Shown: positions 1 to 47,249 of the stretch, piece after piece
Numbering within the stretch: the stretch's first letter is position 1
Layout of the letters: each line of letters begins with the position of its first letter
Origin: Candidatus Parcubacteria bacterium
GTDB lineage: Bacteria; Patescibacteriota; Minisyncoccia; UBA6257; 2-01-FULL-56-20
Length of the DNA stretch: 47,249 nucleotides
Direction of reading: 5' to 3'
Assembly (NCBI GenBank): GCA_027450205.1
Contig: DAIDJL010000002.1
Span: 157,758 to 205,006, forward strand
Translations under genes and position numbers: made by a program
Notes under the pieces: generated by a model
The model's input: only the letters and a program-made list of their open reading frames with translations
Told to the model about the DNA's origin: nothing
The model's database searches: none

Positions 1-1298
1 AACCCGTCTATTATTTTATGCGCGAGCGCCTCGGATGACGCCTGCTCGCCCTGCACCACGAACACCTTCTTTAATGAATCCTTCATGGAGCCCAGCCAAT
101 CCAGTAAATGCGGCTGGTCCGCGTGCGCCGAATATCCCGGAATATCGATCTTCCTGCATCGCACGGGCACCGTTTCGCTGAAGATACGCACTTCCGCGGC
201 GCCTTCAAGCAGCTGCCGGCCCATTGAATCCTGCGCCTGGTATCCCACAAAAACGACCTCGCTCTTGGGATCGGGGAGATATCGCAGTTCGTGATGGAGG
301 ATGCGCCCGCCGTTCGACATGCCGGAGCCGGCGATAATGATCTTTGGCGCAGGAACGTTATTGATATCCTTTGACTGCTCCGTCGTAAGCGTGACCCGCA
401 GGCCGGGAAAGCTCAGTACGTCCTCGCCCTTCTTTACGATATTCTCCACATTATCATTGAACGCATCCTCGTGTTTTTTAAAAAGTTCCGTGAGTTTGAT
501 CGCGAGCGGGCTGTCCAAAAATATCGGCTCGTCTGGTAATTTTCCTTCCCCGTTCAACTGATGAAAATGGAAAAGCAGGTCTTGTGTACGCTCCATCGCA
601 AATGACGGGATCATCAGTACGCCGCCGGCCCTGAATGTCTCATCGATCGCGCCTTGCAGCATCTCGCGGCGGCGGCTGATATCCTCGTGCACGCGGTCGC
701 CATAGGTGGATTCGATCAGGCAGTAATCCGCCGCCGGGATCCGCTCCGTCGGCTTGATGAGCGGCGACGGTACGTTGCCAAGGTCGCCCGAAAACACGAT
801 CGTCTTCCCTTCGGCCTCGATGTGGATGATCGCGGAACCAAGAATATGTCCGGCGTCATACAGCTCTATCCTGAAAGGTCCGACCTCGATCGGCTCGTGA
901 TATCGCACGCCCTTCCACAACGCCGTCACTTTTTCGATATCCTTATCGAGATAGAGCGGCGGCCGCGCCTCGCGCTCGGCCTCCTTGGCGAGCAAGTGCT
1001 CCGAATCGGCCAGCATCAGTTCTGCAAAATCGCGAGTGGCGTGAGTGGAATAGATCGTTCCGCCGAATCCCGCGAGGACCAGGCTCGGCAACCGCCCAAT
1101 GTGATCCAGATGGGAATGGGTGACAAAAACCGCCGTCACGGTTTTGGGATCGTACGCAAACGGCTCAAAGTTCTCGCGGTCGGCATAGTGCCCCCCTTGA
1201 TGAAGCCCGCAATCGATCATGATCTTCGTCCCGCCCGACTCCAAAATATAGTTCGACCCCGTCGCCTCGCCCGTACCTCCGTAGAAAGTAAGTTGCAT
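1..1298 (-). CDS. MBL-fold/beta-CASP RNA-processing exonuclease-like metallohydrolase (3' end beyond window)
   Basis: Absent from the ORF track because it runs off the edge. Minus-strand translation from ATG at 1298: MQLTFYGGTGEATGSNYILESGGTKIMIDCGLHQGG...VFVTHSHLDHIGRLP...GHILGSA...FSGDLGN...ESTYGDR...AGSGMSNGGRILHHELRYL...VGYQAQDSMGRQLLEG...GYSAHADQPHL. Has the HxHxDH motif and beta-CASP motifs. Confidence 0.95.
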   Translation of the reverse strand, partial: MQLTFYGGTGEATGSNYILESGGTKIMIDCGLHQGGHYADRENFEPFAYDPKTVTAVFVTHSHLDHIGRLPSLVLAGFGGTIYSTHATRDFAELMLADSEHLLAKEAEREARPPLYLDKDIEKVTALWKGVRYHEPIEVGPFRIELYDAGHILGSAIIHIEAEGKTIVFSGDLGNVPSPLIKPTERIPAADYCLIESTYGDRVHEDISRRREMLQGAIDETFRAGGVLMIPSFAMERTQDLLFHFHQLNGEGKLPDEPIFLDSPLAIKLTELFKKHEDAFNDNVENIVKKGEDVLSFPGLRVTLTTEQSKDINNVPAPKIIIAGSGMSNGGRILHHELRYLPDPKSEVVFVGYQAQDSMGRQLLEGAAEVRIFSETVPVRCRKIDIPGYSAHADQPHLLDWLGSMKDSLKKVFVVQGEQASSEALAHKIIDG

Positions 1299-1383
1299 AT
1301 ATGGTAAGTATACGGCTGCTTGCAGGATGGAACAAATAGCGGTATGGTAATCAGCAGTAGCATTTCACTGGAGAAAATCAAAG

Positions 1384-1719
1384 ATGCCCAGAAGGATGAT
1401 ATTGTCGGAACGACAAAGAGCGCGCGCGACAGCCGATCTGGTCGCCGCAAGCCCATCACGCAGAACCGAATCCGAACCCGAATTCTCAGCGACCGCAACG
1501 CGCTCGCTGATGGCAGAGGTTTTCGGACAGCGGAACCGTCCCTATATCCGACCCCACATACAGCGCCTGCAACTGGCGCAGAAATTATCACCTCCCCCGA
1601 AAACTCCCGCTACGGAGAAAAAGGGGCAGCCATCAAAAGGCGCATCCTCGGCCCCGACCCGGCATCAGTCCAAGCCCCACGGCCGAAACCATCACGTCTT
1701 CGCATTCAGAACAGCCTGA
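1384..1719 (+). CDS. Small basic hypothetical protein (111 aa)
   Basis: ATG preceded by GGAG; followed about 30 nt later by a plus-oriented intrinsic terminator. Basic, Pro/Ser-rich C-terminus. Overlapping frame 1320-1970 is an alternative. Confidence 0.4.
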   Translation: MPRRMILSERQRARATADLVAASPSRRTESEPEFSATATRSLMAEVFGQRNRPYIRPHIQRLQLAQKLSPPPKTPATEKKGQPSKGASSAPTRHQSKPHGRNHHVFAFRTA

Positions 1720-1746
1720 ATAAATCGTTTATTTTTGAGCCCAACA

Positions 1747-1788
1747 GCCCCGCCCCTTCTTTTTTTCGGGGGGTGGGGCGCTTTTTTT
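1747..1788 (+). terminator. Intrinsic terminator, plus strand
   Basis: GCCCCGCCCC ... GGGGTGGGGC stem (one G.U) followed by GCTTTTTTT. Confidence 0.75.
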
Positions 1789-3055
1789 ATTTCTTTCCTT
1801 TCTTTTTTAATGCCGCCTCCATCACGGCACGCTCGCTCCACGGGACCTTGTTTCCTCCTGCAATATGGATCCAATCCTCGCTTCCCTTCCCCGTACCAAT
1901 GACCACATCACCTTCGTTTGCAAGTGCGGCCGCTTTTTCGATCGCTTCCGCGCGGTCCAAGATTTTATAAACATGCTGGTCTTCGCGCAACGGTTGCGGA
2001 ATGCCGCCCCCGACCTCGTCCATGATCTTCTGCGGGTCTTCGTCATACGGATCTTCGTTCGTCAGGATGATCTCGTCGCAATGATCCGCGGCGATCGCGC
2101 CCATCGACGGGCGCTTCCATGTATCGCGGCCGCCGCCTGCGGCACCGAGCACGCAGATCAGGCGCGGGTGCGGGAATGCGCGCGACGGCTTCGGTTTTGC
2201 CGCGGTATAGGCCGCCTCGAGCGATTCCGGCGTATGCGCATAATCCACGACCGCGGTGTAATCGCCGACATGCACGAATTCCATCCGGCCCGGTACGCCC
2301 TCGAACGCGAGTATTGCATCATCAATGACCTTGTTCGCGATACCAAGCCCTTTTGCGATCGCCACCGCCACCGCGATATTCTCCTCGTTGAACGGGCTCA
2401 TGAGAAAATGCGGCGCCTCGTTGTCGCGGCGCATCTTCGTCGTGCGAATGTGGGGCATTGAGTCGTGGAAAAATTCGTCGTCTTTGGAAAACGTAATCGG
2501 TTCATACCCGCCGAGTGCCCCGATGAAAAAGCCGAAGTTCTTGTCGTCGCGGTTCAAAAATACCTTGCCGCCCTTTTTAATGACATATTCCAAAAACTCC
2601 AACTTTGCCCCGCGATAATTCTCGAACGATCCGTGCGACTCGATGTGCTCCGGAGCAAGGTTCGTAAGTACGCCCATATTCCAATGAATGAAGCGGTGCC
2701 GGTGCTGGACGATGCCCTGCGACGCGACCTCAACGATCGCGTAACTGCATTTTGCGCGCGCGGCATCGTGCAAAAACTTCTGGAGATATGCGCGCCCCGG
2801 CATCGTGTTGCCGATCGTGTTCTTTCCGCTCTCGTCGCCGATCTTCACGCGAAGCGAAGAGATGAGCGCCGTGCGCTTGCCTGCGGCCTCAAGAATGGCA
2901 TTGATGAGCTCGATGGTCGTTGTCTTTCCCTTCGTGCCGGTCACGCCGATCACGAACAATTTTTTGCTCGGGTTGCGATATAAACGCGCGCCCGCCCACG
3001 CCCATAAAAAATGGTAGACGGAACGCGGGTGAAGGTTTTTGAAAAATTTTTCCAT
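1787..3055 (-). CDS. murE: Mur ligase family protein, MurE-like (UDP-MurNAc-tripeptide synthetase)
   Basis: VIGVTGTKGKTTTIELINAILEAAGK P-loop, NLAPEHIESHGSFENY, VVDYAHTPESLEAAY, LICVLGAAGGGRDTWKRPSMG. Confidence 0.9.
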   Translation of the reverse strand: MEKFFKNLHPRSVYHFLWAWAGARLYRNPSKKLFVIGVTGTKGKTTTIELINAILEAAGKRTALISSLRVKIGDESGKNTIGNTMPGRAYLQKFLHDAARAKCSYAIVEVASQGIVQHRHRFIHWNMGVLTNLAPEHIESHGSFENYRGAKLEFLEYVIKKGGKVFLNRDDKNFGFFIGALGGYEPITFSKDDEFFHDSMPHIRTTKMRRDNEAPHFLMSPFNEENIAVAVAIAKGLGIANKVIDDAILAFEGVPGRMEFVHVGDYTAVVDYAHTPESLEAAYTAAKPKPSRAFPHPRLICVLGAAGGGRDTWKRPSMGAIAADHCDEIILTNEDPYDEDPQKIMDEVGGGIPQPLREDQHVYKILDRAEAIEKAAALANEGDVVIGTGKGSEDWIHIAGGNKVPWSERAVMEAALKKKGKK

Positions 3056-3075
3056 GGGAACGCCTCTGCGACAGG

Positions 3076-3660
3076 CTATTTGTGTTTGTTCGCCAGCACC
3101 GCAAGCGCGGCGCGCAGACGCGCTTCGGCGCCCTCGACATCCTTGCCGACCTTCGCGAGCGCGGCGCGCGCCTCTTCGCGCCGATAGCCCAGGCTGGCGA
3201 GCGCCTCCATAAGGTCGGAGTCGGTCTGCATCTTCTCCACCACGTCGCCGGATGTCGCCGCCTGCACCTTATTCTTGAGCTCGACGATCACACGCTCTGC
3301 CGTCTTGCGCCCGATGCCCGGCGCGCGGGCCAAAAGGTCCGGCCGGCTTTCTTTGATGGCAGCAGATAATTCGTCGAGCGGACCGATGTCCAGGATCGCG
3401 AGCGCCGAACGTGGGCCGACGCCGGAAACGGAAATAAGCATCTCGAAAAAATCCAATTCGTTCGGCGACGTGAATCCAAAAAGGTCGAGCGCATCCTCGC
3501 GTACATGGAGATGACAGAAGAATTTCACATCGGCGCCGATGGCAGGCAATCCCTCGAGCGTAAGCCGGCTCGCAAAGAGCTTGAGCCCCAATCCTCCTGT
3601 TTCCACAACGGCGAAATGGCTGTCTTTGAGCGCGAGTTTGCCGGAGACGCTGTATATCAT
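3076..3660 (-). CDS. ruvA: Holliday junction DNA helicase RuvA
   Basis: MIYSVSGKLALKDSHFAVVETGGLGLKL...ISVSGVGPRSALAIL...APGIGRKTAERVIVELKNK. Start moved inward from the track to the conserved N-terminus. Confidence 0.95.
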   Translation of the reverse strand: MIYSVSGKLALKDSHFAVVETGGLGLKLFASRLTLEGLPAIGADVKFFCHLHVREDALDLFGFTSPNELDFFEMLISVSGVGPRSALAILDIGPLDELSAAIKESRPDLLARAPGIGRKTAERVIVELKNKVQAATSGDVVEKMQTDSDLMEALASLGYRREEARAALAKVGKDVEGAEARLRAALAVLANKHK

Positions 3661-3733
3661 GGGTTCATTATAGCGCGCGCGCGAATTAAAGGAATCACTT
3701 GCAAAACCTGAGCATTCTTGTATACTAATCCCC

Positions 3734-4009
3734 ATGCCGATCACCAGTTCAGCAAAGAAGGCGCTCCGCCAGGCAAAGACACGCCGTGCGCGCAATATCA
3801 TCCGCAAAGATGCCTATAAGGCGCAGGTTACCGGGCTTCGTAAGCTCGTCGTCTCAAAAAAGATCGAAGAGGCCGTAAAAGCGCTCCCCGCAGTGTTCAA
3901 AGCGCTCGACAAAGCCGCCAGGACGAAGGTCATCGAGAAGAATAAGGCAAGCCGCCTCAAATCCCGCCTCTCTCAGCTTATCAATAAATCCACCAAGGCC
4001 TCTTCATAG
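3734..4009 (+). CDS. rpsT: 30S ribosomal protein S20
   Basis: MPITSSAKKALRQAKTRRARNIIRK...VIEKNKASRLKSRLSQLIN. Confidence 0.95.
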   Translation: MPITSSAKKALRQAKTRRARNIIRKDAYKAQVTGLRKLVVSKKIEEAVKALPAVFKALDKAARTKVIEKNKASRLKSRLSQLINKSTKASS

Positions 4010-4788
4010 TCCACCTTCCCGGACTTTACGGCCAGATCATACTCCGCCATGTGCGGGGTTTTTTCTTGCCATTGCGACGCGAGAATATTGAAGATCTTTG
4101 CCGGCGGATCGTTTGCCGCAAGCATCGTCTCAAGCGCATACAGCCGATTTTTCATTTCATAATTTTTTAATCCATTGATCAGGCCCCAGTAATTCGGCGC
4201 AACCTCAAGATCGAAGATATCCAGGTCTTCTTTATCGATCGGCCCTGCCGCGGTGCTGCCCCCCGCCGCCTCGCGCGGCGTACCGAGCCCGGCTAACTTT
4301 TGTAATTCCGTCACAAGCCCCCACGTATTGCCTTCATACACCGCCCCCAAAAACTGCACGGCGGCGGGCGTCAGTTCTGCGCCGTTCTTTTTAGCCTCAG
4401 CCCGTATGAACGCGGACCACTCCGCTCCCGCGAGTGCATCGAATTTCTGCGAGATCGCCGGCTTCTCGAGTAAAAACGCAAGCGCCTTCACCGGTTTATC
4501 CTTTTCCGCCACCAGGACGGTGATGTTTTTTTCCTCAATGAACGGCTTCAATAATTTCGCCAGTTTCGGCGCATCAAGTTCAAAAGCGTTTTCCAGCACC
4601 GCAAGTTTTGCGGATTCAAAAATCGATTGCGTTTTTAAAAATTCACCGAGGTTTTCAAGTGCCGTTTTCTCTTCAAGATCAAAAATACCGACCCCGATCT
4701 CCAATCGCTTTTTAGAAAACTCCGCGATAATGGAACGCTTCTTTTCGGAACGGCGATAGTCGTCCGGCCCGTAGAGGAAGATGATCAT
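3973..4788 (-). CDS. holA: DNA polymerase III delta subunit (HolA)
   Basis: MIIFLYGPDDYRRSEKKRSIIAEF..., C-terminal helical collar NYEMKNRLYALETMLAANDPPAKIFNILASQWQ. 3' end overlaps rpsT by 37 bp. Confidence 0.85.
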   Translation of the reverse strand: MIIFLYGPDDYRRSEKKRSIIAEFSKKRLEIGVGIFDLEEKTALENLGEFLKTQSIFESAKLAVLENAFELDAPKLAKLLKPFIEEKNITVLVAEKDKPVKALAFLLEKPAISQKFDALAGAEWSAFIRAEAKKNGAELTPAAVQFLGAVYEGNTWGLVTELQKLAGLGTPREAAGGSTAAGPIDKEDLDIFDLEVAPNYWGLINGLKNYEMKNRLYALETMLAANDPPAKIFNILASQWQEKTPHMAEYDLAVKSGKVDYEEALVDLLIS

Positions 4789-4805
4789 GCCACTATTATA
4801 CACCT

Positions 4806-6497
4806 CTACGCCGCCGAAGCCCCCAGGTCGGGATGCAACGCTTCGCGCCGCGTCTTCGCGGCCTTCATAAACTCGCGGAACAACGGATGTGGCGCGAGCG
4901 GGCGCGACTTTAATTCCGGGTGGAACTGCGTGCCAAGGAAGAACGGATGGATCGATCGTGGAAGTTCCGCTACCTCCATGAGACGCCGCGACGGCGACGC
5001 GCCGGAGAAAACAAGCCCGCCCTTCTCGAGGCGCTTCACATAAATCGGGTTCACTTCGTAGCGATGCCGATGCCGCTCGGAAATTTTTGTACGGCCGTAC
5101 GCACGCTCCGCAGTCGTCCCCTTTTTAAGCACGGCCGGGTACGCGCCAAGCCGCATCGTCGCACCATACCTGCTCTCCGCCATCAGCTTCTTCTGCTCGG
5201 GGAGGATGTCGATGATCGGATATTTTGTTCTGGGGTCCACTTCTGTCGTATTCGCGCCCTTCATCTTGAGCACGTTTCGCGCGAATTCCACCGTAGCCAG
5301 CTGCATGCCGTAACAAAGCCCGAAATACGGGATCTTATTCTCGCGGCAATAGCGGATCGCAGCGAGCTTGCCCTCCACGCCCCGGCTTCCAAACCCGCCG
5401 GGGACGATGATCCCGTCAAATTCCTCCAGTTTTTTGAGATCCTCCGCTTTGCCGCTCTCAAACTCGCCCGAATCAAGCCATTTGATCTCCGGCCTCACGC
5501 CCCAGAATGCGGCGCTGTGCTTGATCGACTCGATGACGGAAAGGTACGAGTCCGCCAGAATGAATTTCCCGCTTGAAAAATATTTTCCGACGATGCCGAT
5601 ATGTACGACGTCCTTCGCATCATGGATCCTTTGCGCGAATGCACGCCAATCTTTCATGTCCTTCGCGCGCGGGCGCATCGAAAGTTTTTCCAATATCAAA
5701 TTCCCCAAATTGTCTTTTTCAAAATTGACCGGGATATCGTAGAGGCTCGAGACGTCCGGCGCGGAGATCACATCCTCTTCGCGCACATTGCAATTGAACG
5801 CGATCTTCTCCTTGCGCTTTTCATCCAGCGGATATTTTGCGCGCGCCAAAATAATATCGGGCTGCAGGCCGGTGGAGTTAAGCGCGCGTACCGCGTGCTG
5901 GGTCGGCTTCGTCTTCAGCTCATTATCGTCGCTCATGATCGGCAAATGGCTCACCAAAATGAGCAACGTGTCCTTCGGGTGTTTTATTTTTGCGATGCGG
6001 ATCGCCTCCAAAAATAAAATGTTCTCGTATTCTCCCGCAGTACCGCCGACCTCCACCATGATAACGTCCGCCTTGGCGAGTTCCGCCGCTTTATCGATGC
6101 GATCCATCACCTCCATCGGGATATACGGCACGACGCTCACCGACCGGCCGCCGTATCCCATGCTTCGCTCGCGCTCGATGACCGTTTTATAGATACTGCC
6201 CGTCGTCATATAGTTCCTGCCGGAAAGATCGCGGTTCAAAAAGCGCTCGTAGTTGCCCATGTCCTGGTCGCATTCCGTTCCGTCGTCCAAAACAAAAACC
6301 TCACCGTGTTCGGTGGGGTTCATGGTGCCCGCGTCGACGTTCACGTACGGGTCGATCTTAACGGAGGTAACTTCCAGTCCGCGCGACTGCAGAATTTTTC
6401 CGATGGATGACGACGCGACACCCTTACCGACGCCCGACATGACTCCTCCGACGATGAAAACGTATTTGTGGTGTTTTTTGGTTTTCGTCGCGGCCAT
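4806..6497 (-). CDS. pyrG: CTP synthase
   Basis: KYVFIVGGVMSGVGKGVASSSIGKILQSRG...KIDPYVNVDAGTMNPTEHGEVFVLDDGTE...PYFGLCYGMQ...GTQFHPELKSRPLAPHPLF. Start at MAATKTKKHHKYVF. Confidence 0.97.
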   Translation of the reverse strand: MAATKTKKHHKYVFIVGGVMSGVGKGVASSSIGKILQSRGLEVTSVKIDPYVNVDAGTMNPTEHGEVFVLDDGTECDQDMGNYERFLNRDLSGRNYMTTGSIYKTVIERERSMGYGGRSVSVVPYIPMEVMDRIDKAAELAKADVIMVEVGGTAGEYENILFLEAIRIAKIKHPKDTLLILVSHLPIMSDDNELKTKPTQHAVRALNSTGLQPDIILARAKYPLDEKRKEKIAFNCNVREEDVISAPDVSSLYDIPVNFEKDNLGNLILEKLSMRPRAKDMKDWRAFAQRIHDAKDVVHIGIVGKYFSSGKFILADSYLSVIESIKHSAAFWGVRPEIKWLDSGEFESGKAEDLKKLEEFDGIIVPGGFGSRGVEGKLAAIRYCRENKIPYFGLCYGMQLATVEFARNVLKMKGANTTEVDPRTKYPIIDILPEQKKLMAESRYGATMRLGAYPAVLKKGTTAERAYGRTKISERHRHRYEVNPIYVKRLEKGGLVFSGASPSRRLMEVAELPRSIHPFFLGTQFHPELKSRPLAPHPLFREFMKAAKTRREALHPDLGASAA

Positions 6498-6520
6498 TTC
6501 GCATATCAGTATATGCGAAA
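6497..6520. repeat. Perfect palindrome overlapping the pyrG start
   Basis: TTTCGCATAT-CAGT-ATATGCGAAA, 10-bp perfect arms, 4-nt spacer. Confidence 0.8.
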
Positions 6521-6540
6521 CCCCATTACAAGGGAAGGGG

Positions 6541-7875
6541 CTAGAAGTAATCCTCGGCGCCCACTTCGTTTTTAGGAACCAAATTCGGATCGGTCGGCAG
6601 CGCGAAGGATATCGTGGTGCCGCGGTTGAGCTCGGATTCCGCCCATATCTGGCCGCCGTGCGCATTTACGACGCCTTTCGCAATATAAAGGCCGAGACCG
6701 GAACCTTCGGTTTGCAGCTTGAGCGCATTGTCGGCCCGGTAGAACTTATTGAACAGCTTCTCCATGGATTCCGGCGGGATACCGATGCCGGTATCCTTCA
6801 CGCTCACGACGACATATGGCTTATCCTGCATCTTGTCCACCTTGACCGTCACTTCCCCATTCTCCACGTTATAGCGAATGGCATTTTCAAGAAGGTTGGT
6901 GACGGCAAGCGCGAGCCGCTTCGGATCGATGAACACATGGGGTAGGCCTTCCGACGGCCGGTCGAAATATATTTTGATCCCCGATTTTTGCGCGGCCGGC
7001 AGGACATCCGCCAGCGTCTTCGCGATAAAGTCAGAGATGTCCGTATCCTCGAATTTATACCCGAATTGCCCGTCCTCCATCTTTGCGATATTGAGCAGGT
7101 CCTCGATGCGGCGCAAAAGGCTGTCGCTTGCCGCGAGGGCGTTCGTAACGATCGTCTTGTTCGTTCCGTCCAGCCCCGTCGCATTATTGAGCGACTGTAG
7201 CGCCCAGCTGATGTCCGTCACCGGTCCGCGCAGCTGGTGCGAAGCGACCGTCACAAACTCGCTCTTGGAACGCAGCGCAAGAATTTGCGACGTGCGGTCG
7301 CGAATGATCTTCATAAATGCGAGCGGCTTGCCGTGCTCGTCCGTCACCGGAGCGGTTGTCACGCGGAATTCAAGCGGCGGATCGGTGAATGAGATGTCGA
7401 CGACCTGCGGATATTCGCCTTCTTTCGTGCGCGGAATGACGCGCGGTGCAAGCGACGGGAAAACGATCTGGATGAGCGTACGCCAGCCTTCGCGCTCCAC
7501 GTCGCGCGGAGAAAAAACGTGGCCGATTACCGCCTTTGCGTCGAGCTTAAAGATGCGCTCCGCAGCGGGGTTGAAAAAGATCACGCGGAAATCCGCTTCG
7601 TATACGATGAGCGCGTCGCCGAGGCTGCCAAGGATACTGTTCAGCTCGCTCCGTTCGACGCTCGTGTCACGATCGATCCGCGCCGAACGGTATACGCTTG
7701 AAGCCGACAAGGCAAAAAGGATAAGGAGGAGTCCGCCGTCAACGAACGAAATCCACGATGTCAGCACATAGAGGTCGAGGATAAAGACCGCGGCAATGAC
7801 CGCAAGCAACACCCAAACCACCTGAAATTCAGGCCACAAGACGACATCCCTGATTTTTGATGTTTGGTTCTTCAA
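6541..7875 (-). CDS. Membrane sensor histidine kinase with PAS domain
   Basis: Two N-terminal TM segments; PAS (DALIVYEADFRVIFFNPAAERIF); H-box VASHQLRGPVTDI; N-box NLLENAIRYN; G-boxes DTGIGIPPESMEKLF, GSGLGLYIAKG. TTG start. Confidence 0.93.
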   Translation of the reverse strand: MKNQTSKIRDVVLWPEFQVVWVLLAVIAAVFILDLYVLTSWISFVDGGLLLILFALSASSVYRSARIDRDTSVERSELNSILGSLGDALIVYEADFRVIFFNPAAERIFKLDAKAVIGHVFSPRDVEREGWRTLIQIVFPSLAPRVIPRTKEGEYPQVVDISFTDPPLEFRVTTAPVTDEHGKPLAFMKIIRDRTSQILALRSKSEFVTVASHQLRGPVTDISWALQSLNNATGLDGTNKTIVTNALAASDSLLRRIEDLLNIAKMEDGQFGYKFEDTDISDFIAKTLADVLPAAQKSGIKIYFDRPSEGLPHVFIDPKRLALAVTNLLENAIRYNVENGEVTVKVDKMQDKPYVVVSVKDTGIGIPPESMEKLFNKFYRADNALKLQTEGSGLGLYIAKGVVNAHGGQIWAESELNRGTTISFALPTDPNLVPKNEVGAEDYF

Positions 7876-7911
7876 TTTCTATTCATTATAGCATCATCGC
7901 GGCAGCCGCTT

Positions 7912-8883
7912 TCAGAAAAGCGGTGCCTGCGTATCGAGCGGTTTTTGTTTCATCCGCGTCTTTGCCGCGGACCGTTCCGCCGCCGCGGGGAAAAGAAGCC
8001 GCTTGAGCAGCGTGCTGAATCCCATTTTTTCAAAATATGCGGCGGCGGCGCCGGTACCCTCCGCCGGCGCAAGTTTTTCGATGGCCGGGATATCAATGGG
8101 CGCGTGGCGCTCGAGCGTCACAAGCGCCTCCGAAAGCTCTGCCTCCTTTCTGAATGCGCCGAATCTTTCCCGGATTTTTGCAAGGCCGCCGTCATCTGCT
8201 GCGCTGCCGGTCGGTGCGGCGGCGTCGAGCTGCTTGTACATCTCTCTCACGGTGCCAAATCGTTTTATTAGCTCAAGCGCCGTCTTCGGGCCCACGCCCG
8301 GCACGCCTTTGATGTTATCCGACGAATCACCGACAAGCGCCTTGTAATCCACAAGCTGGTTCGGCGCGAGGCCGTATTTTTCCATCACCGCCGCCTCGTT
8401 ATAAATTGTCGTATCGCTCACGCCTTTATTGAACGTCTGCACGACGAGCTTATCGCCTTCCACCATCTGCAATGTGTCGCGGTCACCGGTCAAAATGACC
8501 ACCTGCACGTCCGGCAGTGTTTTGAATTTTTCCGCAAGTGTCGCAATGAGGTCGTCCGCTTCATACCCCGCCTTCTCAAATGTTGTTATCCCGAACGCTT
8601 CAAATAATTTATGCGCCTCTATTATTTGTGAAACGAGCTCATCCGCGGCGGGGGGGCGTTGCGCCTTATACTCGGCATATTTTTCATCGCGAAACGTCGG
8701 CTCCGGCCGGTCAAAAAGTGCGGCGGCATAATCCGGCCGCTCCTCGCGCCACAGCTTGAGCAAAATACTCGCAAGGCCGTAAATGGCGCCCGACGGCGCC
8801 CCGTTCGGCGCGGTGAACGGCGGCAGGGCGTGGAACGACCGATGAATGATCGAATTCGCGTCGATGAGTAATAATTTTTTCAT
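7912..8883 (-). CDS. Standalone 5'-3' exonuclease (PolA N-terminal domain family)
   Basis: MKKLLLIDANSIIHRSFHALPPF...YEADDLIATLAEK...VVILTGDRDTLQMV...VGDSSDNIKGVPGVGPKTALELIKRFG; no polymerase domain follows. Confidence 0.93.
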   Translation of the reverse strand: MKKLLLIDANSIIHRSFHALPPFTAPNGAPSGAIYGLASILLKLWREERPDYAAALFDRPEPTFRDEKYAEYKAQRPPAADELVSQIIEAHKLFEAFGITTFEKAGYEADDLIATLAEKFKTLPDVQVVILTGDRDTLQMVEGDKLVVQTFNKGVSDTTIYNEAAVMEKYGLAPNQLVDYKALVGDSSDNIKGVPGVGPKTALELIKRFGTVREMYKQLDAAAPTGSAADDGGLAKIRERFGAFRKEAELSEALVTLERHAPIDIPAIEKLAPAEGTGAAAAYFEKMGFSTLLKRLLFPAAAERSAAKTRMKQKPLDTQAPLF

Positions 8884-9374
8884 TTTGTTCGCCGTGATGG
8901 CCGGGGTCTCGTTATTACGATGGTCCGCTCGTTTTCTTTCCTGCCATATTTGAATTGCAGCCGTATGGCATCTTTCGGGAGGAATCGCTTCGCCTGTTCC
9001 GGCCATTCTATCAACACCACGTTATGCGGCCCGTTAAGAATGACATCGAGCTCAAGTGCCGCGAGATGTTCCGGTTTTTTCAAGCGATACGCATCAATAT
9101 GGAAAACATCCTTGATCTTCCGTCCCTGTATTTTATGCCTTCGCATCAAAATAAACGTCGGGCTCGTCACGCGCTTTTTCGATCCCAGCCCTTTTAAAAA
9201 TCCCTGCACGAAGGTGGTCTTCCCCGCACCAAGATCCCCCCGGAGCGCAAATACGCTCGCACGTTTTTTCGCCGTTGCCGTGCCGCCCGCAAGCGCCCGC
9301 GCGATATCATATCCTACTTTTTTCGTCTCTTCCGAAGAAAAAGTCCGATATGTTTCTGTTTTTTTGGGTGACAT
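8880..9374 (-). CDS. tsaE: tRNA threonylcarbamoyladenosine biosynthesis ATPase TsaE
   Basis: FALRGDLGAGKTTFVQGFLKGLG...VTSPTFILM...HIDAYRLKKPEHL...VVLIEWPEQ. Overlaps next gene by ATGA. Confidence 0.93.
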   Translation of the reverse strand: MSPKKTETYRTFSSEETKKVGYDIARALAGGTATAKKRASVFALRGDLGAGKTTFVQGFLKGLGSKKRVTSPTFILMRRHKIQGRKIKDVFHIDAYRLKKPEHLAALELDVILNGPHNVVLIEWPEQAKRFLPKDAIRLQFKYGRKENERTIVITRPRPSRRTK

Positions 9375-9882
9375 AAATGAAGAATAACAAGAAGAATGAT
9401 GCAACGCCCAGCATGAGCGCGATAAGATCTCCCGGCGGCAGCTGTGGCGAGAGCGGGACGCCGACCGGATATCTATTCGCGCGCACCGCCGTGTCTATCG
9501 TTCTGTTTGCCGTGCCGGGCGTGGGATAGGTAAACACAAAGTGCGCGATCGGTGTCGTGCCATAATCCACGCGCGAGAAGCTTTTCCCTTCCGGCGCGTC
9601 GCCGGCGAAACTCGCCTGATCCACCACCCGCCCATCCGGCCCATATAACAATACTGCCCCGTCGACGTTTTTCAAAGCGAGCTTGTCCTGCGCCTTCTTT
9701 AAGATCAGATAGCCGCCGGGAGAGATCCGATAGCCGTCCAGTGAAAATCTTTTCTTGGCGCCGTCGCCAAGCGCATAGCCGTTCAGGATTGCCGGCGCCG
9801 CACCGTCGTTATAGAGCTCAATGAATTCTCCGGCCGCATCATTGCCGACCGGATTCGGAAGCCATTCGTTGACGTAGAGCAT
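9307..9882 (-). CDS. Lamin-tail-domain protein with C-terminal TM anchor
   Basis: LYVNEWLPNPVGNDAAGEFIELYNDGAAPAILNGYALGDG...PGGYLILKKAQ...FTYPTPGTAN, then hydrophobic LIALMLGVASFFLLFFIYV. Confidence 0.85.
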   Translation of the reverse strand: MLYVNEWLPNPVGNDAAGEFIELYNDGAAPAILNGYALGDGAKKRFSLDGYRISPGGYLILKKAQDKLALKNVDGAVLLYGPDGRVVDQASFAGDAPEGKSFSRVDYGTTPIAHFVFTYPTPGTANRTIDTAVRANRYPVGVPLSPQLPPGDLIALMLGVASFFLLFFIYVTQKNRNISDFFFGRDEKSRI

Positions 9883-9916
9883 GCGCCAAAGGATAGCGCA
9901 GGAAGGTTAAAAATAT

Positions 9917-10927
9917 CTAAAGCAGTTCTTCGTAACCTTTTATCTTCAGATGCCGATATGCTGCAGGCAAAACGATCCGTCCGGCGGAAGAACGCTGCAG
10001 GAATCCGAGCGTCATAAGATATGGCTCATAAATATCCTCAATGGCGCCGCGATCCTGTGCGAGCGCCGCGGCGATGGTATTGATGCCGACCGGACCGCCA
10101 TGGAACTTCTCGATGATCGTCATAAGAAGCTCGCGATCCTGCGGCTCAAGGCCCACTTCGTCAACCTCAAGCATCGCAAGCGTCTTTCGCGCGGCGTCTT
10201 CGTCAATGACGCTTTCGCCATGCACTTCGGCGAAATCGCGCGCGCGGCGCAACAGCCGGTTGGCAACGCGCGGCGTGCCCCGCGACGCACGGGAGAGAAT
10301 ATCGATCGCTTCCGGCTTTGCCTCCACGCCTAAGATCGCCGCCGAGCGCTTTACTATTTTCTTAATATCGTCAGGCGTGTAATAGCCGAGCCGAAGCGTA
10401 GCGCCAAACCGCGAACGCAACGGCTGAGACAAAAGATTCTCGCGCGTCGTCGCGGCGATCAGCGTGAACGGCGGAAGGTCAAGCGAGAGCGTCCGCGCCG
10501 ACGGTCCTTTGCCGACGACGAGGTGCAGCTTGCGCGCCTCCATCGCCGGATATAAAACTTCTTCGATCATCGGATTGATGCGGTGCGCTTCGTCGATGAA
10601 CAATATTTCGCCCGGCGTCAGATTGGTAAGTACCGCAGCGAGGTCGCCCGCCTTCTCAAGCGCAGGGCCGGAAGTGGTTTTTATCATACCCCCCAGCTCC
10701 CGAGCGACCAGATATGCCAGGGTCGTCTTTCCCAACCCCGCAGGGCCGGAAAATAAAAGGTGGTCGGCGGATTCGCCGCGCTTTTTTGCGGCGCCCAACA
10801 GCGTCTTTAAATTATCTTTTATTTTTTCCTGGCCGATATACTCATCCCACTCGGCGGGCCGGAGGGTGAGATCGATATTCGGGTCTTCCTTCCCGGCAAG
10901 GTTGTTTTTTGGGGGTGTTTTTGGCAT
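9917..10927 (-). CDS. ruvB: Holliday junction DNA helicase RuvB
   Basis: LRPAEWDEYIGQEKIKDNLKTLLGAAKKRGESADHLLFSGPAGLGKTTLAYLVA...ILFIDEAHRINPMIEEVLYPAMEARKL. Confidence 0.97.
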   Translation of the reverse strand: MPKTPPKNNLAGKEDPNIDLTLRPAEWDEYIGQEKIKDNLKTLLGAAKKRGESADHLLFSGPAGLGKTTLAYLVARELGGMIKTTSGPALEKAGDLAAVLTNLTPGEILFIDEAHRINPMIEEVLYPAMEARKLHLVVGKGPSARTLSLDLPPFTLIAATTRENLLSQPLRSRFGATLRLGYYTPDDIKKIVKRSAAILGVEAKPEAIDILSRASRGTPRVANRLLRRARDFAEVHGESVIDEDAARKTLAMLEVDEVGLEPQDRELLMTIIEKFHGGPVGINTIAAALAQDRGAIEDIYEPYLMTLGFLQRSSAGRIVLPAAYRHLKIKGYEELL

Positions 10928-10951
10928 AGGATTTAAGCGGGTTGGCAAGGC

Positions 10952-10980
10952 TTGACAAATAATATTCTATATGCTAACAT
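10952..10980 (+). promoter_or_regulatory. Sigma70-type promoter for the ncRNA
   Basis: TTGACA (10952-10957) - 17 nt - TAACAT (10975-10980). Confidence 0.65.
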
Positions 10981-10986
10981 ATCCCA

Positions 10987-11363
10987 GTGCTCAATAAATA
11001 TGGGCCGCTGGCAAATCGAACAAGTTCATTGAAAGTAGCTGATTCAGATCTGGGGGCGGGAGTTATTTCTAAAAACTACAGGACGAACCGGTTTCGGCTG
11101 GTTCCATCCTTTGAGTAATTCTAGCCTCTTTTATCATTAGATAGAAGAGATCATTATCCTTTCGCGAGGAATTGCCCCCAGGTCTGAGTCTACTACGTTT
11201 ATGCAGGCTTAGCACATTTATAGTGCCCGCGCCTATTCTCCATATAATGATTATAACAGCGGGCATAGCGCACCCGTCGCGGCATTGATCGCTCCCCGGC
11301 GATCTGCCGCGACGGAATCGGTTCCTCAAACTGATCCGACCAGAAATGGTCGGCTGTTTTTTT
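10987..11363 (+). ncRNA. Unassigned structured non-coding RNA (about 375 nt)
   Basis: Promoter upstream, intrinsic terminator downstream, no credible ORF. 17-bp long-range helix 11041-11057/11174-11190 (two G.U); hairpins 11126-11149, 11224-11265 and 11274-11315. Confidence 0.65.
11336..11363 (+). terminator. Intrinsic terminator, plus strand
   Basis: CCGACC-AGAAAT-GGTCGG-CTG-TTTTTTT. Confidence 0.85.
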
Positions 11364-11390
11364 ATTTATGATCGCGGCCCGATCGTCAGC

Positions 11391-13067
11391 TCACCACACC
11401 AAATCTCCCGTCGCGCCCATCACCTCCTCGAACGTCGTCTTGCCCTCCAGCACCTTCAGTATTCCATCCTGCTGCATCGTAACCATCTCCTGCCGCTGAG
11501 CAACCTCGCGCAAAGCGACCTCCGACGCTTCATGTAAGATCGTTTTTTCAAGATCCGACCCGCCTTCTAAAAATTCAAACACCCCCACGCGACCTTTATA
11601 TCCGATGCCGTTACACCTCGCGCAGCCCACCGGGGTATAAATTTTATAGTTCTCGTACGCCTTTTTATCCACCTTGGCGGGCAATGCGGCAAGAAATGTT
11701 TTTATTTTCTCCGCGGTCGCCGCATCCGCCGGCGCTTCTTTTTTACAGTCCGAGCAGAGCACGCGTACCAGGCGCTGGGCGATCGCGAGAGAGAGGGCCG
11801 GCCCGATCGAAACCGCCTTCACACCGAGATTAATCAGGCGGGGCACCGCGCCGACGGCATCGTTCGTGTGCAGCGTTGAGAGCACAAGGTGTCCGGTGAG
11901 CGCAGCTTCGAGCGCGATATCCGCGGTCTCCAGGTCGCGCACCTCGCCGACCAGGATCACGTCCGGATCCTGGCGGACAATGGCGCGCAAGCCATTGCCG
12001 AAAGTATATCCCGCCTCATCATCCACCTGCGTCTGCTCTACGCCCTCAATGCGGTACTCGATCGGGTCCTCCAGAGTGATGATCTTCATTGTCGGGTCGT
12101 TCATAGTGCGGAGAAACGCATACAGCGTCGTCGTCTTCCCGGAACCCGTCGGCCCGGTATTCAAAATCAGCCCGTTCGGCTGGGCGATTTTTTTCTTCAC
12201 CAGCGCGAGATTGTCGGCGCGCAAGCCGAGGTCCGGCAGCCCCACCATCGTCGCCGACGGATCAAGGATTCTCATGACGATCGTCTCGCCGAACTCCGCC
12301 GGGATCACCGACACGCGCATCTCTATGTCCTTATCGCCAAGCCCGATCGTAAAGCGCCCATCCTGCGCCGCATCGCGCACGTTCAGCTTCATCTCGGAAA
12401 GCAGCTTGATGCGCGACACGAACGTGTGATAGGCGTCGAGTGGAATATCGTCGAAAATATCGTGCAACAATCCGTCAATGCGGAAGCGGAGTTTTGCTTT
12501 TTTTTCTCCCGCCTCGGTATGGATGTCCGACGCGCGCAACCCCATCGCACCAGCCAAAATGATCTCAATGAGCGCGACCGGCGAAGCATTCACAAGCGAG
12601 AGCGATGAGATCTCTTTGTTCACAGCATCAATAGTGATGAGTTTTGCCTTTAGGTCTTCAAGCCGTTTTTTTGTAATCTCAACTTTTCCCGTGATATTTT
12701 CCGCCTCCGGCTTGATGAACTGATAAAATTTCCACGCCGCTTCCATGCTGGATGGCGAAACAACGACCACCTTCACTTCATATTTTTTTGCTGCCAGCTC
12801 CTCCGCGACTTTTTTCGCGGCGGGCAGCCCGGGATCTATCGCTGCAAGCGCGACCTTGTTGGATTTCAGCTCTATTGCGGCAACTTTTGCTTCTTTCGCC
12901 TCGTTTTCAGGCAGTATCCTCACCGCATCAAGCGCCACGGGAATCTTTCCAAGATCCGCATAGGTAAGGCCAAGTTTTTCGGCGAACCGCTGGGCGGCGC
13001 GCTCCTCTCCATCGCGTCGGAGCTTCGCCAGCCTGTCCCTAAGGTCGTTTTGGGGCGCATCGAGCAT
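11391..13067 (-). CDS. pilB: GspE/PilB-family type II secretion / type IV pilus ATPase
   Basis: NGLILNTGPTGSGKTTTLYAFLR...ITLEDPIEYRIEGVEQTQVD...AIVRQDPDVILVGEVRDLETADIALEAALTGHLVLSTLHTNDA, tetracysteine CSDCKK...CARCNGIGYKGRVGVFEFL. Start set to MLDAPQNDLRD. Confidence 0.95.
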   Translation of the reverse strand: MLDAPQNDLRDRLAKLRRDGEERAAQRFAEKLGLTYADLGKIPVALDAVRILPENEAKEAKVAAIELKSNKVALAAIDPGLPAAKKVAEELAAKKYEVKVVVVSPSSMEAAWKFYQFIKPEAENITGKVEITKKRLEDLKAKLITIDAVNKEISSLSLVNASPVALIEIILAGAMGLRASDIHTEAGEKKAKLRFRIDGLLHDIFDDIPLDAYHTFVSRIKLLSEMKLNVRDAAQDGRFTIGLGDKDIEMRVSVIPAEFGETIVMRILDPSATMVGLPDLGLRADNLALVKKKIAQPNGLILNTGPTGSGKTTTLYAFLRTMNDPTMKIITLEDPIEYRIEGVEQTQVDDEAGYTFGNGLRAIVRQDPDVILVGEVRDLETADIALEAALTGHLVLSTLHTNDAVGAVPRLINLGVKAVSIGPALSLAIAQRLVRVLCSDCKKEAPADAATAEKIKTFLAALPAKVDKKAYENYKIYTPVGCARCNGIGYKGRVGVFEFLEGGSDLEKTILHEASEVALREVAQRQEMVTMQQDGILKVLEGKTTFEEVMGATGDLVW

Positions 13068-13105
13068 TTGATATGATGATACCCCTTGGATATAATGCAA
13101 GCAAC
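13068..13105. promoter_or_regulatory. Interlocked divergent promoters for gspE/pilB (-) and yebC (+)
   Basis: yebC: TTGATA 13068-13073, N17, TATAAT 13091-13096. gspE (minus): TTGCTT 13104-13099, N17, TATCAT 13081-13076. Confidence 0.65.
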
Positions 13106-13642
13106 ATGTCAGGGCACTCGCACTGGGCGGGAATAAAACATAAAAAAGAGATCACCGACAAAAAACGGGCGAAGGTGTTTTCAAAATCGCTCAAACTGAT
13201 TTCGGCTGCGGCGCACGGCGAACCAAACCCGGACTTCAATCCGCGATTGCGCACCGCAGTCGCCAAGGCGCGCGAGGTCGGCGTGCCAACGGACACGATC
13301 GAGCGCGCAATCAAGCGCGCCGCCGATCCGTCGGAAAAGCTCGAGGAGCTATTATTCGAAGCATACGGCCCGGGCGGCGCGGCGATCATCGTTGAGGTCT
13401 TAAGCGATAACCGCAACCGCGCCGTACAGGAAATAAAAACCATATTGCGCGACCACGGCGGCAAGTGGGCGGAGTCCGGAAGCGTGCAATGGGCGTTTGA
13501 AGCGGCCGACGGCGGGCGGGCCGCAAAATTTCCCCAGGAAATTCCGGATAAAGAAGAAAGGCAAAAGCTTGCAAACCTCCTTGAGGCGCTCGAAGAAAAC
13601 GACGATGTCCAAAACGTTTATACCAACATTATTCTTTCATGA
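13106..13642 (+). CDS. yebC: YebC/PmpR-family transcriptional/translation regulator (truncated form)
   Basis: MSGHSHWAGIKHKKEITDKKRAKVFSKSLKLISAAAHGEPNPDFNPRLRTAVAKAREVGVPTDTIERAIKRA...AYGPGGAAIIVEVLSDNRNRAVQEIKTILRDHGG. Confidence 0.93.
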   Translation: MSGHSHWAGIKHKKEITDKKRAKVFSKSLKLISAAAHGEPNPDFNPRLRTAVAKAREVGVPTDTIERAIKRAADPSEKLEELLFEAYGPGGAAIIVEVLSDNRNRAVQEIKTILRDHGGKWAESGSVQWAFEAADGGRAAKFPQEIPDKEERQKLANLLEALEENDDVQNVYTNIILS

Positions 13643-14109
13643 TCGCGCTCGGCATTGATCCAGGGACCCGGAGGATAGGGTATGGCATCGTCGGGTGCGA
13701 CGGGCCGGAAATCGTATTTATCGATGCGGGGATCCTTGCTATAACCGCAACGGACGACATACCGGCGCTTGAGGAGGTGAAAAGGGGCGTTGACGCACTC
13801 ATCAAAAAACATCGCCCGGACGTGGTCGCCGTCGAAAAACTCTTCTTTGCCAAAAATACCAAAACCGCGCTTGCGGTGGCACAGGCGCGCGGAGTCATTC
13901 TCCTTGCAACTAAAGAGCGTGGCGTGCGTATAAAGGAATACACCCCGAACGAAGTAAAGTCCGGCGTGGCGGGATATGGTATGGCGGATAAAAAGGCGGT
14001 GCTCAAGATGGTCCGCCTTATCCTCCACAAGCAGGACCTCAGGGTGATCGATGACGCAAGTGATGCGCTCGCGCTCGCGATATTATCCACAGGTGACCGA
14101 CTTGCTTGA
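13639..14109 (+). CDS. ruvC: Holliday junction resolvase RuvC
   Basis: MIALGIDPGTRRIGYGIVG...VAVEKLFFAKNTKTALAVAQARGVILL...YTPNEVKSGVAGYG...DDASDALALAI. ATGA overlap with yebC. Confidence 0.96.
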   Translation: MIALGIDPGTRRIGYGIVGCDGPEIVFIDAGILAITATDDIPALEEVKRGVDALIKKHRPDVVAVEKLFFAKNTKTALAVAQARGVILLATKERGVRIKEYTPNEVKSGVAGYGMADKKAVLKMVRLILHKQDLRVIDDASDALALAILSTGDRLA

Positions 14110-14170
14110 CAGCACGTGGTGATACAATATACTGGTTGAAAAATAAAAAGGTCGTGAAACTTTGCAACCT

Positions 14171-14347
14171 ATGGTGACTGAATTATTTCCGTTAAAACTC
14201 GCGTTCCGCGGGTTGAGCGACGAAGAAGGCGATGAGGTTGAGACCAACAGCCCCGACACCGACCTCGACGATGCGGGCGATGATGAAGATGATCTCCCTG
14301 GCGCCGCTGATTCCGATGACGCGGATGATGATGGAGCGCTAGAATAA
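14171..14347 (+). CDS. Small highly acidic hypothetical protein (58 aa)
   Basis: MVTELFPLKLAFRGLSDEEGDEVETNSPDTDLDDAGDDEDDLPGAADSDDADDDGALE; promoter TTGACA-N16-TATACT upstream (14106-14133), strong terminator downstream. Confidence 0.65.
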   Translation: MVTELFPLKLAFRGLSDEEGDEVETNSPDTDLDDAGDDEDDLPGAADSDDADDDGALE

Positions 14348-14351
14348 CAGC

Positions 14352-14420
14352 AAAACAAGCACTCTCTTTTGTGGCTTACGCGCAGATATCCCCAACCCAC
14401 AAAAGAGAGTGCTTGTTTTT
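14352..14420 (+). terminator. Long intrinsic terminator (23-bp perfect arms)
   Basis: AAAACAAGCACTCTCTTTTGTGG (14352-14374) / CCACAAAAGAGAGTGCTTGTTTT (14397-14419), T-run. Confidence 0.85.
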
Positions 14421-14492
14421 TATTTCTTATAAAAAACAATAGGGCATACAAGAAAAGGGAGAAAAGAGGTAGAATGAAAGGGCGTTTTATCC

Positions 14493-16622
14493 ATGAAAGA
14501 CGATCAAAAGCAAGGATTGCACTCAAAAAAGAAAGTGTATATAAAAATCCTCCAGATAACGGGGATTGTTATAATGTCTTTCGTGATCGCCGTATCACTT
14601 GCAGTGCTTTATCTTGCAAAAACAGTCCCTTCTATCCAGGAGATCGGCAGCCAGCAGATCAGCCAATCTACAAAGATCTATGACCGGACGGGAACGGTGC
14701 TTTTATACGACGTTAATAACGGCGAAAAACGTACGCTCGTGCCGTTTGGACAAATTCCCCAAAGCGTCAAAGATGCGACGATCGCCATTGAAGACCAGCA
14801 ATTCTATAACGAACCAGCATTTGACATTAAAGGCATCCTGCGAGCATTCCTTGTGGACATCACCACACACTCGTTTGCCGAAGGTGGATCGACGATCACC
14901 CAGCAGCTCGCGCGCACTGCATTCCTTACGCTCAACCAGACAATTCAGCGAAAGATCCGTGAATTCATTCTTGCGGTCAAGTTGAGTGAATACTATTCAA
15001 AAGACCAAATCCTTGCACTCTACCTGAATGAGGTTCCATACGGCCCCAATATCTCCGGCGTGGGAGAAGCGGCACAGGACTATTTCGGCGTGCCGGTAAG
15101 CCAGCTCAATATTGCCCAAAGCGCGATACTCGCGGCACTCCCGCAAGCCCCGACATATTACTCTCCGTGGGGCACGCACGTAAAAGAGCTGCTTCAGCGC
15201 CAGCAGCTGGTCCTCCAGCAAATGTACAACACCGGCAAGATTACGAGCGCGCAATATGCCGCCGCAAAAAATTTCAAGATTGTCTTTCAGCCGCAGTCGG
15301 CAAGCGGGACGGGAATACGGGCGCCGCATTTTGTGATGGCGGTGGAAAACTATCTCGTGCAAAAATATGGCGAGAATGAAGTTGATAACGGCGGCCTTAG
15401 GGTGATCACCACGCTCAATTGGCCGATGCAACAGCAGGCGGAAGCGGCAGTAGCCGCAGGCGTTGCACGTAACACACAGCTTTACAAAGCAACGAATGGC
15501 GCCTTGGTTGCACAGGACCCCACCACGGGGCAAATTTTAGCGCTGGTCGGCTCTGCAAATTATTTCAACACCTCCAACGATGGCAACTTTGATGTGGCAA
15601 CACAGGGTCTGCGCCAACCGGGGTCGGCGCTTAAGCCATTTATCTATATGACCGCTTTCCAAATGGGATACACGCCGGACACGATACTATTTGACGTACC
15701 CACGGAGTTCAGCACCAACGCAGGATGCCCCGCCGTTCCCGACTTCAACACTCCAAACCCCAAATGTTTCCATCCGCAAGATTTTGAGGGGACGTTCGCC
15801 GGCCCGCTTACTATTCGCGACGCGCTCGCGCAATCGGTCAACGTGCCCGCAGTAAAAATGCTCTATTTGGTCGGAGAAAAAAATGCGATCCAGAATGCGT
15901 ACAATTTTGGCCTCACCACGCTGACCGACCCCGCCAACTATGGACTCTCGTTGGTGCTCGGCGGCGGTGCGGTAAGGCTGATCGACCTTACCGAAGCCTA
16001 CTCCGTGCTTTCCCAGGATGGCGTCCGCCACGCACAGACAATGATACTCTCTGTGCAGGACGCGAACGGAAATACGCTTGAGACATATCAGGACCAGGCA
16101 ACGCAGGTCGCGGACGCGCAGTCGGTCCGCCTGGTGAATGACATCCTATCTGACGCCGCAGCGCGCGCACCGCTCATGGGTGCAAGCCAGAACCTTACCG
16201 TATTCCCTGGCTACGACGTGGCGCTGAAGACCGGAACATCAAACGACTACCGCGACGCATGGGCTATGGGCTACACGCCATCGCTTGTTGTCGGCGTCTG
16301 GGCGGGCAACAACAACGACACGCCAATGCAAAAGGCTGGGTCAAGTATTTTGGCCGCAGTTCCGATGTGGAGCGCATTTATGACCCAGGCGCTTCCCGAA
16401 GTACCGAATACCACATTTGTTCAACCAAACCCCATAAATACCACCAAGCCTGTTTTTAATGGACAGTATGTTGTGAATGGCCAAGTGCACAACATTCTTT
16501 ATTATGTGGATAAAAATAATCCAACAGGCCCAGACCCAACAAACCCCGCCATAGATCCGCAATATGACAACTGGGAGGTAGGCGTGGAGAATTGGGCACG
16601 CGCCCACGGCTACGCTAACTAG
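14493..16622 (+). CDS. Class A penicillin-binding protein (PBP1A-like)
   Basis: AIEDQQFYNEPAFDIKGILRA...EGGSTITQQLARTAF...ALYLNEVPYG (GT51); RQPGSALKPFIYMTAF, SVNVPAVKML, ALKTGTSNDYRDAWAMGYTPSLVVGVWAGNN (transpeptidase). Confidence 0.96.
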   Translation: MKDDQKQGLHSKKKVYIKILQITGIVIMSFVIAVSLAVLYLAKTVPSIQEIGSQQISQSTKIYDRTGTVLLYDVNNGEKRTLVPFGQIPQSVKDATIAIEDQQFYNEPAFDIKGILRAFLVDITTHSFAEGGSTITQQLARTAFLTLNQTIQRKIREFILAVKLSEYYSKDQILALYLNEVPYGPNISGVGEAAQDYFGVPVSQLNIAQSAILAALPQAPTYYSPWGTHVKELLQRQQLVLQQMYNTGKITSAQYAAAKNFKIVFQPQSASGTGIRAPHFVMAVENYLVQKYGENEVDNGGLRVITTLNWPMQQQAEAAVAAGVARNTQLYKATNGALVAQDPTTGQILALVGSANYFNTSNDGNFDVATQGLRQPGSALKPFIYMTAFQMGYTPDTILFDVPTEFSTNAGCPAVPDFNTPNPKCFHPQDFEGTFAGPLTIRDALAQSVNVPAVKMLYLVGEKNAIQNAYNFGLTTLTDPANYGLSLVLGGGAVRLIDLTEAYSVLSQDGVRHAQTMILSVQDANGNTLETYQDQATQVADAQSVRLVNDILSDAAARAPLMGASQNLTVFPGYDVALKTGTSNDYRDAWAMGYTPSLVVGVWAGNNNDTPMQKAGSSILAAVPMWSAFMTQALPEVPNTTFVQPNPINTTKPVFNGQYVVNGQVHNILYYVDKNNPTGPDPTNPAIDPQYDNWEVGVENWARAHGYAN

Positions 16623-17731
16623 GATTTTAAGATCGGTTTAAGCACGTAAAAATACGATGAGTCGCTTACGGACCGAACGAGAGCCGGTCCCGCGTCCTCT
16701 TGCAGCCCCAAAAAAACCTCTTCCGTTTTGACTCCTTTCATCGGATCGGAGAGGTAACGCCAGTTAAAAAACACCTCCGAGATATCACCTTTTATTTTCG
16801 CAGGGAGAATACTATTATTTTCGCCGAGTGCCTGATCCGCGGAACTGATCTCGATCGCTTTTTTATTCTGATGGATTTTTATCTTTACTTCACTATTCTT
16901 CTGTCCGAATACGCCAGCAAGCTTGATGGTGTTTAAAAACTCAACGCGATCCACCACGATCTCCGCGGCAAATTCATGCGGTACAATCGCGGAATAGTCG
17001 GGGAAGCTGCCTTCCACTAGGCGCGATATCATCTCTGTTTGGTCGGTCTTAAAAAGCACCTGGTTTTCGTCGTGGTAGATCTGAATAATCTCATCATCCC
17101 GCATAATCCTTGCCGCCTCCAAGCCTGTGCGCAACGGAATAAGGATTTTGAACGGCTCCTTCTTTTTTATTGTGAATGTATTTGCGGGAATGGATTTTTC
17201 CGCCAGGCGAAACCCATCGGTGGACGCCAATATTAGGTTCTCAAGGGAAAAATTAAAAAAAATACTGTTTAGCTCCGGGCGGAGGTCGGAATACTGTGAC
17301 GCCACAGAAATCTGTTGAATAGCTTCTTTAAGAATAATACTTTTAATCTCAAGATATCCTTCAGTGTTGTTTATTTTGGGGGTGATAGGAAAATCGTCAG
17401 CCGGCATTCCATTGATCACGGCGCTGTAATTATCCGTCGCGATCTCGAGATTGTTTTCTTTTTTCTCAAAATTTAGCCGATCACTTTGAATATTTCCTAT
17501 AAGGCTGGAAAAGAGTGATAAGGGGATGGTAATTTTCCCGTCTTCAATCACTTTACCGGCGACGCGATGGGTTATTGCGATCTCAAGGTTTGTCGCGGTG
17601 AAGGTGATGGTATTATTCTCCGCCTCAATGAGAATGTTTTTTAAAATTGGCAGGTTTGTATTTTCACCAACCGCTTTCTCAATCACTGAAATCGCATCTT
17701 TAATGTTTGACCGTATCACAATGAATTTCAT
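16619..17731 (-). CDS. dnaN: DNA polymerase III beta sliding clamp
   Basis: MKFIVIRSNIKDAISVIEKAVGENTNLPILKNILIEAENNTITFTATNLEIAI...GSFPDYSAIVPHEF; position next to dnaA. Confidence 0.95.
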   Translation of the reverse strand: MKFIVIRSNIKDAISVIEKAVGENTNLPILKNILIEAENNTITFTATNLEIAITHRVAGKVIEDGKITIPLSLFSSLIGNIQSDRLNFEKKENNLEIATDNYSAVINGMPADDFPITPKINNTEGYLEIKSIILKEAIQQISVASQYSDLRPELNSIFFNFSLENLILASTDGFRLAEKSIPANTFTIKKKEPFKILIPLRTGLEAARIMRDDEIIQIYHDENQVLFKTDQTEMISRLVEGSFPDYSAIVPHEFAAEIVVDRVEFLNTIKLAGVFGQKNSEVKIKIHQNKKAIEISSADQALGENNSILPAKIKGDISEVFFNWRYLSDPMKGVKTEEVFLGLQEDAGPALVRSVSDSSYFYVLKPILKS

Positions 17732-17864
17732 CTCTTAATTATAAATTATATTTAAATACTTTTTATGAGAGTTGTTATTAGTGATCGGTTTTTATGTGGA
17801 TAATTATTTTTTATCCAACAACCACCAACTCTTGTTGTTATTTTATGTGTGGATAACAGCGGGA
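17732..17864. other. Putative oriC-associated region (dnaA-dnaN intergenic)
   Basis: Two perfect DnaA boxes in the same orientation: TGTGGATAA at 17795-17803 and 17848-17856 (minus-strand TTATCCACA), a near-box TTATCCAACA at 17811-17820, AT-rich. Confidence 0.6.
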
Positions 17865-19220
17865 TTAACTCTTATAAATTATATCTTTGATTGTTAATAT
17901 CTTTTGATTAAGCGCCGGATTTCTGTTGATCTCGTGGTTGATTTTTTCGTAGGAGTGGATGGCGGTGGTGTGGTCTCTCCCCAACTTCTCACCAATATAT
18001 GGATAAGAAAGGTCTGAGATATCCCGAAGAAGATAGATCGCGATCTGTCGCGGCTCCACCACTTCCTTGCGCCGATTATGACTCACAAGGTCCTCGACGG
18101 TGATACTAAAGAACTCCGCGACCGCCTTTAATATCTGCGCATCATTGACGCGCTTGGAAAGGTTTTGAGTCGCCTTTTCTATGATCTCCTCCGCCATTTT
18201 TACACTAATATCGGTCTGCTTCCGCTCCTCGTAAAATATGATCTTTTTGAGAACCCCCTCTAGTTCGCGGATATTTTTGCGGAGTTTTTTAGCAATCAAG
18301 TCTATTACCTGGTCGCTTAGCTTACGGTTCATTTCTTGGAGCTTGCTCTTAATGATCGCCACACGCATCTCGTATTCCGGATAGGATACATCCGCAATAA
18401 GGCCGCCCTCAAAACGCGACCTGAGGCGTTCCTGGAGGGTTGGCAGTGATTGTGGCGGCCGGTCGGAGGAAATAATGATCTGCTTATTACCCTCATAAAG
18501 CGCATTGAAGGTATGAAAGAATTCCTCCTCGGTTTTTTCTTTCCCGCCAATGAATTGAATATCGTCAATGATCAATACATCCACATCGCGATATTTTTTC
18601 TTTACGCTTTCAATGCGGTCGTTGCGCAACCCCCACACAATATCACGCGTGAACTGTTCCGAGGAAACATATTTAGGCTTTATCTTTCCTTTGAATTTTA
18701 TAATAAGTTCATTACCGATCGCCTGGATAAGATGCGTCTTTCCAAGGCCGACGCCGCCATAAATGAAGAAGGGGTTATATTTTTTACCCGGCGCTTCGGT
18801 GATCGCGGCGGCGGCGGCGAAGGCAAGCTCGTTGGATGGGCCGACGACGAACGAAGAAAGGGTGTATTTGGGATTCAATCCCGTCTCCGGATCGGTTTTA
18901 TTGAAATCAAGCTCGGCGCTGGCCCCGGCTTGCGGATCTTTTGCCTCAGAGGGCGCCTTATTAAAGGAAATATTCTTATTCCCCACTACAAATTCTATTT
19001 TTTTGACCGACGTGTCCATATTCCGGACGATACCAATAATGTTTTTTTGGTATTTTTCCTCCACCCACGTTTTCGCAAAGTTGCTTTGAAGCGCGACAAA
19101 CAATGTATCGTCTTTTTTATCGATCGGCCGGCTGTTTTTTAACCACGTTGCAAAGTGCGCTTTCGTTAATTGGACTTCCATCTCCCCTAACGTCGACTGC
19201 CACATTTGTTCAAGGTCCAT
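17865..19220 (-). CDS. dnaA: Chromosomal replication initiator DnaA
   Basis: NPFFIYGGVGLGKTHLIQAIGNEL...DVLIIDDIQFIGGKEKTEEEFFHTFNALYEGNKQIIISSDRPP...LGRDHTTAIHSYEKI. Confidence 0.97.
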   Translation of the reverse strand: MDLEQMWQSTLGEMEVQLTKAHFATWLKNSRPIDKKDDTLFVALQSNFAKTWVEEKYQKNIIGIVRNMDTSVKKIEFVVGNKNISFNKAPSEAKDPQAGASAELDFNKTDPETGLNPKYTLSSFVVGPSNELAFAAAAAITEAPGKKYNPFFIYGGVGLGKTHLIQAIGNELIIKFKGKIKPKYVSSEQFTRDIVWGLRNDRIESVKKKYRDVDVLIIDDIQFIGGKEKTEEEFFHTFNALYEGNKQIIISSDRPPQSLPTLQERLRSRFEGGLIADVSYPEYEMRVAIIKSKLQEMNRKLSDQVIDLIAKKLRKNIRELEGVLKKIIFYEERKQTDISVKMAEEIIEKATQNLSKRVNDAQILKAVAEFFSITVEDLVSHNRRKEVVEPRQIAIYLLRDISDLSYPYIGEKLGRDHTTAIHSYEKINHEINRNPALNQKILTIKDIIYKS

Positions 19221-19390
19221 GATTAAAAAATGATTAAGTTGGTGGATTCATTATTATCTCTTCCCACCCACAAGTCAAAGGGCTTGGAAAAGTTAAAAAG
19301 TTATCTTCCTGGGGATTACATGGGGAGAGCGATCATTAGGGCAGCGCTCCCTGTTTTACTTTTTAAAATAGGCGTGATATCATCGAGGGA

Positions 19391-19525
19391 ATGTCGTTCA
19401 CGTACAATCCAAAGAAAAAAAAGAGAAAGACGACCCACGGCTTTTTGGTGCGCCAGGCAACCCCTACGGGGCGTCGCGTCCTTTCCCGCCGCCGCGCCAA
19501 AGGCAGGAAGAAATTAGCGGTTTAA
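19391..19525 (+). CDS. rpmH: 50S ribosomal protein L34
   Basis: Below the ORF-track cutoff. [44 protein letters not shown], 44 aa, upstream of rnpA. Confidence 0.95.
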
Positions 19526-19543
19526 GGACCATTTTGCGCCTTT

Positions 19544-19858
19544 ATGGCCACCATGACAGTGCGTCTCCCCTCTGACCAGTTCCGCGCGAGAGGGTATCAA
19601 ACAATCCCCAGCCCACTTTTTCTGTTTAAAATAAAAAAGAATGTCGTGGGTAAGGCAAGGATCGGGATCGTGGTGGGGGTATCCGTGCACAAAGCCGCGG
19701 TAAAAAGGAATTTTTTAAAGCGGCAGGCGCTTGCAACGCTCACGCCCCGCGCCGCCGCCGGAAGTGATATCCTTATAATAGTTTTACCCGCCGCAAACCG
19801 CGTTACCAAAAAAAGATTCAGGGAGGAGCTTATAAAAACGCTCGCCGCCGCCCAGTAA
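19544..19858 (+). CDS. rnpA: Ribonuclease P protein component
   Basis: ARIGIVVGVSVHKAAVKRNFLKRQ...GSDILIIVLPAANRVTKKRFREELIKTL; synteny rpmH-rnpA-yidC. Confidence 0.88.
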   Translation: MATMTVRLPSDQFRARGYQTIPSPLFLFKIKKNVVGKARIGIVVGVSVHKAAVKRNFLKRQALATLTPRAAAGSDILIIVLPAANRVTKKRFREELIKTLAAAQ

Positions 19859-19871
19859 AAATAAAAACGCC

Positions 19872-20585
19872 ATGATCTATCTTTATCAACAAATACTGTA
19901 TCGCCCGATCCTCAACCTTCTTATTTTTTTCTATCAGACGATCGCGTTTCATGACCTCGGCATTGCGATCATCTTAGTAACACTGTTCATCCGCCTCATT
20001 CTCTATCCGTTCTTTCACACCGGCGCGAAACAGCAGATGCTTATGCAGCGCATCCAGCCGCACATAAAAAAAATCCAAGAAACACACAAGGGCGACCGCG
20101 ACCAACAGGCGAAAGCCTTGATGGAGTTATATAAAGAGCACGGCGTCAACCCATTTTCCGGGATTCTACTGCTCATAATTCAGATCCCGATCCTACTCAC
20201 ATTCTACTGGGTGATCCGCTCAGGCGTCGGTACTGCGCAATTGACGGGGTTGTACTCGTTTATTGCGGCACCACAGACCGTAAATACAGTATTCCTCGGA
20301 TTCGTCAATCTTGCGAAGCCAGACCTCGCTCTCATCCTCGCTGCCGCTCTTGCACAGTATTTCCAGGCGCGCCTTGCCATCTATCGCAATCCATCAAATA
20401 CAAGCGCGCCGACGCAGACGGAAAAGATCGCGCGGCAGATGGTGTTTGTTGGGCCGATAATAACCATCCTTGTTTTTTATAACTTTCCGGCGGCACTCAG
20501 CTTATATTGGCTGATGAGCGCGCTCTTCTCCGCAGTCCAGCAATATTTCGTTAATAAGCATTTGCAGAAGAGATACGGCAAATAG
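19872..20585 (+). CDS. yidC: YidC/Oxa1 membrane protein insertase (short form)
   Basis: DLGIAIILVTLFIRLILYPFFHTGAKQQMLMQRIQPHIKKIQETHKGDRDQQAKALMELYKEHGVNPFSGILLLIIQIPILLTFYW...FPAALSLYWLMSALFSAVQQYFV. Confidence 0.95.
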   Translation: MIYLYQQILYRPILNLLIFFYQTIAFHDLGIAIILVTLFIRLILYPFFHTGAKQQMLMQRIQPHIKKIQETHKGDRDQQAKALMELYKEHGVNPFSGILLLIIQIPILLTFYWVIRSGVGTAQLTGLYSFIAAPQTVNTVFLGFVNLAKPDLALILAAALAQYFQARLAIYRNPSNTSAPTQTEKIARQMVFVGPIITILVFYNFPAALSLYWLMSALFSAVQQYFVNKHLQKRYGK

Positions 20586-20600
20586 CGGTCGTTGATAAAA

Positions 20601-20636
20601 AAGCGGTATAGGGTATAGCAATGCCCTATATCGCTT
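20601..20636. repeat. Hairpin between yidC and jag
   Basis: AAGCGGTATAGGG-TATAGCAATG-CCCTATATCGCTT, 13-bp arms, one G.U. Confidence 0.7.
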
Positions 20637-20674
20637 GATTTTATGCGGGGAATATGGAATAGTTACGGGAACGC

Positions 20675-21112
20675 ATGGAAAACTGGGAATCATTCATTAA
20701 AAAAACGTTAGACCTTATCGGGTTTAGGGACTATCGGCTGGAAATGAAAATAGAAGAGCGTCGAGGCTCGGTTTTTATTTACGAGGACCAAGAGATGGTC
20801 AAGGAAAACCTTCCTGCGATCGTTGATGCGGTGAATCACGTTCTCCAGATGGTCGCCAAAAAAAATCAAGCCGAGGCGATATTCCTTGATATCAATAATT
20901 ATCGGCATGACCGCGAGCGGCTGATCGCCGAACTTGCACGCGCTGCGGCAAAAAAAGCTTCAACTACAAAAACAGAGGTCGCGCTCCCCGCGATGAATTC
21001 ATACGAGCGGCGGCTGGTGCATATGGAGCTCGCGGTACATCCGGAGGTAAAGACCGAGAGTGCAGGAGAAGGGAAAGAGCGATATGTAGTGATCAAGCCG
21101 CTCGCGGAATAA
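20675..21112 (+). CDS. jag: Jag/KhpB-like KH-R3H RNA-binding protein
   Basis: LDINNYRHDRERLIAELARAAAKKA...LPAMNSYERRLVHMELAVHPEVKTESAGEGKERYVVIKP (R3H); downstream of yidC. Confidence 0.88.
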   Translation: MENWESFIKKTLDLIGFRDYRLEMKIEERRGSVFIYEDQEMVKENLPAIVDAVNHVLQMVAKKNQAEAIFLDINNYRHDRERLIAELARAAAKKASTTKTEVALPAMNSYERRLVHMELAVHPEVKTESAGEGKERYVVIKPLAE

Positions 21113-21177
21113 AAAAACAACTTTCGTATTCGCCGAACACTCCACCTTCGGGAGGTAAATACGAAAGTTGTTTTTTT
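21111..21177. terminator. Bidirectional intrinsic terminator (20-bp perfect arms)
   Basis: AAAAAAACAACTTTCGTATT (21111-21130) / AATACGAAAGTTGTTTTTTT (21158-21177), between convergent jag and the 444-aa gene. Confidence 0.85.
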
Positions 21178-21185
21178 AATATCTT

Positions 21186-22520
21186 TTATTGCGCGAACGT
21201 AAGCCCGTATAGCTTCTGGTCGTAGCGGTTTACGAAGAAGAGAACGTTATTGAAGAACTTTACATCAGAGACGTCCATATTCTGTGTAGCATCGCTCCAC
21301 AGCGGCTGCATCGCTCCCGTGGTGAGATTTATTTTGAAAATATCATCAGAGGTAAAGAGCGACATCATATTGTAATCGTCCGGAAGGCGGGCGGAAGAGA
21401 ATTCACTTGAATTACGCGGGATGCCGCAGTAGAGGGCAAGATAGGGGGTGGGGCTGGTCTTTGTTGGGGCTTTTAATGTTCGCGCGGATGAGGGCGTTGT
21501 GGTAGTTGTTGTGCTGCTGGCGGTAGATGTGGCAGCGGTCATCAGCTCGGTGTTGAATCCGCACTTGGAGGGCAGGGTCGCAAAGCCCAGGGTTTGGGTC
21601 GGCAAGCTGCCCGAAATAGCGCGCAGCTGCAGGGTGTTGCCCTGTCCCGGCCCATTATTAAAGAAGACCAAGCCATATGGAATGGTGGCGTTATGGCTCC
21701 ATATTGCCTCCGCGCCCGGGACCTCGTAGATGAGCGGAGTAAGCGTACCTGCCTGAGAGTTGAATGCCAAAATGGAGCCGGCATTTTGGGAGGCTGGCTT
21801 ATCGGAAAGGATGAATTCCGTCTTGGTGGGCCACTGGACAGTAAGATCATTCGCGCTAAGGGAAAGCAGGGATGATGGGGCGGCCTTAGGATTCGCCGCA
21901 TTGATCGTGGAGAGTACAAGCTTCCCGGCGCTTGGTGCTGCAAGATAAGCGATCAAATAATTGTTTATCGGCGACCACGTCGGCGAAAACATCCCCTGAG
22001 GCAGCGCCGTCCAGGCATTTGTCGCAACAGTAAAGATCTCCGCATGCGGGTTGGCGGGGTCGCCATAGCTTACCAGGATCTTTTTCCCGTCATATGAGAA
22101 TCCTGCAGAAATGATGTCGTTGATCGTCGAAGAGTTGAGTATGGTTGATTGCCCGCCGGTGACCGTCATGATCGCGCCGTTCGGCTCTATGGCGGTGATG
22201 GTATTCTGTGCATCCACAAAGTAATCCAGGACCGGCTGGCTTGATAATACTCCAAAACTCTGTACGACCGCTTGCCCGCCTGTCGCGACGGTGCCGGTAG
22301 CCGTCGTCGGCGTCAGGCCCAGCGTTCCAATGGGCGTGGCGCTGTTCTGGCCCCCGGCCCCGCCGGTCCCCTGCGTGCCGGCCGCCGGAAGGGACCCTGT
22401 TGCCGTTCCCGTGGAGCTCTGCGTGTTGGTCGCGGAATTGTTTTTTATAAGGAAAAGAACCAAAACCGCAATGGCCGCCACGACCACGATTCCGATAATG
22501 ATATAAATATACCGTTTCAT
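21186..22520 (-). CDS. Membrane-anchored extracytoplasmic protein, possibly beta-propeller-like (T4SS-locus associated)
   Basis: N-terminal TM (YIYIIIGIVVVAAIAVLVLFLI), Thr/Ser/Gly linker, then repeated strand/turn segments; last gene of the operon. Confidence 0.75.
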   Translation of the reverse strand: MKRYIYIIIGIVVVAAIAVLVLFLIKNNSATNTQSSTGTATGSLPAAGTQGTGGAGGQNSATPIGTLGLTPTTATGTVATGGQAVVQSFGVLSSQPVLDYFVDAQNTITAIEPNGAIMTVTGGQSTILNSSTINDIISAGFSYDGKKILVSYGDPANPHAEIFTVATNAWTALPQGMFSPTWSPINNYLIAYLAAPSAGKLVLSTINAANPKAAPSSLLSLSANDLTVQWPTKTEFILSDKPASQNAGSILAFNSQAGTLTPLIYEVPGAEAIWSHNATIPYGLVFFNNGPGQGNTLQLRAISGSLPTQTLGFATLPSKCGFNTELMTAATSTASSTTTTTTPSSARTLKAPTKTSPTPYLALYCGIPRNSSEFSSARLPDDYNMMSLFTSDDIFKINLTTGAMQPLWSDATQNMDVSDVKFFNNVLFFVNRYDQKLYGLTFAQ

Positions 22521-22531
22521 ATCTTTATAAT

Positions 22532-23023
22532 TTAATCAGCATTTCTGCATGTTCCGGCGTCACAAGCTTGGACATCGCTCGAGCAACTTCCGTTAGGGCA
22601 GGATGCGCTGCATGCCCCGCAGCTCTGAGAAGTTGTTGATTGGGTTTGAAGGTCCACCGGCGTGAGCGCAGGCAAATTAAGGTTGAGAAGCTGCGGATTG
22701 ACGACGCTTAATATGAAATATGCCCCGACAAGCAACAGGAGCCCAAGCAAGGCTGCTTCGATCCATTCCTTCGCATCACCCTGTCCCGAGGGATTCCCGA
22801 CGGAAGCCATATATTTTACCCCTCCATAGACGATGACCCCGAATGCAAGGACCCCCCCGATCATCAATGCGAATTGATAGAAATTTGCGACGAAGGCGCC
22901 GGGGGTGGAACTGGAATTCGGATTCGCTCCCGGAATATCCATGCTGATCGTGACGGCCCGCGCGACGGGAAAGAAAGAAAATCCTGCAACGGCAACGGCT
23001 ATGCCACGAAAAAAGTTCTTCAT
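22532..23023 (-). CDS. TrbC/VirB2-like pilin with Cys-rich C-terminal tail
   Basis: Signal peptide; two hydrophobic helices (FYQFALMIGGVLAFGVIVYGGVKYMASVG, EWIEAALLGLLLLVGAYFILSVVNP); tail CGACSASCPNGSCSSDVQACDAGTC. Confidence 0.8.
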   Translation of the reverse strand: MKNFFRGIAVAVAGFSFFPVARAVTISMDIPGANPNSSSTPGAFVANFYQFALMIGGVLAFGVIVYGGVKYMASVGNPSGQGDAKEWIEAALLGLLLLVGAYFILSVVNPQLLNLNLPALTPVDLQTQSTTSQSCGACSASCPNGSCSSDVQACDAGTCRNAD

Positions 23024-23736
23024 AGCTGATTTTCGTAAGTAAGGTTTGTGTTCGCGGTGGCGACCGTTGAATCATTCGGATTCTTGATGCTCAAAGCAAC
23101 ACTGAGCGCTGTCCCCGGCTGCGTTCCCTGCGGCAGCGTGATCTGCGCCTCTTCGGGGTTTTCCGCGCTGGATCCATTCTGGCCATTCACTGACCAGGTA
23201 TAGGAAAGGCTGGAAGGGTCGGAGATATTAAAGAAATACGGAATCGCGGTTATGCTTACCGGGTTTTGCGAAAACTGGCCATTAGGATATGGGGCAAGAA
23301 GCACCACTTTGGGAAGCACCATAGGAATGGTTATCTGGTGGATCAGGAACGCCCCATTATAGTTAGGTATGGTCACCCGCAAGGCGAGGGAGTTTGGCGC
23401 GTCTCCGATCGGCGGGAATGTTACTGTTTGAACTCCCGCTCCGCCGCCAATTAAATTATCGTTAGCGTACCAGTAAATAGTTTTGCCGCTGAGATTGAGT
23501 ATGTTTCCTTGGGACGAAATGAGCTCAACCGAGGCAGTGATCTTTGATCCGTATGTGGGAAAGGCTTTCCCTTGGTAAAAAGAAGGAATATAGCTCCCGG
23601 TTGTTTTCCACGTGATAAGAAACGTCGGCGATGGCACCGCCTGTGCGTGCGCCGCCGCCACAGAAAAGAAAGCGCCGAATAGAAAGACTAAGGAACCCGC
23701 AAACGCCGCCTTTTTAAAAATAGTTCGCGATGGCAT
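23020..23736 (-). CDS. Secreted Ig-like/PKD-like hypothetical protein (T4SS locus)
   Basis: Signal peptide AGSLVFLFGAFFSVAAAHAQA; beta-rich; SLSYTWSVNGQNGSS Ig/PKD-like motif; 4-bp overlap with pilin gene. Confidence 0.7.
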   Translation of the reverse strand: MPSRTIFKKAAFAGSLVFLFGAFFSVAAAHAQAVPSPTFLITWKTTGSYIPSFYQGKAFPTYGSKITASVELISSQGNILNLSGKTIYWYANDNLIGGGAGVQTVTFPPIGDAPNSLALRVTIPNYNGAFLIHQITIPMVLPKVVLLAPYPNGQFSQNPVSITAIPYFFNISDPSSLSYTWSVNGQNGSSAENPEEAQITLPQGTQPGTALSVALSIKNPNDSTVATANTNLTYENQL

Positions 23737-23777
23737 GTCTTTGCTTTAGTATACCAAATTGAACAAAGAATTGTCCG

Positions 23778-24569
23778 CTATGCCGCCTCCTCAAGCCCCT
23801 CATCTTCCTCATCATCCTGTTCGTTCCTATTCTGGAGATCATTAGCCCGGTCAATGATATCCCGCATTGTGCGTGTGGTCTTATTTTCCTTTTTGTCGGA
23901 TAAATCTTCTTCGGATTTATCCGGTTCCGGCTCTTCGTTCGCCGGCTCCTCATGAAACCGATCTTCTTGCGGCTGGGCGAGATCCTCCCGGAGATTCTCC
24001 ATCGGGTTTCGCTCTTCGGGCGTCAGGTCCATACCTTCCACAGCTTGACCTGCTTCGGTTCCTGCTCCGGCCGTGGCTTCGCCTACTTCGGCTACCCCGC
24101 CAACCGCCTCCGCTCCCTCTGCCGCCGTACCGGCGGCCTCGGCCCCTTCCGCTACGGTCGCAGCGGCCTCCGCCCCTTCCGCCACCGCCGCACCCGCCTC
24201 AAGCGCTTCGCCGGCGCCCGCCGTCGCGACCGCGACCGCCTGGATGGCAACTTGCTCAAAAACAAAAGCCCCGACCGGATTCGATGTAACAACCATCAAG
24301 ATCAGCCCGAGCGTGAGGGGAAGCGGGACTATCCAAAAAATAATAAGGATCGCCTTCGGGACCAACCCGTTGGTTTTTCCCCAGAAATAAAAAAGGAGAA
24401 CAAGGCCAAAGGACCAGTGCGCCAAAAGGACGAACATCGCGATCGCCAGCCCGACGCCGGGGATCAGCAGTCCAAACAGCCCCAAAAAAGAAAGGTCTAT
24501 TAAAAAAGCCGCGACAAAAAAAACGATGGTTGCCGGGTCAAACAATTCTATTTTATTTTCCTCATCCAT
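23778..24569 (-). CDS. Membrane protein with Ala/Glu-rich repeat and charged tail (T4SS locus)
   Basis: Several N-terminal TM helices, then AEGAEAAATVAEGAEAAGTAAEGAEAVGGVAEVGEATAG repeat and acidic C-terminus. Confidence 0.7.
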   Translation of the reverse strand: MDEENKIELFDPATIVFFVAAFLIDLSFLGLFGLLIPGVGLAIAMFVLLAHWSFGLVLLFYFWGKTNGLVPKAILIIFWIVPLPLTLGLILMVVTSNPVGAFVFEQVAIQAVAVATAGAGEALEAGAAVAEGAEAAATVAEGAEAAGTAAEGAEAVGGVAEVGEATAGAGTEAGQAVEGMDLTPEERNPMENLREDLAQPQEDRFHEEPANEEPEPDKSEEDLSDKKENKTTRTMRDIIDRANDLQNRNEQDDEEDEGLEEAA

Positions 24570-24581
24570 GAGCGAAGAAAA

Positions 24582-26318
24582 TTAGATTTGATTTTTCTCT
24601 TCCAATAATTGCTCCGGATTTGTGGTGATGATCTGATCCTCATAATACGACGGCACGATCTGGATGGCGACGTGGCGCTTGCCGGCAAAGAAGATGCCGG
24701 TGCCAATCTCCGCGCCAAGGAGGAAGTTCTTTTCCGCTTCGGTAAGGTCGAATGCTTTTGCGACGATATCGATCGTGGCCGGCGCCTGCTTCAGCAACAA
24801 TTGCAGCGATGAGTTGGTGACAATCGGGCGGCCGTAGGGCGACCGCAGGAAATCTTCAACGTCCTGGGTGATCGTGGTGACGCCGAGATAATATTTTCTC
24901 GCGCGCTTGACGAGGCCGAACAGGAACGTCGCGCTATCCTCGTTCTTCATCATGATCCACGCCTCGTCAATAAAGAGCAGGCGCTTTGCGAGCTTTGCGC
25001 GGATGAGGTTCCAGATGAAGTTGAGCACGACGAACATGCCGAGCGGGCGGAGCTCCTCTTCAAGATCGCGGATGGAGAAAATAATGAGGCGGTTATTGAC
25101 GTCAATGTTCGTAGGCTGATTGAGGAAGCCGGCAAAACTACCCTTGGTATATTTGTAAAGCTTTTCCGCAAGGTCCTTACCGCCTTCCAGATTGCGCAGG
25201 ACCGTTTCCAGATCCCCCAGGAGCGGCGGCTCCTTGCCGACAAAATCCGTTTCGGCCACGATCTCGCGCGAGGCATAGGTTTCCGTGATGGCGCGGTCGA
25301 GAAGCGCGTCTTCCTCCGGCGAAAGCTTTCCGAGCATGAGCTTGAGCAAGCTTGCGATATTTACGATGTGCGAGCGCAAAACATCCGACGGCGTCTCGCC
25401 TTCGGGAATCGGCGGGATATCGAACGGGTTAATGTGCTCATGCGAAGATAGGGAGATGTTGAACATGCTTCCGCCGAACGTTTCCGCAAGGCGGCCATAC
25501 TCGTTCTCCGGGTCGATCACGAGCACCATGTCAATGCCGGCCATGAGCGAGCGCAGGATCTCGAGCTTGGTTGTGTAGGATTTTCCGGAGCCGGACTTTG
25601 CAAACACCACTTCGTTCGCGTTCTCAAGCGAAAAGCGGTCGAATATCACAAGATTGCTGTTATGAAGGTTGATGCCGTACATGATCCCCTGGTTCGAAGA
25701 AAGATCCTCCGAGACGAACGGGAAGAACGACGAGATCGGACTCGTGTTCATCGGCGAATAGATCTGAAGCTTGTCGTCGTTGATCGGCAAGATGGAAGAC
25801 AATCCTTCAAGCTGCTCAAAAAGTGCAGGCTTAATATAGATAAGCTTCGCCTCCATCATGGTGACCAGCTTGCTCTCAAGCCGCGCAAGCTCTTCGAGCG
25901 TGTCCGCGTAGACCGTGATATACACGCCGGTATTGAAAAGCTTTTCTTCCGATTGCTGCAATGAATCCCGCAGACTTTCCACGTCATTGATCGCCGTTTC
26001 AAGTACGGGATTTCGCACAAGCCCTTTTTCCTGTTCTTCGTTCATCTGCGATTCAAGCTGTCCGGCTTTTTTGCGCAAGTTTTTGAGCGCGCTCCCGGTG
26101 TCGATGGGATTGATAAAAATAGAGACATCAAAAAGGTTTGGCAGGTTGATGAGCGGCTCGAACCAGCCGGTGGAAAGATAGCGCGGATAGGAAAAAACGA
26201 AGAACGTCTTCGCGAGCTTGTCGCCGATCTTCAGATAATTCGGGAAGACCTCGGCGCCCGCGGGAGCGATGATCTTCTTCACGTCGCTGAAATTATTTTC
26301 TTGAGGTTTGTCGGGCAT
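24582..26318 (-). CDS. virB4: VirB4-family T4SS ATPase
   Basis: NEVVFAKSGSGKSYTTKLEILRSLMAGIDMVLVIDPENEYGRLAETFGGS (Walker A), RLLFIDEAWIMMKNEDSATFLFGLVKRARKYYLGVTTITQDVEDFLRSPYGRPIVTNSSLQLLLKQ. Start set to MPDKPQENNFSD. Confidence 0.95.
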   Translation of the reverse strand: MPDKPQENNFSDVKKIIAPAGAEVFPNYLKIGDKLAKTFFVFSYPRYLSTGWFEPLINLPNLFDVSIFINPIDTGSALKNLRKKAGQLESQMNEEQEKGLVRNPVLETAINDVESLRDSLQQSEEKLFNTGVYITVYADTLEELARLESKLVTMMEAKLIYIKPALFEQLEGLSSILPINDDKLQIYSPMNTSPISSFFPFVSEDLSSNQGIMYGINLHNSNLVIFDRFSLENANEVVFAKSGSGKSYTTKLEILRSLMAGIDMVLVIDPENEYGRLAETFGGSMFNISLSSHEHINPFDIPPIPEGETPSDVLRSHIVNIASLLKLMLGKLSPEEDALLDRAITETYASREIVAETDFVGKEPPLLGDLETVLRNLEGGKDLAEKLYKYTKGSFAGFLNQPTNIDVNNRLIIFSIRDLEEELRPLGMFVVLNFIWNLIRAKLAKRLLFIDEAWIMMKNEDSATFLFGLVKRARKYYLGVTTITQDVEDFLRSPYGRPIVTNSSLQLLLKQAPATIDIVAKAFDLTEAEKNFLLGAEIGTGIFFAGKRHVAIQIVPSYYEDQIITTNPEQLLEEKNQI

Positions 26319-26325
26319 GGGTTTG

Positions 26326-27009
26326 TTATTCGCGCGCCGCCGGTGCTCTCTGGCGCTCGACGGTTTCCGGATTGTAAAAGTTATAGAAGAGCTCGATGAG
26401 CTGTTCGTCCTCCAGTACCGTTGCCTCAAGTCCCATGTTCAGGAGGCCGCTCGTTACCTGGCTGGTGCGTTGGTTCAGCTGAGCGAGATTTTCGCCGAAC
26501 ATCTTTTCCGCTTCTTCGGTGCGTTGCGCAGCCTCTGCCGCACCTTCTTTCTTTTTGCCGAAAAATGGGATCATGCCGGAAACATTCTTTGCGCTGGGAA
26601 GCATTGATACGGGATAGAATGACACGATCACCAAAAACACCTTTTCCATAATCGCGTTCTTTTCCACAAATCCCTGCACGAATTTACTGTATTCGTCGAT
26701 CTGGTTTTGGAGGATGGGAGATTGCTCGACCTCTTTCCGCGCTGTCAACGTCTCTATATATCTTTCAATGTTCACCTTGCGCGAGTGGATAAGGATCTGG
26801 AGCGGGAAATCGATGCTGTTCAGAAAGGTCTGATACCCCTGTGTGATGATGTTCTGTTCCGTCTCGGATTTTAACGAAAAGTTAACGCCGCCAACCATGA
26901 TGATCTGGCGCAAACTGCCGTCTTTCACGATGACGGTGTTTTGTTTTATCTCCTGAATGTCTACAAGGTCCAGGGAGTTTCCCGCATCCTGTTTCAAAGG
27001 GGCTGCCAT
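26326..27009 (-). CDS. TraC-like N-terminal-domain protein (T4SS)
   Basis: DLVDIQEIKQNTVIVKDGSLRQIIMVGGVNFSLKSETEQNIITQGYQTFLNSIDFPLQILIHSRKVN, immediately upstream of virB4. Confidence 0.78.
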   Translation of the reverse strand: MAAPLKQDAGNSLDLVDIQEIKQNTVIVKDGSLRQIIMVGGVNFSLKSETEQNIITQGYQTFLNSIDFPLQILIHSRKVNIERYIETLTARKEVEQSPILQNQIDEYSKFVQGFVEKNAIMEKVFLVIVSFYPVSMLPSAKNVSGMIPFFGKKKEGAAEAAQRTEEAEKMFGENLAQLNQRTSQVTSGLLNMGLEATVLEDEQLIELFYNFYNPETVERQRAPAARE

Positions 27010-27030
27010 GTTGTTATTTTCGCATATTTC

Positions 27031-27555
27031 CTACCGATAATCCACGCGCCGCGCCGCCGCGCGATCGCCGGCCTGCCGTTGGAATATCTGATATCGCTCA
27101 ACCATCTTTTTTTCCAGGAACTGGCGGTCGGACGTCTTTCTTACTTCTGCCGCGGGCGGCGTGCCGGTCTGCAGATTTTCCCAGCTCTTATGGAGCGAGC
27201 TCCCTGATGCGATGGAGGCGATGGGGGGCAGTTCCCGGACCGTTGCCGGCGCGCGGTGCTGTGGTGCCGCCACCGGGCGATCCGGCTTCCATATATACAC
27301 CTGCGGCTTCCAATAAAAATTAAAGGCCGACGTAGCCACTTTAATGAGCGGCCGGCCGTTTATCTTTACGAACGAAAGCGCAAGCGCCCCGCCGACCAAA
27401 ATAATGAAGATGATTACAAAAAGCCACGTTTGCAGCAAAAAATACGCGATGCCGCTCACGAGCGCCGCCGCGCCCACATACGCGAACTGCCGGAGCGAGA
27501 ACGGCCCGACAACTTTATCTTCGGTATCGATAAACTGTGGAACCTGGTATTGCAT
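27031..27555 (-). CDS. PrgI-family T4SS membrane protein
   Basis: MQYQVPQFIDTEDKVVGPFSLRQFAYVGAAALVSGIAYFLLQTWLFVIIFIILVGGALALSFVKINGRPLIKVATSAFNFYWKPQVYIWKP. Confidence 0.88.
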   Translation of the reverse strand: MQYQVPQFIDTEDKVVGPFSLRQFAYVGAAALVSGIAYFLLQTWLFVIIFIILVGGALALSFVKINGRPLIKVATSAFNFYWKPQVYIWKPDRPVAAPQHRAPATVRELPPIASIASGSSLHKSWENLQTGTPPAAEVRKTSDRQFLEKKMVERYQIFQRQAGDRAAARRVDYR

Positions 27556-27582
27556 ACCTCATATTGTAAGCCCCGCGGGAGA

Positions 27583-28638
27583 TTAAAGGAAATCTTTTAC
27601 GATCGGCTTATTGCTTTGCGGAGGTTTGGGCGGCTGTGGCACCTGGGGCGCCTGGGGCGGGCGGGAAACAGGAATCGCGCTCGGTGTCGGCGGCGTGGGC
27701 AGCGGTGCCGTTGTCGCTGTGGGCACGGGCACGGGCGGCGGCGGTACGACCTGATCCACATTTCTTGGGCCGGAACTCACCGTGGGCATCGCTGAAAGAG
27801 ATACTTTAAAATCGCTGTAATGTACAGCGCCCGATTGGGGTGTGTTGTTTTGCTTTGTCGCCGCGGGCGGCTTGGGCACTCCGCCGAATTCCAAAACTGC
27901 GGGCTTGGGCGGCGCCGGGACCACCGGTCCTCCCTGGATGTGGGCATCGGCTCCCGCGCCCGGCCTGGAAAGCGTAAAGCCAGAATTCTTTTCCGCCGCC
28001 TTGAACGATGTATCCTCGTGCAGCATTACCGGCGCCGGCTCTTTGGGTGATGGCGGTGCAGGAGGAACCGGAGCCGGCGGGGGCGTGTGCGTAGACCCAG
28101 ATGCGGCAGGTACCGCGCTAAGCTGTATTCCCGGTCCCGCGGAGGATGATCTTGACCAGCCGACGTCCGAGAGGGTTGTTGGTTTTTTCGTGGGTGGCAT
28201 TGCGCCCGGAATAGGAGTCGAGAAGTTTTTTTGAATAGGCTGAGGAATGGCGCTATCTAAGATTTTAGGAGTATCAGAAATAGGTGATTTAATTGTCGGC
28301 GCTTGAAATTTATCCAAAAGATCAATGTCTATCCCATAGTCAGAAAAATCTTTTCTCCGTGGCGAGAAAAGATTTTTCTTTAGCTCGCTTGTAATATGTA
28401 CGGCTTTATCTTTATCCAGTTGTAACTCGGCCGCAAGCTCCCCGCTAAAATAGTCTGGGGCAATATCTTTTATCTGTATTTTTTGTATAAGTTTTGCGAT
28501 AGTGGATGACGATCCGGCGGGAAGGGTAAATCGACCCTCCAGCTCGTCAATGGTCGCAATCGCAGTATTAGAGCCAAGCCATATTTTTATGGTCGTAGGG
28601 ACGTCGGAAAGTTTTTGATAGAGAATTTGAGTATCCAT
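27583..28638 (-). CDS. Hypothetical protein with globular N-terminal domain and Pro-rich tail (T4SS locus)
   Basis: MDTQILYQKLSDVPTTIKIWLGSNTAIATIDELEGRF...; tail with PPPPVPVP, PQAPQVPQPPKPPQ; within operon. Confidence 0.75.
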   Translation of the reverse strand: MDTQILYQKLSDVPTTIKIWLGSNTAIATIDELEGRFTLPAGSSSTIAKLIQKIQIKDIAPDYFSGELAAELQLDKDKAVHITSELKKNLFSPRRKDFSDYGIDIDLLDKFQAPTIKSPISDTPKILDSAIPQPIQKNFSTPIPGAMPPTKKPTTLSDVGWSRSSSAGPGIQLSAVPAASGSTHTPPPAPVPPAPPSPKEPAPVMLHEDTSFKAAEKNSGFTLSRPGAGADAHIQGGPVVPAPPKPAVLEFGGVPKPPAATKQNNTPQSGAVHYSDFKVSLSAMPTVSSGPRNVDQVVPPPPVPVPTATTAPLPTPPTPSAIPVSRPPQAPQVPQPPKPPQSNKPIVKDFL

Positions 28639-28654
28639 GAATGTTTATCTCCGA

Positions 28655-31057
28655 TTAGTTGAGCACACTCCCCCAGTTCGGGCTCGACTCCATATGTTTA
28701 ACGATTTTTTCAATGTTCGCAAGGCCTTCTAGCTCTGTCTTTGAAGCGCCATTATTTCTCCTGGTGGTGATATAATTCTGCAGTTGACCGTTATCCAGTT
28801 CAAATTTGCCAGTTGGTTGTCCGTTGGCTCCTAGAATAGGCTTTTTAATATTCGGGATATTAAGAATAACATCTTTAATTGCTTCAGTGAGATTATTCTG
28901 TCTTGCTTGGCTTCCCGCGCTTTGATCACTGCCTAGAGCCCCGAGTTGCGCGGGGGTAAGCTTAAGGACAGCGCTTCTAATTTGTTTTTTAGCCTCATCT
29001 ACATCGGCCGGGTTATTGCGATCCAATTTTCTGCCGTTTGCGTCTTGAAGGCCGAGCTTCTCAATAGCATCATCTGCGTGTGTATAGTTGAATACTTGGG
29101 CATTAACATTGACCACTTCCCCTTTTGTGCTTCCTATTGCCCGCGCCATAGCCTCCTCTTTTGTCTCCTTCCTCATTACGTGAGTTACGGGATCTTCTAC
29201 GTCTCGCAGCTCAACTAAATCAGGCCTATTATTATATACCGCTTCCGAGGTCCCCATATTTTCGGCGTGATGGAGATATTTTTTCTGCGTTTTGTCGTCG
29301 AGCCTACTGATTAAATCCCGCTTCGCCAGCTCTTGGGCAATTGCAGCGGCATGCGTGGGATTTATAGTTGAGGTTTTTAAATTTGCAAGAGCGAGAAGCC
29401 CCTTATTATCAATATTGGCAAGGCTCTCTTTGGTATATTTTTCTATATCTGCTTTCCGTTCAGCACCAACCGCCTTTGGCGCTGCGTAATTCGCAAGAGA
29501 AGAACCAACGGCTCTGCCGCCAAGCGCTCCCACAATCGGTATCCCTTGTAATCTCGACCCCAAACGCTGGAGGCTTGAAGTCGTCTCTCTTGTTTCTGGA
29601 TTATATTTTTGGCCCATCGTCCGCAAGCGATCTCCCGCCAGGCGCTTCCCCTTTCTCCCGACATACCCCGCCGCCGCCTTACTTGCTGTCGTCGCTCCAT
29701 TTACCACCGTTGACCCAGCCTTTCCGGCCAGTGAGTTGGCAAACATAAGTCCCATGATCATGAGTCCTACTAAAAGGATTTCATCGGCGGTTTGTGCAAT
29801 GACCGACCCAACAGAGCCGGTTGGGCCAATTTCCTTTGCCAGCGCTGCTTCAATAGTATCGTTCTGATTTCCGACGGCACTTGTGAAATATGCGGCCTGC
29901 GTCTGTCCGAGTTGACTGGTGGTTCCCATATTCACCGCAGTGATGAACGCGAGGTAGATGAAAAAAAGCGCAAGCGGCGGAAAAAATGTCCATTTAAGAA
30001 AAGTATTCCACCATTTACTGAAACTGTTATCAAATCTTGGGAATATGTATGTAAGCCACGCCAACGGAAGGACGATGAGCAAGCCCCCAAGTATGAGGTA
30101 GCGGATGATCAAGAGGATCGCAAGACAAAGGAAAGTAAATGCGGCAATGGCTGAAAATACAATATCAAATAAAAGCGCCATAGTGCTTTGCCAAAAATTA
30201 TCACTTGGGCTGGAAGATGTCGGCTGTCCAGCTAACTTACACATTGCCCAAGGGCCAGGGATATAGGTTAGGAGGGATTTGCAAAGCCCAGAGATAAAGC
30301 CGCCGTTGCTGGTGGAGGCAGTGCTGGAGGCGGCGGTGAATTCGTTTATCACCTGGGGGTTAAAGGCGGTCATAAGGGTACTGACGTATGCCTCATAGCC
30401 TCCGGTTGCGGCGGACGGACTCGTAGCATCAACAAAATAAGTGCTCAAATTATTTGCGAAACCGACAATTGGCGCGGTAATGACAAGCCCAAAATTTACC
30501 AAAACAGCCATCATTACCAACTTCCAAAGAAGCTGTTTGATGCCGTAGGTCTGATTTCTGATGATGGTAGCGATCGCGATGATGATTATCCCGAGTACGA
30601 ACCCAAGGTTCGCGATGGCGAGGGAAACGGAGAATCCTGTTAGTACTGCCGGCGAGTTAAAGATGTTGTCGTTGAACTGGAGGCCCAGCCTTACCAGGAA
30701 TGCGCCAATGGTAAGAAAAAGCCCCGCAGCGCCGTTGGCAACCAGGGAGACATAGAACACGCCGCACGTTGCGGGGGATGTGACGCAATCATAAAAATTT
30801 GGCTGCTGGACCGCGACGGTTCCGCCAAACGCACCGGTTGTCGTTGTCGCCTCTGCGAAATTAAAGTTGAAAGATAGGTGGAGTGGGGAGGGCGACAACA
30901 AAGAGCCCTCGACAGCACCTTGTGTTGCTAGCGCAGAAAACGGAGCGGGGTTCAGGCCTTGCGACACCCCGCTATTCATTGTTATCCCCACCGGCGCAAA
31001 AACAAGGAAAAGCGCCGTGCCGATAACGAATATTTTTTTATAAAGATTTTTTTTCAC
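28655..31057 (-). CDS. VirB6/TrbL-like polytopic T4SS membrane protein with long cytoplasmic tail
   Basis: Signal/TM N-terminus, many TM segments (NQTYGIKQLLWKLVMMAVLVNFGLVITAPIVGFANNLSTYFV; LAILLIIRYLILGGLLIVLPLAWLTYIFPRFDNSFSKWWNTFLKWTFFPPLALFFIYLAF), then about 330 aa helical tail. Confidence 0.85.
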   Translation of the reverse strand: MKKNLYKKIFVIGTALFLVFAPVGITMNSGVSQGLNPAPFSALATQGAVEGSLLSPSPLHLSFNFNFAEATTTTGAFGGTVAVQQPNFYDCVTSPATCGVFYVSLVANGAAGLFLTIGAFLVRLGLQFNDNIFNSPAVLTGFSVSLAIANLGFVLGIIIIAIATIIRNQTYGIKQLLWKLVMMAVLVNFGLVITAPIVGFANNLSTYFVDATSPSAATGGYEAYVSTLMTAFNPQVINEFTAASSTASTSNGGFISGLCKSLLTYIPGPWAMCKLAGQPTSSSPSDNFWQSTMALLFDIVFSAIAAFTFLCLAILLIIRYLILGGLLIVLPLAWLTYIFPRFDNSFSKWWNTFLKWTFFPPLALFFIYLAFITAVNMGTTSQLGQTQAAYFTSAVGNQNDTIEAALAKEIGPTGSVGSVIAQTADEILLVGLMIMGLMFANSLAGKAGSTVVNGATTASKAAAGYVGRKGKRLAGDRLRTMGQKYNPETRETTSSLQRLGSRLQGIPIVGALGGRAVGSSLANYAAPKAVGAERKADIEKYTKESLANIDNKGLLALANLKTSTINPTHAAAIAQELAKRDLISRLDDKTQKKYLHHAENMGTSEAVYNNRPDLVELRDVEDPVTHVMRKETKEEAMARAIGSTKGEVVNVNAQVFNYTHADDAIEKLGLQDANGRKLDRNNPADVDEAKKQIRSAVLKLTPAQLGALGSDQSAGSQARQNNLTEAIKDVILNIPNIKKPILGANGQPTGKFELDNGQLQNYITTRRNNGASKTELEGLANIEKIVKHMESSPNWGSVLN

Positions 31058-31072
31058 CAGGGTATTGATATG

Positions 31073-33205
31073 CTATTGTACGATGACGTCGCAGGTTGCC
31101 GGGGTATCATTCGCCGAATCGGAAAGTGTGACGGTATATGATCCGGGGTTGGCGAACACGTCGGAGAATACCCCGCCGGTGCCCGTTACCCCGTTTGAGT
31201 CGGACCAAGAATAGGTGGGGTAATTCCCATTCGCATCGGGCGTTCCTCCGCTTGCCGAGAATGTGGTCGGGTAAGTGCTTGTGGATGTCGCTGCCGGGAT
31301 GGTTTGCGACGTTGGGCTGCACGCAAGCGGAGCCGCTGCCGGTGCGCTACCGCTGCCGGTGATGCCGGAAGGATTTATCGATGTAAGGGTTTGATTTACG
31401 AATTGGCCTGCCGCATTGACCGCCGTATTTGCCAAGCTGAGCATGAGCGAGCTAAGGACGGAATTGAGAAGCCCGGTAATATCATTTGCCGCGGCGATCT
31501 CTTTTGGCGTGGCGTCTATGCCTGATTTAAGAGTAAAGGCAGTGACTGCCGAAGGGGTGGTAACGACGGGCTGCGTGCCATCCGCGCATACGCCGTTGTT
31601 GGGAATACTGACCAGCTTATCTCCCGTGGGACATGTATTGCCTGTAAGCGTGCCATACTGGCCCGACGGGCTTTCGCAGAAAGGAGTGCTCCCATTAGGA
31701 TCGCTGCCGTCGTCGCATACTTGGTCACCCTTAAACCCGCCGGAAGTTTGCGTTTGTAAAGCCGTTGCAGCTTGTTGGTTGTTATAAGCAAGGTCGGTTT
31801 TTTGCGCTTCAAAGAATTGCGACCCAAACGGATTGCCACTTGGAAGCATGCTTGCTCCAAAAGCGATAAAGCCCCCGTTTTGAAAATTGCTATAAAAATC
31901 ATTGAAGCTGTATGAACCGAGCGCTGCGGCAAATTGATTTGCACAAAAATTATCGGTTGCGGGGGTATAGAAAACTTTCAGGGTGGCGGCGACCTGCGGA
32001 GCGAAAGCGGGATATATACCGCACGTCATATCGGCATTGATCCTGTTAAGGGCCATCTGCTGGGCGGAGTTTATTAATGTGGTCCCCCAGTCGGTGATAA
32101 AGCGGGGCGCGCCGCTCCCCTGAACCCACGCGAGAACTTTATTTTGGATGAGCGCGATGAGGATGTTTTTAAGGATTTGCAGTAGAGTGTTTTTAAGGAT
32201 CGCCTCGATTTGTTTTGCGACTATCTCCGCCTGATTGGCGGTTATCAGAGAAAACAGTGCTGGATCGGAAACGACGATTTGTGCATGAGCTTCCGGTATG
32301 CCAAAGACATTGTCCATGAACGACAACATCGTATTCTGCGGGTTTTGTGCGCCCTGCTCAAGAGAAACATTCTTATTGACAAGGGCCTGGGCTTGGTTGA
32401 CAAGGTTTTGCTGAGCCGCATCAAATTTTGTGCTCTCACCCTGGAAGACGAGGGACGCCCTTACGGGATCGGTCTGCGCCACATTCATGAGCTGGAGCAT
32501 ATTTTTTTCATAGACCAGGACTTTTATTAAGCCCTTTTGGAATCCGAGCGTCGCGGCAGGCGTTTTCAGTGCCGCGATATCCTGAAGCGCACCCTGGATC
32601 TGGGATCCTACATATGCGAGATCGCTTGCGGTGGCGCCAGTGGCTCCGCTATTGAGGATGTTTTGTACCTGCGTATTGATATGGTTATTTAAAATATCTT
32701 TGACCGCGGCTCCGTATTGGGCAATTGGCGCAGAACCGGAAGCTATCATGGTGGTTACGGGGATGGATGCCGCTTCTATATCCCAATTGGGTATTTGGAG
32801 ATTCTGTGTGGTGGTGGCGTTTGCCACGAGCGATGCGATCGAATTGACGTCGGGAGATGATATGATCGGATTTCCATTGGCATCAACGCCAGTCGGTCCG
32901 TTGGGGTTCGCCGTCGCCACCGCATTCACGAATTCGGTCGCCATCACGTCGGTAAGGTTGTTGGGATTGGTTGAGCTCTGGAGCATTGTTGACGACGCCA
33001 CCTCGGCGGGAGTGAACGCATTTTGCAGAGGCTCGTTCGGAAGAAAAGCCTCCGTTCCAGACGCCGTGTTCCCAGTGATCGTCGGACCCGTAGGTGTTTT
33101 CGCCACCACCGGGTTATTACTTATTAAAGAGAGAATGACGCCTGAGCTTACCGCGGCGGTGGCTAAAATCAAGAACCCCGTGATCAATTTCTTGACATCT
33201 ATCAT
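31073..33205 (-). CDS. Large secreted/membrane-tethered protein with C-terminal PKD/Ig-like domain (first gene of T4SS operon)
   Basis: N-terminal TM/signal; helical mid region after AHAQIVVSDPALFSLITANQAEIVAKQ; C-terminal SASGGTPDANGNYPTYSWSDSNGVTGTGGVFSDVFANPGSYTVTLSDS. Confidence 0.75.
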   Translation of the reverse strand: MIDVKKLITGFLILATAAVSSGVILSLISNNPVVAKTPTGPTITGNTASGTEAFLPNEPLQNAFTPAEVASSTMLQSSTNPNNLTDVMATEFVNAVATANPNGPTGVDANGNPIISSPDVNSIASLVANATTTQNLQIPNWDIEAASIPVTTMIASGSAPIAQYGAAVKDILNNHINTQVQNILNSGATGATASDLAYVGSQIQGALQDIAALKTPAATLGFQKGLIKVLVYEKNMLQLMNVAQTDPVRASLVFQGESTKFDAAQQNLVNQAQALVNKNVSLEQGAQNPQNTMLSFMDNVFGIPEAHAQIVVSDPALFSLITANQAEIVAKQIEAILKNTLLQILKNILIALIQNKVLAWVQGSGAPRFITDWGTTLINSAQQMALNRINADMTCGIYPAFAPQVAATLKVFYTPATDNFCANQFAAALGSYSFNDFYSNFQNGGFIAFGASMLPSGNPFGSQFFEAQKTDLAYNNQQAATALQTQTSGGFKGDQVCDDGSDPNGSTPFCESPSGQYGTLTGNTCPTGDKLVSIPNNGVCADGTQPVVTTPSAVTAFTLKSGIDATPKEIAAANDITGLLNSVLSSLMLSLANTAVNAAGQFVNQTLTSINPSGITGSGSAPAAAPLACSPTSQTIPAATSTSTYPTTFSASGGTPDANGNYPTYSWSDSNGVTGTGGVFSDVFANPGSYTVTLSDSANDTPATCDVIVQ

Positions 33206-33248
33206 TAATTTGAATTATAGCCCCAAAAGAAAATGCTTGCTACAAGGG

Positions 33249-34124
33249 TTATCCCCATGGCACGGCTATCGCGAGGGCGATGATCTGGTCAATGCTAAGA
33301 TTTTGCGGACGGACAGCAGGGTCAATGCCGCAACTTTTAATGATCGTGCCGATATCGTTTTTTGCGGAGGTTTCCTGCATTGCCATTGAGAGATTGTTCA
33401 GCAACGTCCTTCTGGGTTGGGCAAAGATCGCACGCACCGCTTTATAGTATCGCTTTGGATCGATGGGCGGCCCGCCATTCGGCCGGTACGCTCCGGATCT
33501 TAAGGGAGGATATTTATTCTTAAGGACAATGATCGCAGAATCCACGTCCGGCGGCGGAGAAAAATCTTCGCGGGGAACAAGCGCGACGATGGCGGGGTTC
33601 GCCCAGAATTGCACGCTTGCGGCGAGACGGTTCATTTCCGGGGGTGCGGCGCAGATCCGTTCCGCGACCTCTTTTTGTATAAGAAGCACCGTCCGTTCCG
33701 GCTTCTCCGGGAGCTCGCTTATGGCACGCAATAATTTTCCTGTAATGTAGTAAGGGATATTGCCAACGATCTTATAGGGAGATGTTTTTGCGGGTGCGCT
33801 TTTTGGCGCCGCCAACCCGGACAATAATCTCAATGCATCCCCTTCCACGATGGTCACATGTCCGCTTCCGGCCCCCCCTCCCTTCTCTCTGGCGATATTT
33901 TCCTGACCCGCAAGAAGCTCCAATTTTCCGACCAGCGCGTGGTCTTTTTCAATGCAAAAAATATCGCAATGCATTCCTTTCGCCGCGTGCAGGAGCGGCA
34001 CGGTGAGCTCGCCGTGGCCCGGGCCGATCTCTATGATCCGGTCGCCGTCCGTGACCGCGATCGCGTTTACGATTTTTTCCAGAGCCGTATCGTTTTTTAA
34101 AAAATGTTGTCCGAGTTTTTGCAT
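33249..34124 (-). CDS. rsmA: 16S rRNA (adenine1518-N6/adenine1519-N6)-dimethyltransferase
   Basis: MQKLGQHFLKNDTALEKIVNA...IIEIGPGHGELTVPLL...IVGNIPYYITGKLLR...LIQKEVAERI. Confidence 0.96.
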   Translation of the reverse strand: MQKLGQHFLKNDTALEKIVNAIAVTDGDRIIEIGPGHGELTVPLLHAAKGMHCDIFCIEKDHALVGKLELLAGQENIAREKGGGAGSGHVTIVEGDALRLLSGLAAPKSAPAKTSPYKIVGNIPYYITGKLLRAISELPEKPERTVLLIQKEVAERICAAPPEMNRLAASVQFWANPAIVALVPREDFSPPPDVDSAIIVLKNKYPPLRSGAYRPNGGPPIDPKRYYKAVRAIFAQPRRTLLNNLSMAMQETSAKNDIGTIIKSCGIDPAVRPQNLSIDQIIALAIAVPWG

Positions 34125-34145
34125 GGAATAAATAGTGTGGCGAAG

Positions 34146-36056
34146 TTAATCCAAAGAAACGAACCGTTCATGGCCTTCTCCGGCTTCGCTATCGTCATAG
34201 CCATAGCCATCATTGTCCGGATCGCGTTCCGCCCCGGCCTCTACGGCCATAACGATGCAATCCTCCGGTATCTCATTAATGAACCGCGACGGGATCCCAT
34301 AAAAACTAATATAAAGATTTTTTCGCGCGCGCGTCATGGCAACGTACATCAGGCGACGCTCTTCCTCAAGCGCATTCTCATCATCGAGCGATCGCCCGTG
34401 GGGCAACAGACCCTCGGCCACGCCGGCAATGAAGACCGAGTCGAACTCAAGCCCTTTCGCCAGGTGGATCGTCATCAGGTTCACCTCGCGCCCGTCAATG
34501 GGCTTGTTTCCTATCTCATCCGCGGCCTGTAGCAGGCTTAATCGTTCAAGCAGTTCATCGAGGCTTTTAAAATCCGTCGCGAACGCGATCAGCTCGGCGA
34601 TGTTCTCTTCCCGCTCGTCGGAGTTCGCAAAATTCGACTCCAGATATTCAAAATAACCGAATGTCTCCAGGAATAATTTCAGCGCGGCGAGCGGTGCGAT
34701 CTTTTCCGCCCCGGCGCCGAAGCGCGCCGGATCCTGTAGTTCCGCAACCTTATTTTTGAATTCCGCAAAGCGGCGCTTGGTAAGGTTCTTTTCCAGCCGC
34801 TCGCGCGCCGGCTCGTCCTTTGCATTGGAAATATAGCGCAGCGCCGAGACCGCATCTTTTATTTCGCGGCGCTCATAGAATTTCAAACCACCGAAGATGC
34901 GATACGGAATATTGTTGCGGATGAGCGCCTGCTCGATCGCACGCGATTGCGCGTTCGTGCGATACAGGATCCCGATGTCCGCGTTCTTGTTCTGCGCGCG
35001 CAAAGAATGAATTTGCCGGGCGACCCATTCCGCTTCCTCGTTCTCGCCCCATGCTTCAAACAACACGATCGGATCGCCGTCCGGATTTTGCGTCCACAAA
35101 TTCTTCGGCGTGCGAAAGCGATTATGTTTTGCGACCGCCGCCGCCGCACGGATGATCGTCCCGGTGGAACGGTAGTTCTCCTCTAAAAAATGAACGTTCG
35201 CACCCTTCCATTCTTTATCAAAATTTAAAAATGTTTTGATGTTCGCATAGCGCCAGCTGTAAATGGTTTGTTCATCATCCCCTACCACGCTCAGGTTCCG
35301 GTGCTCGCCCGCCAGCAAGGAAACGAGTTCATATTGCTTGGGGTTGATGTCCTGGTATTCATCAACAAGGATCGCATCGAACATCCGCTGATATTTTTTC
35401 AATACATCGGGGTGCGTCTTTAAAATCGCCACTGTTTTTTCAATAAGGTCGTCGAAGTCGAACGCATTGTTGCGTTCAAGCGCCGATTCATATTTTTCAA
35501 AAACGCGCCGCACCTGGGCCTCTTTTTCCGGCGGCACCGGACGCGCCTCCGGCAGAAGCATTCCAAGGTTTTTCAATTCGGAGATCTTTTTTGCGAAATA
35601 GACCGGCGTATCCTTTTTATTTTTCTTCGCCAAGACGCCATCATTCTCGCCGTCTTTTTTGGGTGGCAAAACAGCCTTGACCGCCTTTTTGACCAGATCG
35701 AACGAATCATGGTCGTCAAAAATGGCGAAATTAGGATCCCGGCCGGCCAGTCGGCACTCCTTTCGGAGGATCCGCGCCCCTAATGAGTGGAAGGTTCCCA
35801 AAAACGGCCCTTCTCGTCCGACCCGACGTGCCATTTCCTTTGCTGCCTTATTGGTAAAGGTGATCGCACAAATACGCCCCGGAGGGGTTCCGGTTGCCAT
35901 TAAATGGACGATTCGGCTGGTGAGGGTCTTGGTTTTGCCCGTTCCGGCACCCGCCACTATTAATAGAGGGGTCCCGGGGGCATGAGCCGCAGCGTCCTGG
36001 GCGGGGTTGAGCGGGAGTTGCCCAGCTTTGTCGGGGGGTTGATGTCTGGGGTCCAT
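34146..36056 (-). CDS. pcrA: UvrD/PcrA-family ATP-dependent DNA helicase
   Basis: LNPAQDAAAHAPGTPLLIVAGAGTGKTKTLTSRIVHL...ITFTNKAAKEMARRV...DAILVDEYQDINPKQYELV...VVGDDEQTIYSWRYANIKTFLNF...LMTIHLAKGLEFDSVFIAGVAEGLLPH...EEERRLMYVAMTRA. Confidence 0.96.
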   Translation of the reverse strand: MDPRHQPPDKAGQLPLNPAQDAAAHAPGTPLLIVAGAGTGKTKTLTSRIVHLMATGTPPGRICAITFTNKAAKEMARRVGREGPFLGTFHSLGARILRKECRLAGRDPNFAIFDDHDSFDLVKKAVKAVLPPKKDGENDGVLAKKNKKDTPVYFAKKISELKNLGMLLPEARPVPPEKEAQVRRVFEKYESALERNNAFDFDDLIEKTVAILKTHPDVLKKYQRMFDAILVDEYQDINPKQYELVSLLAGEHRNLSVVGDDEQTIYSWRYANIKTFLNFDKEWKGANVHFLEENYRSTGTIIRAAAAVAKHNRFRTPKNLWTQNPDGDPIVLFEAWGENEEAEWVARQIHSLRAQNKNADIGILYRTNAQSRAIEQALIRNNIPYRIFGGLKFYERREIKDAVSALRYISNAKDEPARERLEKNLTKRRFAEFKNKVAELQDPARFGAGAEKIAPLAALKLFLETFGYFEYLESNFANSDEREENIAELIAFATDFKSLDELLERLSLLQAADEIGNKPIDGREVNLMTIHLAKGLEFDSVFIAGVAEGLLPHGRSLDDENALEEERRLMYVAMTRARKNLYISFYGIPSRFINEIPEDCIVMAVEAGAERDPDNDGYGYDDSEAGEGHERFVSLD

Positions 36057-36123
36057 TTGTGGTATCATAGAAGGTATTAGTACGACTATCAAAGAGATTA
36101 ATAGAGGCTATAAGCCCCTGGCG

Positions 36124-36627
36124 GTGGCTGTTTTTTTGGCGGTTGGTGGGTTATTGTCCGGGCTCCTCTGGAGCGCTATTTTTGTTGCAAATCCGGCAGG
36201 AACAGTCCAGGAACAAAGGGTTTGGGACGGTCCGACGTTGATCCCCCAGGCACAAGGCGCTCAGATAGATAGCGCTGCACTTACCCCACAAAGTGCCCCA
36301 TTTCTCGCTTCCGCTGATATGCAAACAGGGAGTGTCCAGCTGGCGGAAAACGTTGATATGCTCTATGGCGAAGGAGCTTTTAAGGATTCCCAGCCGGTCC
36401 AAAAGACCAAGACGGCCGCTCCCGTGAACAACACTGCAAAACGGCTCTCGTCCGGCGTCATTTACACGACGGTTGCGAGAGACTCGCTGCAATCCATCGC
36501 AACCGCATTCGGTGTTCCCATGAATACGATAGTCGAATTCAATCCATCTGTAAATTTTTCGGCGCTCGTCCCCGGCGTTTCGATCATTATTCCCAGCCAA
36601 AGCGACGTCGCCGCCCTCTCTGGATAG
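36124..36627 (+). CDS. LysM-domain membrane/secreted protein
   Basis: N-terminal TM, C-terminal YTTVARDSLQSIATAFGVPMNTIVEFNPSVNFSALVPGVSIIIPS. Start codon (GTG) uncertain. Confidence 0.8.
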   Translation: MAVFLAVGGLLSGLLWSAIFVANPAGTVQEQRVWDGPTLIPQAQGAQIDSAALTPQSAPFLASADMQTGSVQLAENVDMLYGEGAFKDSQPVQKTKTAAPVNNTAKRLSSGVIYTTVARDSLQSIATAFGVPMNTIVEFNPSVNFSALVPGVSIIIPSQSDVAALSG

Positions 36628-36642
36628 GATCGGGGGTTGCAG

Positions 36643-38160
36643 CTAAAAAATTTCTTTCAGTCGATAGCTGAATGCCTCCGCGAGGTGTTCCGAGGAGACG
36701 GCACTGCTCCCTTCGATGTCCGCAATCGTGCGTGCGACCTTAAGCAGCCTATAATATCCGCGCGGGGAGAGATGCCCGGTGTGGAGCGTTTCCAAAAACG
36801 AACGGGCGCCTTCGTCCATATTCGCCTCCCTCTGTGCCTCTCCGGAACTCAACCCGCTGTTCGGCTTTCCAAAGCGCTTGCGCTGTGCCTCCCAGGCGCG
36901 CGTGACGCGCTTTTTAATGACCGCGCTCTCCCCGCGTTCGGCGCTTTCTTTCTGCAGCTCTTCGATTGAAACGCGCCCGATCTTCACCTGCAGGTCTATT
37001 CGATCCATGAGTGGCCCGGAAACCCTTTTCTGATATTTTATGACCTCATACGCGGAGCATGTACATTCTTTTTCAGCATCACCATAGAATCCGCACGGGC
37101 ATGGGTTCATTGCCGCTGCCAAAATAAAGCGTGCCGGAACTACGACGCTTTGTTTTGTTCGCGCGAGGTGGATCACGCCGGATTCGAGCGGCTGACGCAA
37201 TGCCTCAAGCGCGTTCTTTTGGAATTCCGAGAGCTCATCAAGGAAAAGTATCCCGTGGTGTGCCAGGCTGATCTCTCCCGGGCGTGGATCTTGTCCGCCC
37301 CCGACGAGTGCAGTGATGGAAGCCGTATGATGCGGCGCGCGGAATGGGCGTTCGCGAATAAGACCGCCGGGGCTCAGTCCCGCGGCGCTCCATATTTTCG
37401 TCGTTTCGATCGACTCCGGTATTGTGAGGTCCGGCATGATACCCGCAAGCGCATGCGAGAGAAATGTTTTTCCAACGCCCGGCGGGCCAAAAAGGAGAAT
37501 ATTATGCCGGCCTGCAGCTGCGATCTCGAGGGCACGCTTTGCGTTTCCCTGTCCGTTGATCTCGGAAAAGTCCGCATCGGTGCCGATATGCCGCTCTTCT
37601 TCTTTGTTGAACCTCACCGGTTCACGTCCCACCTTCCCCTCGATGATCGCGATCGTTTCGCGAAGATCGTCCAGGGGAATTATTTTGAGTTCGGCGATCG
37701 CCGCTGCCTCATTTGCGTTCTGCCGCGGGAGGAACAAATATTCAAATCCTTCATCCGCTGCTTTTTGCGCGATATTGAGCGCGCCATTCACGGGGCGAAG
37801 CCGTCCGTCGAGCGCAAGTTCGCCGAGAAATATTTTATTCGACGAATTGAATGCGCGTATTTGTTTTGTTGCGAGAAGATATCCAAGCGCGATCGCGAGG
37901 TCGTAATGCGACCCTGTCTTTTTTATATCCGCCGGTGCGAGGTTGATCGTGATCCTCCGATTCTCGCGATTCGGCGGTTTGATGCCGGCATTTTTTAATG
38001 CAGAGTTGACGCGCTCCTTCGCCTCGTTGAGCGAGCGGTCACCGAGGCCGACAATGTTAAACGAGTGCAGCCCGATATTAATATCGGCTTCAACCTCGAT
38101 TATCTTCGCGTCTATCCCTGCAAGCGCTGCAGAATACAACCGTTCTGATTTTTTACCCAT
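36643..38160 (-). CDS. comM: YifB/ComM-family Mg chelatase-like AAA ATPase
   Basis: INGQGNAKRALEIAAAGRHNILLFGPPGVGKTFLSHALAGIMPDL...RPFRAPHHTASITALVGGG...PGEISLAHHGILFLDELSEF...MNPCPCGFYGD. Confidence 0.96.
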   Translation of the reverse strand: MGKKSERLYSAALAGIDAKIIEVEADINIGLHSFNIVGLGDRSLNEAKERVNSALKNAGIKPPNRENRRITINLAPADIKKTGSHYDLAIALGYLLATKQIRAFNSSNKIFLGELALDGRLRPVNGALNIAQKAADEGFEYLFLPRQNANEAAAIAELKIIPLDDLRETIAIIEGKVGREPVRFNKEEERHIGTDADFSEINGQGNAKRALEIAAAGRHNILLFGPPGVGKTFLSHALAGIMPDLTIPESIETTKIWSAAGLSPGGLIRERPFRAPHHTASITALVGGGQDPRPGEISLAHHGILFLDELSEFQKNALEALRQPLESGVIHLARTKQSVVVPARFILAAAMNPCPCGFYGDAEKECTCSAYEVIKYQKRVSGPLMDRIDLQVKIGRVSIEELQKESAERGESAVIKKRVTRAWEAQRKRFGKPNSGLSSGEAQREANMDEGARSFLETLHTGHLSPRGYYRLLKVARTIADIEGSSAVSSEHLAEAFSYRLKEIF

Positions 38161-38184
38161 GCGCGCATCATTGCACAGCGCCGA

Positions 38185-38222
38185 TTAAAAAAATATAAAA
38201 CACCGCCCAGGGGGTGGTGTTC
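38185..38222 (-). terminator. Intrinsic terminator of dksA-like gene
   Basis: Minus strand AACACCACCCCCTGGGCGGTGTTTTATATTTTTTT. Confidence 0.75.
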
Positions 38223-38262
38223 CATAAGGCAAAAACTTTTTCTCCCGGCTGCAACCCCGCGA

Positions 38263-38601
38263 TCAGCGGTCGCTCTGCAATTTGCACGCTTTGCAGAACC
38301 GGGATTCAGGATCGATGTCAAGGATCTCGGGCTCTATCGGTCCGCCGCATTTTTCACAAACCCCATATTTCCCGGAAGCGATCTTTCCCAGGGCGATCTC
38401 GATCTCGTTTAGCCGGTCCTTCAGCTCCCCTGCCGCCGCAAGCTGGTTCCCTACCTCCTCTGACTTATCGGTTGCCTCCTCGTCGTGGTCGATGTCGCTG
38501 CCGAAATCGACGGGTTTTTCATCTTGCGCGATCTCCGCGGCAATCATCGCACGCTCTTTTTCCAGCTCGGCTTTATATTCTTTTAATTGGTCTTGGTTCA
38601 T
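38263..38601 (-). CDS. DksA/TraR C4-type zinc-finger protein
   Basis: LNEIEIALGKIASGKYGVCEKCGGPIEPEILDIDPESRFCKACK. Start taken as MNQDQLKEYK. Confidence 0.92.
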   Translation of the reverse strand: MNQDQLKEYKAELEKERAMIAAEIAQDEKPVDFGSDIDHDEEATDKSEEVGNQLAAAGELKDRLNEIEIALGKIASGKYGVCEKCGGPIEPEILDIDPESRFCKACKLQSDR

Positions 38602-38743
38602 AGTTCTATAAGGATACGAGCTCAATGGGATAAAGGCAATATCCTTGGCGTCATCAAGTCGACCTTATAGTTGAATTAGGTAAATATATTTTTTTACTCA
38701 ACCTAACGTTTCTCAAAAGAATTGTCTGTTTAAAGATAGAAGT

Positions 38744-38776
38744 AAAAAAACAAAAATCCGGCAAATTGCCGGATTG
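38744..38776 (-). terminator. Orphan intrinsic terminator, minus strand
   Basis: Minus strand AATCCGGC-AATTT-GCCGGATTTTTGTTTTTTT; no annotated minus gene ends here. Confidence 0.6.
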
Positions 38777-38854
38777 CAGGATTAAATCCAAATAATGCGG
38801 CATAACCCGATAAGCCCATAAAACCTACTGTTAAACAAAAATGTTTGTCAAAAT

Positions 38855-38976
38855 TGTTTGTCGGCAAACACTATTTAAATCATTTAGGGATTAATTTGCC
38901 AAAAATTAGCCTAAAGTGTAGCAATTAATAATAAAAAGTATAAAAAACATTTTTAATGTGTTTGCCGACAAACATA
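38855..38976. repeat. Inverted repeat pair TGTTTGTCGGCAAACA ... TGTTTGCCGACAAACA
   Basis: 38855-38870 and 38961-38976 are exact reverse complements; each is itself a 6-bp-arm palindrome. Confidence 0.9.
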
Positions 38977-38988
38977 TTAAAAATGTAA
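38949..38988. repeat. 40-bp near-perfect palindrome upstream of yraN-like gene
   Basis: ACATTTTTAATGTGTTTG-CCGA-CAAACATATTAAAAATGT, 18-bp arms with one G.T pair. Confidence 0.88.
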
Positions 38989-39003
38989 AAATATATTTAA
39001 ATT

Positions 39004-39384
39004 ATGAATAATAAAGAGACCGGCAAAATAGGTGAAAATATCGCCTGTAAATTCTTTAAAAATAAAAAATATTTAATATTGGCAAGAAATCACAGAGAAA
39101 AATTTAATGAAATTGATATTATTGCTAGACATCAGGATGGGACTTTGGTTTTTTGTGAAGTAAAAACTATACACGGTTTTTGTGATTTTAATTCTGGATT
39201 TACCCCCGAAGATAATTTAGGCCGGATTAAATATCGTCGTATGGTTCGGGCGAGTAATGTTTTCCTATCAAAATATCCAAATTTGGTTTTTGAAGATAGG
39301 GGGTGGCGGATAGATCTGGTGGCGATCACCCTGATCGACGAGAATCGTTGCATTCTAAAGCATTATAAAAATATAACGTTCTGA
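39004..39384 (+). CDS. YraN/UPF0102-family endonuclease-like protein
   Basis: TGKIGENIACKFFKNKKYLILARNHREKFNEIDIIARHQDGTLVFCEVKT; strikingly AT-rich codons. Confidence 0.85.
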   Translation: MNNKETGKIGENIACKFFKNKKYLILARNHREKFNEIDIIARHQDGTLVFCEVKTIHGFCDFNSGFTPEDNLGRIKYRRMVRASNVFLSKYPNLVFEDRGWRIDLVAITLIDENRCILKHYKNITF

Positions 39385-39426
39385 ATTGGCTACGGTGTTT
39401 TGCTCTGTAATATTTTATTTGCACCC

Positions 39427-39496
39427 TTGACATCAATATGCGATTTCAAATACAATAAGGGGACGATGTAAGCCCGCTTTCAAGCGGCTTTTTTTG
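39427..39496 (+). promoter_or_regulatory. Promoter followed immediately by intrinsic terminator (candidate attenuator upstream of nusA)
   Basis: TTGACA 39427-39432, N18, TACAAT 39451-39456; hairpin AGCCCGC-TTTCAA-GCGGCT then TTTTTTT at 39471-39496. Confidence 0.65.
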
Positions 39497-39532
39497 AAGA
39501 AATACAATTAAATAACAACTCAATATAAATAT

Positions 39533-40795
39533 ATGTTGAACATAAAAGAATTATCAAAAGCACTGAAGCAAGTTGCGGAAGAAAAGGGGCTGGATCCAGA
39601 TAAGGTCGTAGAGGTGATCGAATCCTCCATCGCGGCCGCATATAAGAAAGAATATGGACAGCGCGGCGAGGTCGTAAAGTGCAAGATGGATCAGAAGACC
39701 GGCGAGTTGAATTTTTGGCAAAGCAAAACAGTCGTTGATGAGACGACGGTGCGTTTTGTTGAAGAAGGGGAAGAGGCGCCGGCGGGCGAGGGTGCGACAG
39801 CGGCTTCCGCAAAAGAGAAAGAGATGATAATAGAGGATGATGGCGAAGGGAAGCTTCCGAGATTTAATCCGGAACGACATATCACTTTTGACGAGGCGAA
39901 GAAAATAAAAAAAGATATCGGGCTCGGCGAAGAGATGCTGTTTCCGCTTGAGACACATGAAGATTTCGGGCGTATCGCGGCGCAGACCGCGAAACAGGTG
40001 ATCCTGCAAAAGCTGCGCGAATCCGAGCGTGATTCCATTTTGAACGAATGGCGGGGCCGCGAAGGGCAGATCGTGAGCGGTGTCATTCAACGCTTTGAGC
40101 GTGGAAATATTTTTGTGGATCTCGGACGCACGATCGGCGTGATGTTCGGCAATGAATCCATTCCGGGCGAACATTATAGAGCAGGGGAACGCCTGCGTTT
40201 TTTGGTGGTGGCAGTACAGGAAGATACGCGCCTTCCGGGGATCATTCTTTCGCGCTCACATCCGAAGTTCGTCGCGGAACTGTTTCGTATGGAAGTCCCG
40301 GAACTTGTCGAGGACGCGATCGAGATCAAAGCAATCGCACGTGAGCCTGGCAACCGCACGAAGATCGCCGCGGCGTCAAAAACGGACGGCGTCGACCCGG
40401 TGGGTGCGCTTGTCGGCCAGCGCGGTACGCGCGTGATGGCGGTGAATAACGAGCTCGGCAATGAAAAGATCGATATCGCGGAGTGGTCTGACGATCCGGA
40501 GAAGTTCATCGCGAACGCGCTTTCGCCGGCAAAGGTTGAGCGCGTGGAAATTTTACCGCGGCACGAAGCACGCGCGTATGTTCCGGAAAGCCAGCTGAGC
40601 CTCGCGATCGGCAAGGGCGGACAGAATGTGCGGCTCGCGGCGAAGCTGACCGGATGGAAGATCGATGTTCGTTCACAAACGCGGCCCGAAGAGGAGGTCG
40701 AGGGCGGCGTCGCGGGATTGGTGGATGCAGGCAGCTCCGAAGGCGATCAAATCGCACCACCGGAAACCGACGACAAGGAAGATATTGCCATATAA
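39533..40795 (+). CDS. nusA: Transcription termination/antitermination factor NusA
   Basis: MLNIKELSKALKQVAEEKGLDPDKVVEVIESSIAAAYKKEYG...; S1 region; SRSHPKFVAELFRMEVPELVEDAIEIKAIAREPGNRTKIAA; DPVGALVGQRGTRVMAV; SLAIGKGGQNVRLAAKLTGWKIDV. Confidence 0.96.
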   Translation: MLNIKELSKALKQVAEEKGLDPDKVVEVIESSIAAAYKKEYGQRGEVVKCKMDQKTGELNFWQSKTVVDETTVRFVEEGEEAPAGEGATAASAKEKEMIIEDDGEGKLPRFNPERHITFDEAKKIKKDIGLGEEMLFPLETHEDFGRIAAQTAKQVILQKLRESERDSILNEWRGREGQIVSGVIQRFERGNIFVDLGRTIGVMFGNESIPGEHYRAGERLRFLVVAVQEDTRLPGIILSRSHPKFVAELFRMEVPELVEDAIEIKAIAREPGNRTKIAAASKTDGVDPVGALVGQRGTRVMAVNNELGNEKIDIAEWSDDPEKFIANALSPAKVERVEILPRHEARAYVPESQLSLAIGKGGQNVRLAAKLTGWKIDVRSQTRPEEEVEGGVAGLVDAGSSEGDQIAPPETDDKEDIAI

Positions 40796-40823
40796 AAGTA
40801 ATATAATAGAAGAAAACAAAACC

Positions 40824-41360
40824 ATGTCACCCTGGGAAAAAGTTTCGCTCGGAGAAAAGGCGCCGGAGGTCATCAATGTGATCATTGAGATACCAAGGGG
40901 CAGCCAAAATAAATACGAGTTTGATGAAACGCTTGGAATATTCAAGCTTGATCGGGTTATTTATGGTTCGTATCACTATCCGCTCGATTACGGATTCATT
41001 CCCGGAACGCGCTCGGAGGACGGCGATCATCTTGACGCGCTCGTGATGGGAGGCGATCCGCTCTTTACCGGATGTCTTACCGAGGCCAGGCCGATCGGTC
41101 GGCTTGATATGATCGATTCCGGCGAACCGGATGCGAAGATCCTCGCCGTACAGGCGAACGATCCGCGCTTCGACACCATCAAAGACATCAAAGACATCGA
41201 GGCGTCCAATCCGCATTTATTGAAAGAGATCGTGAACTTTTTTGAAACATATAAGATCTTACAGAAAAAAGAAGTGAAGATCTCCGGATGGAGCGGCGCA
41301 TCTGCGGCGAAAGAGGAAATAAAGAAGGCGCAGGCGGCGTATGAAAAGGAGGCGCATTAG
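40824..41360 (+). CDS. ppa: Inorganic pyrophosphatase
   Basis: VIIEIPRGSQNKYEFDETLGIFKLDRVIYGSYHYPLDYGFIPGTRSEDGDHLDALVMG. Confidence 0.96.
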   Translation: MSPWEKVSLGEKAPEVINVIIEIPRGSQNKYEFDETLGIFKLDRVIYGSYHYPLDYGFIPGTRSEDGDHLDALVMGGDPLFTGCLTEARPIGRLDMIDSGEPDAKILAVQANDPRFDTIKDIKDIEASNPHLLKEIVNFFETYKILQKKEVKISGWSGASAAKEEIKKAQAAYEKEAH

Positions 41361-41390
41361 TCCCTGCGCTCAATATAAAAAATACGAGCG

Positions 41391-41999
41391 ATGAGAAAAC
41401 TTGAATACGAAAATCAATATTTGATCCCGACGGTCATCGAGAAAACATCGAACGGGGAGCGTGCATACGACATTTATTCGCGGCTTCTCAAGGAGCGTAT
41501 CATTTTCCTTGGCGGCCCGATAAACGACGCGGTCGCGAATACGGTGATCGCACAACTTCTTTTTTTGGCCCACGAAGATCCAAAAAAAGATATTCAGCTT
41601 TACATTAATAGCCCCGGCGGATCGGTCACGGCCGGTATGGCAATCTACGACACGATGCAGTTCGTAAAGCCGGATGTGGCAACGATGTGTGTCGGGATCG
41701 CGGCGTCCATGGGATCGTTCCTTCTTGCCGCCGGCAAGAAGGGGAAGCGTTTGTCGCTACCCAACTCAGAGATACTTTTACATCAGGTGTCGGTTGATTC
41801 GATCGGCGGCCAAGCGACAGAGATAGAGATATCTGCGCGGCAGATATTGAAGACGAAAGCGCGACTGAACCAGATATTGGCGAAGAGCACCGGACAGAAT
41901 CTTGCAAAGGTGGAAAAGGACACCGAGCGCGATTTCTGGTTATCTGCGGAAGAGGCAAAAGCGTACGGTGTAGTGGATGAGATCGTCAAAAAATCATAG
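41391..41999 (+). CDS. clpP: ATP-dependent Clp protease proteolytic subunit
   Basis: [80 protein letters not shown]...[14 protein letters not shown]...LHQV. Confidence 0.97.
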
Positions 42000-42029
42000 G
42001 ATAGAAAGACCCTTGGGAATGACGGAGGC

Positions 42030-42062
42030 AAAAAGAGGGCCCGACGCGCGAAGCGCCGGGCC
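42030..42062 (-). terminator. Intrinsic terminator, minus strand
   Basis: Minus strand GGCCCGGCGCTTCGCGCGTCGGGCCCTCTTTTTG. Confidence 0.7.
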
Positions 42063-42083
42063 ATTGCATTTTGGGCGGCCGTT

Positions 42084-42380
42084 CTACTGCGGCTGCCGGT
42101 AGACGAATATTTCCCCGTCGATCCGGTATTCCGCGGAACACTCAGCTCCGGCGCAGATCATATGTTCTTTGGCATACAATTGCCGCCGCGTGATGAGGCC
42201 GATGAGTCCGCATCGCGGACAAGAGAGCGCTGCGACGTATGGGTTCATTGCATCACCGAGCTTTGTTTGGTCTTCAAGCATGAAGACCATCCCGGGATCC
42301 ATGCTTTGGGGGACAAAATCTTCAAGCTCCTCCAATATTTGTTCTTCAAGAGGTTTTTCCAATTGGGGGTGTGTCGCCAT
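42084..42380 (-). CDS. Small zinc-ribbon-like hypothetical protein (98 aa)
   Basis: CPRCGLIGLITRRQLYAKEHMICAGAECSAEYRI; strong AGGAGG SD upstream, terminator downstream. Confidence 0.75.
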   Translation of the reverse strand: MATHPQLEKPLEEQILEELEDFVPQSMDPGMVFMLEDQTKLGDAMNPYVAALSCPRCGLIGLITRRQLYAKEHMICAGAECSAEYRIDGEIFVYRQPQ

Positions 42381-42476
42381 GGTACTCCCTCCTGCGCCAT
42401 TCGGCGGATTTCTAAGATTATCATACCATTTTTATATAATGGGAGTCTAAGCTATTTCGTGGTAGAATGGAGTTAC

Positions 42477-43679
42477 ATGGCGGCTCGTAAACAAGTAGAA
42501 AGCGAAAAGATAGAGCGGGTGCTCTCGCGTAACGTGGAGGAGGTCATCGACGAAGGTCACCTTCGCGCGGCGTTGCTTTCGGGCAGAAAGCTTCGGGTGA
42601 AATTCGGCATTGACCCGACAGGGGACAAGATCCATATTGGCCGTGCGGTGGCGTTTTGGAAACTCAGGGAATTTCAGGAGCTGGGGCACGCGATCGTGCT
42701 TATCATAGGCGATTTTACCGCGCAGGTCGGGGATCCGTCCGATAAACTGGAGAAGCGCCCATTTCTTACGGCGGCGCAAGTTAAAAAGAACCTCAAAAAT
42801 TATCTTTCACAGATCGGCAAGATCATCGATCTTAAAAAAACAGAGGTTCGTTACAATAGCGAATGGCTCAAGAAGCTGAATTTCCAAGAGATCTCCGAAC
42901 TCGCCGAGTCGTTCACCGTTCAGCAGATGGTAGAACGGCGCAATTTCAAGGATCGGTGGGATGCGCATAAAGAGATCAGCCTGCGCGAATTTTTATATCC
43001 GCTCATGCAGGGATATGATTCCATGGCGGTGAAGGCGGATCTGGAGCTTGGCGGCACCGACCAGCTTTTTAATCTCCTCGCCGGGCGCAAGATCCAGGAG
43101 CACTACAAGCAAAAGCCGCAAGATATTATGACGAACAAGATGCTGTTGGGCACCGACGGCCGCAAGATGTCCACAAGCTGGGGCAATGTCATCAATATAG
43201 TGGACGCGCCAAACGACCAATTTGGTAAAGTAATGTCCGTGCGCGACGACCAAATTCCGAATTATTTCCATCTTGCAACGGACGTCCCGGAAAAAGATAT
43301 TAAAAAATATGTTGACGGGATAAAAGGCGGTGATAATCCCAAAAAAGTGAAGGAGATTCTCGCGTTCGAGGTGGTCAAGCGTTATCATGGGGAAAAGGCG
43401 GCGCACGTGGCGGCGGAAAATTTTACAAAAACGTTCTCGCGCCGCGAAACCCCGGATGCCATTCCAACGCTTAAAATCCATAGCGGCACGATCTTGCCGG
43501 TGGATATCATCATCGCCTCTGGCGTATTTAAGAGCAAAAGTGAGGCGCGTCGCCTCATAGAACAAGGGGGATTTGATGTGGATAACCGTCCATGGCGCGA
43601 TCCGCAATCGCCTCTGGTCCTTAAGGGCGGGGAAGTGCTTAAGATAGGTAAAAAGCGCTTTTTTAAAGTTGTTCTGTAG
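42477..43679 (+). CDS. tyrS: Tyrosyl-tRNA synthetase
   Basis: KFGIDPTGDKIHIGRAVAFWKLREFQELGHAIVLIIGDFTAQVGDPS...MQGYDSMAVKADLELGGTDQLFNLLAGR...MLLGTDGRKMSTSWGN; C-terminal S4 domain. Confidence 0.96.
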   Translation: MAARKQVESEKIERVLSRNVEEVIDEGHLRAALLSGRKLRVKFGIDPTGDKIHIGRAVAFWKLREFQELGHAIVLIIGDFTAQVGDPSDKLEKRPFLTAAQVKKNLKNYLSQIGKIIDLKKTEVRYNSEWLKKLNFQEISELAESFTVQQMVERRNFKDRWDAHKEISLREFLYPLMQGYDSMAVKADLELGGTDQLFNLLAGRKIQEHYKQKPQDIMTNKMLLGTDGRKMSTSWGNVINIVDAPNDQFGKVMSVRDDQIPNYFHLATDVPEKDIKKYVDGIKGGDNPKKVKEILAFEVVKRYHGEKAAHVAAENFTKTFSRRETPDAIPTLKIHSGTILPVDIIIASGVFKSKSEARRLIEQGGFDVDNRPWRDPQSPLVLKGGEVLKIGKKRFFKVVL

Positions 43680-43850
43680 TTATCCACAGGGCCGGGTTGC
43701 GGAGATCGGGGAGTTTGATATTCTTATATCAGAGCCACTTAACAACTAAAGAATCTTCACACAATTCGCTATAAAAATAGCGGCTCTATATAATAATTAC
43801 ATTATATGTAAGGCCAAGCGTATGGCTAAATACGCAACTCTCACAAAAAA

Positions 43851-43875
43851 GGAACCCCATAAAGGTTCCTCTTTT
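43851..43875 (+). terminator. Intrinsic terminator, plus strand
   Basis: GGAACC-CCATAAA-GGTTCC-TCTTTT. Confidence 0.75.
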
Positions 43876-43913
43876 AATTTCGGTAATTTCGACGATTTTG
43901 GATGGGGCCTTAT

Positions 43914-43953
43914 AAAAAAAGAGGCGCCTTCATTGGAATAATATGGCGCCCCC
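43914..43953 (-). terminator. Intrinsic terminator, minus strand
   Basis: Minus strand GGGGCGCCATATTATTCCAATGAAGGCGCCTCTTTTTTT. Confidence 0.75.
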
Positions 43954-43959
43954 CGCGGA

Positions 43960-44160
43960 TCATTGTTTTTGTTTCCTTAGCCTTGCCCGCTCTATTTGGA
44001 TCGCCTGGACGGAGCGGTTTATCCTTTGGGCGAGAATGCGGTCGTTAGGGCGTTGCGGAGAAAGGATGATTTTCTTTTCATCGTCTTCCCATTTATGCCG
44101 TGGCCCAACGACATGTTCTCTCCCGCGGGCATAGTTCCTTTTTCTTTGCCCAAGCCGCAA
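43960..44160 (-). CDS. Small putative HTH (SANT/Myb-like) protein
   Basis: HKWEDDEKKIILSPQRPNDRILAQRINRSVQAIQIERARLRKQ; directly followed by a minus-strand terminator. Start uncertain (TTG). Confidence 0.55.
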   Translation of the reverse strand: MRLGQRKRNYARGREHVVGPRHKWEDDEKKIILSPQRPNDRILAQRINRSVQAIQIERARLRKQKQ

Positions 44161-44162
44161 GG

Positions 44163-44474
44163 TTACTTCACCGCCTGGGCCGGCTGAGGGAAAGTTGTTT
44201 TCTTTCGGGTTGTCTTCGGGAGAAATGTAACATCCCGTATCTTGCCGCCGCCCTCCTGCACAAGGATTCTAAAGCTGATACCCAGTTGCGATCTGCTCCT
44301 GCGAAATTTGGAAAGCTCCTGCGCGGTAACAAGGTATACCTTACGGGGATTTCCTTTGTCGTCCTTGATTTGGGCGGTGTTCTCTTCGGTGATTTCGCGG
44401 GACAAGACCTCGTTTGTATAGCTGTCTGACGGGTCGACGTACCACTGGTACTTCCGTGCCCTTTCCTTGGTCAT
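44163..44474 (-). CDS. Hypothetical protein (103 aa)
   Basis: MTKERARKYQWYVDPSDSYTNEVLSREITEENTAQIKDDKGNPRKVYLVTAQELSKF...; SD-like GAGGAAAAGG; minus promoter TTGACA-N17-CACTAT. Confidence 0.7.
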   Translation of the reverse strand: MTKERARKYQWYVDPSDSYTNEVLSREITEENTAQIKDDKGNPRKVYLVTAQELSKFRRSRSQLGISFRILVQEGGGKIRDVTFLPKTTRKKTTFPQPAQAVK

Positions 44475-44628
44475 GGCCTTTTCCTCTTCTTGGGGAAATG
44501 AATTTACCAATGAGGATAGTGGCAGATTGCGCCGCTGTTGTCAAATTTAAAAGCGGCCCCGGCGTCTTCGCAGATTGTGTCCCCATCCCGGCCGCGGTAG
44601 AATCTTCTCTGAAAGGAAGGAGTGGTAT

Positions 44629-44868
44629 ATGGCGCATCCTGCAACCCACCCGGCTGTTACGGAAGGTTTTTGCGTGGCGGGAGATCTTTATGTTTCGAAA
44701 GAGGACAGGACCGTCCGGCTTAAGCTTCACGCATCGGAATCGGTCATTGGCATTAGCCAACTTAAAGATCTTATCGGCACCGAACCGGTCCTTGCAATGT
44801 TCGCCTCCATTGATCCGGTGCACGGCAAGGACGAGATCGACATCGTTCTGACGCTGCCGGAAAAATAA
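44629..44868 (+). CDS. Hypothetical protein (79 aa)
   Basis: MAHPATHPAVTEGFCVAGDLYVSKEDRTVRLKLHASESVIGISQLKDLIGTEPVLAMFASIDPVHGKDEIDIVLTLPEK; AAGGAAGGAG SD; terminator downstream. Confidence 0.7.
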   Translation: MAHPATHPAVTEGFCVAGDLYVSKEDRTVRLKLHASESVIGISQLKDLIGTEPVLAMFASIDPVHGKDEIDIVLTLPEK

Positions 44869-44882
44869 CCCCATTTCTCTTC

Positions 44883-44920
44883 GGGCGCCGCTGATCGTTT
44901 CAGCTGCGCCCTCTTTTTTA
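44883..44920 (+). terminator. Intrinsic terminator, plus strand
   Basis: GGGCGCCGCTGATCGTTTCAGCTGCGCCC-TCTTTTTTA. Confidence 0.85.
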
Positions 44921-44934
44921 TATATGAAGTTTCT

Positions 44935-44967
44935 TAGCAAAAGAAAGCCCACGATAGCGTGGGCTTC
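44935..44967 (-). terminator. Intrinsic terminator, minus strand
   Basis: Minus strand AAGCCCACGCTATCGTGGGCTTTCTTTTG. Confidence 0.7.
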
Positions 44968-44988
44968 AGGCTTACTGTTCGGTGAATA

Positions 44989-45414
44989 TTATCTGTCAGG
45001 ATCTTCTCCCAGCAGGATCAGGTTTTCTTCCCGCCGTTGCGCAAGGATGTTAAATGCCTTTGTCATAGAGTCCTGGGGAGAAAAAAGCTGTTCCGCGGTC
45101 CAACGGCTCAGGCCTGCCACAAGTTTTTTGACAGTGGAGCGGTTGTTATAAAAATGGCTCGCCAAAGGAACCCCGCAGATCAGTTTTTCAACCTCCTTTT
45201 CGTCCGTGAGGGCGTTGACGACCGACCGCACCGACATGTAGCCGTCGACGCCGTGGTGCGTAAGGGCATCATCGATAAGCTTCAGGTCGGCAGCCAGCCG
45301 TACATTTTCTTTGGTTATCGAATCAATGCAAGGTCCAGCGATAAGCCCGATCATTTCCCCCGCGATCTGCTGGTTGGTAAGTGGTTGAGAACTTTGCCCG
45401 CCCTGTTGTTCCAT
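44989..45414 (-). CDS. Hypothetical protein (141 aa)
   Basis: MEQQGGQSSQPLTNQQIAGEMIGLIAGPCIDSITKENVRLAADLKLIDDALTHHGVDGYMSVRSVVNAL...; GAGGAGGGCCT-ATG SD; terminator downstream. Confidence 0.7.
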   Translation of the reverse strand: MEQQGGQSSQPLTNQQIAGEMIGLIAGPCIDSITKENVRLAADLKLIDDALTHHGVDGYMSVRSVVNALTDEKEVEKLICGVPLASHFYNNRSTVKKLVAGLSRWTAEQLFSPQDSMTKAFNILAQRREENLILLGEDPDR

Positions 45415-45681
45415 AGGCCCTCCTCATCGACCTTCTTTTTCCAGTCTATCAAGAGCAGTGAGAATGTAAAGGATGCTGATGTGAGAGCGGGTTAGTGGAT
45501 GATGTCAGAACCTTTTACATAAGAAAGCCCAGCGAATTTGCAATTCCGGATTTAATGGATAATATTTCTTGATGAAAAGCTAGACAGAAATTCATTTTTC
45601 TGCTATATAATAGGCAGCCCTTAGGGTTACACAGCGCATTTCGATTTTGAGATGCGTCGTGATCTTCAAAGGAGAAACTCT

Positions 45682-47022
45682 ATGACAACTGAAAAGACGG
45701 AAGTGACGCTCCGTGAAGCGGTTGCCGATGATTCTGCATGGGTCTCCGATCTTATGCAGGATGCATTGGAACCGTATTACGGCGGCGATCATCGCGCCCA
45801 TGCCAAGCGCATTCTCGAAGCTCATCTGAGCGGAGGGATGGACTTGGTCGGCTTTTTCTCATTCGAGCAACGGATGTTCATCGCCGAAGTGAATGGCGTT
45901 CGTGCTGGGATGGTTCATCTCGTCGGCAAGCGGCAGGAAACCTACAAGATCAGTCCGCTTATCCTCGCTTCCGAATTTCGTGGGAAGCTTGGAATCGGGA
46001 GTATCTTGCTCGGCCACGCGGAGAAATATGCGCGCATTCACCATGCTCGCGAACTCTACTGCACGGTCGCAGAACAGAATGTCGGTGCTATGCAGTTCTT
46101 TCTTCGGAAAGGATTCATTCGCGCCGGTAGCTCTGCGAGCCACTACAAAGCGGGCATCGTGGAGACGATGCTCTATAAGATTCTCTACGAAGCGGATGAC
46201 GTCGCCGCTTACGAGGGAATGCAAATCTCCGTGGTGCCTTTTGAGCAGAAGCACGAAGCGCAGGTTACTAATCTACTGCTCTCTACGTTGCCGGAGTCAT
46301 TCGGTGGCGTTGACGAGAAGTGGGTCAAGGCGCTTTATGGCGGCTACGAGCGGCGGAACAGCGGCGACATCAATACGAAGTTCAAGCTGATTTATGTCGC
46401 GGTAACCAGTGCGGGAGAGGTGGTTGGCGTTGCGGGAATGACTCCAAAGAAGGGCGAGCCCATCAAGGTAATGCCGTTCATCGCGAAGAATAGAGCAGCG
46501 TTCGACGCATTGCTTATCGACCTTCCACACGAGCTCGTCCAATACGGACATAAGCTCTATATTCACATCAGTCCGACTGCGAATGAGGTTATCTCCCTCG
46601 AGCGCTTCGGATGGAAGTTGGATGCAGCGATGCCATCCGCATATCGCCCCGGAATCATTACCTACCAGTGGAGTCTGGAAATTGGAGCTACGACCATGAG
46701 AGAAATGAGAGTAAAGCCGCGCTTCATCAGTCTGATGCGCTCCAAGCGGAAGTCGTTGGAAGTGCGGGTCGGATATGACAACATCAACCGCATTCAGGTC
46801 GGCGAACGCATCAGGTTCGTTTCCCATGAAAGCGCTCTCGACGTTCGGGTAAATGCCGTCCGTCGCTATCTGTCAATTGCACAGCTCCTCGAAAAGGAGG
46901 CGTGGGAGAAGATCGCCCCCGACCTTCCCTCGAAAGAAGCCGTGTTCCAGTTGCTGAAGAACATCTATCCGCCAGAGAAGGAGAAACTGGGGATGGTGGT
47001 CCTCGAAATCGTTCCCGTCTAG
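45682..47022 (+). CDS. GNAT - degenerate GNAT - ASCH domain fusion protein (446 aa)
   Basis: N-terminal GNAT (ILASEFRGKLGIGSILLGHAEKYARIHHARELYCTVAEQNVGAMQFFLRKGFIRAG), second GNAT-like segment, C-terminal ASCH (KPRFISLMRSKRKSLEVRVGYDNINRIQVGERIRFV...LLKNIYPPEKEKLGMVVLEI). SD AAAGGAGA. Confidence 0.75.
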   Translation: MTTEKTEVTLREAVADDSAWVSDLMQDALEPYYGGDHRAHAKRILEAHLSGGMDLVGFFSFEQRMFIAEVNGVRAGMVHLVGKRQETYKISPLILASEFRGKLGIGSILLGHAEKYARIHHARELYCTVAEQNVGAMQFFLRKGFIRAGSSASHYKAGIVETMLYKILYEADDVAAYEGMQISVVPFEQKHEAQVTNLLLSTLPESFGGVDEKWVKALYGGYERRNSGDINTKFKLIYVAVTSAGEVVGVAGMTPKKGEPIKVMPFIAKNRAAFDALLIDLPHELVQYGHKLYIHISPTANEVISLERFGWKLDAAMPSAYRPGIITYQWSLEIGATTMREMRVKPRFISLMRSKRKSLEVRVGYDNINRIQVGERIRFVSHESALDVRVNAVRRYLSIAQLLEKEAWEKIAPDLPSKEAVFQLLKNIYPPEKEKLGMVVLEIVPV

Positions 47023-47033
47023 CGGTAGCAACC

Positions 47034-47075
47034 AATGGGCGTCCAAACGCAGTTATGCTTGGACGCCCATTTTCA
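47034..47075. terminator. Terminator between convergent ASCH genes
   Basis: AATGGGCGTCCAA (47034-47046) / TTGGACGCCCATT (47059-47071) plus TTTC. Confidence 0.75.
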
Positions 47076-47076
47076 T

Positions 47077-47249
47077 TCATAAAAGTTTTATCTCGATTCC
47101 AACGACCCCATATTTTTTCTCATCTTCGTCGGAGTAAAACTTTTTTAACACCGCCAAAAAATCTTCTTTGTTTTCTGCGCCGAACGAGGCAATTGGAAAA
47201 TGATTTAATAATTCAGAAAACGATGGATACGTATGGAGCGCCACTACCT
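47077..47249 (-). CDS. ASCH-domain protein, C-terminal fragment (5' end beyond window)
   Basis: Not in the ORF track. Minus-strand frame: VVALHTYPSFSELLNHFPIASFGAENKEDFLAVLKKFYSDEDEKKYGVVGIEIKLL*, matching the ASCH C-terminal pattern. Confidence 0.75.
   Translation of the reverse strand, partial: VVALHTYPSFSELLNHFPIASFGAENKEDFLAVLKKFYSDEDEKKYGVVGIEIKLL

What the first reader, a model, noticed from the sequence alone, without database searches (positions are those of the whole stretch)
10952..11363. Unannotated ~375-nt structured ncRNA with its own promoter and terminator between ruvB and pilB
The 440-bp gap between two minus-strand genes holds a plus-strand unit: TTGACA-N17-TAACAT, start near 10987, ending at CCGACC-AGAAAT-GGTCGG-TTTTTTT. 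Inside is a 17-bp long-range helix (GATTCAGATCTGGGGGC 11041-11057 with GCCCCCAGGTCTGAGTC 11174-11190; both departures from Watson-Crick are G.U). It encloses at least two hairpins (GAACCG/UGGUUC around 11085-11103; CUCUUUUAUC-AUUA-GAUAGAAGAG 11126-11149). Further helices follow: UGCCCGC/GCGGGCA (11224-11265), CCGUCGCGGCA.../UGCCGCGACGG with inner GAUCGC/GCGAUC (11274-11315), and AUCGGUU/AACUGAU. I looked for tmRNA (GGTTCGA T-arm, tag ORF ending in Ala-Ala), RNase P (GAGGAAAGTCC, ACAGAA) and SRP RNA signatures and found none. It could be a new class or a very divergent known RNA.
Basis: partly seen in the sequence, partly recalled or inferred. Interest (0 to 1): 0.85.

Follow-up and report, generated by a model that had tools for sequence, protein, structure and literature searches.

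The report
Unknown housekeeping-type RNA of Parcubacteria
Between two ordinary genes of a tiny, uncultured bacterium lies a folded RNA gene matching no known RNA family; most sampled members of its order keep one copy with its own strong promoter, so it is probably an important RNA that has gone unnoticed.

Summary
The + strand of 10952-11366 carries an unannotated RNA gene with an extended -10 sigma70 promoter and an intrinsic terminator. A core of about 155 nt (11036-11195: helices P1-P5) is conserved across an order of Parcubacteria that includes Harrison-, Wolfe- and Colwellbacteria. It is found in 161 of 238 genomes of the order, one locus each, almost always between ruvB and pilB in the loci examined, and weaker matches reach further classes of Patescibacteria. 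Covariation is overwhelming: 49 of 56 pairs have compensatory changes, and 16 of the top 20 covarying pairs in a sequence-only alignment fall in the structure. The same promoter precedes 76 of 77 copies (background 1.7%). Rfam 15 has no match. RNase P and tmRNA lie elsewhere in the genome. SRP RNA is undetectable (0/31 relatives, 0/380 of the phylum), and the Ffh M domain (0/13) and SRP GTPase (0/9 above cut-off) are too, so it is not an SRP RNA. Most likely this is a trans-acting, constitutively made RNA working as an RNP; its partner is unknown. A new RNA class in all likelihood; no expression data were available.

The parts
10952..10980 (+). promoter: -35 TTGACA (10952-10957), 17-nt spacer, extended -10 TGcTAACAT (hexamer 10975-10980); start expected near 10987
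   Evidence: same promoter in 76 of 77 related loci, spacer 17 in 73, background 1.7%
10987..11035 (+). variable 5' leader
   Evidence: not conserved among relatives
11036..11195 (+). conserved RNA core (P1-P5)
   Evidence: DNA match in 17 of 61 genomes, the window's own included; covariance model match in 161 of 238 genomes of the order
11039..11057 (+). P1 5' arm (17 bp paired in the window from 11041)
   Evidence: 17 of 19 P1 pairs with changes on both sides in 58 sequences
11174..11192 (+). P1 3' arm
   Evidence: in many relatives followed directly by a U run, so P1 doubles as terminator stem
11059..11069 (+). P2 5' arm
11113..11122 (+). P2 3' arm
11080..11110 (+). P3: AGGA/UCCU, 1x2 internal loop with apparent C.U/U.C exchange, 8-bp apical stem with tandem U.G/G.U and a UUCG-type tetraloop (11093-11096)
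11126..11149 (+). P4 hairpin
   Evidence: 10 of 10 pairs with changes on both sides
11157..11170 (+). P5 hairpin (absent in some members)
   Evidence: 5 of 5 pairs with changes on both sides; gapped in about 15 of 58
11196..11335 (+). species-specific 3' extension with stable but non-conserved hairpins
   Evidence: no counterpart in other fetched loci
11336..11362 (+). intrinsic terminator (7-bp stem, then U run)
   Evidence: a 30-nt match in one congener, G003
9917..10948 (-). ruvB, divergent neighbour
   Evidence: Pfam RuvB_N E=1e-67; beside the RNA in 57 of 58 order loci
11391..13100 (-). pilB (type II/IV secretion ATPase), convergent neighbour
   Evidence: Pfam T2SSE E=3e-116; beside the RNA in 54 of 58 order loci

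Best explanation
A single-copy, independently transcribed, trans-acting structured ncRNA of Parcubacteria. Shown: a conserved strong sigma70-type promoter, a conserved rod-like fold (P1 closing helix, P2/P3 arm capped by a UUCG-type loop, side hairpins P4 and P5 on the 3' side of the P1/P2 junction), a conserved chromosomal position, and no coding capacity. Inferred: it is made constitutively at a high level; termination at the P1/U-run or at a nearby hairpin leaves a compact RNA with paired ends that resists exonucleases; the P3 apex and the P1/P2/P4 junction bind a housekeeping protein, so the RNA works as an RNP in trans, in the general way that 6S RNA or tmRNA does. The partner is not identified.
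For: Found in 161 of 238 genomes of the order, in 17 families, and in 5 of 5 order members of an even phylum sample with the improved model. Covariation: 93.3% of cells paired against 72.3% shuffled, 646 cells changed on both sides against 184 (0/500 shuffles). In a sequence-only MAFFT alignment 16 of the 20 strongest covarying pairs are in the structure and 2 more extend P1. Strand: the model scores the window 170 bits on + and 40 on -. Promoter in 76 of 77 copies against 1.7% background. The position between ruvB and pilB is kept, but the gene is divergent from one and convergent with the other, and lies in flipped orientation in one genome (L065), so it is not a leader of either. Most copies are stopped in every reading frame. 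Other classes carry similar RNAs beside a different gene, vanW, as expected of a free-standing gene.
Against: No transcript data could be examined. No protein partner or target is known. High expression is inferred from the promoter alone.
Confidence: 0.55

Rival explanations
1. It is a 6S-like regulator that mimics an open promoter and binds RNA polymerase.
For: Single copy, strong promoter, long rod-like hairpin of about 130-200 nt; the other-class relatives have a long closing stem, a conserved 10-nt bulge CGACAAGCAU on the 5' strand, then a terminal stem. No 6S was found in this genome.
Against: No 6S match even at E<=1. In the window's order the P1/P2 junction has 0-3 unpaired nt on the 5' side and folded hairpins on the 3' side, not an open bubble. 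The terminal arm is short (P3 of 12 bp).
Confidence: 0.15
2. It is a base-pairing regulatory sRNA acting on mRNAs.
For: Size, own promoter and terminator, intergenic, trans-acting layout.
Against: Very strong conservation of secondary structure across many families, with the variable parts being the leader and loops, is unusual for antisense sRNAs; no long conserved single-stranded seed in the order.
Confidence: 0.13
3. It is a divergent known housekeeping RNA (SRP RNA, RNase P, tmRNA).
For: SRP RNA is undetectable in this genome, which leaves that slot formally open.
Against: RNase P and tmRNA are found elsewhere in the same genome. No Ffh M domain in 13 genomes and no SRP GTPase above cut-off in 9. 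P3 is capped by a UUCG-type loop, not the GNRA loop and symmetric internal loop that Ffh binds (known SRP features).
Confidence: 0.02
4. It is a cis element or antisense RNA for ruvB or pilB.
For: It stays next to ruvB and pilB across the order; in several genomes the pilB stop codon lies only a few nt past P1.
Against: Divergent from ruvB and convergent with pilB, so not a leader of either; flipped in L065; pilB is not found beside it in 4 of 58 loci and ruvB in 1; other-class relatives sit beside vanW.
Confidence: 0.05
5. A chance or DNA-level inverted repeat (cruciform, uptake or recombination site).
For: Long inverted repeat between genes.
Against: The model strongly prefers one strand, with many G.U pairs on it; compensatory changes in all six helices; attached promoter.
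Confidence: 0.01

Closest known systems
6S RNA (RF00013)
   Same: Free-standing, single copy, strong sigma70 promoter, long rod with closing stem, interruption and terminal stem
   Different: No sequence or model match; no open bubble on both strands in the window's order; short terminal arm; polymerase binding untested
Bacterial SRP RNA (RF00169, RF01854)
   Same: Compact hairpin-type RNA, free-standing gene
   Different: No model match; UUCG-type instead of GNRA cap; host lacks detectable Ffh and FtsY
raiA, OLE, ROOL and GOLLD orphan structured RNAs (from own knowledge)
   Same: Strongly structured bacterial RNAs found by comparative genomics before any function was known
   Different: Different size, fold and phyla; no match to any of them in Rfam scans

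Membership tests
Any Rfam 15 family | covariance model score at or above gathering threshold | tested here: not met
   at E<=1 only BcKCsr2 (18 of 40 bits) and rliH (15 of 100 bits)
Bacterial SRP RNA | RF00169 match | tested here: not met
   (controls ring in 11-13 of 14 genomes)
Bacterial SRP RNA | GNRA-capped helix 8 with symmetric loop | tested here: not met
   P3 is capped by UUCG/UCCG/UUUG/UCAG-type loops
Bacterial SRP RNA | host encodes Ffh with M domain | tested here: not met
   PF02978 0 of 13, PF00448 0 of 9 over cut-off; controls 14 of 14
6S RNA | RF00013 match | tested here: not met
   the model itself rings in only 6 of 14 controls
6S RNA | open central bubble between closing and terminal stems | tested here: not met
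   5' side of the junction 0-3 nt in the order; other-class relatives do have a 10-nt 5' bulge
6S RNA | binds RNA polymerase and templates pRNA | not testable with these tools
   needs biochemistry
tmRNA | tRNA-like domain and tag frame | tested here: not met
   ARAGORN finds none in the window; tmRNA is at G000:C2:143729-144044
RNase P RNA | RNase P model match and catalytic core | tested here: not met
   no match here; RNase P is at G000:C4:101305-101770

The most novel reading that the evidence does not exclude
A previously unknown housekeeping RNA that was already present in an ancestor of several classes of Patescibacteria and is kept as a core RNA in a lineage that has lost the whole SRP system.
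Probability: 0.35. Interest if true: 0.92.

Novelty: categorically new. Interest (0 to 1): 0.8.

Why it matters
Free-standing structured RNAs kept by most members of a bacterial order are rare, and the best-known ones (RNase P, tmRNA, SRP RNA, 6S) are central to the cell. One unknown to Rfam in the Candidate Phyla Radiation, where genomes of 0.4-1 Mb keep little that is dispensable, points to an unstudied core function. It also gives a testable entry into the RNA biology of a large group of uncultured bacteria.

Tried and rejected
Rfam at permissive E-values gave only chance matches. A search for an SRP-RNA identity failed on RNA and protein side. A short-peptide reading was dropped: most copies are stopped in all frames and no common frame exists; in the other-class RNAs the AUG in CAAGCAUGG is not conserved (one L111 copy has AUA, L114 has UAC). 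The 3' extension was tested as part of the RNA and dropped as not conserved. Viral contigs hold no copy of the P3/P2 pattern. A 7-9-nt complementarity of CUCACGACA to a conserved 16S segment was noticed from memory and not pursued as too short. Paper searches found no earlier description and nothing on SRP RNA or 6S in Patescibacteria; the library holds only open-licence papers.

Full report
Observation. The pattern scan finds exactly one promoter-like site (10952-10980, extended -10) and one terminator (11336-11353) in the gap; by themselves such matches are no rarer than in shuffles. The + strand RNA 10987-11366 folds far better than its shuffles (z = -8.6). The complementary strand also folds well (z = -6.3), so folding alone does not settle the strand.

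Conservation. A DNA search of 61 genomes (the window's own and 60 relatives) gave 17 with a match, nearly all covering query 84-238 (window 11035-11189) and some also the promoter. In a 17-sequence alignment the promoter (TTGACA, 17 nt, TAnnAT with TG in front) is the most conserved DNA outside the core. RNAalifold predicts P1, P2, P3, P4 and P5, with 22 of 56 pairs showing compensatory changes. A covariance model (R1) then found the RNA in 161 of 238 genomes of the order in 17 families, essentially one locus each; where a second entry is shown it is the weaker opposite-strand match at the same place. Named records with the P3/P2 pattern are Harrison-, Wolfe-, Colwellbacteria and other Parcubacteria or unnamed Patescibacteria-type bins. 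Viral contigs have none.

Structure. On 58 sequences 93.3% of cells form standard pairs, 49 of 56 pairs change on both sides, and no shuffle or slid version comes near. That alignment was fitted to the model. As an independent check, the sequences were realigned with MAFFT by sequence alone and mutual information with APC correction was computed over 11,175 column pairs: 16 of the top 20 are pairs of the structure, 2 more extend P1 and 1 more is adjacent to a P2 pair. Two further signals (ranks 21, 24) link position 11084 to 11105/11106, an apparent non-canonical C.U/U.C exchange in the P3 internal loop. The model prefers the + strand by about 130 bits (window 169.7 against 40.3).

Gene anatomy. 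In 76 of 77 loci TTGAC followed by TAnnnT lies upstream, with a 17-nt spacer in 73 and TG before the -10 in 56 of the 58 order members; random 185-nt windows of the same loci have it in 1.7%. U runs follow P1 or a nearby hairpin in most (50 of 77 by a simple pattern); in several families the P1 3' arm runs straight into the U run, so P1 is itself the likely terminator stem. In the window the RNA continues for a further 140 nt (11196-11335), forming stable hairpins that no fetched relative shares; only the terminator has a counterpart, in congener G003.

Neighbourhood. RuvB flanks the RNA in 57 of 58 order loci and PilB in 54 of 58 (identities of the window genes confirmed by Pfam). The RNA points away from ruvB and towards pilB, so it is a leader of neither; in L065 it is inverted in place with its promoter. 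Class-level relatives (L102-L108, L110, L138-L140) keep ruvB and/or pilB.

Wider distribution. An even sample of 380 phylum genomes gave 16 matches with R2 and 21 with R3: 5 of 5 in the order, 9 of 28 others in the class, and 7 of 347 in other classes. The other-class RNAs (8 loci over both scans) are about 115 nt. All but L142 share a sequence not in the model, CACGACAAG, whose unpaired part lies in a 10-nt 5' bulge above P1, and have a P3-like arm; most carry the promoter. Their scores rose when class-level but no other-class sequences were added to the model (for example 42.4 to 51.6, 29.6 to 41.1 bits), which supports homology. This step is less secure than the rest, because opposite-strand matches of true members can also reach 30-50 bits. 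A gene of one shared family, identified as VanW-like, lies downstream, convergent in seven of the eight.

What it is not. RNase P and tmRNA are elsewhere in the genome. SRP RNA is undetectable in this genome and 30 relatives and in all 380 phylum genomes although the controls ring; the Ffh M domain and the SRP GTPase are undetectable in close relatives too. No Rfam family reaches threshold in the window or relatives. No coding frame is conserved.

Mechanism. Shown: promoter sequence, fold, one locus per genome, conserved place, no coding. Inferred: constitutive expression, stability through paired ends, protein binding at the P3 apex and the P1/P2/P4 junction, action in trans. I put the existence of a conserved functional ncRNA gene at about 0.97, trans-acting housekeeping type at about 0.75, and a protein-bound RNP at about 0.5; a 6S-like role is one candidate at about 0.15. 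The overall confidence of 0.55 is for the whole statement.

Novelty. The RNA belongs to no Rfam 15 family and was not found in the open-licence literature. I rate it as a new RNA class, with the reservation that subscription papers were not searched and function is unknown.

Noticed in passing
whole genome G000 and relatives: SRP RNA (RF00169) is undetectable in 31 genomes of the relatives set and in 380 genomes drawn evenly from the phylum; the Ffh M domain (PF02978) is absent in 13 and the SRP GTPase (PF00448) has no match over cut-off in 9 genomes, all with working controls. The SRP system seems to be missing in this lineage.
   Followed up: partly
L109, L111-L114, L143, L144 (L142 similar without the motif): Other-class relatives of the RNA, about 115 nt, with a strongly conserved 10-nt bulge CGACAAGCAU and a VanW-like gene next door (convergent in most); probably a sister subfamily of the RNA.
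   Followed up: partly
L111, reverse strand 1501-1615 and 1286-1400: Two copies of the other-class RNA in tandem; the second has no obvious promoter in the 100 nt upstream.
   Followed up: no
L003 (G003), reverse strand, downstream of the RNA core: In a congener a 62-codon frame with a Shine-Dalgarno-like GGAGG (MGKGQLQVRVRIDGDEESINLTNP...) sits between the RNA core and the terminator shared with the window; no Pfam match.
   Followed up: partly
L065 (G081): The RNA gene with its promoter is inverted in place between pilB and ruvB.
   Followed up: no
G000:C4:101305-101770: RNase P RNA of this genome scores only 71 bits against a gathering score of 100 and spans 466 nt against 367 model positions, a divergent or enlarged form.
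   Followed up: no

Follow-up and report, generated by a model that had tools for sequence, protein, structure and literature searches.

Introduction

YqfB of Escherichia coli is an ASCH amidohydrolase for N4-acetylcytidine, of a type that acts on N4-acylcytosines; its K21A, T24A and R26A mutants are inactive, and turnover of the E74A mutant is down 100- to 1000-fold (PMC6972931). YqfB has no GNAT domain, and the archaeal ASCH proteins of solved structure, PF0455, PF0469 and PH0355, are likewise stand-alone. A GNAT domain fused to a PUA-like reader and accompanied by a separate ASCH gene has been described as the PIN-GNAT-EVE + ASCH system, PADLOC candidate PDC-M11 (PMC7641849). Two GNAT domains in one chain are found in 2wpw, from the clavulanic acid cluster, and in VipF, neither of which carries an ASCH domain. 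Among acetyltransferases of nucleoside antibiotics, puromycin N-acetyltransferase inactivates its substrate by N-acetylation and, to our knowledge, neither this enzyme nor blasticidin S acetyltransferase includes an ASCH domain. Resistance through acetylation is documented for blasticidin S (PMC4664946), and both enzymes offer a precedent for N-acetyl inactivation of a nucleoside antibiotic.

Here we describe a 446-aa GNAT-GNAT-ASCH protein encoded in a 47,249-nucleotide stretch of DNA from a Candidatus Parcubacteria bacterium (the window). In the literature searched this composition is new, while its kind, a GNAT with a PUA-like reader and an ASCH, is already known; no papers linking an ASCH domain, a nucleoside and MazG were found there.

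Results

The 446-aa protein combines a GNAT, a pseudo-GNAT and an ASCH domain

The open reading frame encodes 446 aa plus a stop codon (Table 1). An alternative open start lies 30 nt upstream of position 45682, which was preferred because the orthologues begin about there and because of the position of the ribosome-binding site. The first-pass annotation had read the product as a canonical GNAT, a degenerate second GNAT and a C-terminal ASCH domain, and all three parts proved right, both by sequence and by fold. Pfam matched Acetyltransf_1 to residues 58-145 of the first domain (GNAT1; E=2e-12), gave a weak GNAT match for the middle domain (GNAT2; E=0.038) and placed PF04266 at residues 343-443 (E=4.7e-4, with a score that just equals the curated cut-off, 21.2 bits). 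The assignment of the fused ASCH domain is nevertheless secure, since it matched PF0455 (1s04, E=3.7e-11), PH0355 (2z0t, E=5.7e-9) and also PF0469 by sequence. These archaeal proteins are the closest solved structures to the fused ASCH domain. The GNAT-GNAT-ASCH architecture is thus confirmed, and its conservation from end to end in independent loci indicates that the fusion is not a product of chance.

Table 1 Features of the GNAT-GNAT-ASCH locus and of related loci (coordinates without a locus prefix are positions in the window)
Feature	Coordinates	Strand	Basis
Whole gene, GNAT / pseudo-GNAT / ASCH	45682..47022	+	ORF, Pfam, PDB sequence matches, AlphaFold2
AAAGGAG ribosome-binding site	45668..45674	+	read from sequence; 7 nt 5' of ATG
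GNAT domain 1, residues ~5-170	45694..46191	+	PF00583 2e-12; fold matches Z ~20
Y33-G-G-D-H37 motif, presumed substrate-site element	45778..45792	+	alignments
Acetyl-CoA loop R100-G-K-L-G104-I-G106	45979..45999	+	alignments
Pseudo-GNAT domain 2, residues ~180-334	46219..46683	+	separate model pLDDT 91.9; Z 16.4 to RimI
ASCH domain, residues ~338-446	46693..47019	+	Pfam, PDB sequence matches, fold
ASCH signature K357-x-x-E360-x-R362	46750..46767	+	aligns with YqfB K21/T24/R26
Hairpin TGGGCGTCCAA...TTGGACGCCCA then TTTT, between convergent genes	47036..47073	+	read from sequence
Partner ASCH gene, 3' part in window	47077..47249	-	whole gene 47077-47421, start beyond window; Pfam ASCH 3.8e-11
aaRS-like + ASCH loci	L125:2891-4327, L127:2876-4336, L129:2931-4381, L130:1883-3354, L071:4294-5735, L143-L154		
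Rhodococcus plasmid p1 cluster around GNAT-GNAT-MazG	L131:4539-20770		

A full-length AlphaFold2 model built from a six-sequence alignment reached a mean pLDDT of 83.9 and a pTM of 0.64; its individual domains appear sound and their mutual arrangement is less sure. When compared with known GNAT structures, the GNAT1 model gave Z ~20, with 2r7h in first rank (rmsd 2.0 Å over 153 residues), and the middle domain, folded alone (pLDDT 91.9), had its best GNAT match in RimI, 2cnm (Z 16.4, rmsd 2.4 Å over 140 residues). Residues 338-446 superimposed on 2z0t (PH0355) with Z 18.5 and an rmsd of 1.5 Å over 107 residues, the identity in structural alignments being 31-32%. The full-length Foldseek list was headed by tandem-GNAT proteins, 2wpw (E=2e-11) and VipF among them, for which no specific sequence relation to the 446-aa protein was seen, and among these tandem-GNAT chains a closer functional relative was not found.

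The acetyl-CoA loop of GNAT1, RGKLGIG, is one residue longer than the canonical R/QxxGxG, an insertion conserved in the family, and its Gly104 and Gly106 are invariant across orthologues. No such pyrophosphate-binding loop (R/QxxGxG) was present in the GNAT2 region of the alignment, although this region shows its own set of invariant residues, PKKG and GWxL motifs among them; "degenerate" is thus an apt description of a domain that has the GNAT fold and lacks the loop. The two outcomes named in advance as contradicting the original reading were the reverse of what was found: the C-terminus is an ASCH domain, and the loop glycines of GNAT1 are kept in all orthologues. On the presumed substrate side, Y33, G35, D36 and H37 are invariant in the family and in a Rhodococcus homologue described below. 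GNAT1 has Phe at position 140, where many GNATs have a general-acid Tyr. These conserved substrate-side residues are not enough to name the substrate.

Scattered distribution of the fusion

Full-length relatives with 48-63% identity were found in at least 9 other Patescibacteria and Lokiarchaeota loci. The bacterial carriers are scattered, comprising MAGs named Doudnabacteria/Wildermuthbacteria, Paceibacterota, Berkelbacteria and others, and are joined by one Lokiarchaeon. In a sample of 379 genomes of the phylum, GNAT-GNAT-ASCH was present in 7, the source genome included, and it was absent from all 60 other genomes examined of the source genus, family and order (0/60). The scattered occurrence, together with this absence in close relatives, suggests that the gene has spread by horizontal transfer. 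No full-length GNAT-GNAT-ASCH was found in phages, plasmids or IMG/VR, the phage matches being to ASCH only. Copies with the same sequence (L003, L007 and L008; likewise L005, L010 and L020) were counted once. Identical fusion genes and flanks occurred in L003, L007 and L008, from two differently named Patescibacteria MAGs, possibly through a binning error.

A second ASCH gene adjoins the fusion gene

A separate ASCH gene of ~110 aa adjoins GNAT-GNAT-ASCH in each of the ten independent loci, and three arrangements occur. The two genes are convergent in five loci (the window genome, L002, L003, L004 and L018); in the other five they share a strand, with the partner upstream of the fusion gene in three (L016, L017 and L020) and downstream of it in two (L015 and L006). 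In the source genome the partner corresponds to L021:9835-10179 (-), and the hairpin that separates it from the fusion gene is likely a terminator, judging by its sequence. Since any ASCH match at E 1e-5 was obtained in 68/379 genomes of the phylum, and taking our own estimate of ~900 genes per genome, the probability of chance adjacency would be below ~0.1% per locus. Eight of the partners form an ESRLYDEKR-type clade apart from the fused ASCH domains, the L015 and L006 partners belonging to other types. PADLOC models gave no match for most of the partners and a weak PDC-M11B match for one. The Lokiarchaeota locus also contains, directly upstream of the fusion, a PDC-M11B-class ASCH gene (L006:4421-4906, 9.6e-51), which brings its ASCH domains to three.

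The fused ASCH domain keeps only some of the YqfB catalytic residues

The proposal of acetyl chemistry in the first-pass annotation had drawn on YqfB, an analogy that fails at the catalytic level. The ASCH fold is shared, and Lys21 and Arg26 of YqfB are kept as K357 and R362 and conserved throughout the aligned ASCH domains, whereas all GNAT-linked and partner ASCHs have Glu in place of the nucleophile Thr24 (Glu360 in the 446-aa protein). The acid Glu74 is not conserved either, with D, G, N or Q at the aligned column in the fused ASCH domains, the alignment being less sure there. Tyr89 is retained by the fused ASCH in each of the ten loci and by most other ASCH domains aligned, the exceptions being Phe in the G167 partner and in the aaRS-linked ASCH of G173, and Gly in G309. 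Three other Patescibacteria ASCH proteins, of a "TWRL" type, retain the K, T, R and E of YqfB. Because of the Thr24 to Glu change and the lack of conservation of Glu74, the fused ASCH appears more likely to be a binder than an amidohydrolase, and YqfB-like deacylation by this domain is disfavoured.

A homologous GNAT-GNAT core lies in an apparent cytosine-nucleoside-type cluster

Only one relative of the GNAT-GNAT core without ASCH was found, Actinomycetota being covered through their plasmids: protein WP_156895395.1 from plasmid p1 of Rhodococcus sp. 2G (32% identity over residues 24-331, E=1e-29). The two cores align domain by domain, GNAT1 to GNAT1 and GNAT2 to GNAT2, and both contain the motifs YGGDH, KISP, YCTV, PKKG, GW and QW. 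Both proteins end in a domain from a nucleotide-related family, which in the Rhodococcus protein is, instead of ASCH, a MazG-like domain (PF12643, E=6.9e-6, scoring 26.7 bits where the cut-off is 27); in Actinomycetota genomes the core may have further C-terminal partners. The surrounding cluster encodes NDP-sugar functions, a DegT aminotransferase, a methyltransferase, glycosyltransferases, MFS/ABC transporters and an adjoining efflux MFS protein, together with a BlsM/CMP-N-glycosidase homologue (6.5e-22 to 5vto, 6.3e-17 to 4jen) and a cytosylglucuronate-synthase-like protein (TIGR04467, 1.1e-56, 192.7 bits against a curated cut-off of 300). From these genes the cluster looks like a biosynthetic one of the cytosine-nucleoside type, in which the GNAT-GNAT-MazG protein may have a part in resistance, in tailoring or in some other process.

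The Lokiarchaeota fusion gene, too, is followed at a distance of 1.7 kb by a MazG-like gene, and other Patescibacteria ASCH genes neighbour NUDIX, Maf and MazG genes. The earlier proposal of an acetyl chemistry directed at a nucleoside, an RNA or an RNA-bound substrate is therefore sustained in its direction only, by the Rhodococcus protein in its cluster and by these neighbours, and loses the YqfB analogy.

Discussion

We tentatively favour, at somewhat less than even confidence, the view that the 446-aa protein is a tandem-GNAT N-acetyltransferase that acts on a cytosine-type nucleoside or nucleotide and belongs to a mobile cassette of two genes. GNAT1 would bind acetyl-CoA and transfer the acetyl group, the pseudo-GNAT domain would form part of the substrate pocket, and the fused ASCH would hold the nucleobase or nucleotide moiety; in the Rhodococcus homologue the MazG-like nucleotide pyrophosphatase domain occupies this position. 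The free ASCH encoded by the adjacent gene might act on the same ligand or together with the fusion protein, and the likeliest benefit would be the inactivation of a toxic nucleoside, whether a damaged nucleotide or an antibiotic of the cytosine-nucleoside kind. We count in support of this view the MazG-fused core in a nucleoside cluster, the Lokiarchaeota MazG-like gene, YqfB-type chemistry, the adjacency in 10/10 loci, the scatter and the blasticidin precedent. Against it stand the MazG-type homologue being a single one, at 32% identity, and Phe140 in GNAT1; moreover, ASCH and PUA-like domains bind RNA and DNA too. No other antibiotic-related genes were recognised in the flanks of the Patescibacteria copies.

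The main rival, which we consider doubtful, is a conflict system parallel to PDC-M11, in which the fused ASCH would read a modified DNA or RNA base and direct acetylation, and the free ASCH would be a second reader or a regulator. Both have the composition of a GNAT joined to a PUA-like reader and accompanied by an adjacent, separate ASCH gene, and the scattered distribution fits mobile cargo in both cases. We recovered PDC-M11 loci in Asgard archaea, with EVE, GNAT and ASCH identified by Pfam and PIN by our own reading of the N-terminus, and these PDC-M11A/B loci fit the published description (PMC7641849); the Lokiarchaeota GNAT-GNAT-ASCH locus, with its PDC-M11B-class ASCH just upstream, also speaks for the parallel. 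The 446-aa protein, however, has two GNATs and neither PIN nor EVE: its N-terminus is a GNAT (PIN is optional in the PDC-M11 family), its C-terminus is an ASCH, and an EVE domain was absent from the host genome at E 1e-8. Membership in PDC-M11 was accordingly rejected, the defining EVE and PIN being missing. In the tree the fused ASCH is of a different class, and the adjacent ASCH genes are of other classes as well, with the PDC-M11B class only in the Lokiarchaeota locus. Nor do the GNATs appear specifically related: PDC-M11A matched the 446-aa protein at E=0.008 and the GNAT-ASCH of G167 at 3e-9, no better than general GNAT models, and a local profile matched G167 only. Furthermore, no restriction-modification genes were recognised around the GNAT-GNAT-ASCH copies, and both the MazG fusion and the nucleoside cluster in which it lies favour mononucleotides.

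Three further readings start from other features of the locus. Upkeep of the RNA or nucleoside pool, by acetylation of an endogenous (d)NTP, nucleoside or RNA base that is modified or damaged and with no antibiotic or phage involved, would suit the other Patescibacteria ASCH genes that have NUDIX, MazG, Maf, HIT or comparable genes as neighbours, or that encode fusions to phosphatase, inorganic pyrophosphatase or RNase H-like domains; those ASCHs are mostly of other classes, including the Thr-bearing YqfB-like type, and a scattered presence speaks against housekeeping, so that we regard this as unlikely. The existence of GNAT toxins and the small gene adjacent in every locus recall a toxin-antitoxin pair, with the fusion acetylating aminoacyl-tRNA and the free ASCH neutralising it. 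We give this little probability: the partner is convergent, upstream or downstream depending on the locus, against the usual co-transcribed order; it is an ASCH protein and no HTH or RHH antitoxin; and toxins of the AtaT/TacT type differ from a long tandem-GNAT architecture. The variation in gene order in particular makes this reading weak. An acetylation/deacetylation couple, in which the GNAT makes an N-acetyl nucleobase and one ASCH removes the acetyl group, would draw on the N4-acetylcytidine amidohydrolase activity of YqfB (PMC6972931) and on the retained Lys21 and Arg26 equivalents, and is scarcely probable given Glu in place of Thr24 in the fused and free ASCH of every locus and the unconserved Glu74.

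Should the nucleoside acetyltransferase reading be true, it would provide a substrate class for a group of ASCH domains so far without an assigned function and an acetyltransferase family tied to nucleoside chemistry, and small-genome Patescibacteria and an Asgard archaeon would share a compact two-gene cassette, possibly one for nucleoside-antibiotic resistance; this reading also offers a simple assay panel. In a wider version, which we judge improbable, the ASCH domains of this clade would be nucleobase-reading adaptors for nucleoside-acylating enzymes, where GNAT partners (GNAT-GNAT-ASCH, GNAT-ASCH and ASCH-GNAT) acetylate and class-I aminoacyl-tRNA-synthetase-like (aaRS-like) partners, which occur in actinophages, in plasmids and in a single Patescibacteria genome, aminoacylate, amounting to a widespread unrecognised strategy of resistance or defence by nucleoside capping.

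Other ASCH architectures

A survey of GNAT-ASCH fusions had been recommended at the outset, and the phylum-wide ASCH survey did reveal other combinations of the two domains: a GNAT-ASCH fusion plus an ASCH (L070), a reversed ASCH-GNAT fusion plus an ASCH (L039), a pair of overlapping GNAT and ASCH genes (L076) and, in L086, what by eye appears to be a GNAT-ASCH remnant, a short open reading frame beside an intact ASCH gene (L086:1936-2121). The domains of L070 and L039 were confirmed by Pfam, as was the GNAT in L076. A relation to GNAT1 is detectable for the GNAT domains from L070 and L076 and not for the one from L039.

A class-I aaRS-like protein with HIGT- and KLSKS-like motifs was seen fused to, or encoded directly before, an ASCH of the same clade in Streptomyces and Amycolatopsis plasmids, in phages Mojorita and Picard, in one Patescibacteria genome and in 12/12 IMG/VR loci found; it had no match in Pfam and none by sequence in PDB. 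In that Patescibacteria genome (G173), an ASCH of the partner type is convergent to the aaRS-linked ASCH (L071:3894-4644) and, by eye, a tyrosine-recombinase-like gene is adjacent. We also observed a histidine-phosphatase-ASCH fusion (L072:3165-4052), a fusion of ASCH, inorganic pyrophosphatase and GrpB (L074:3830-5122) and an ASCH with a domain that by eye looks like RNase HI (L073:3652-4467). Finally, Thr-bearing YqfB-like ASCH genes of Patescibacteria (L078:2931-4062, L084, L085 and L088) lie beside genes that by eye are MazG-, NUDIX- or Maf-like.
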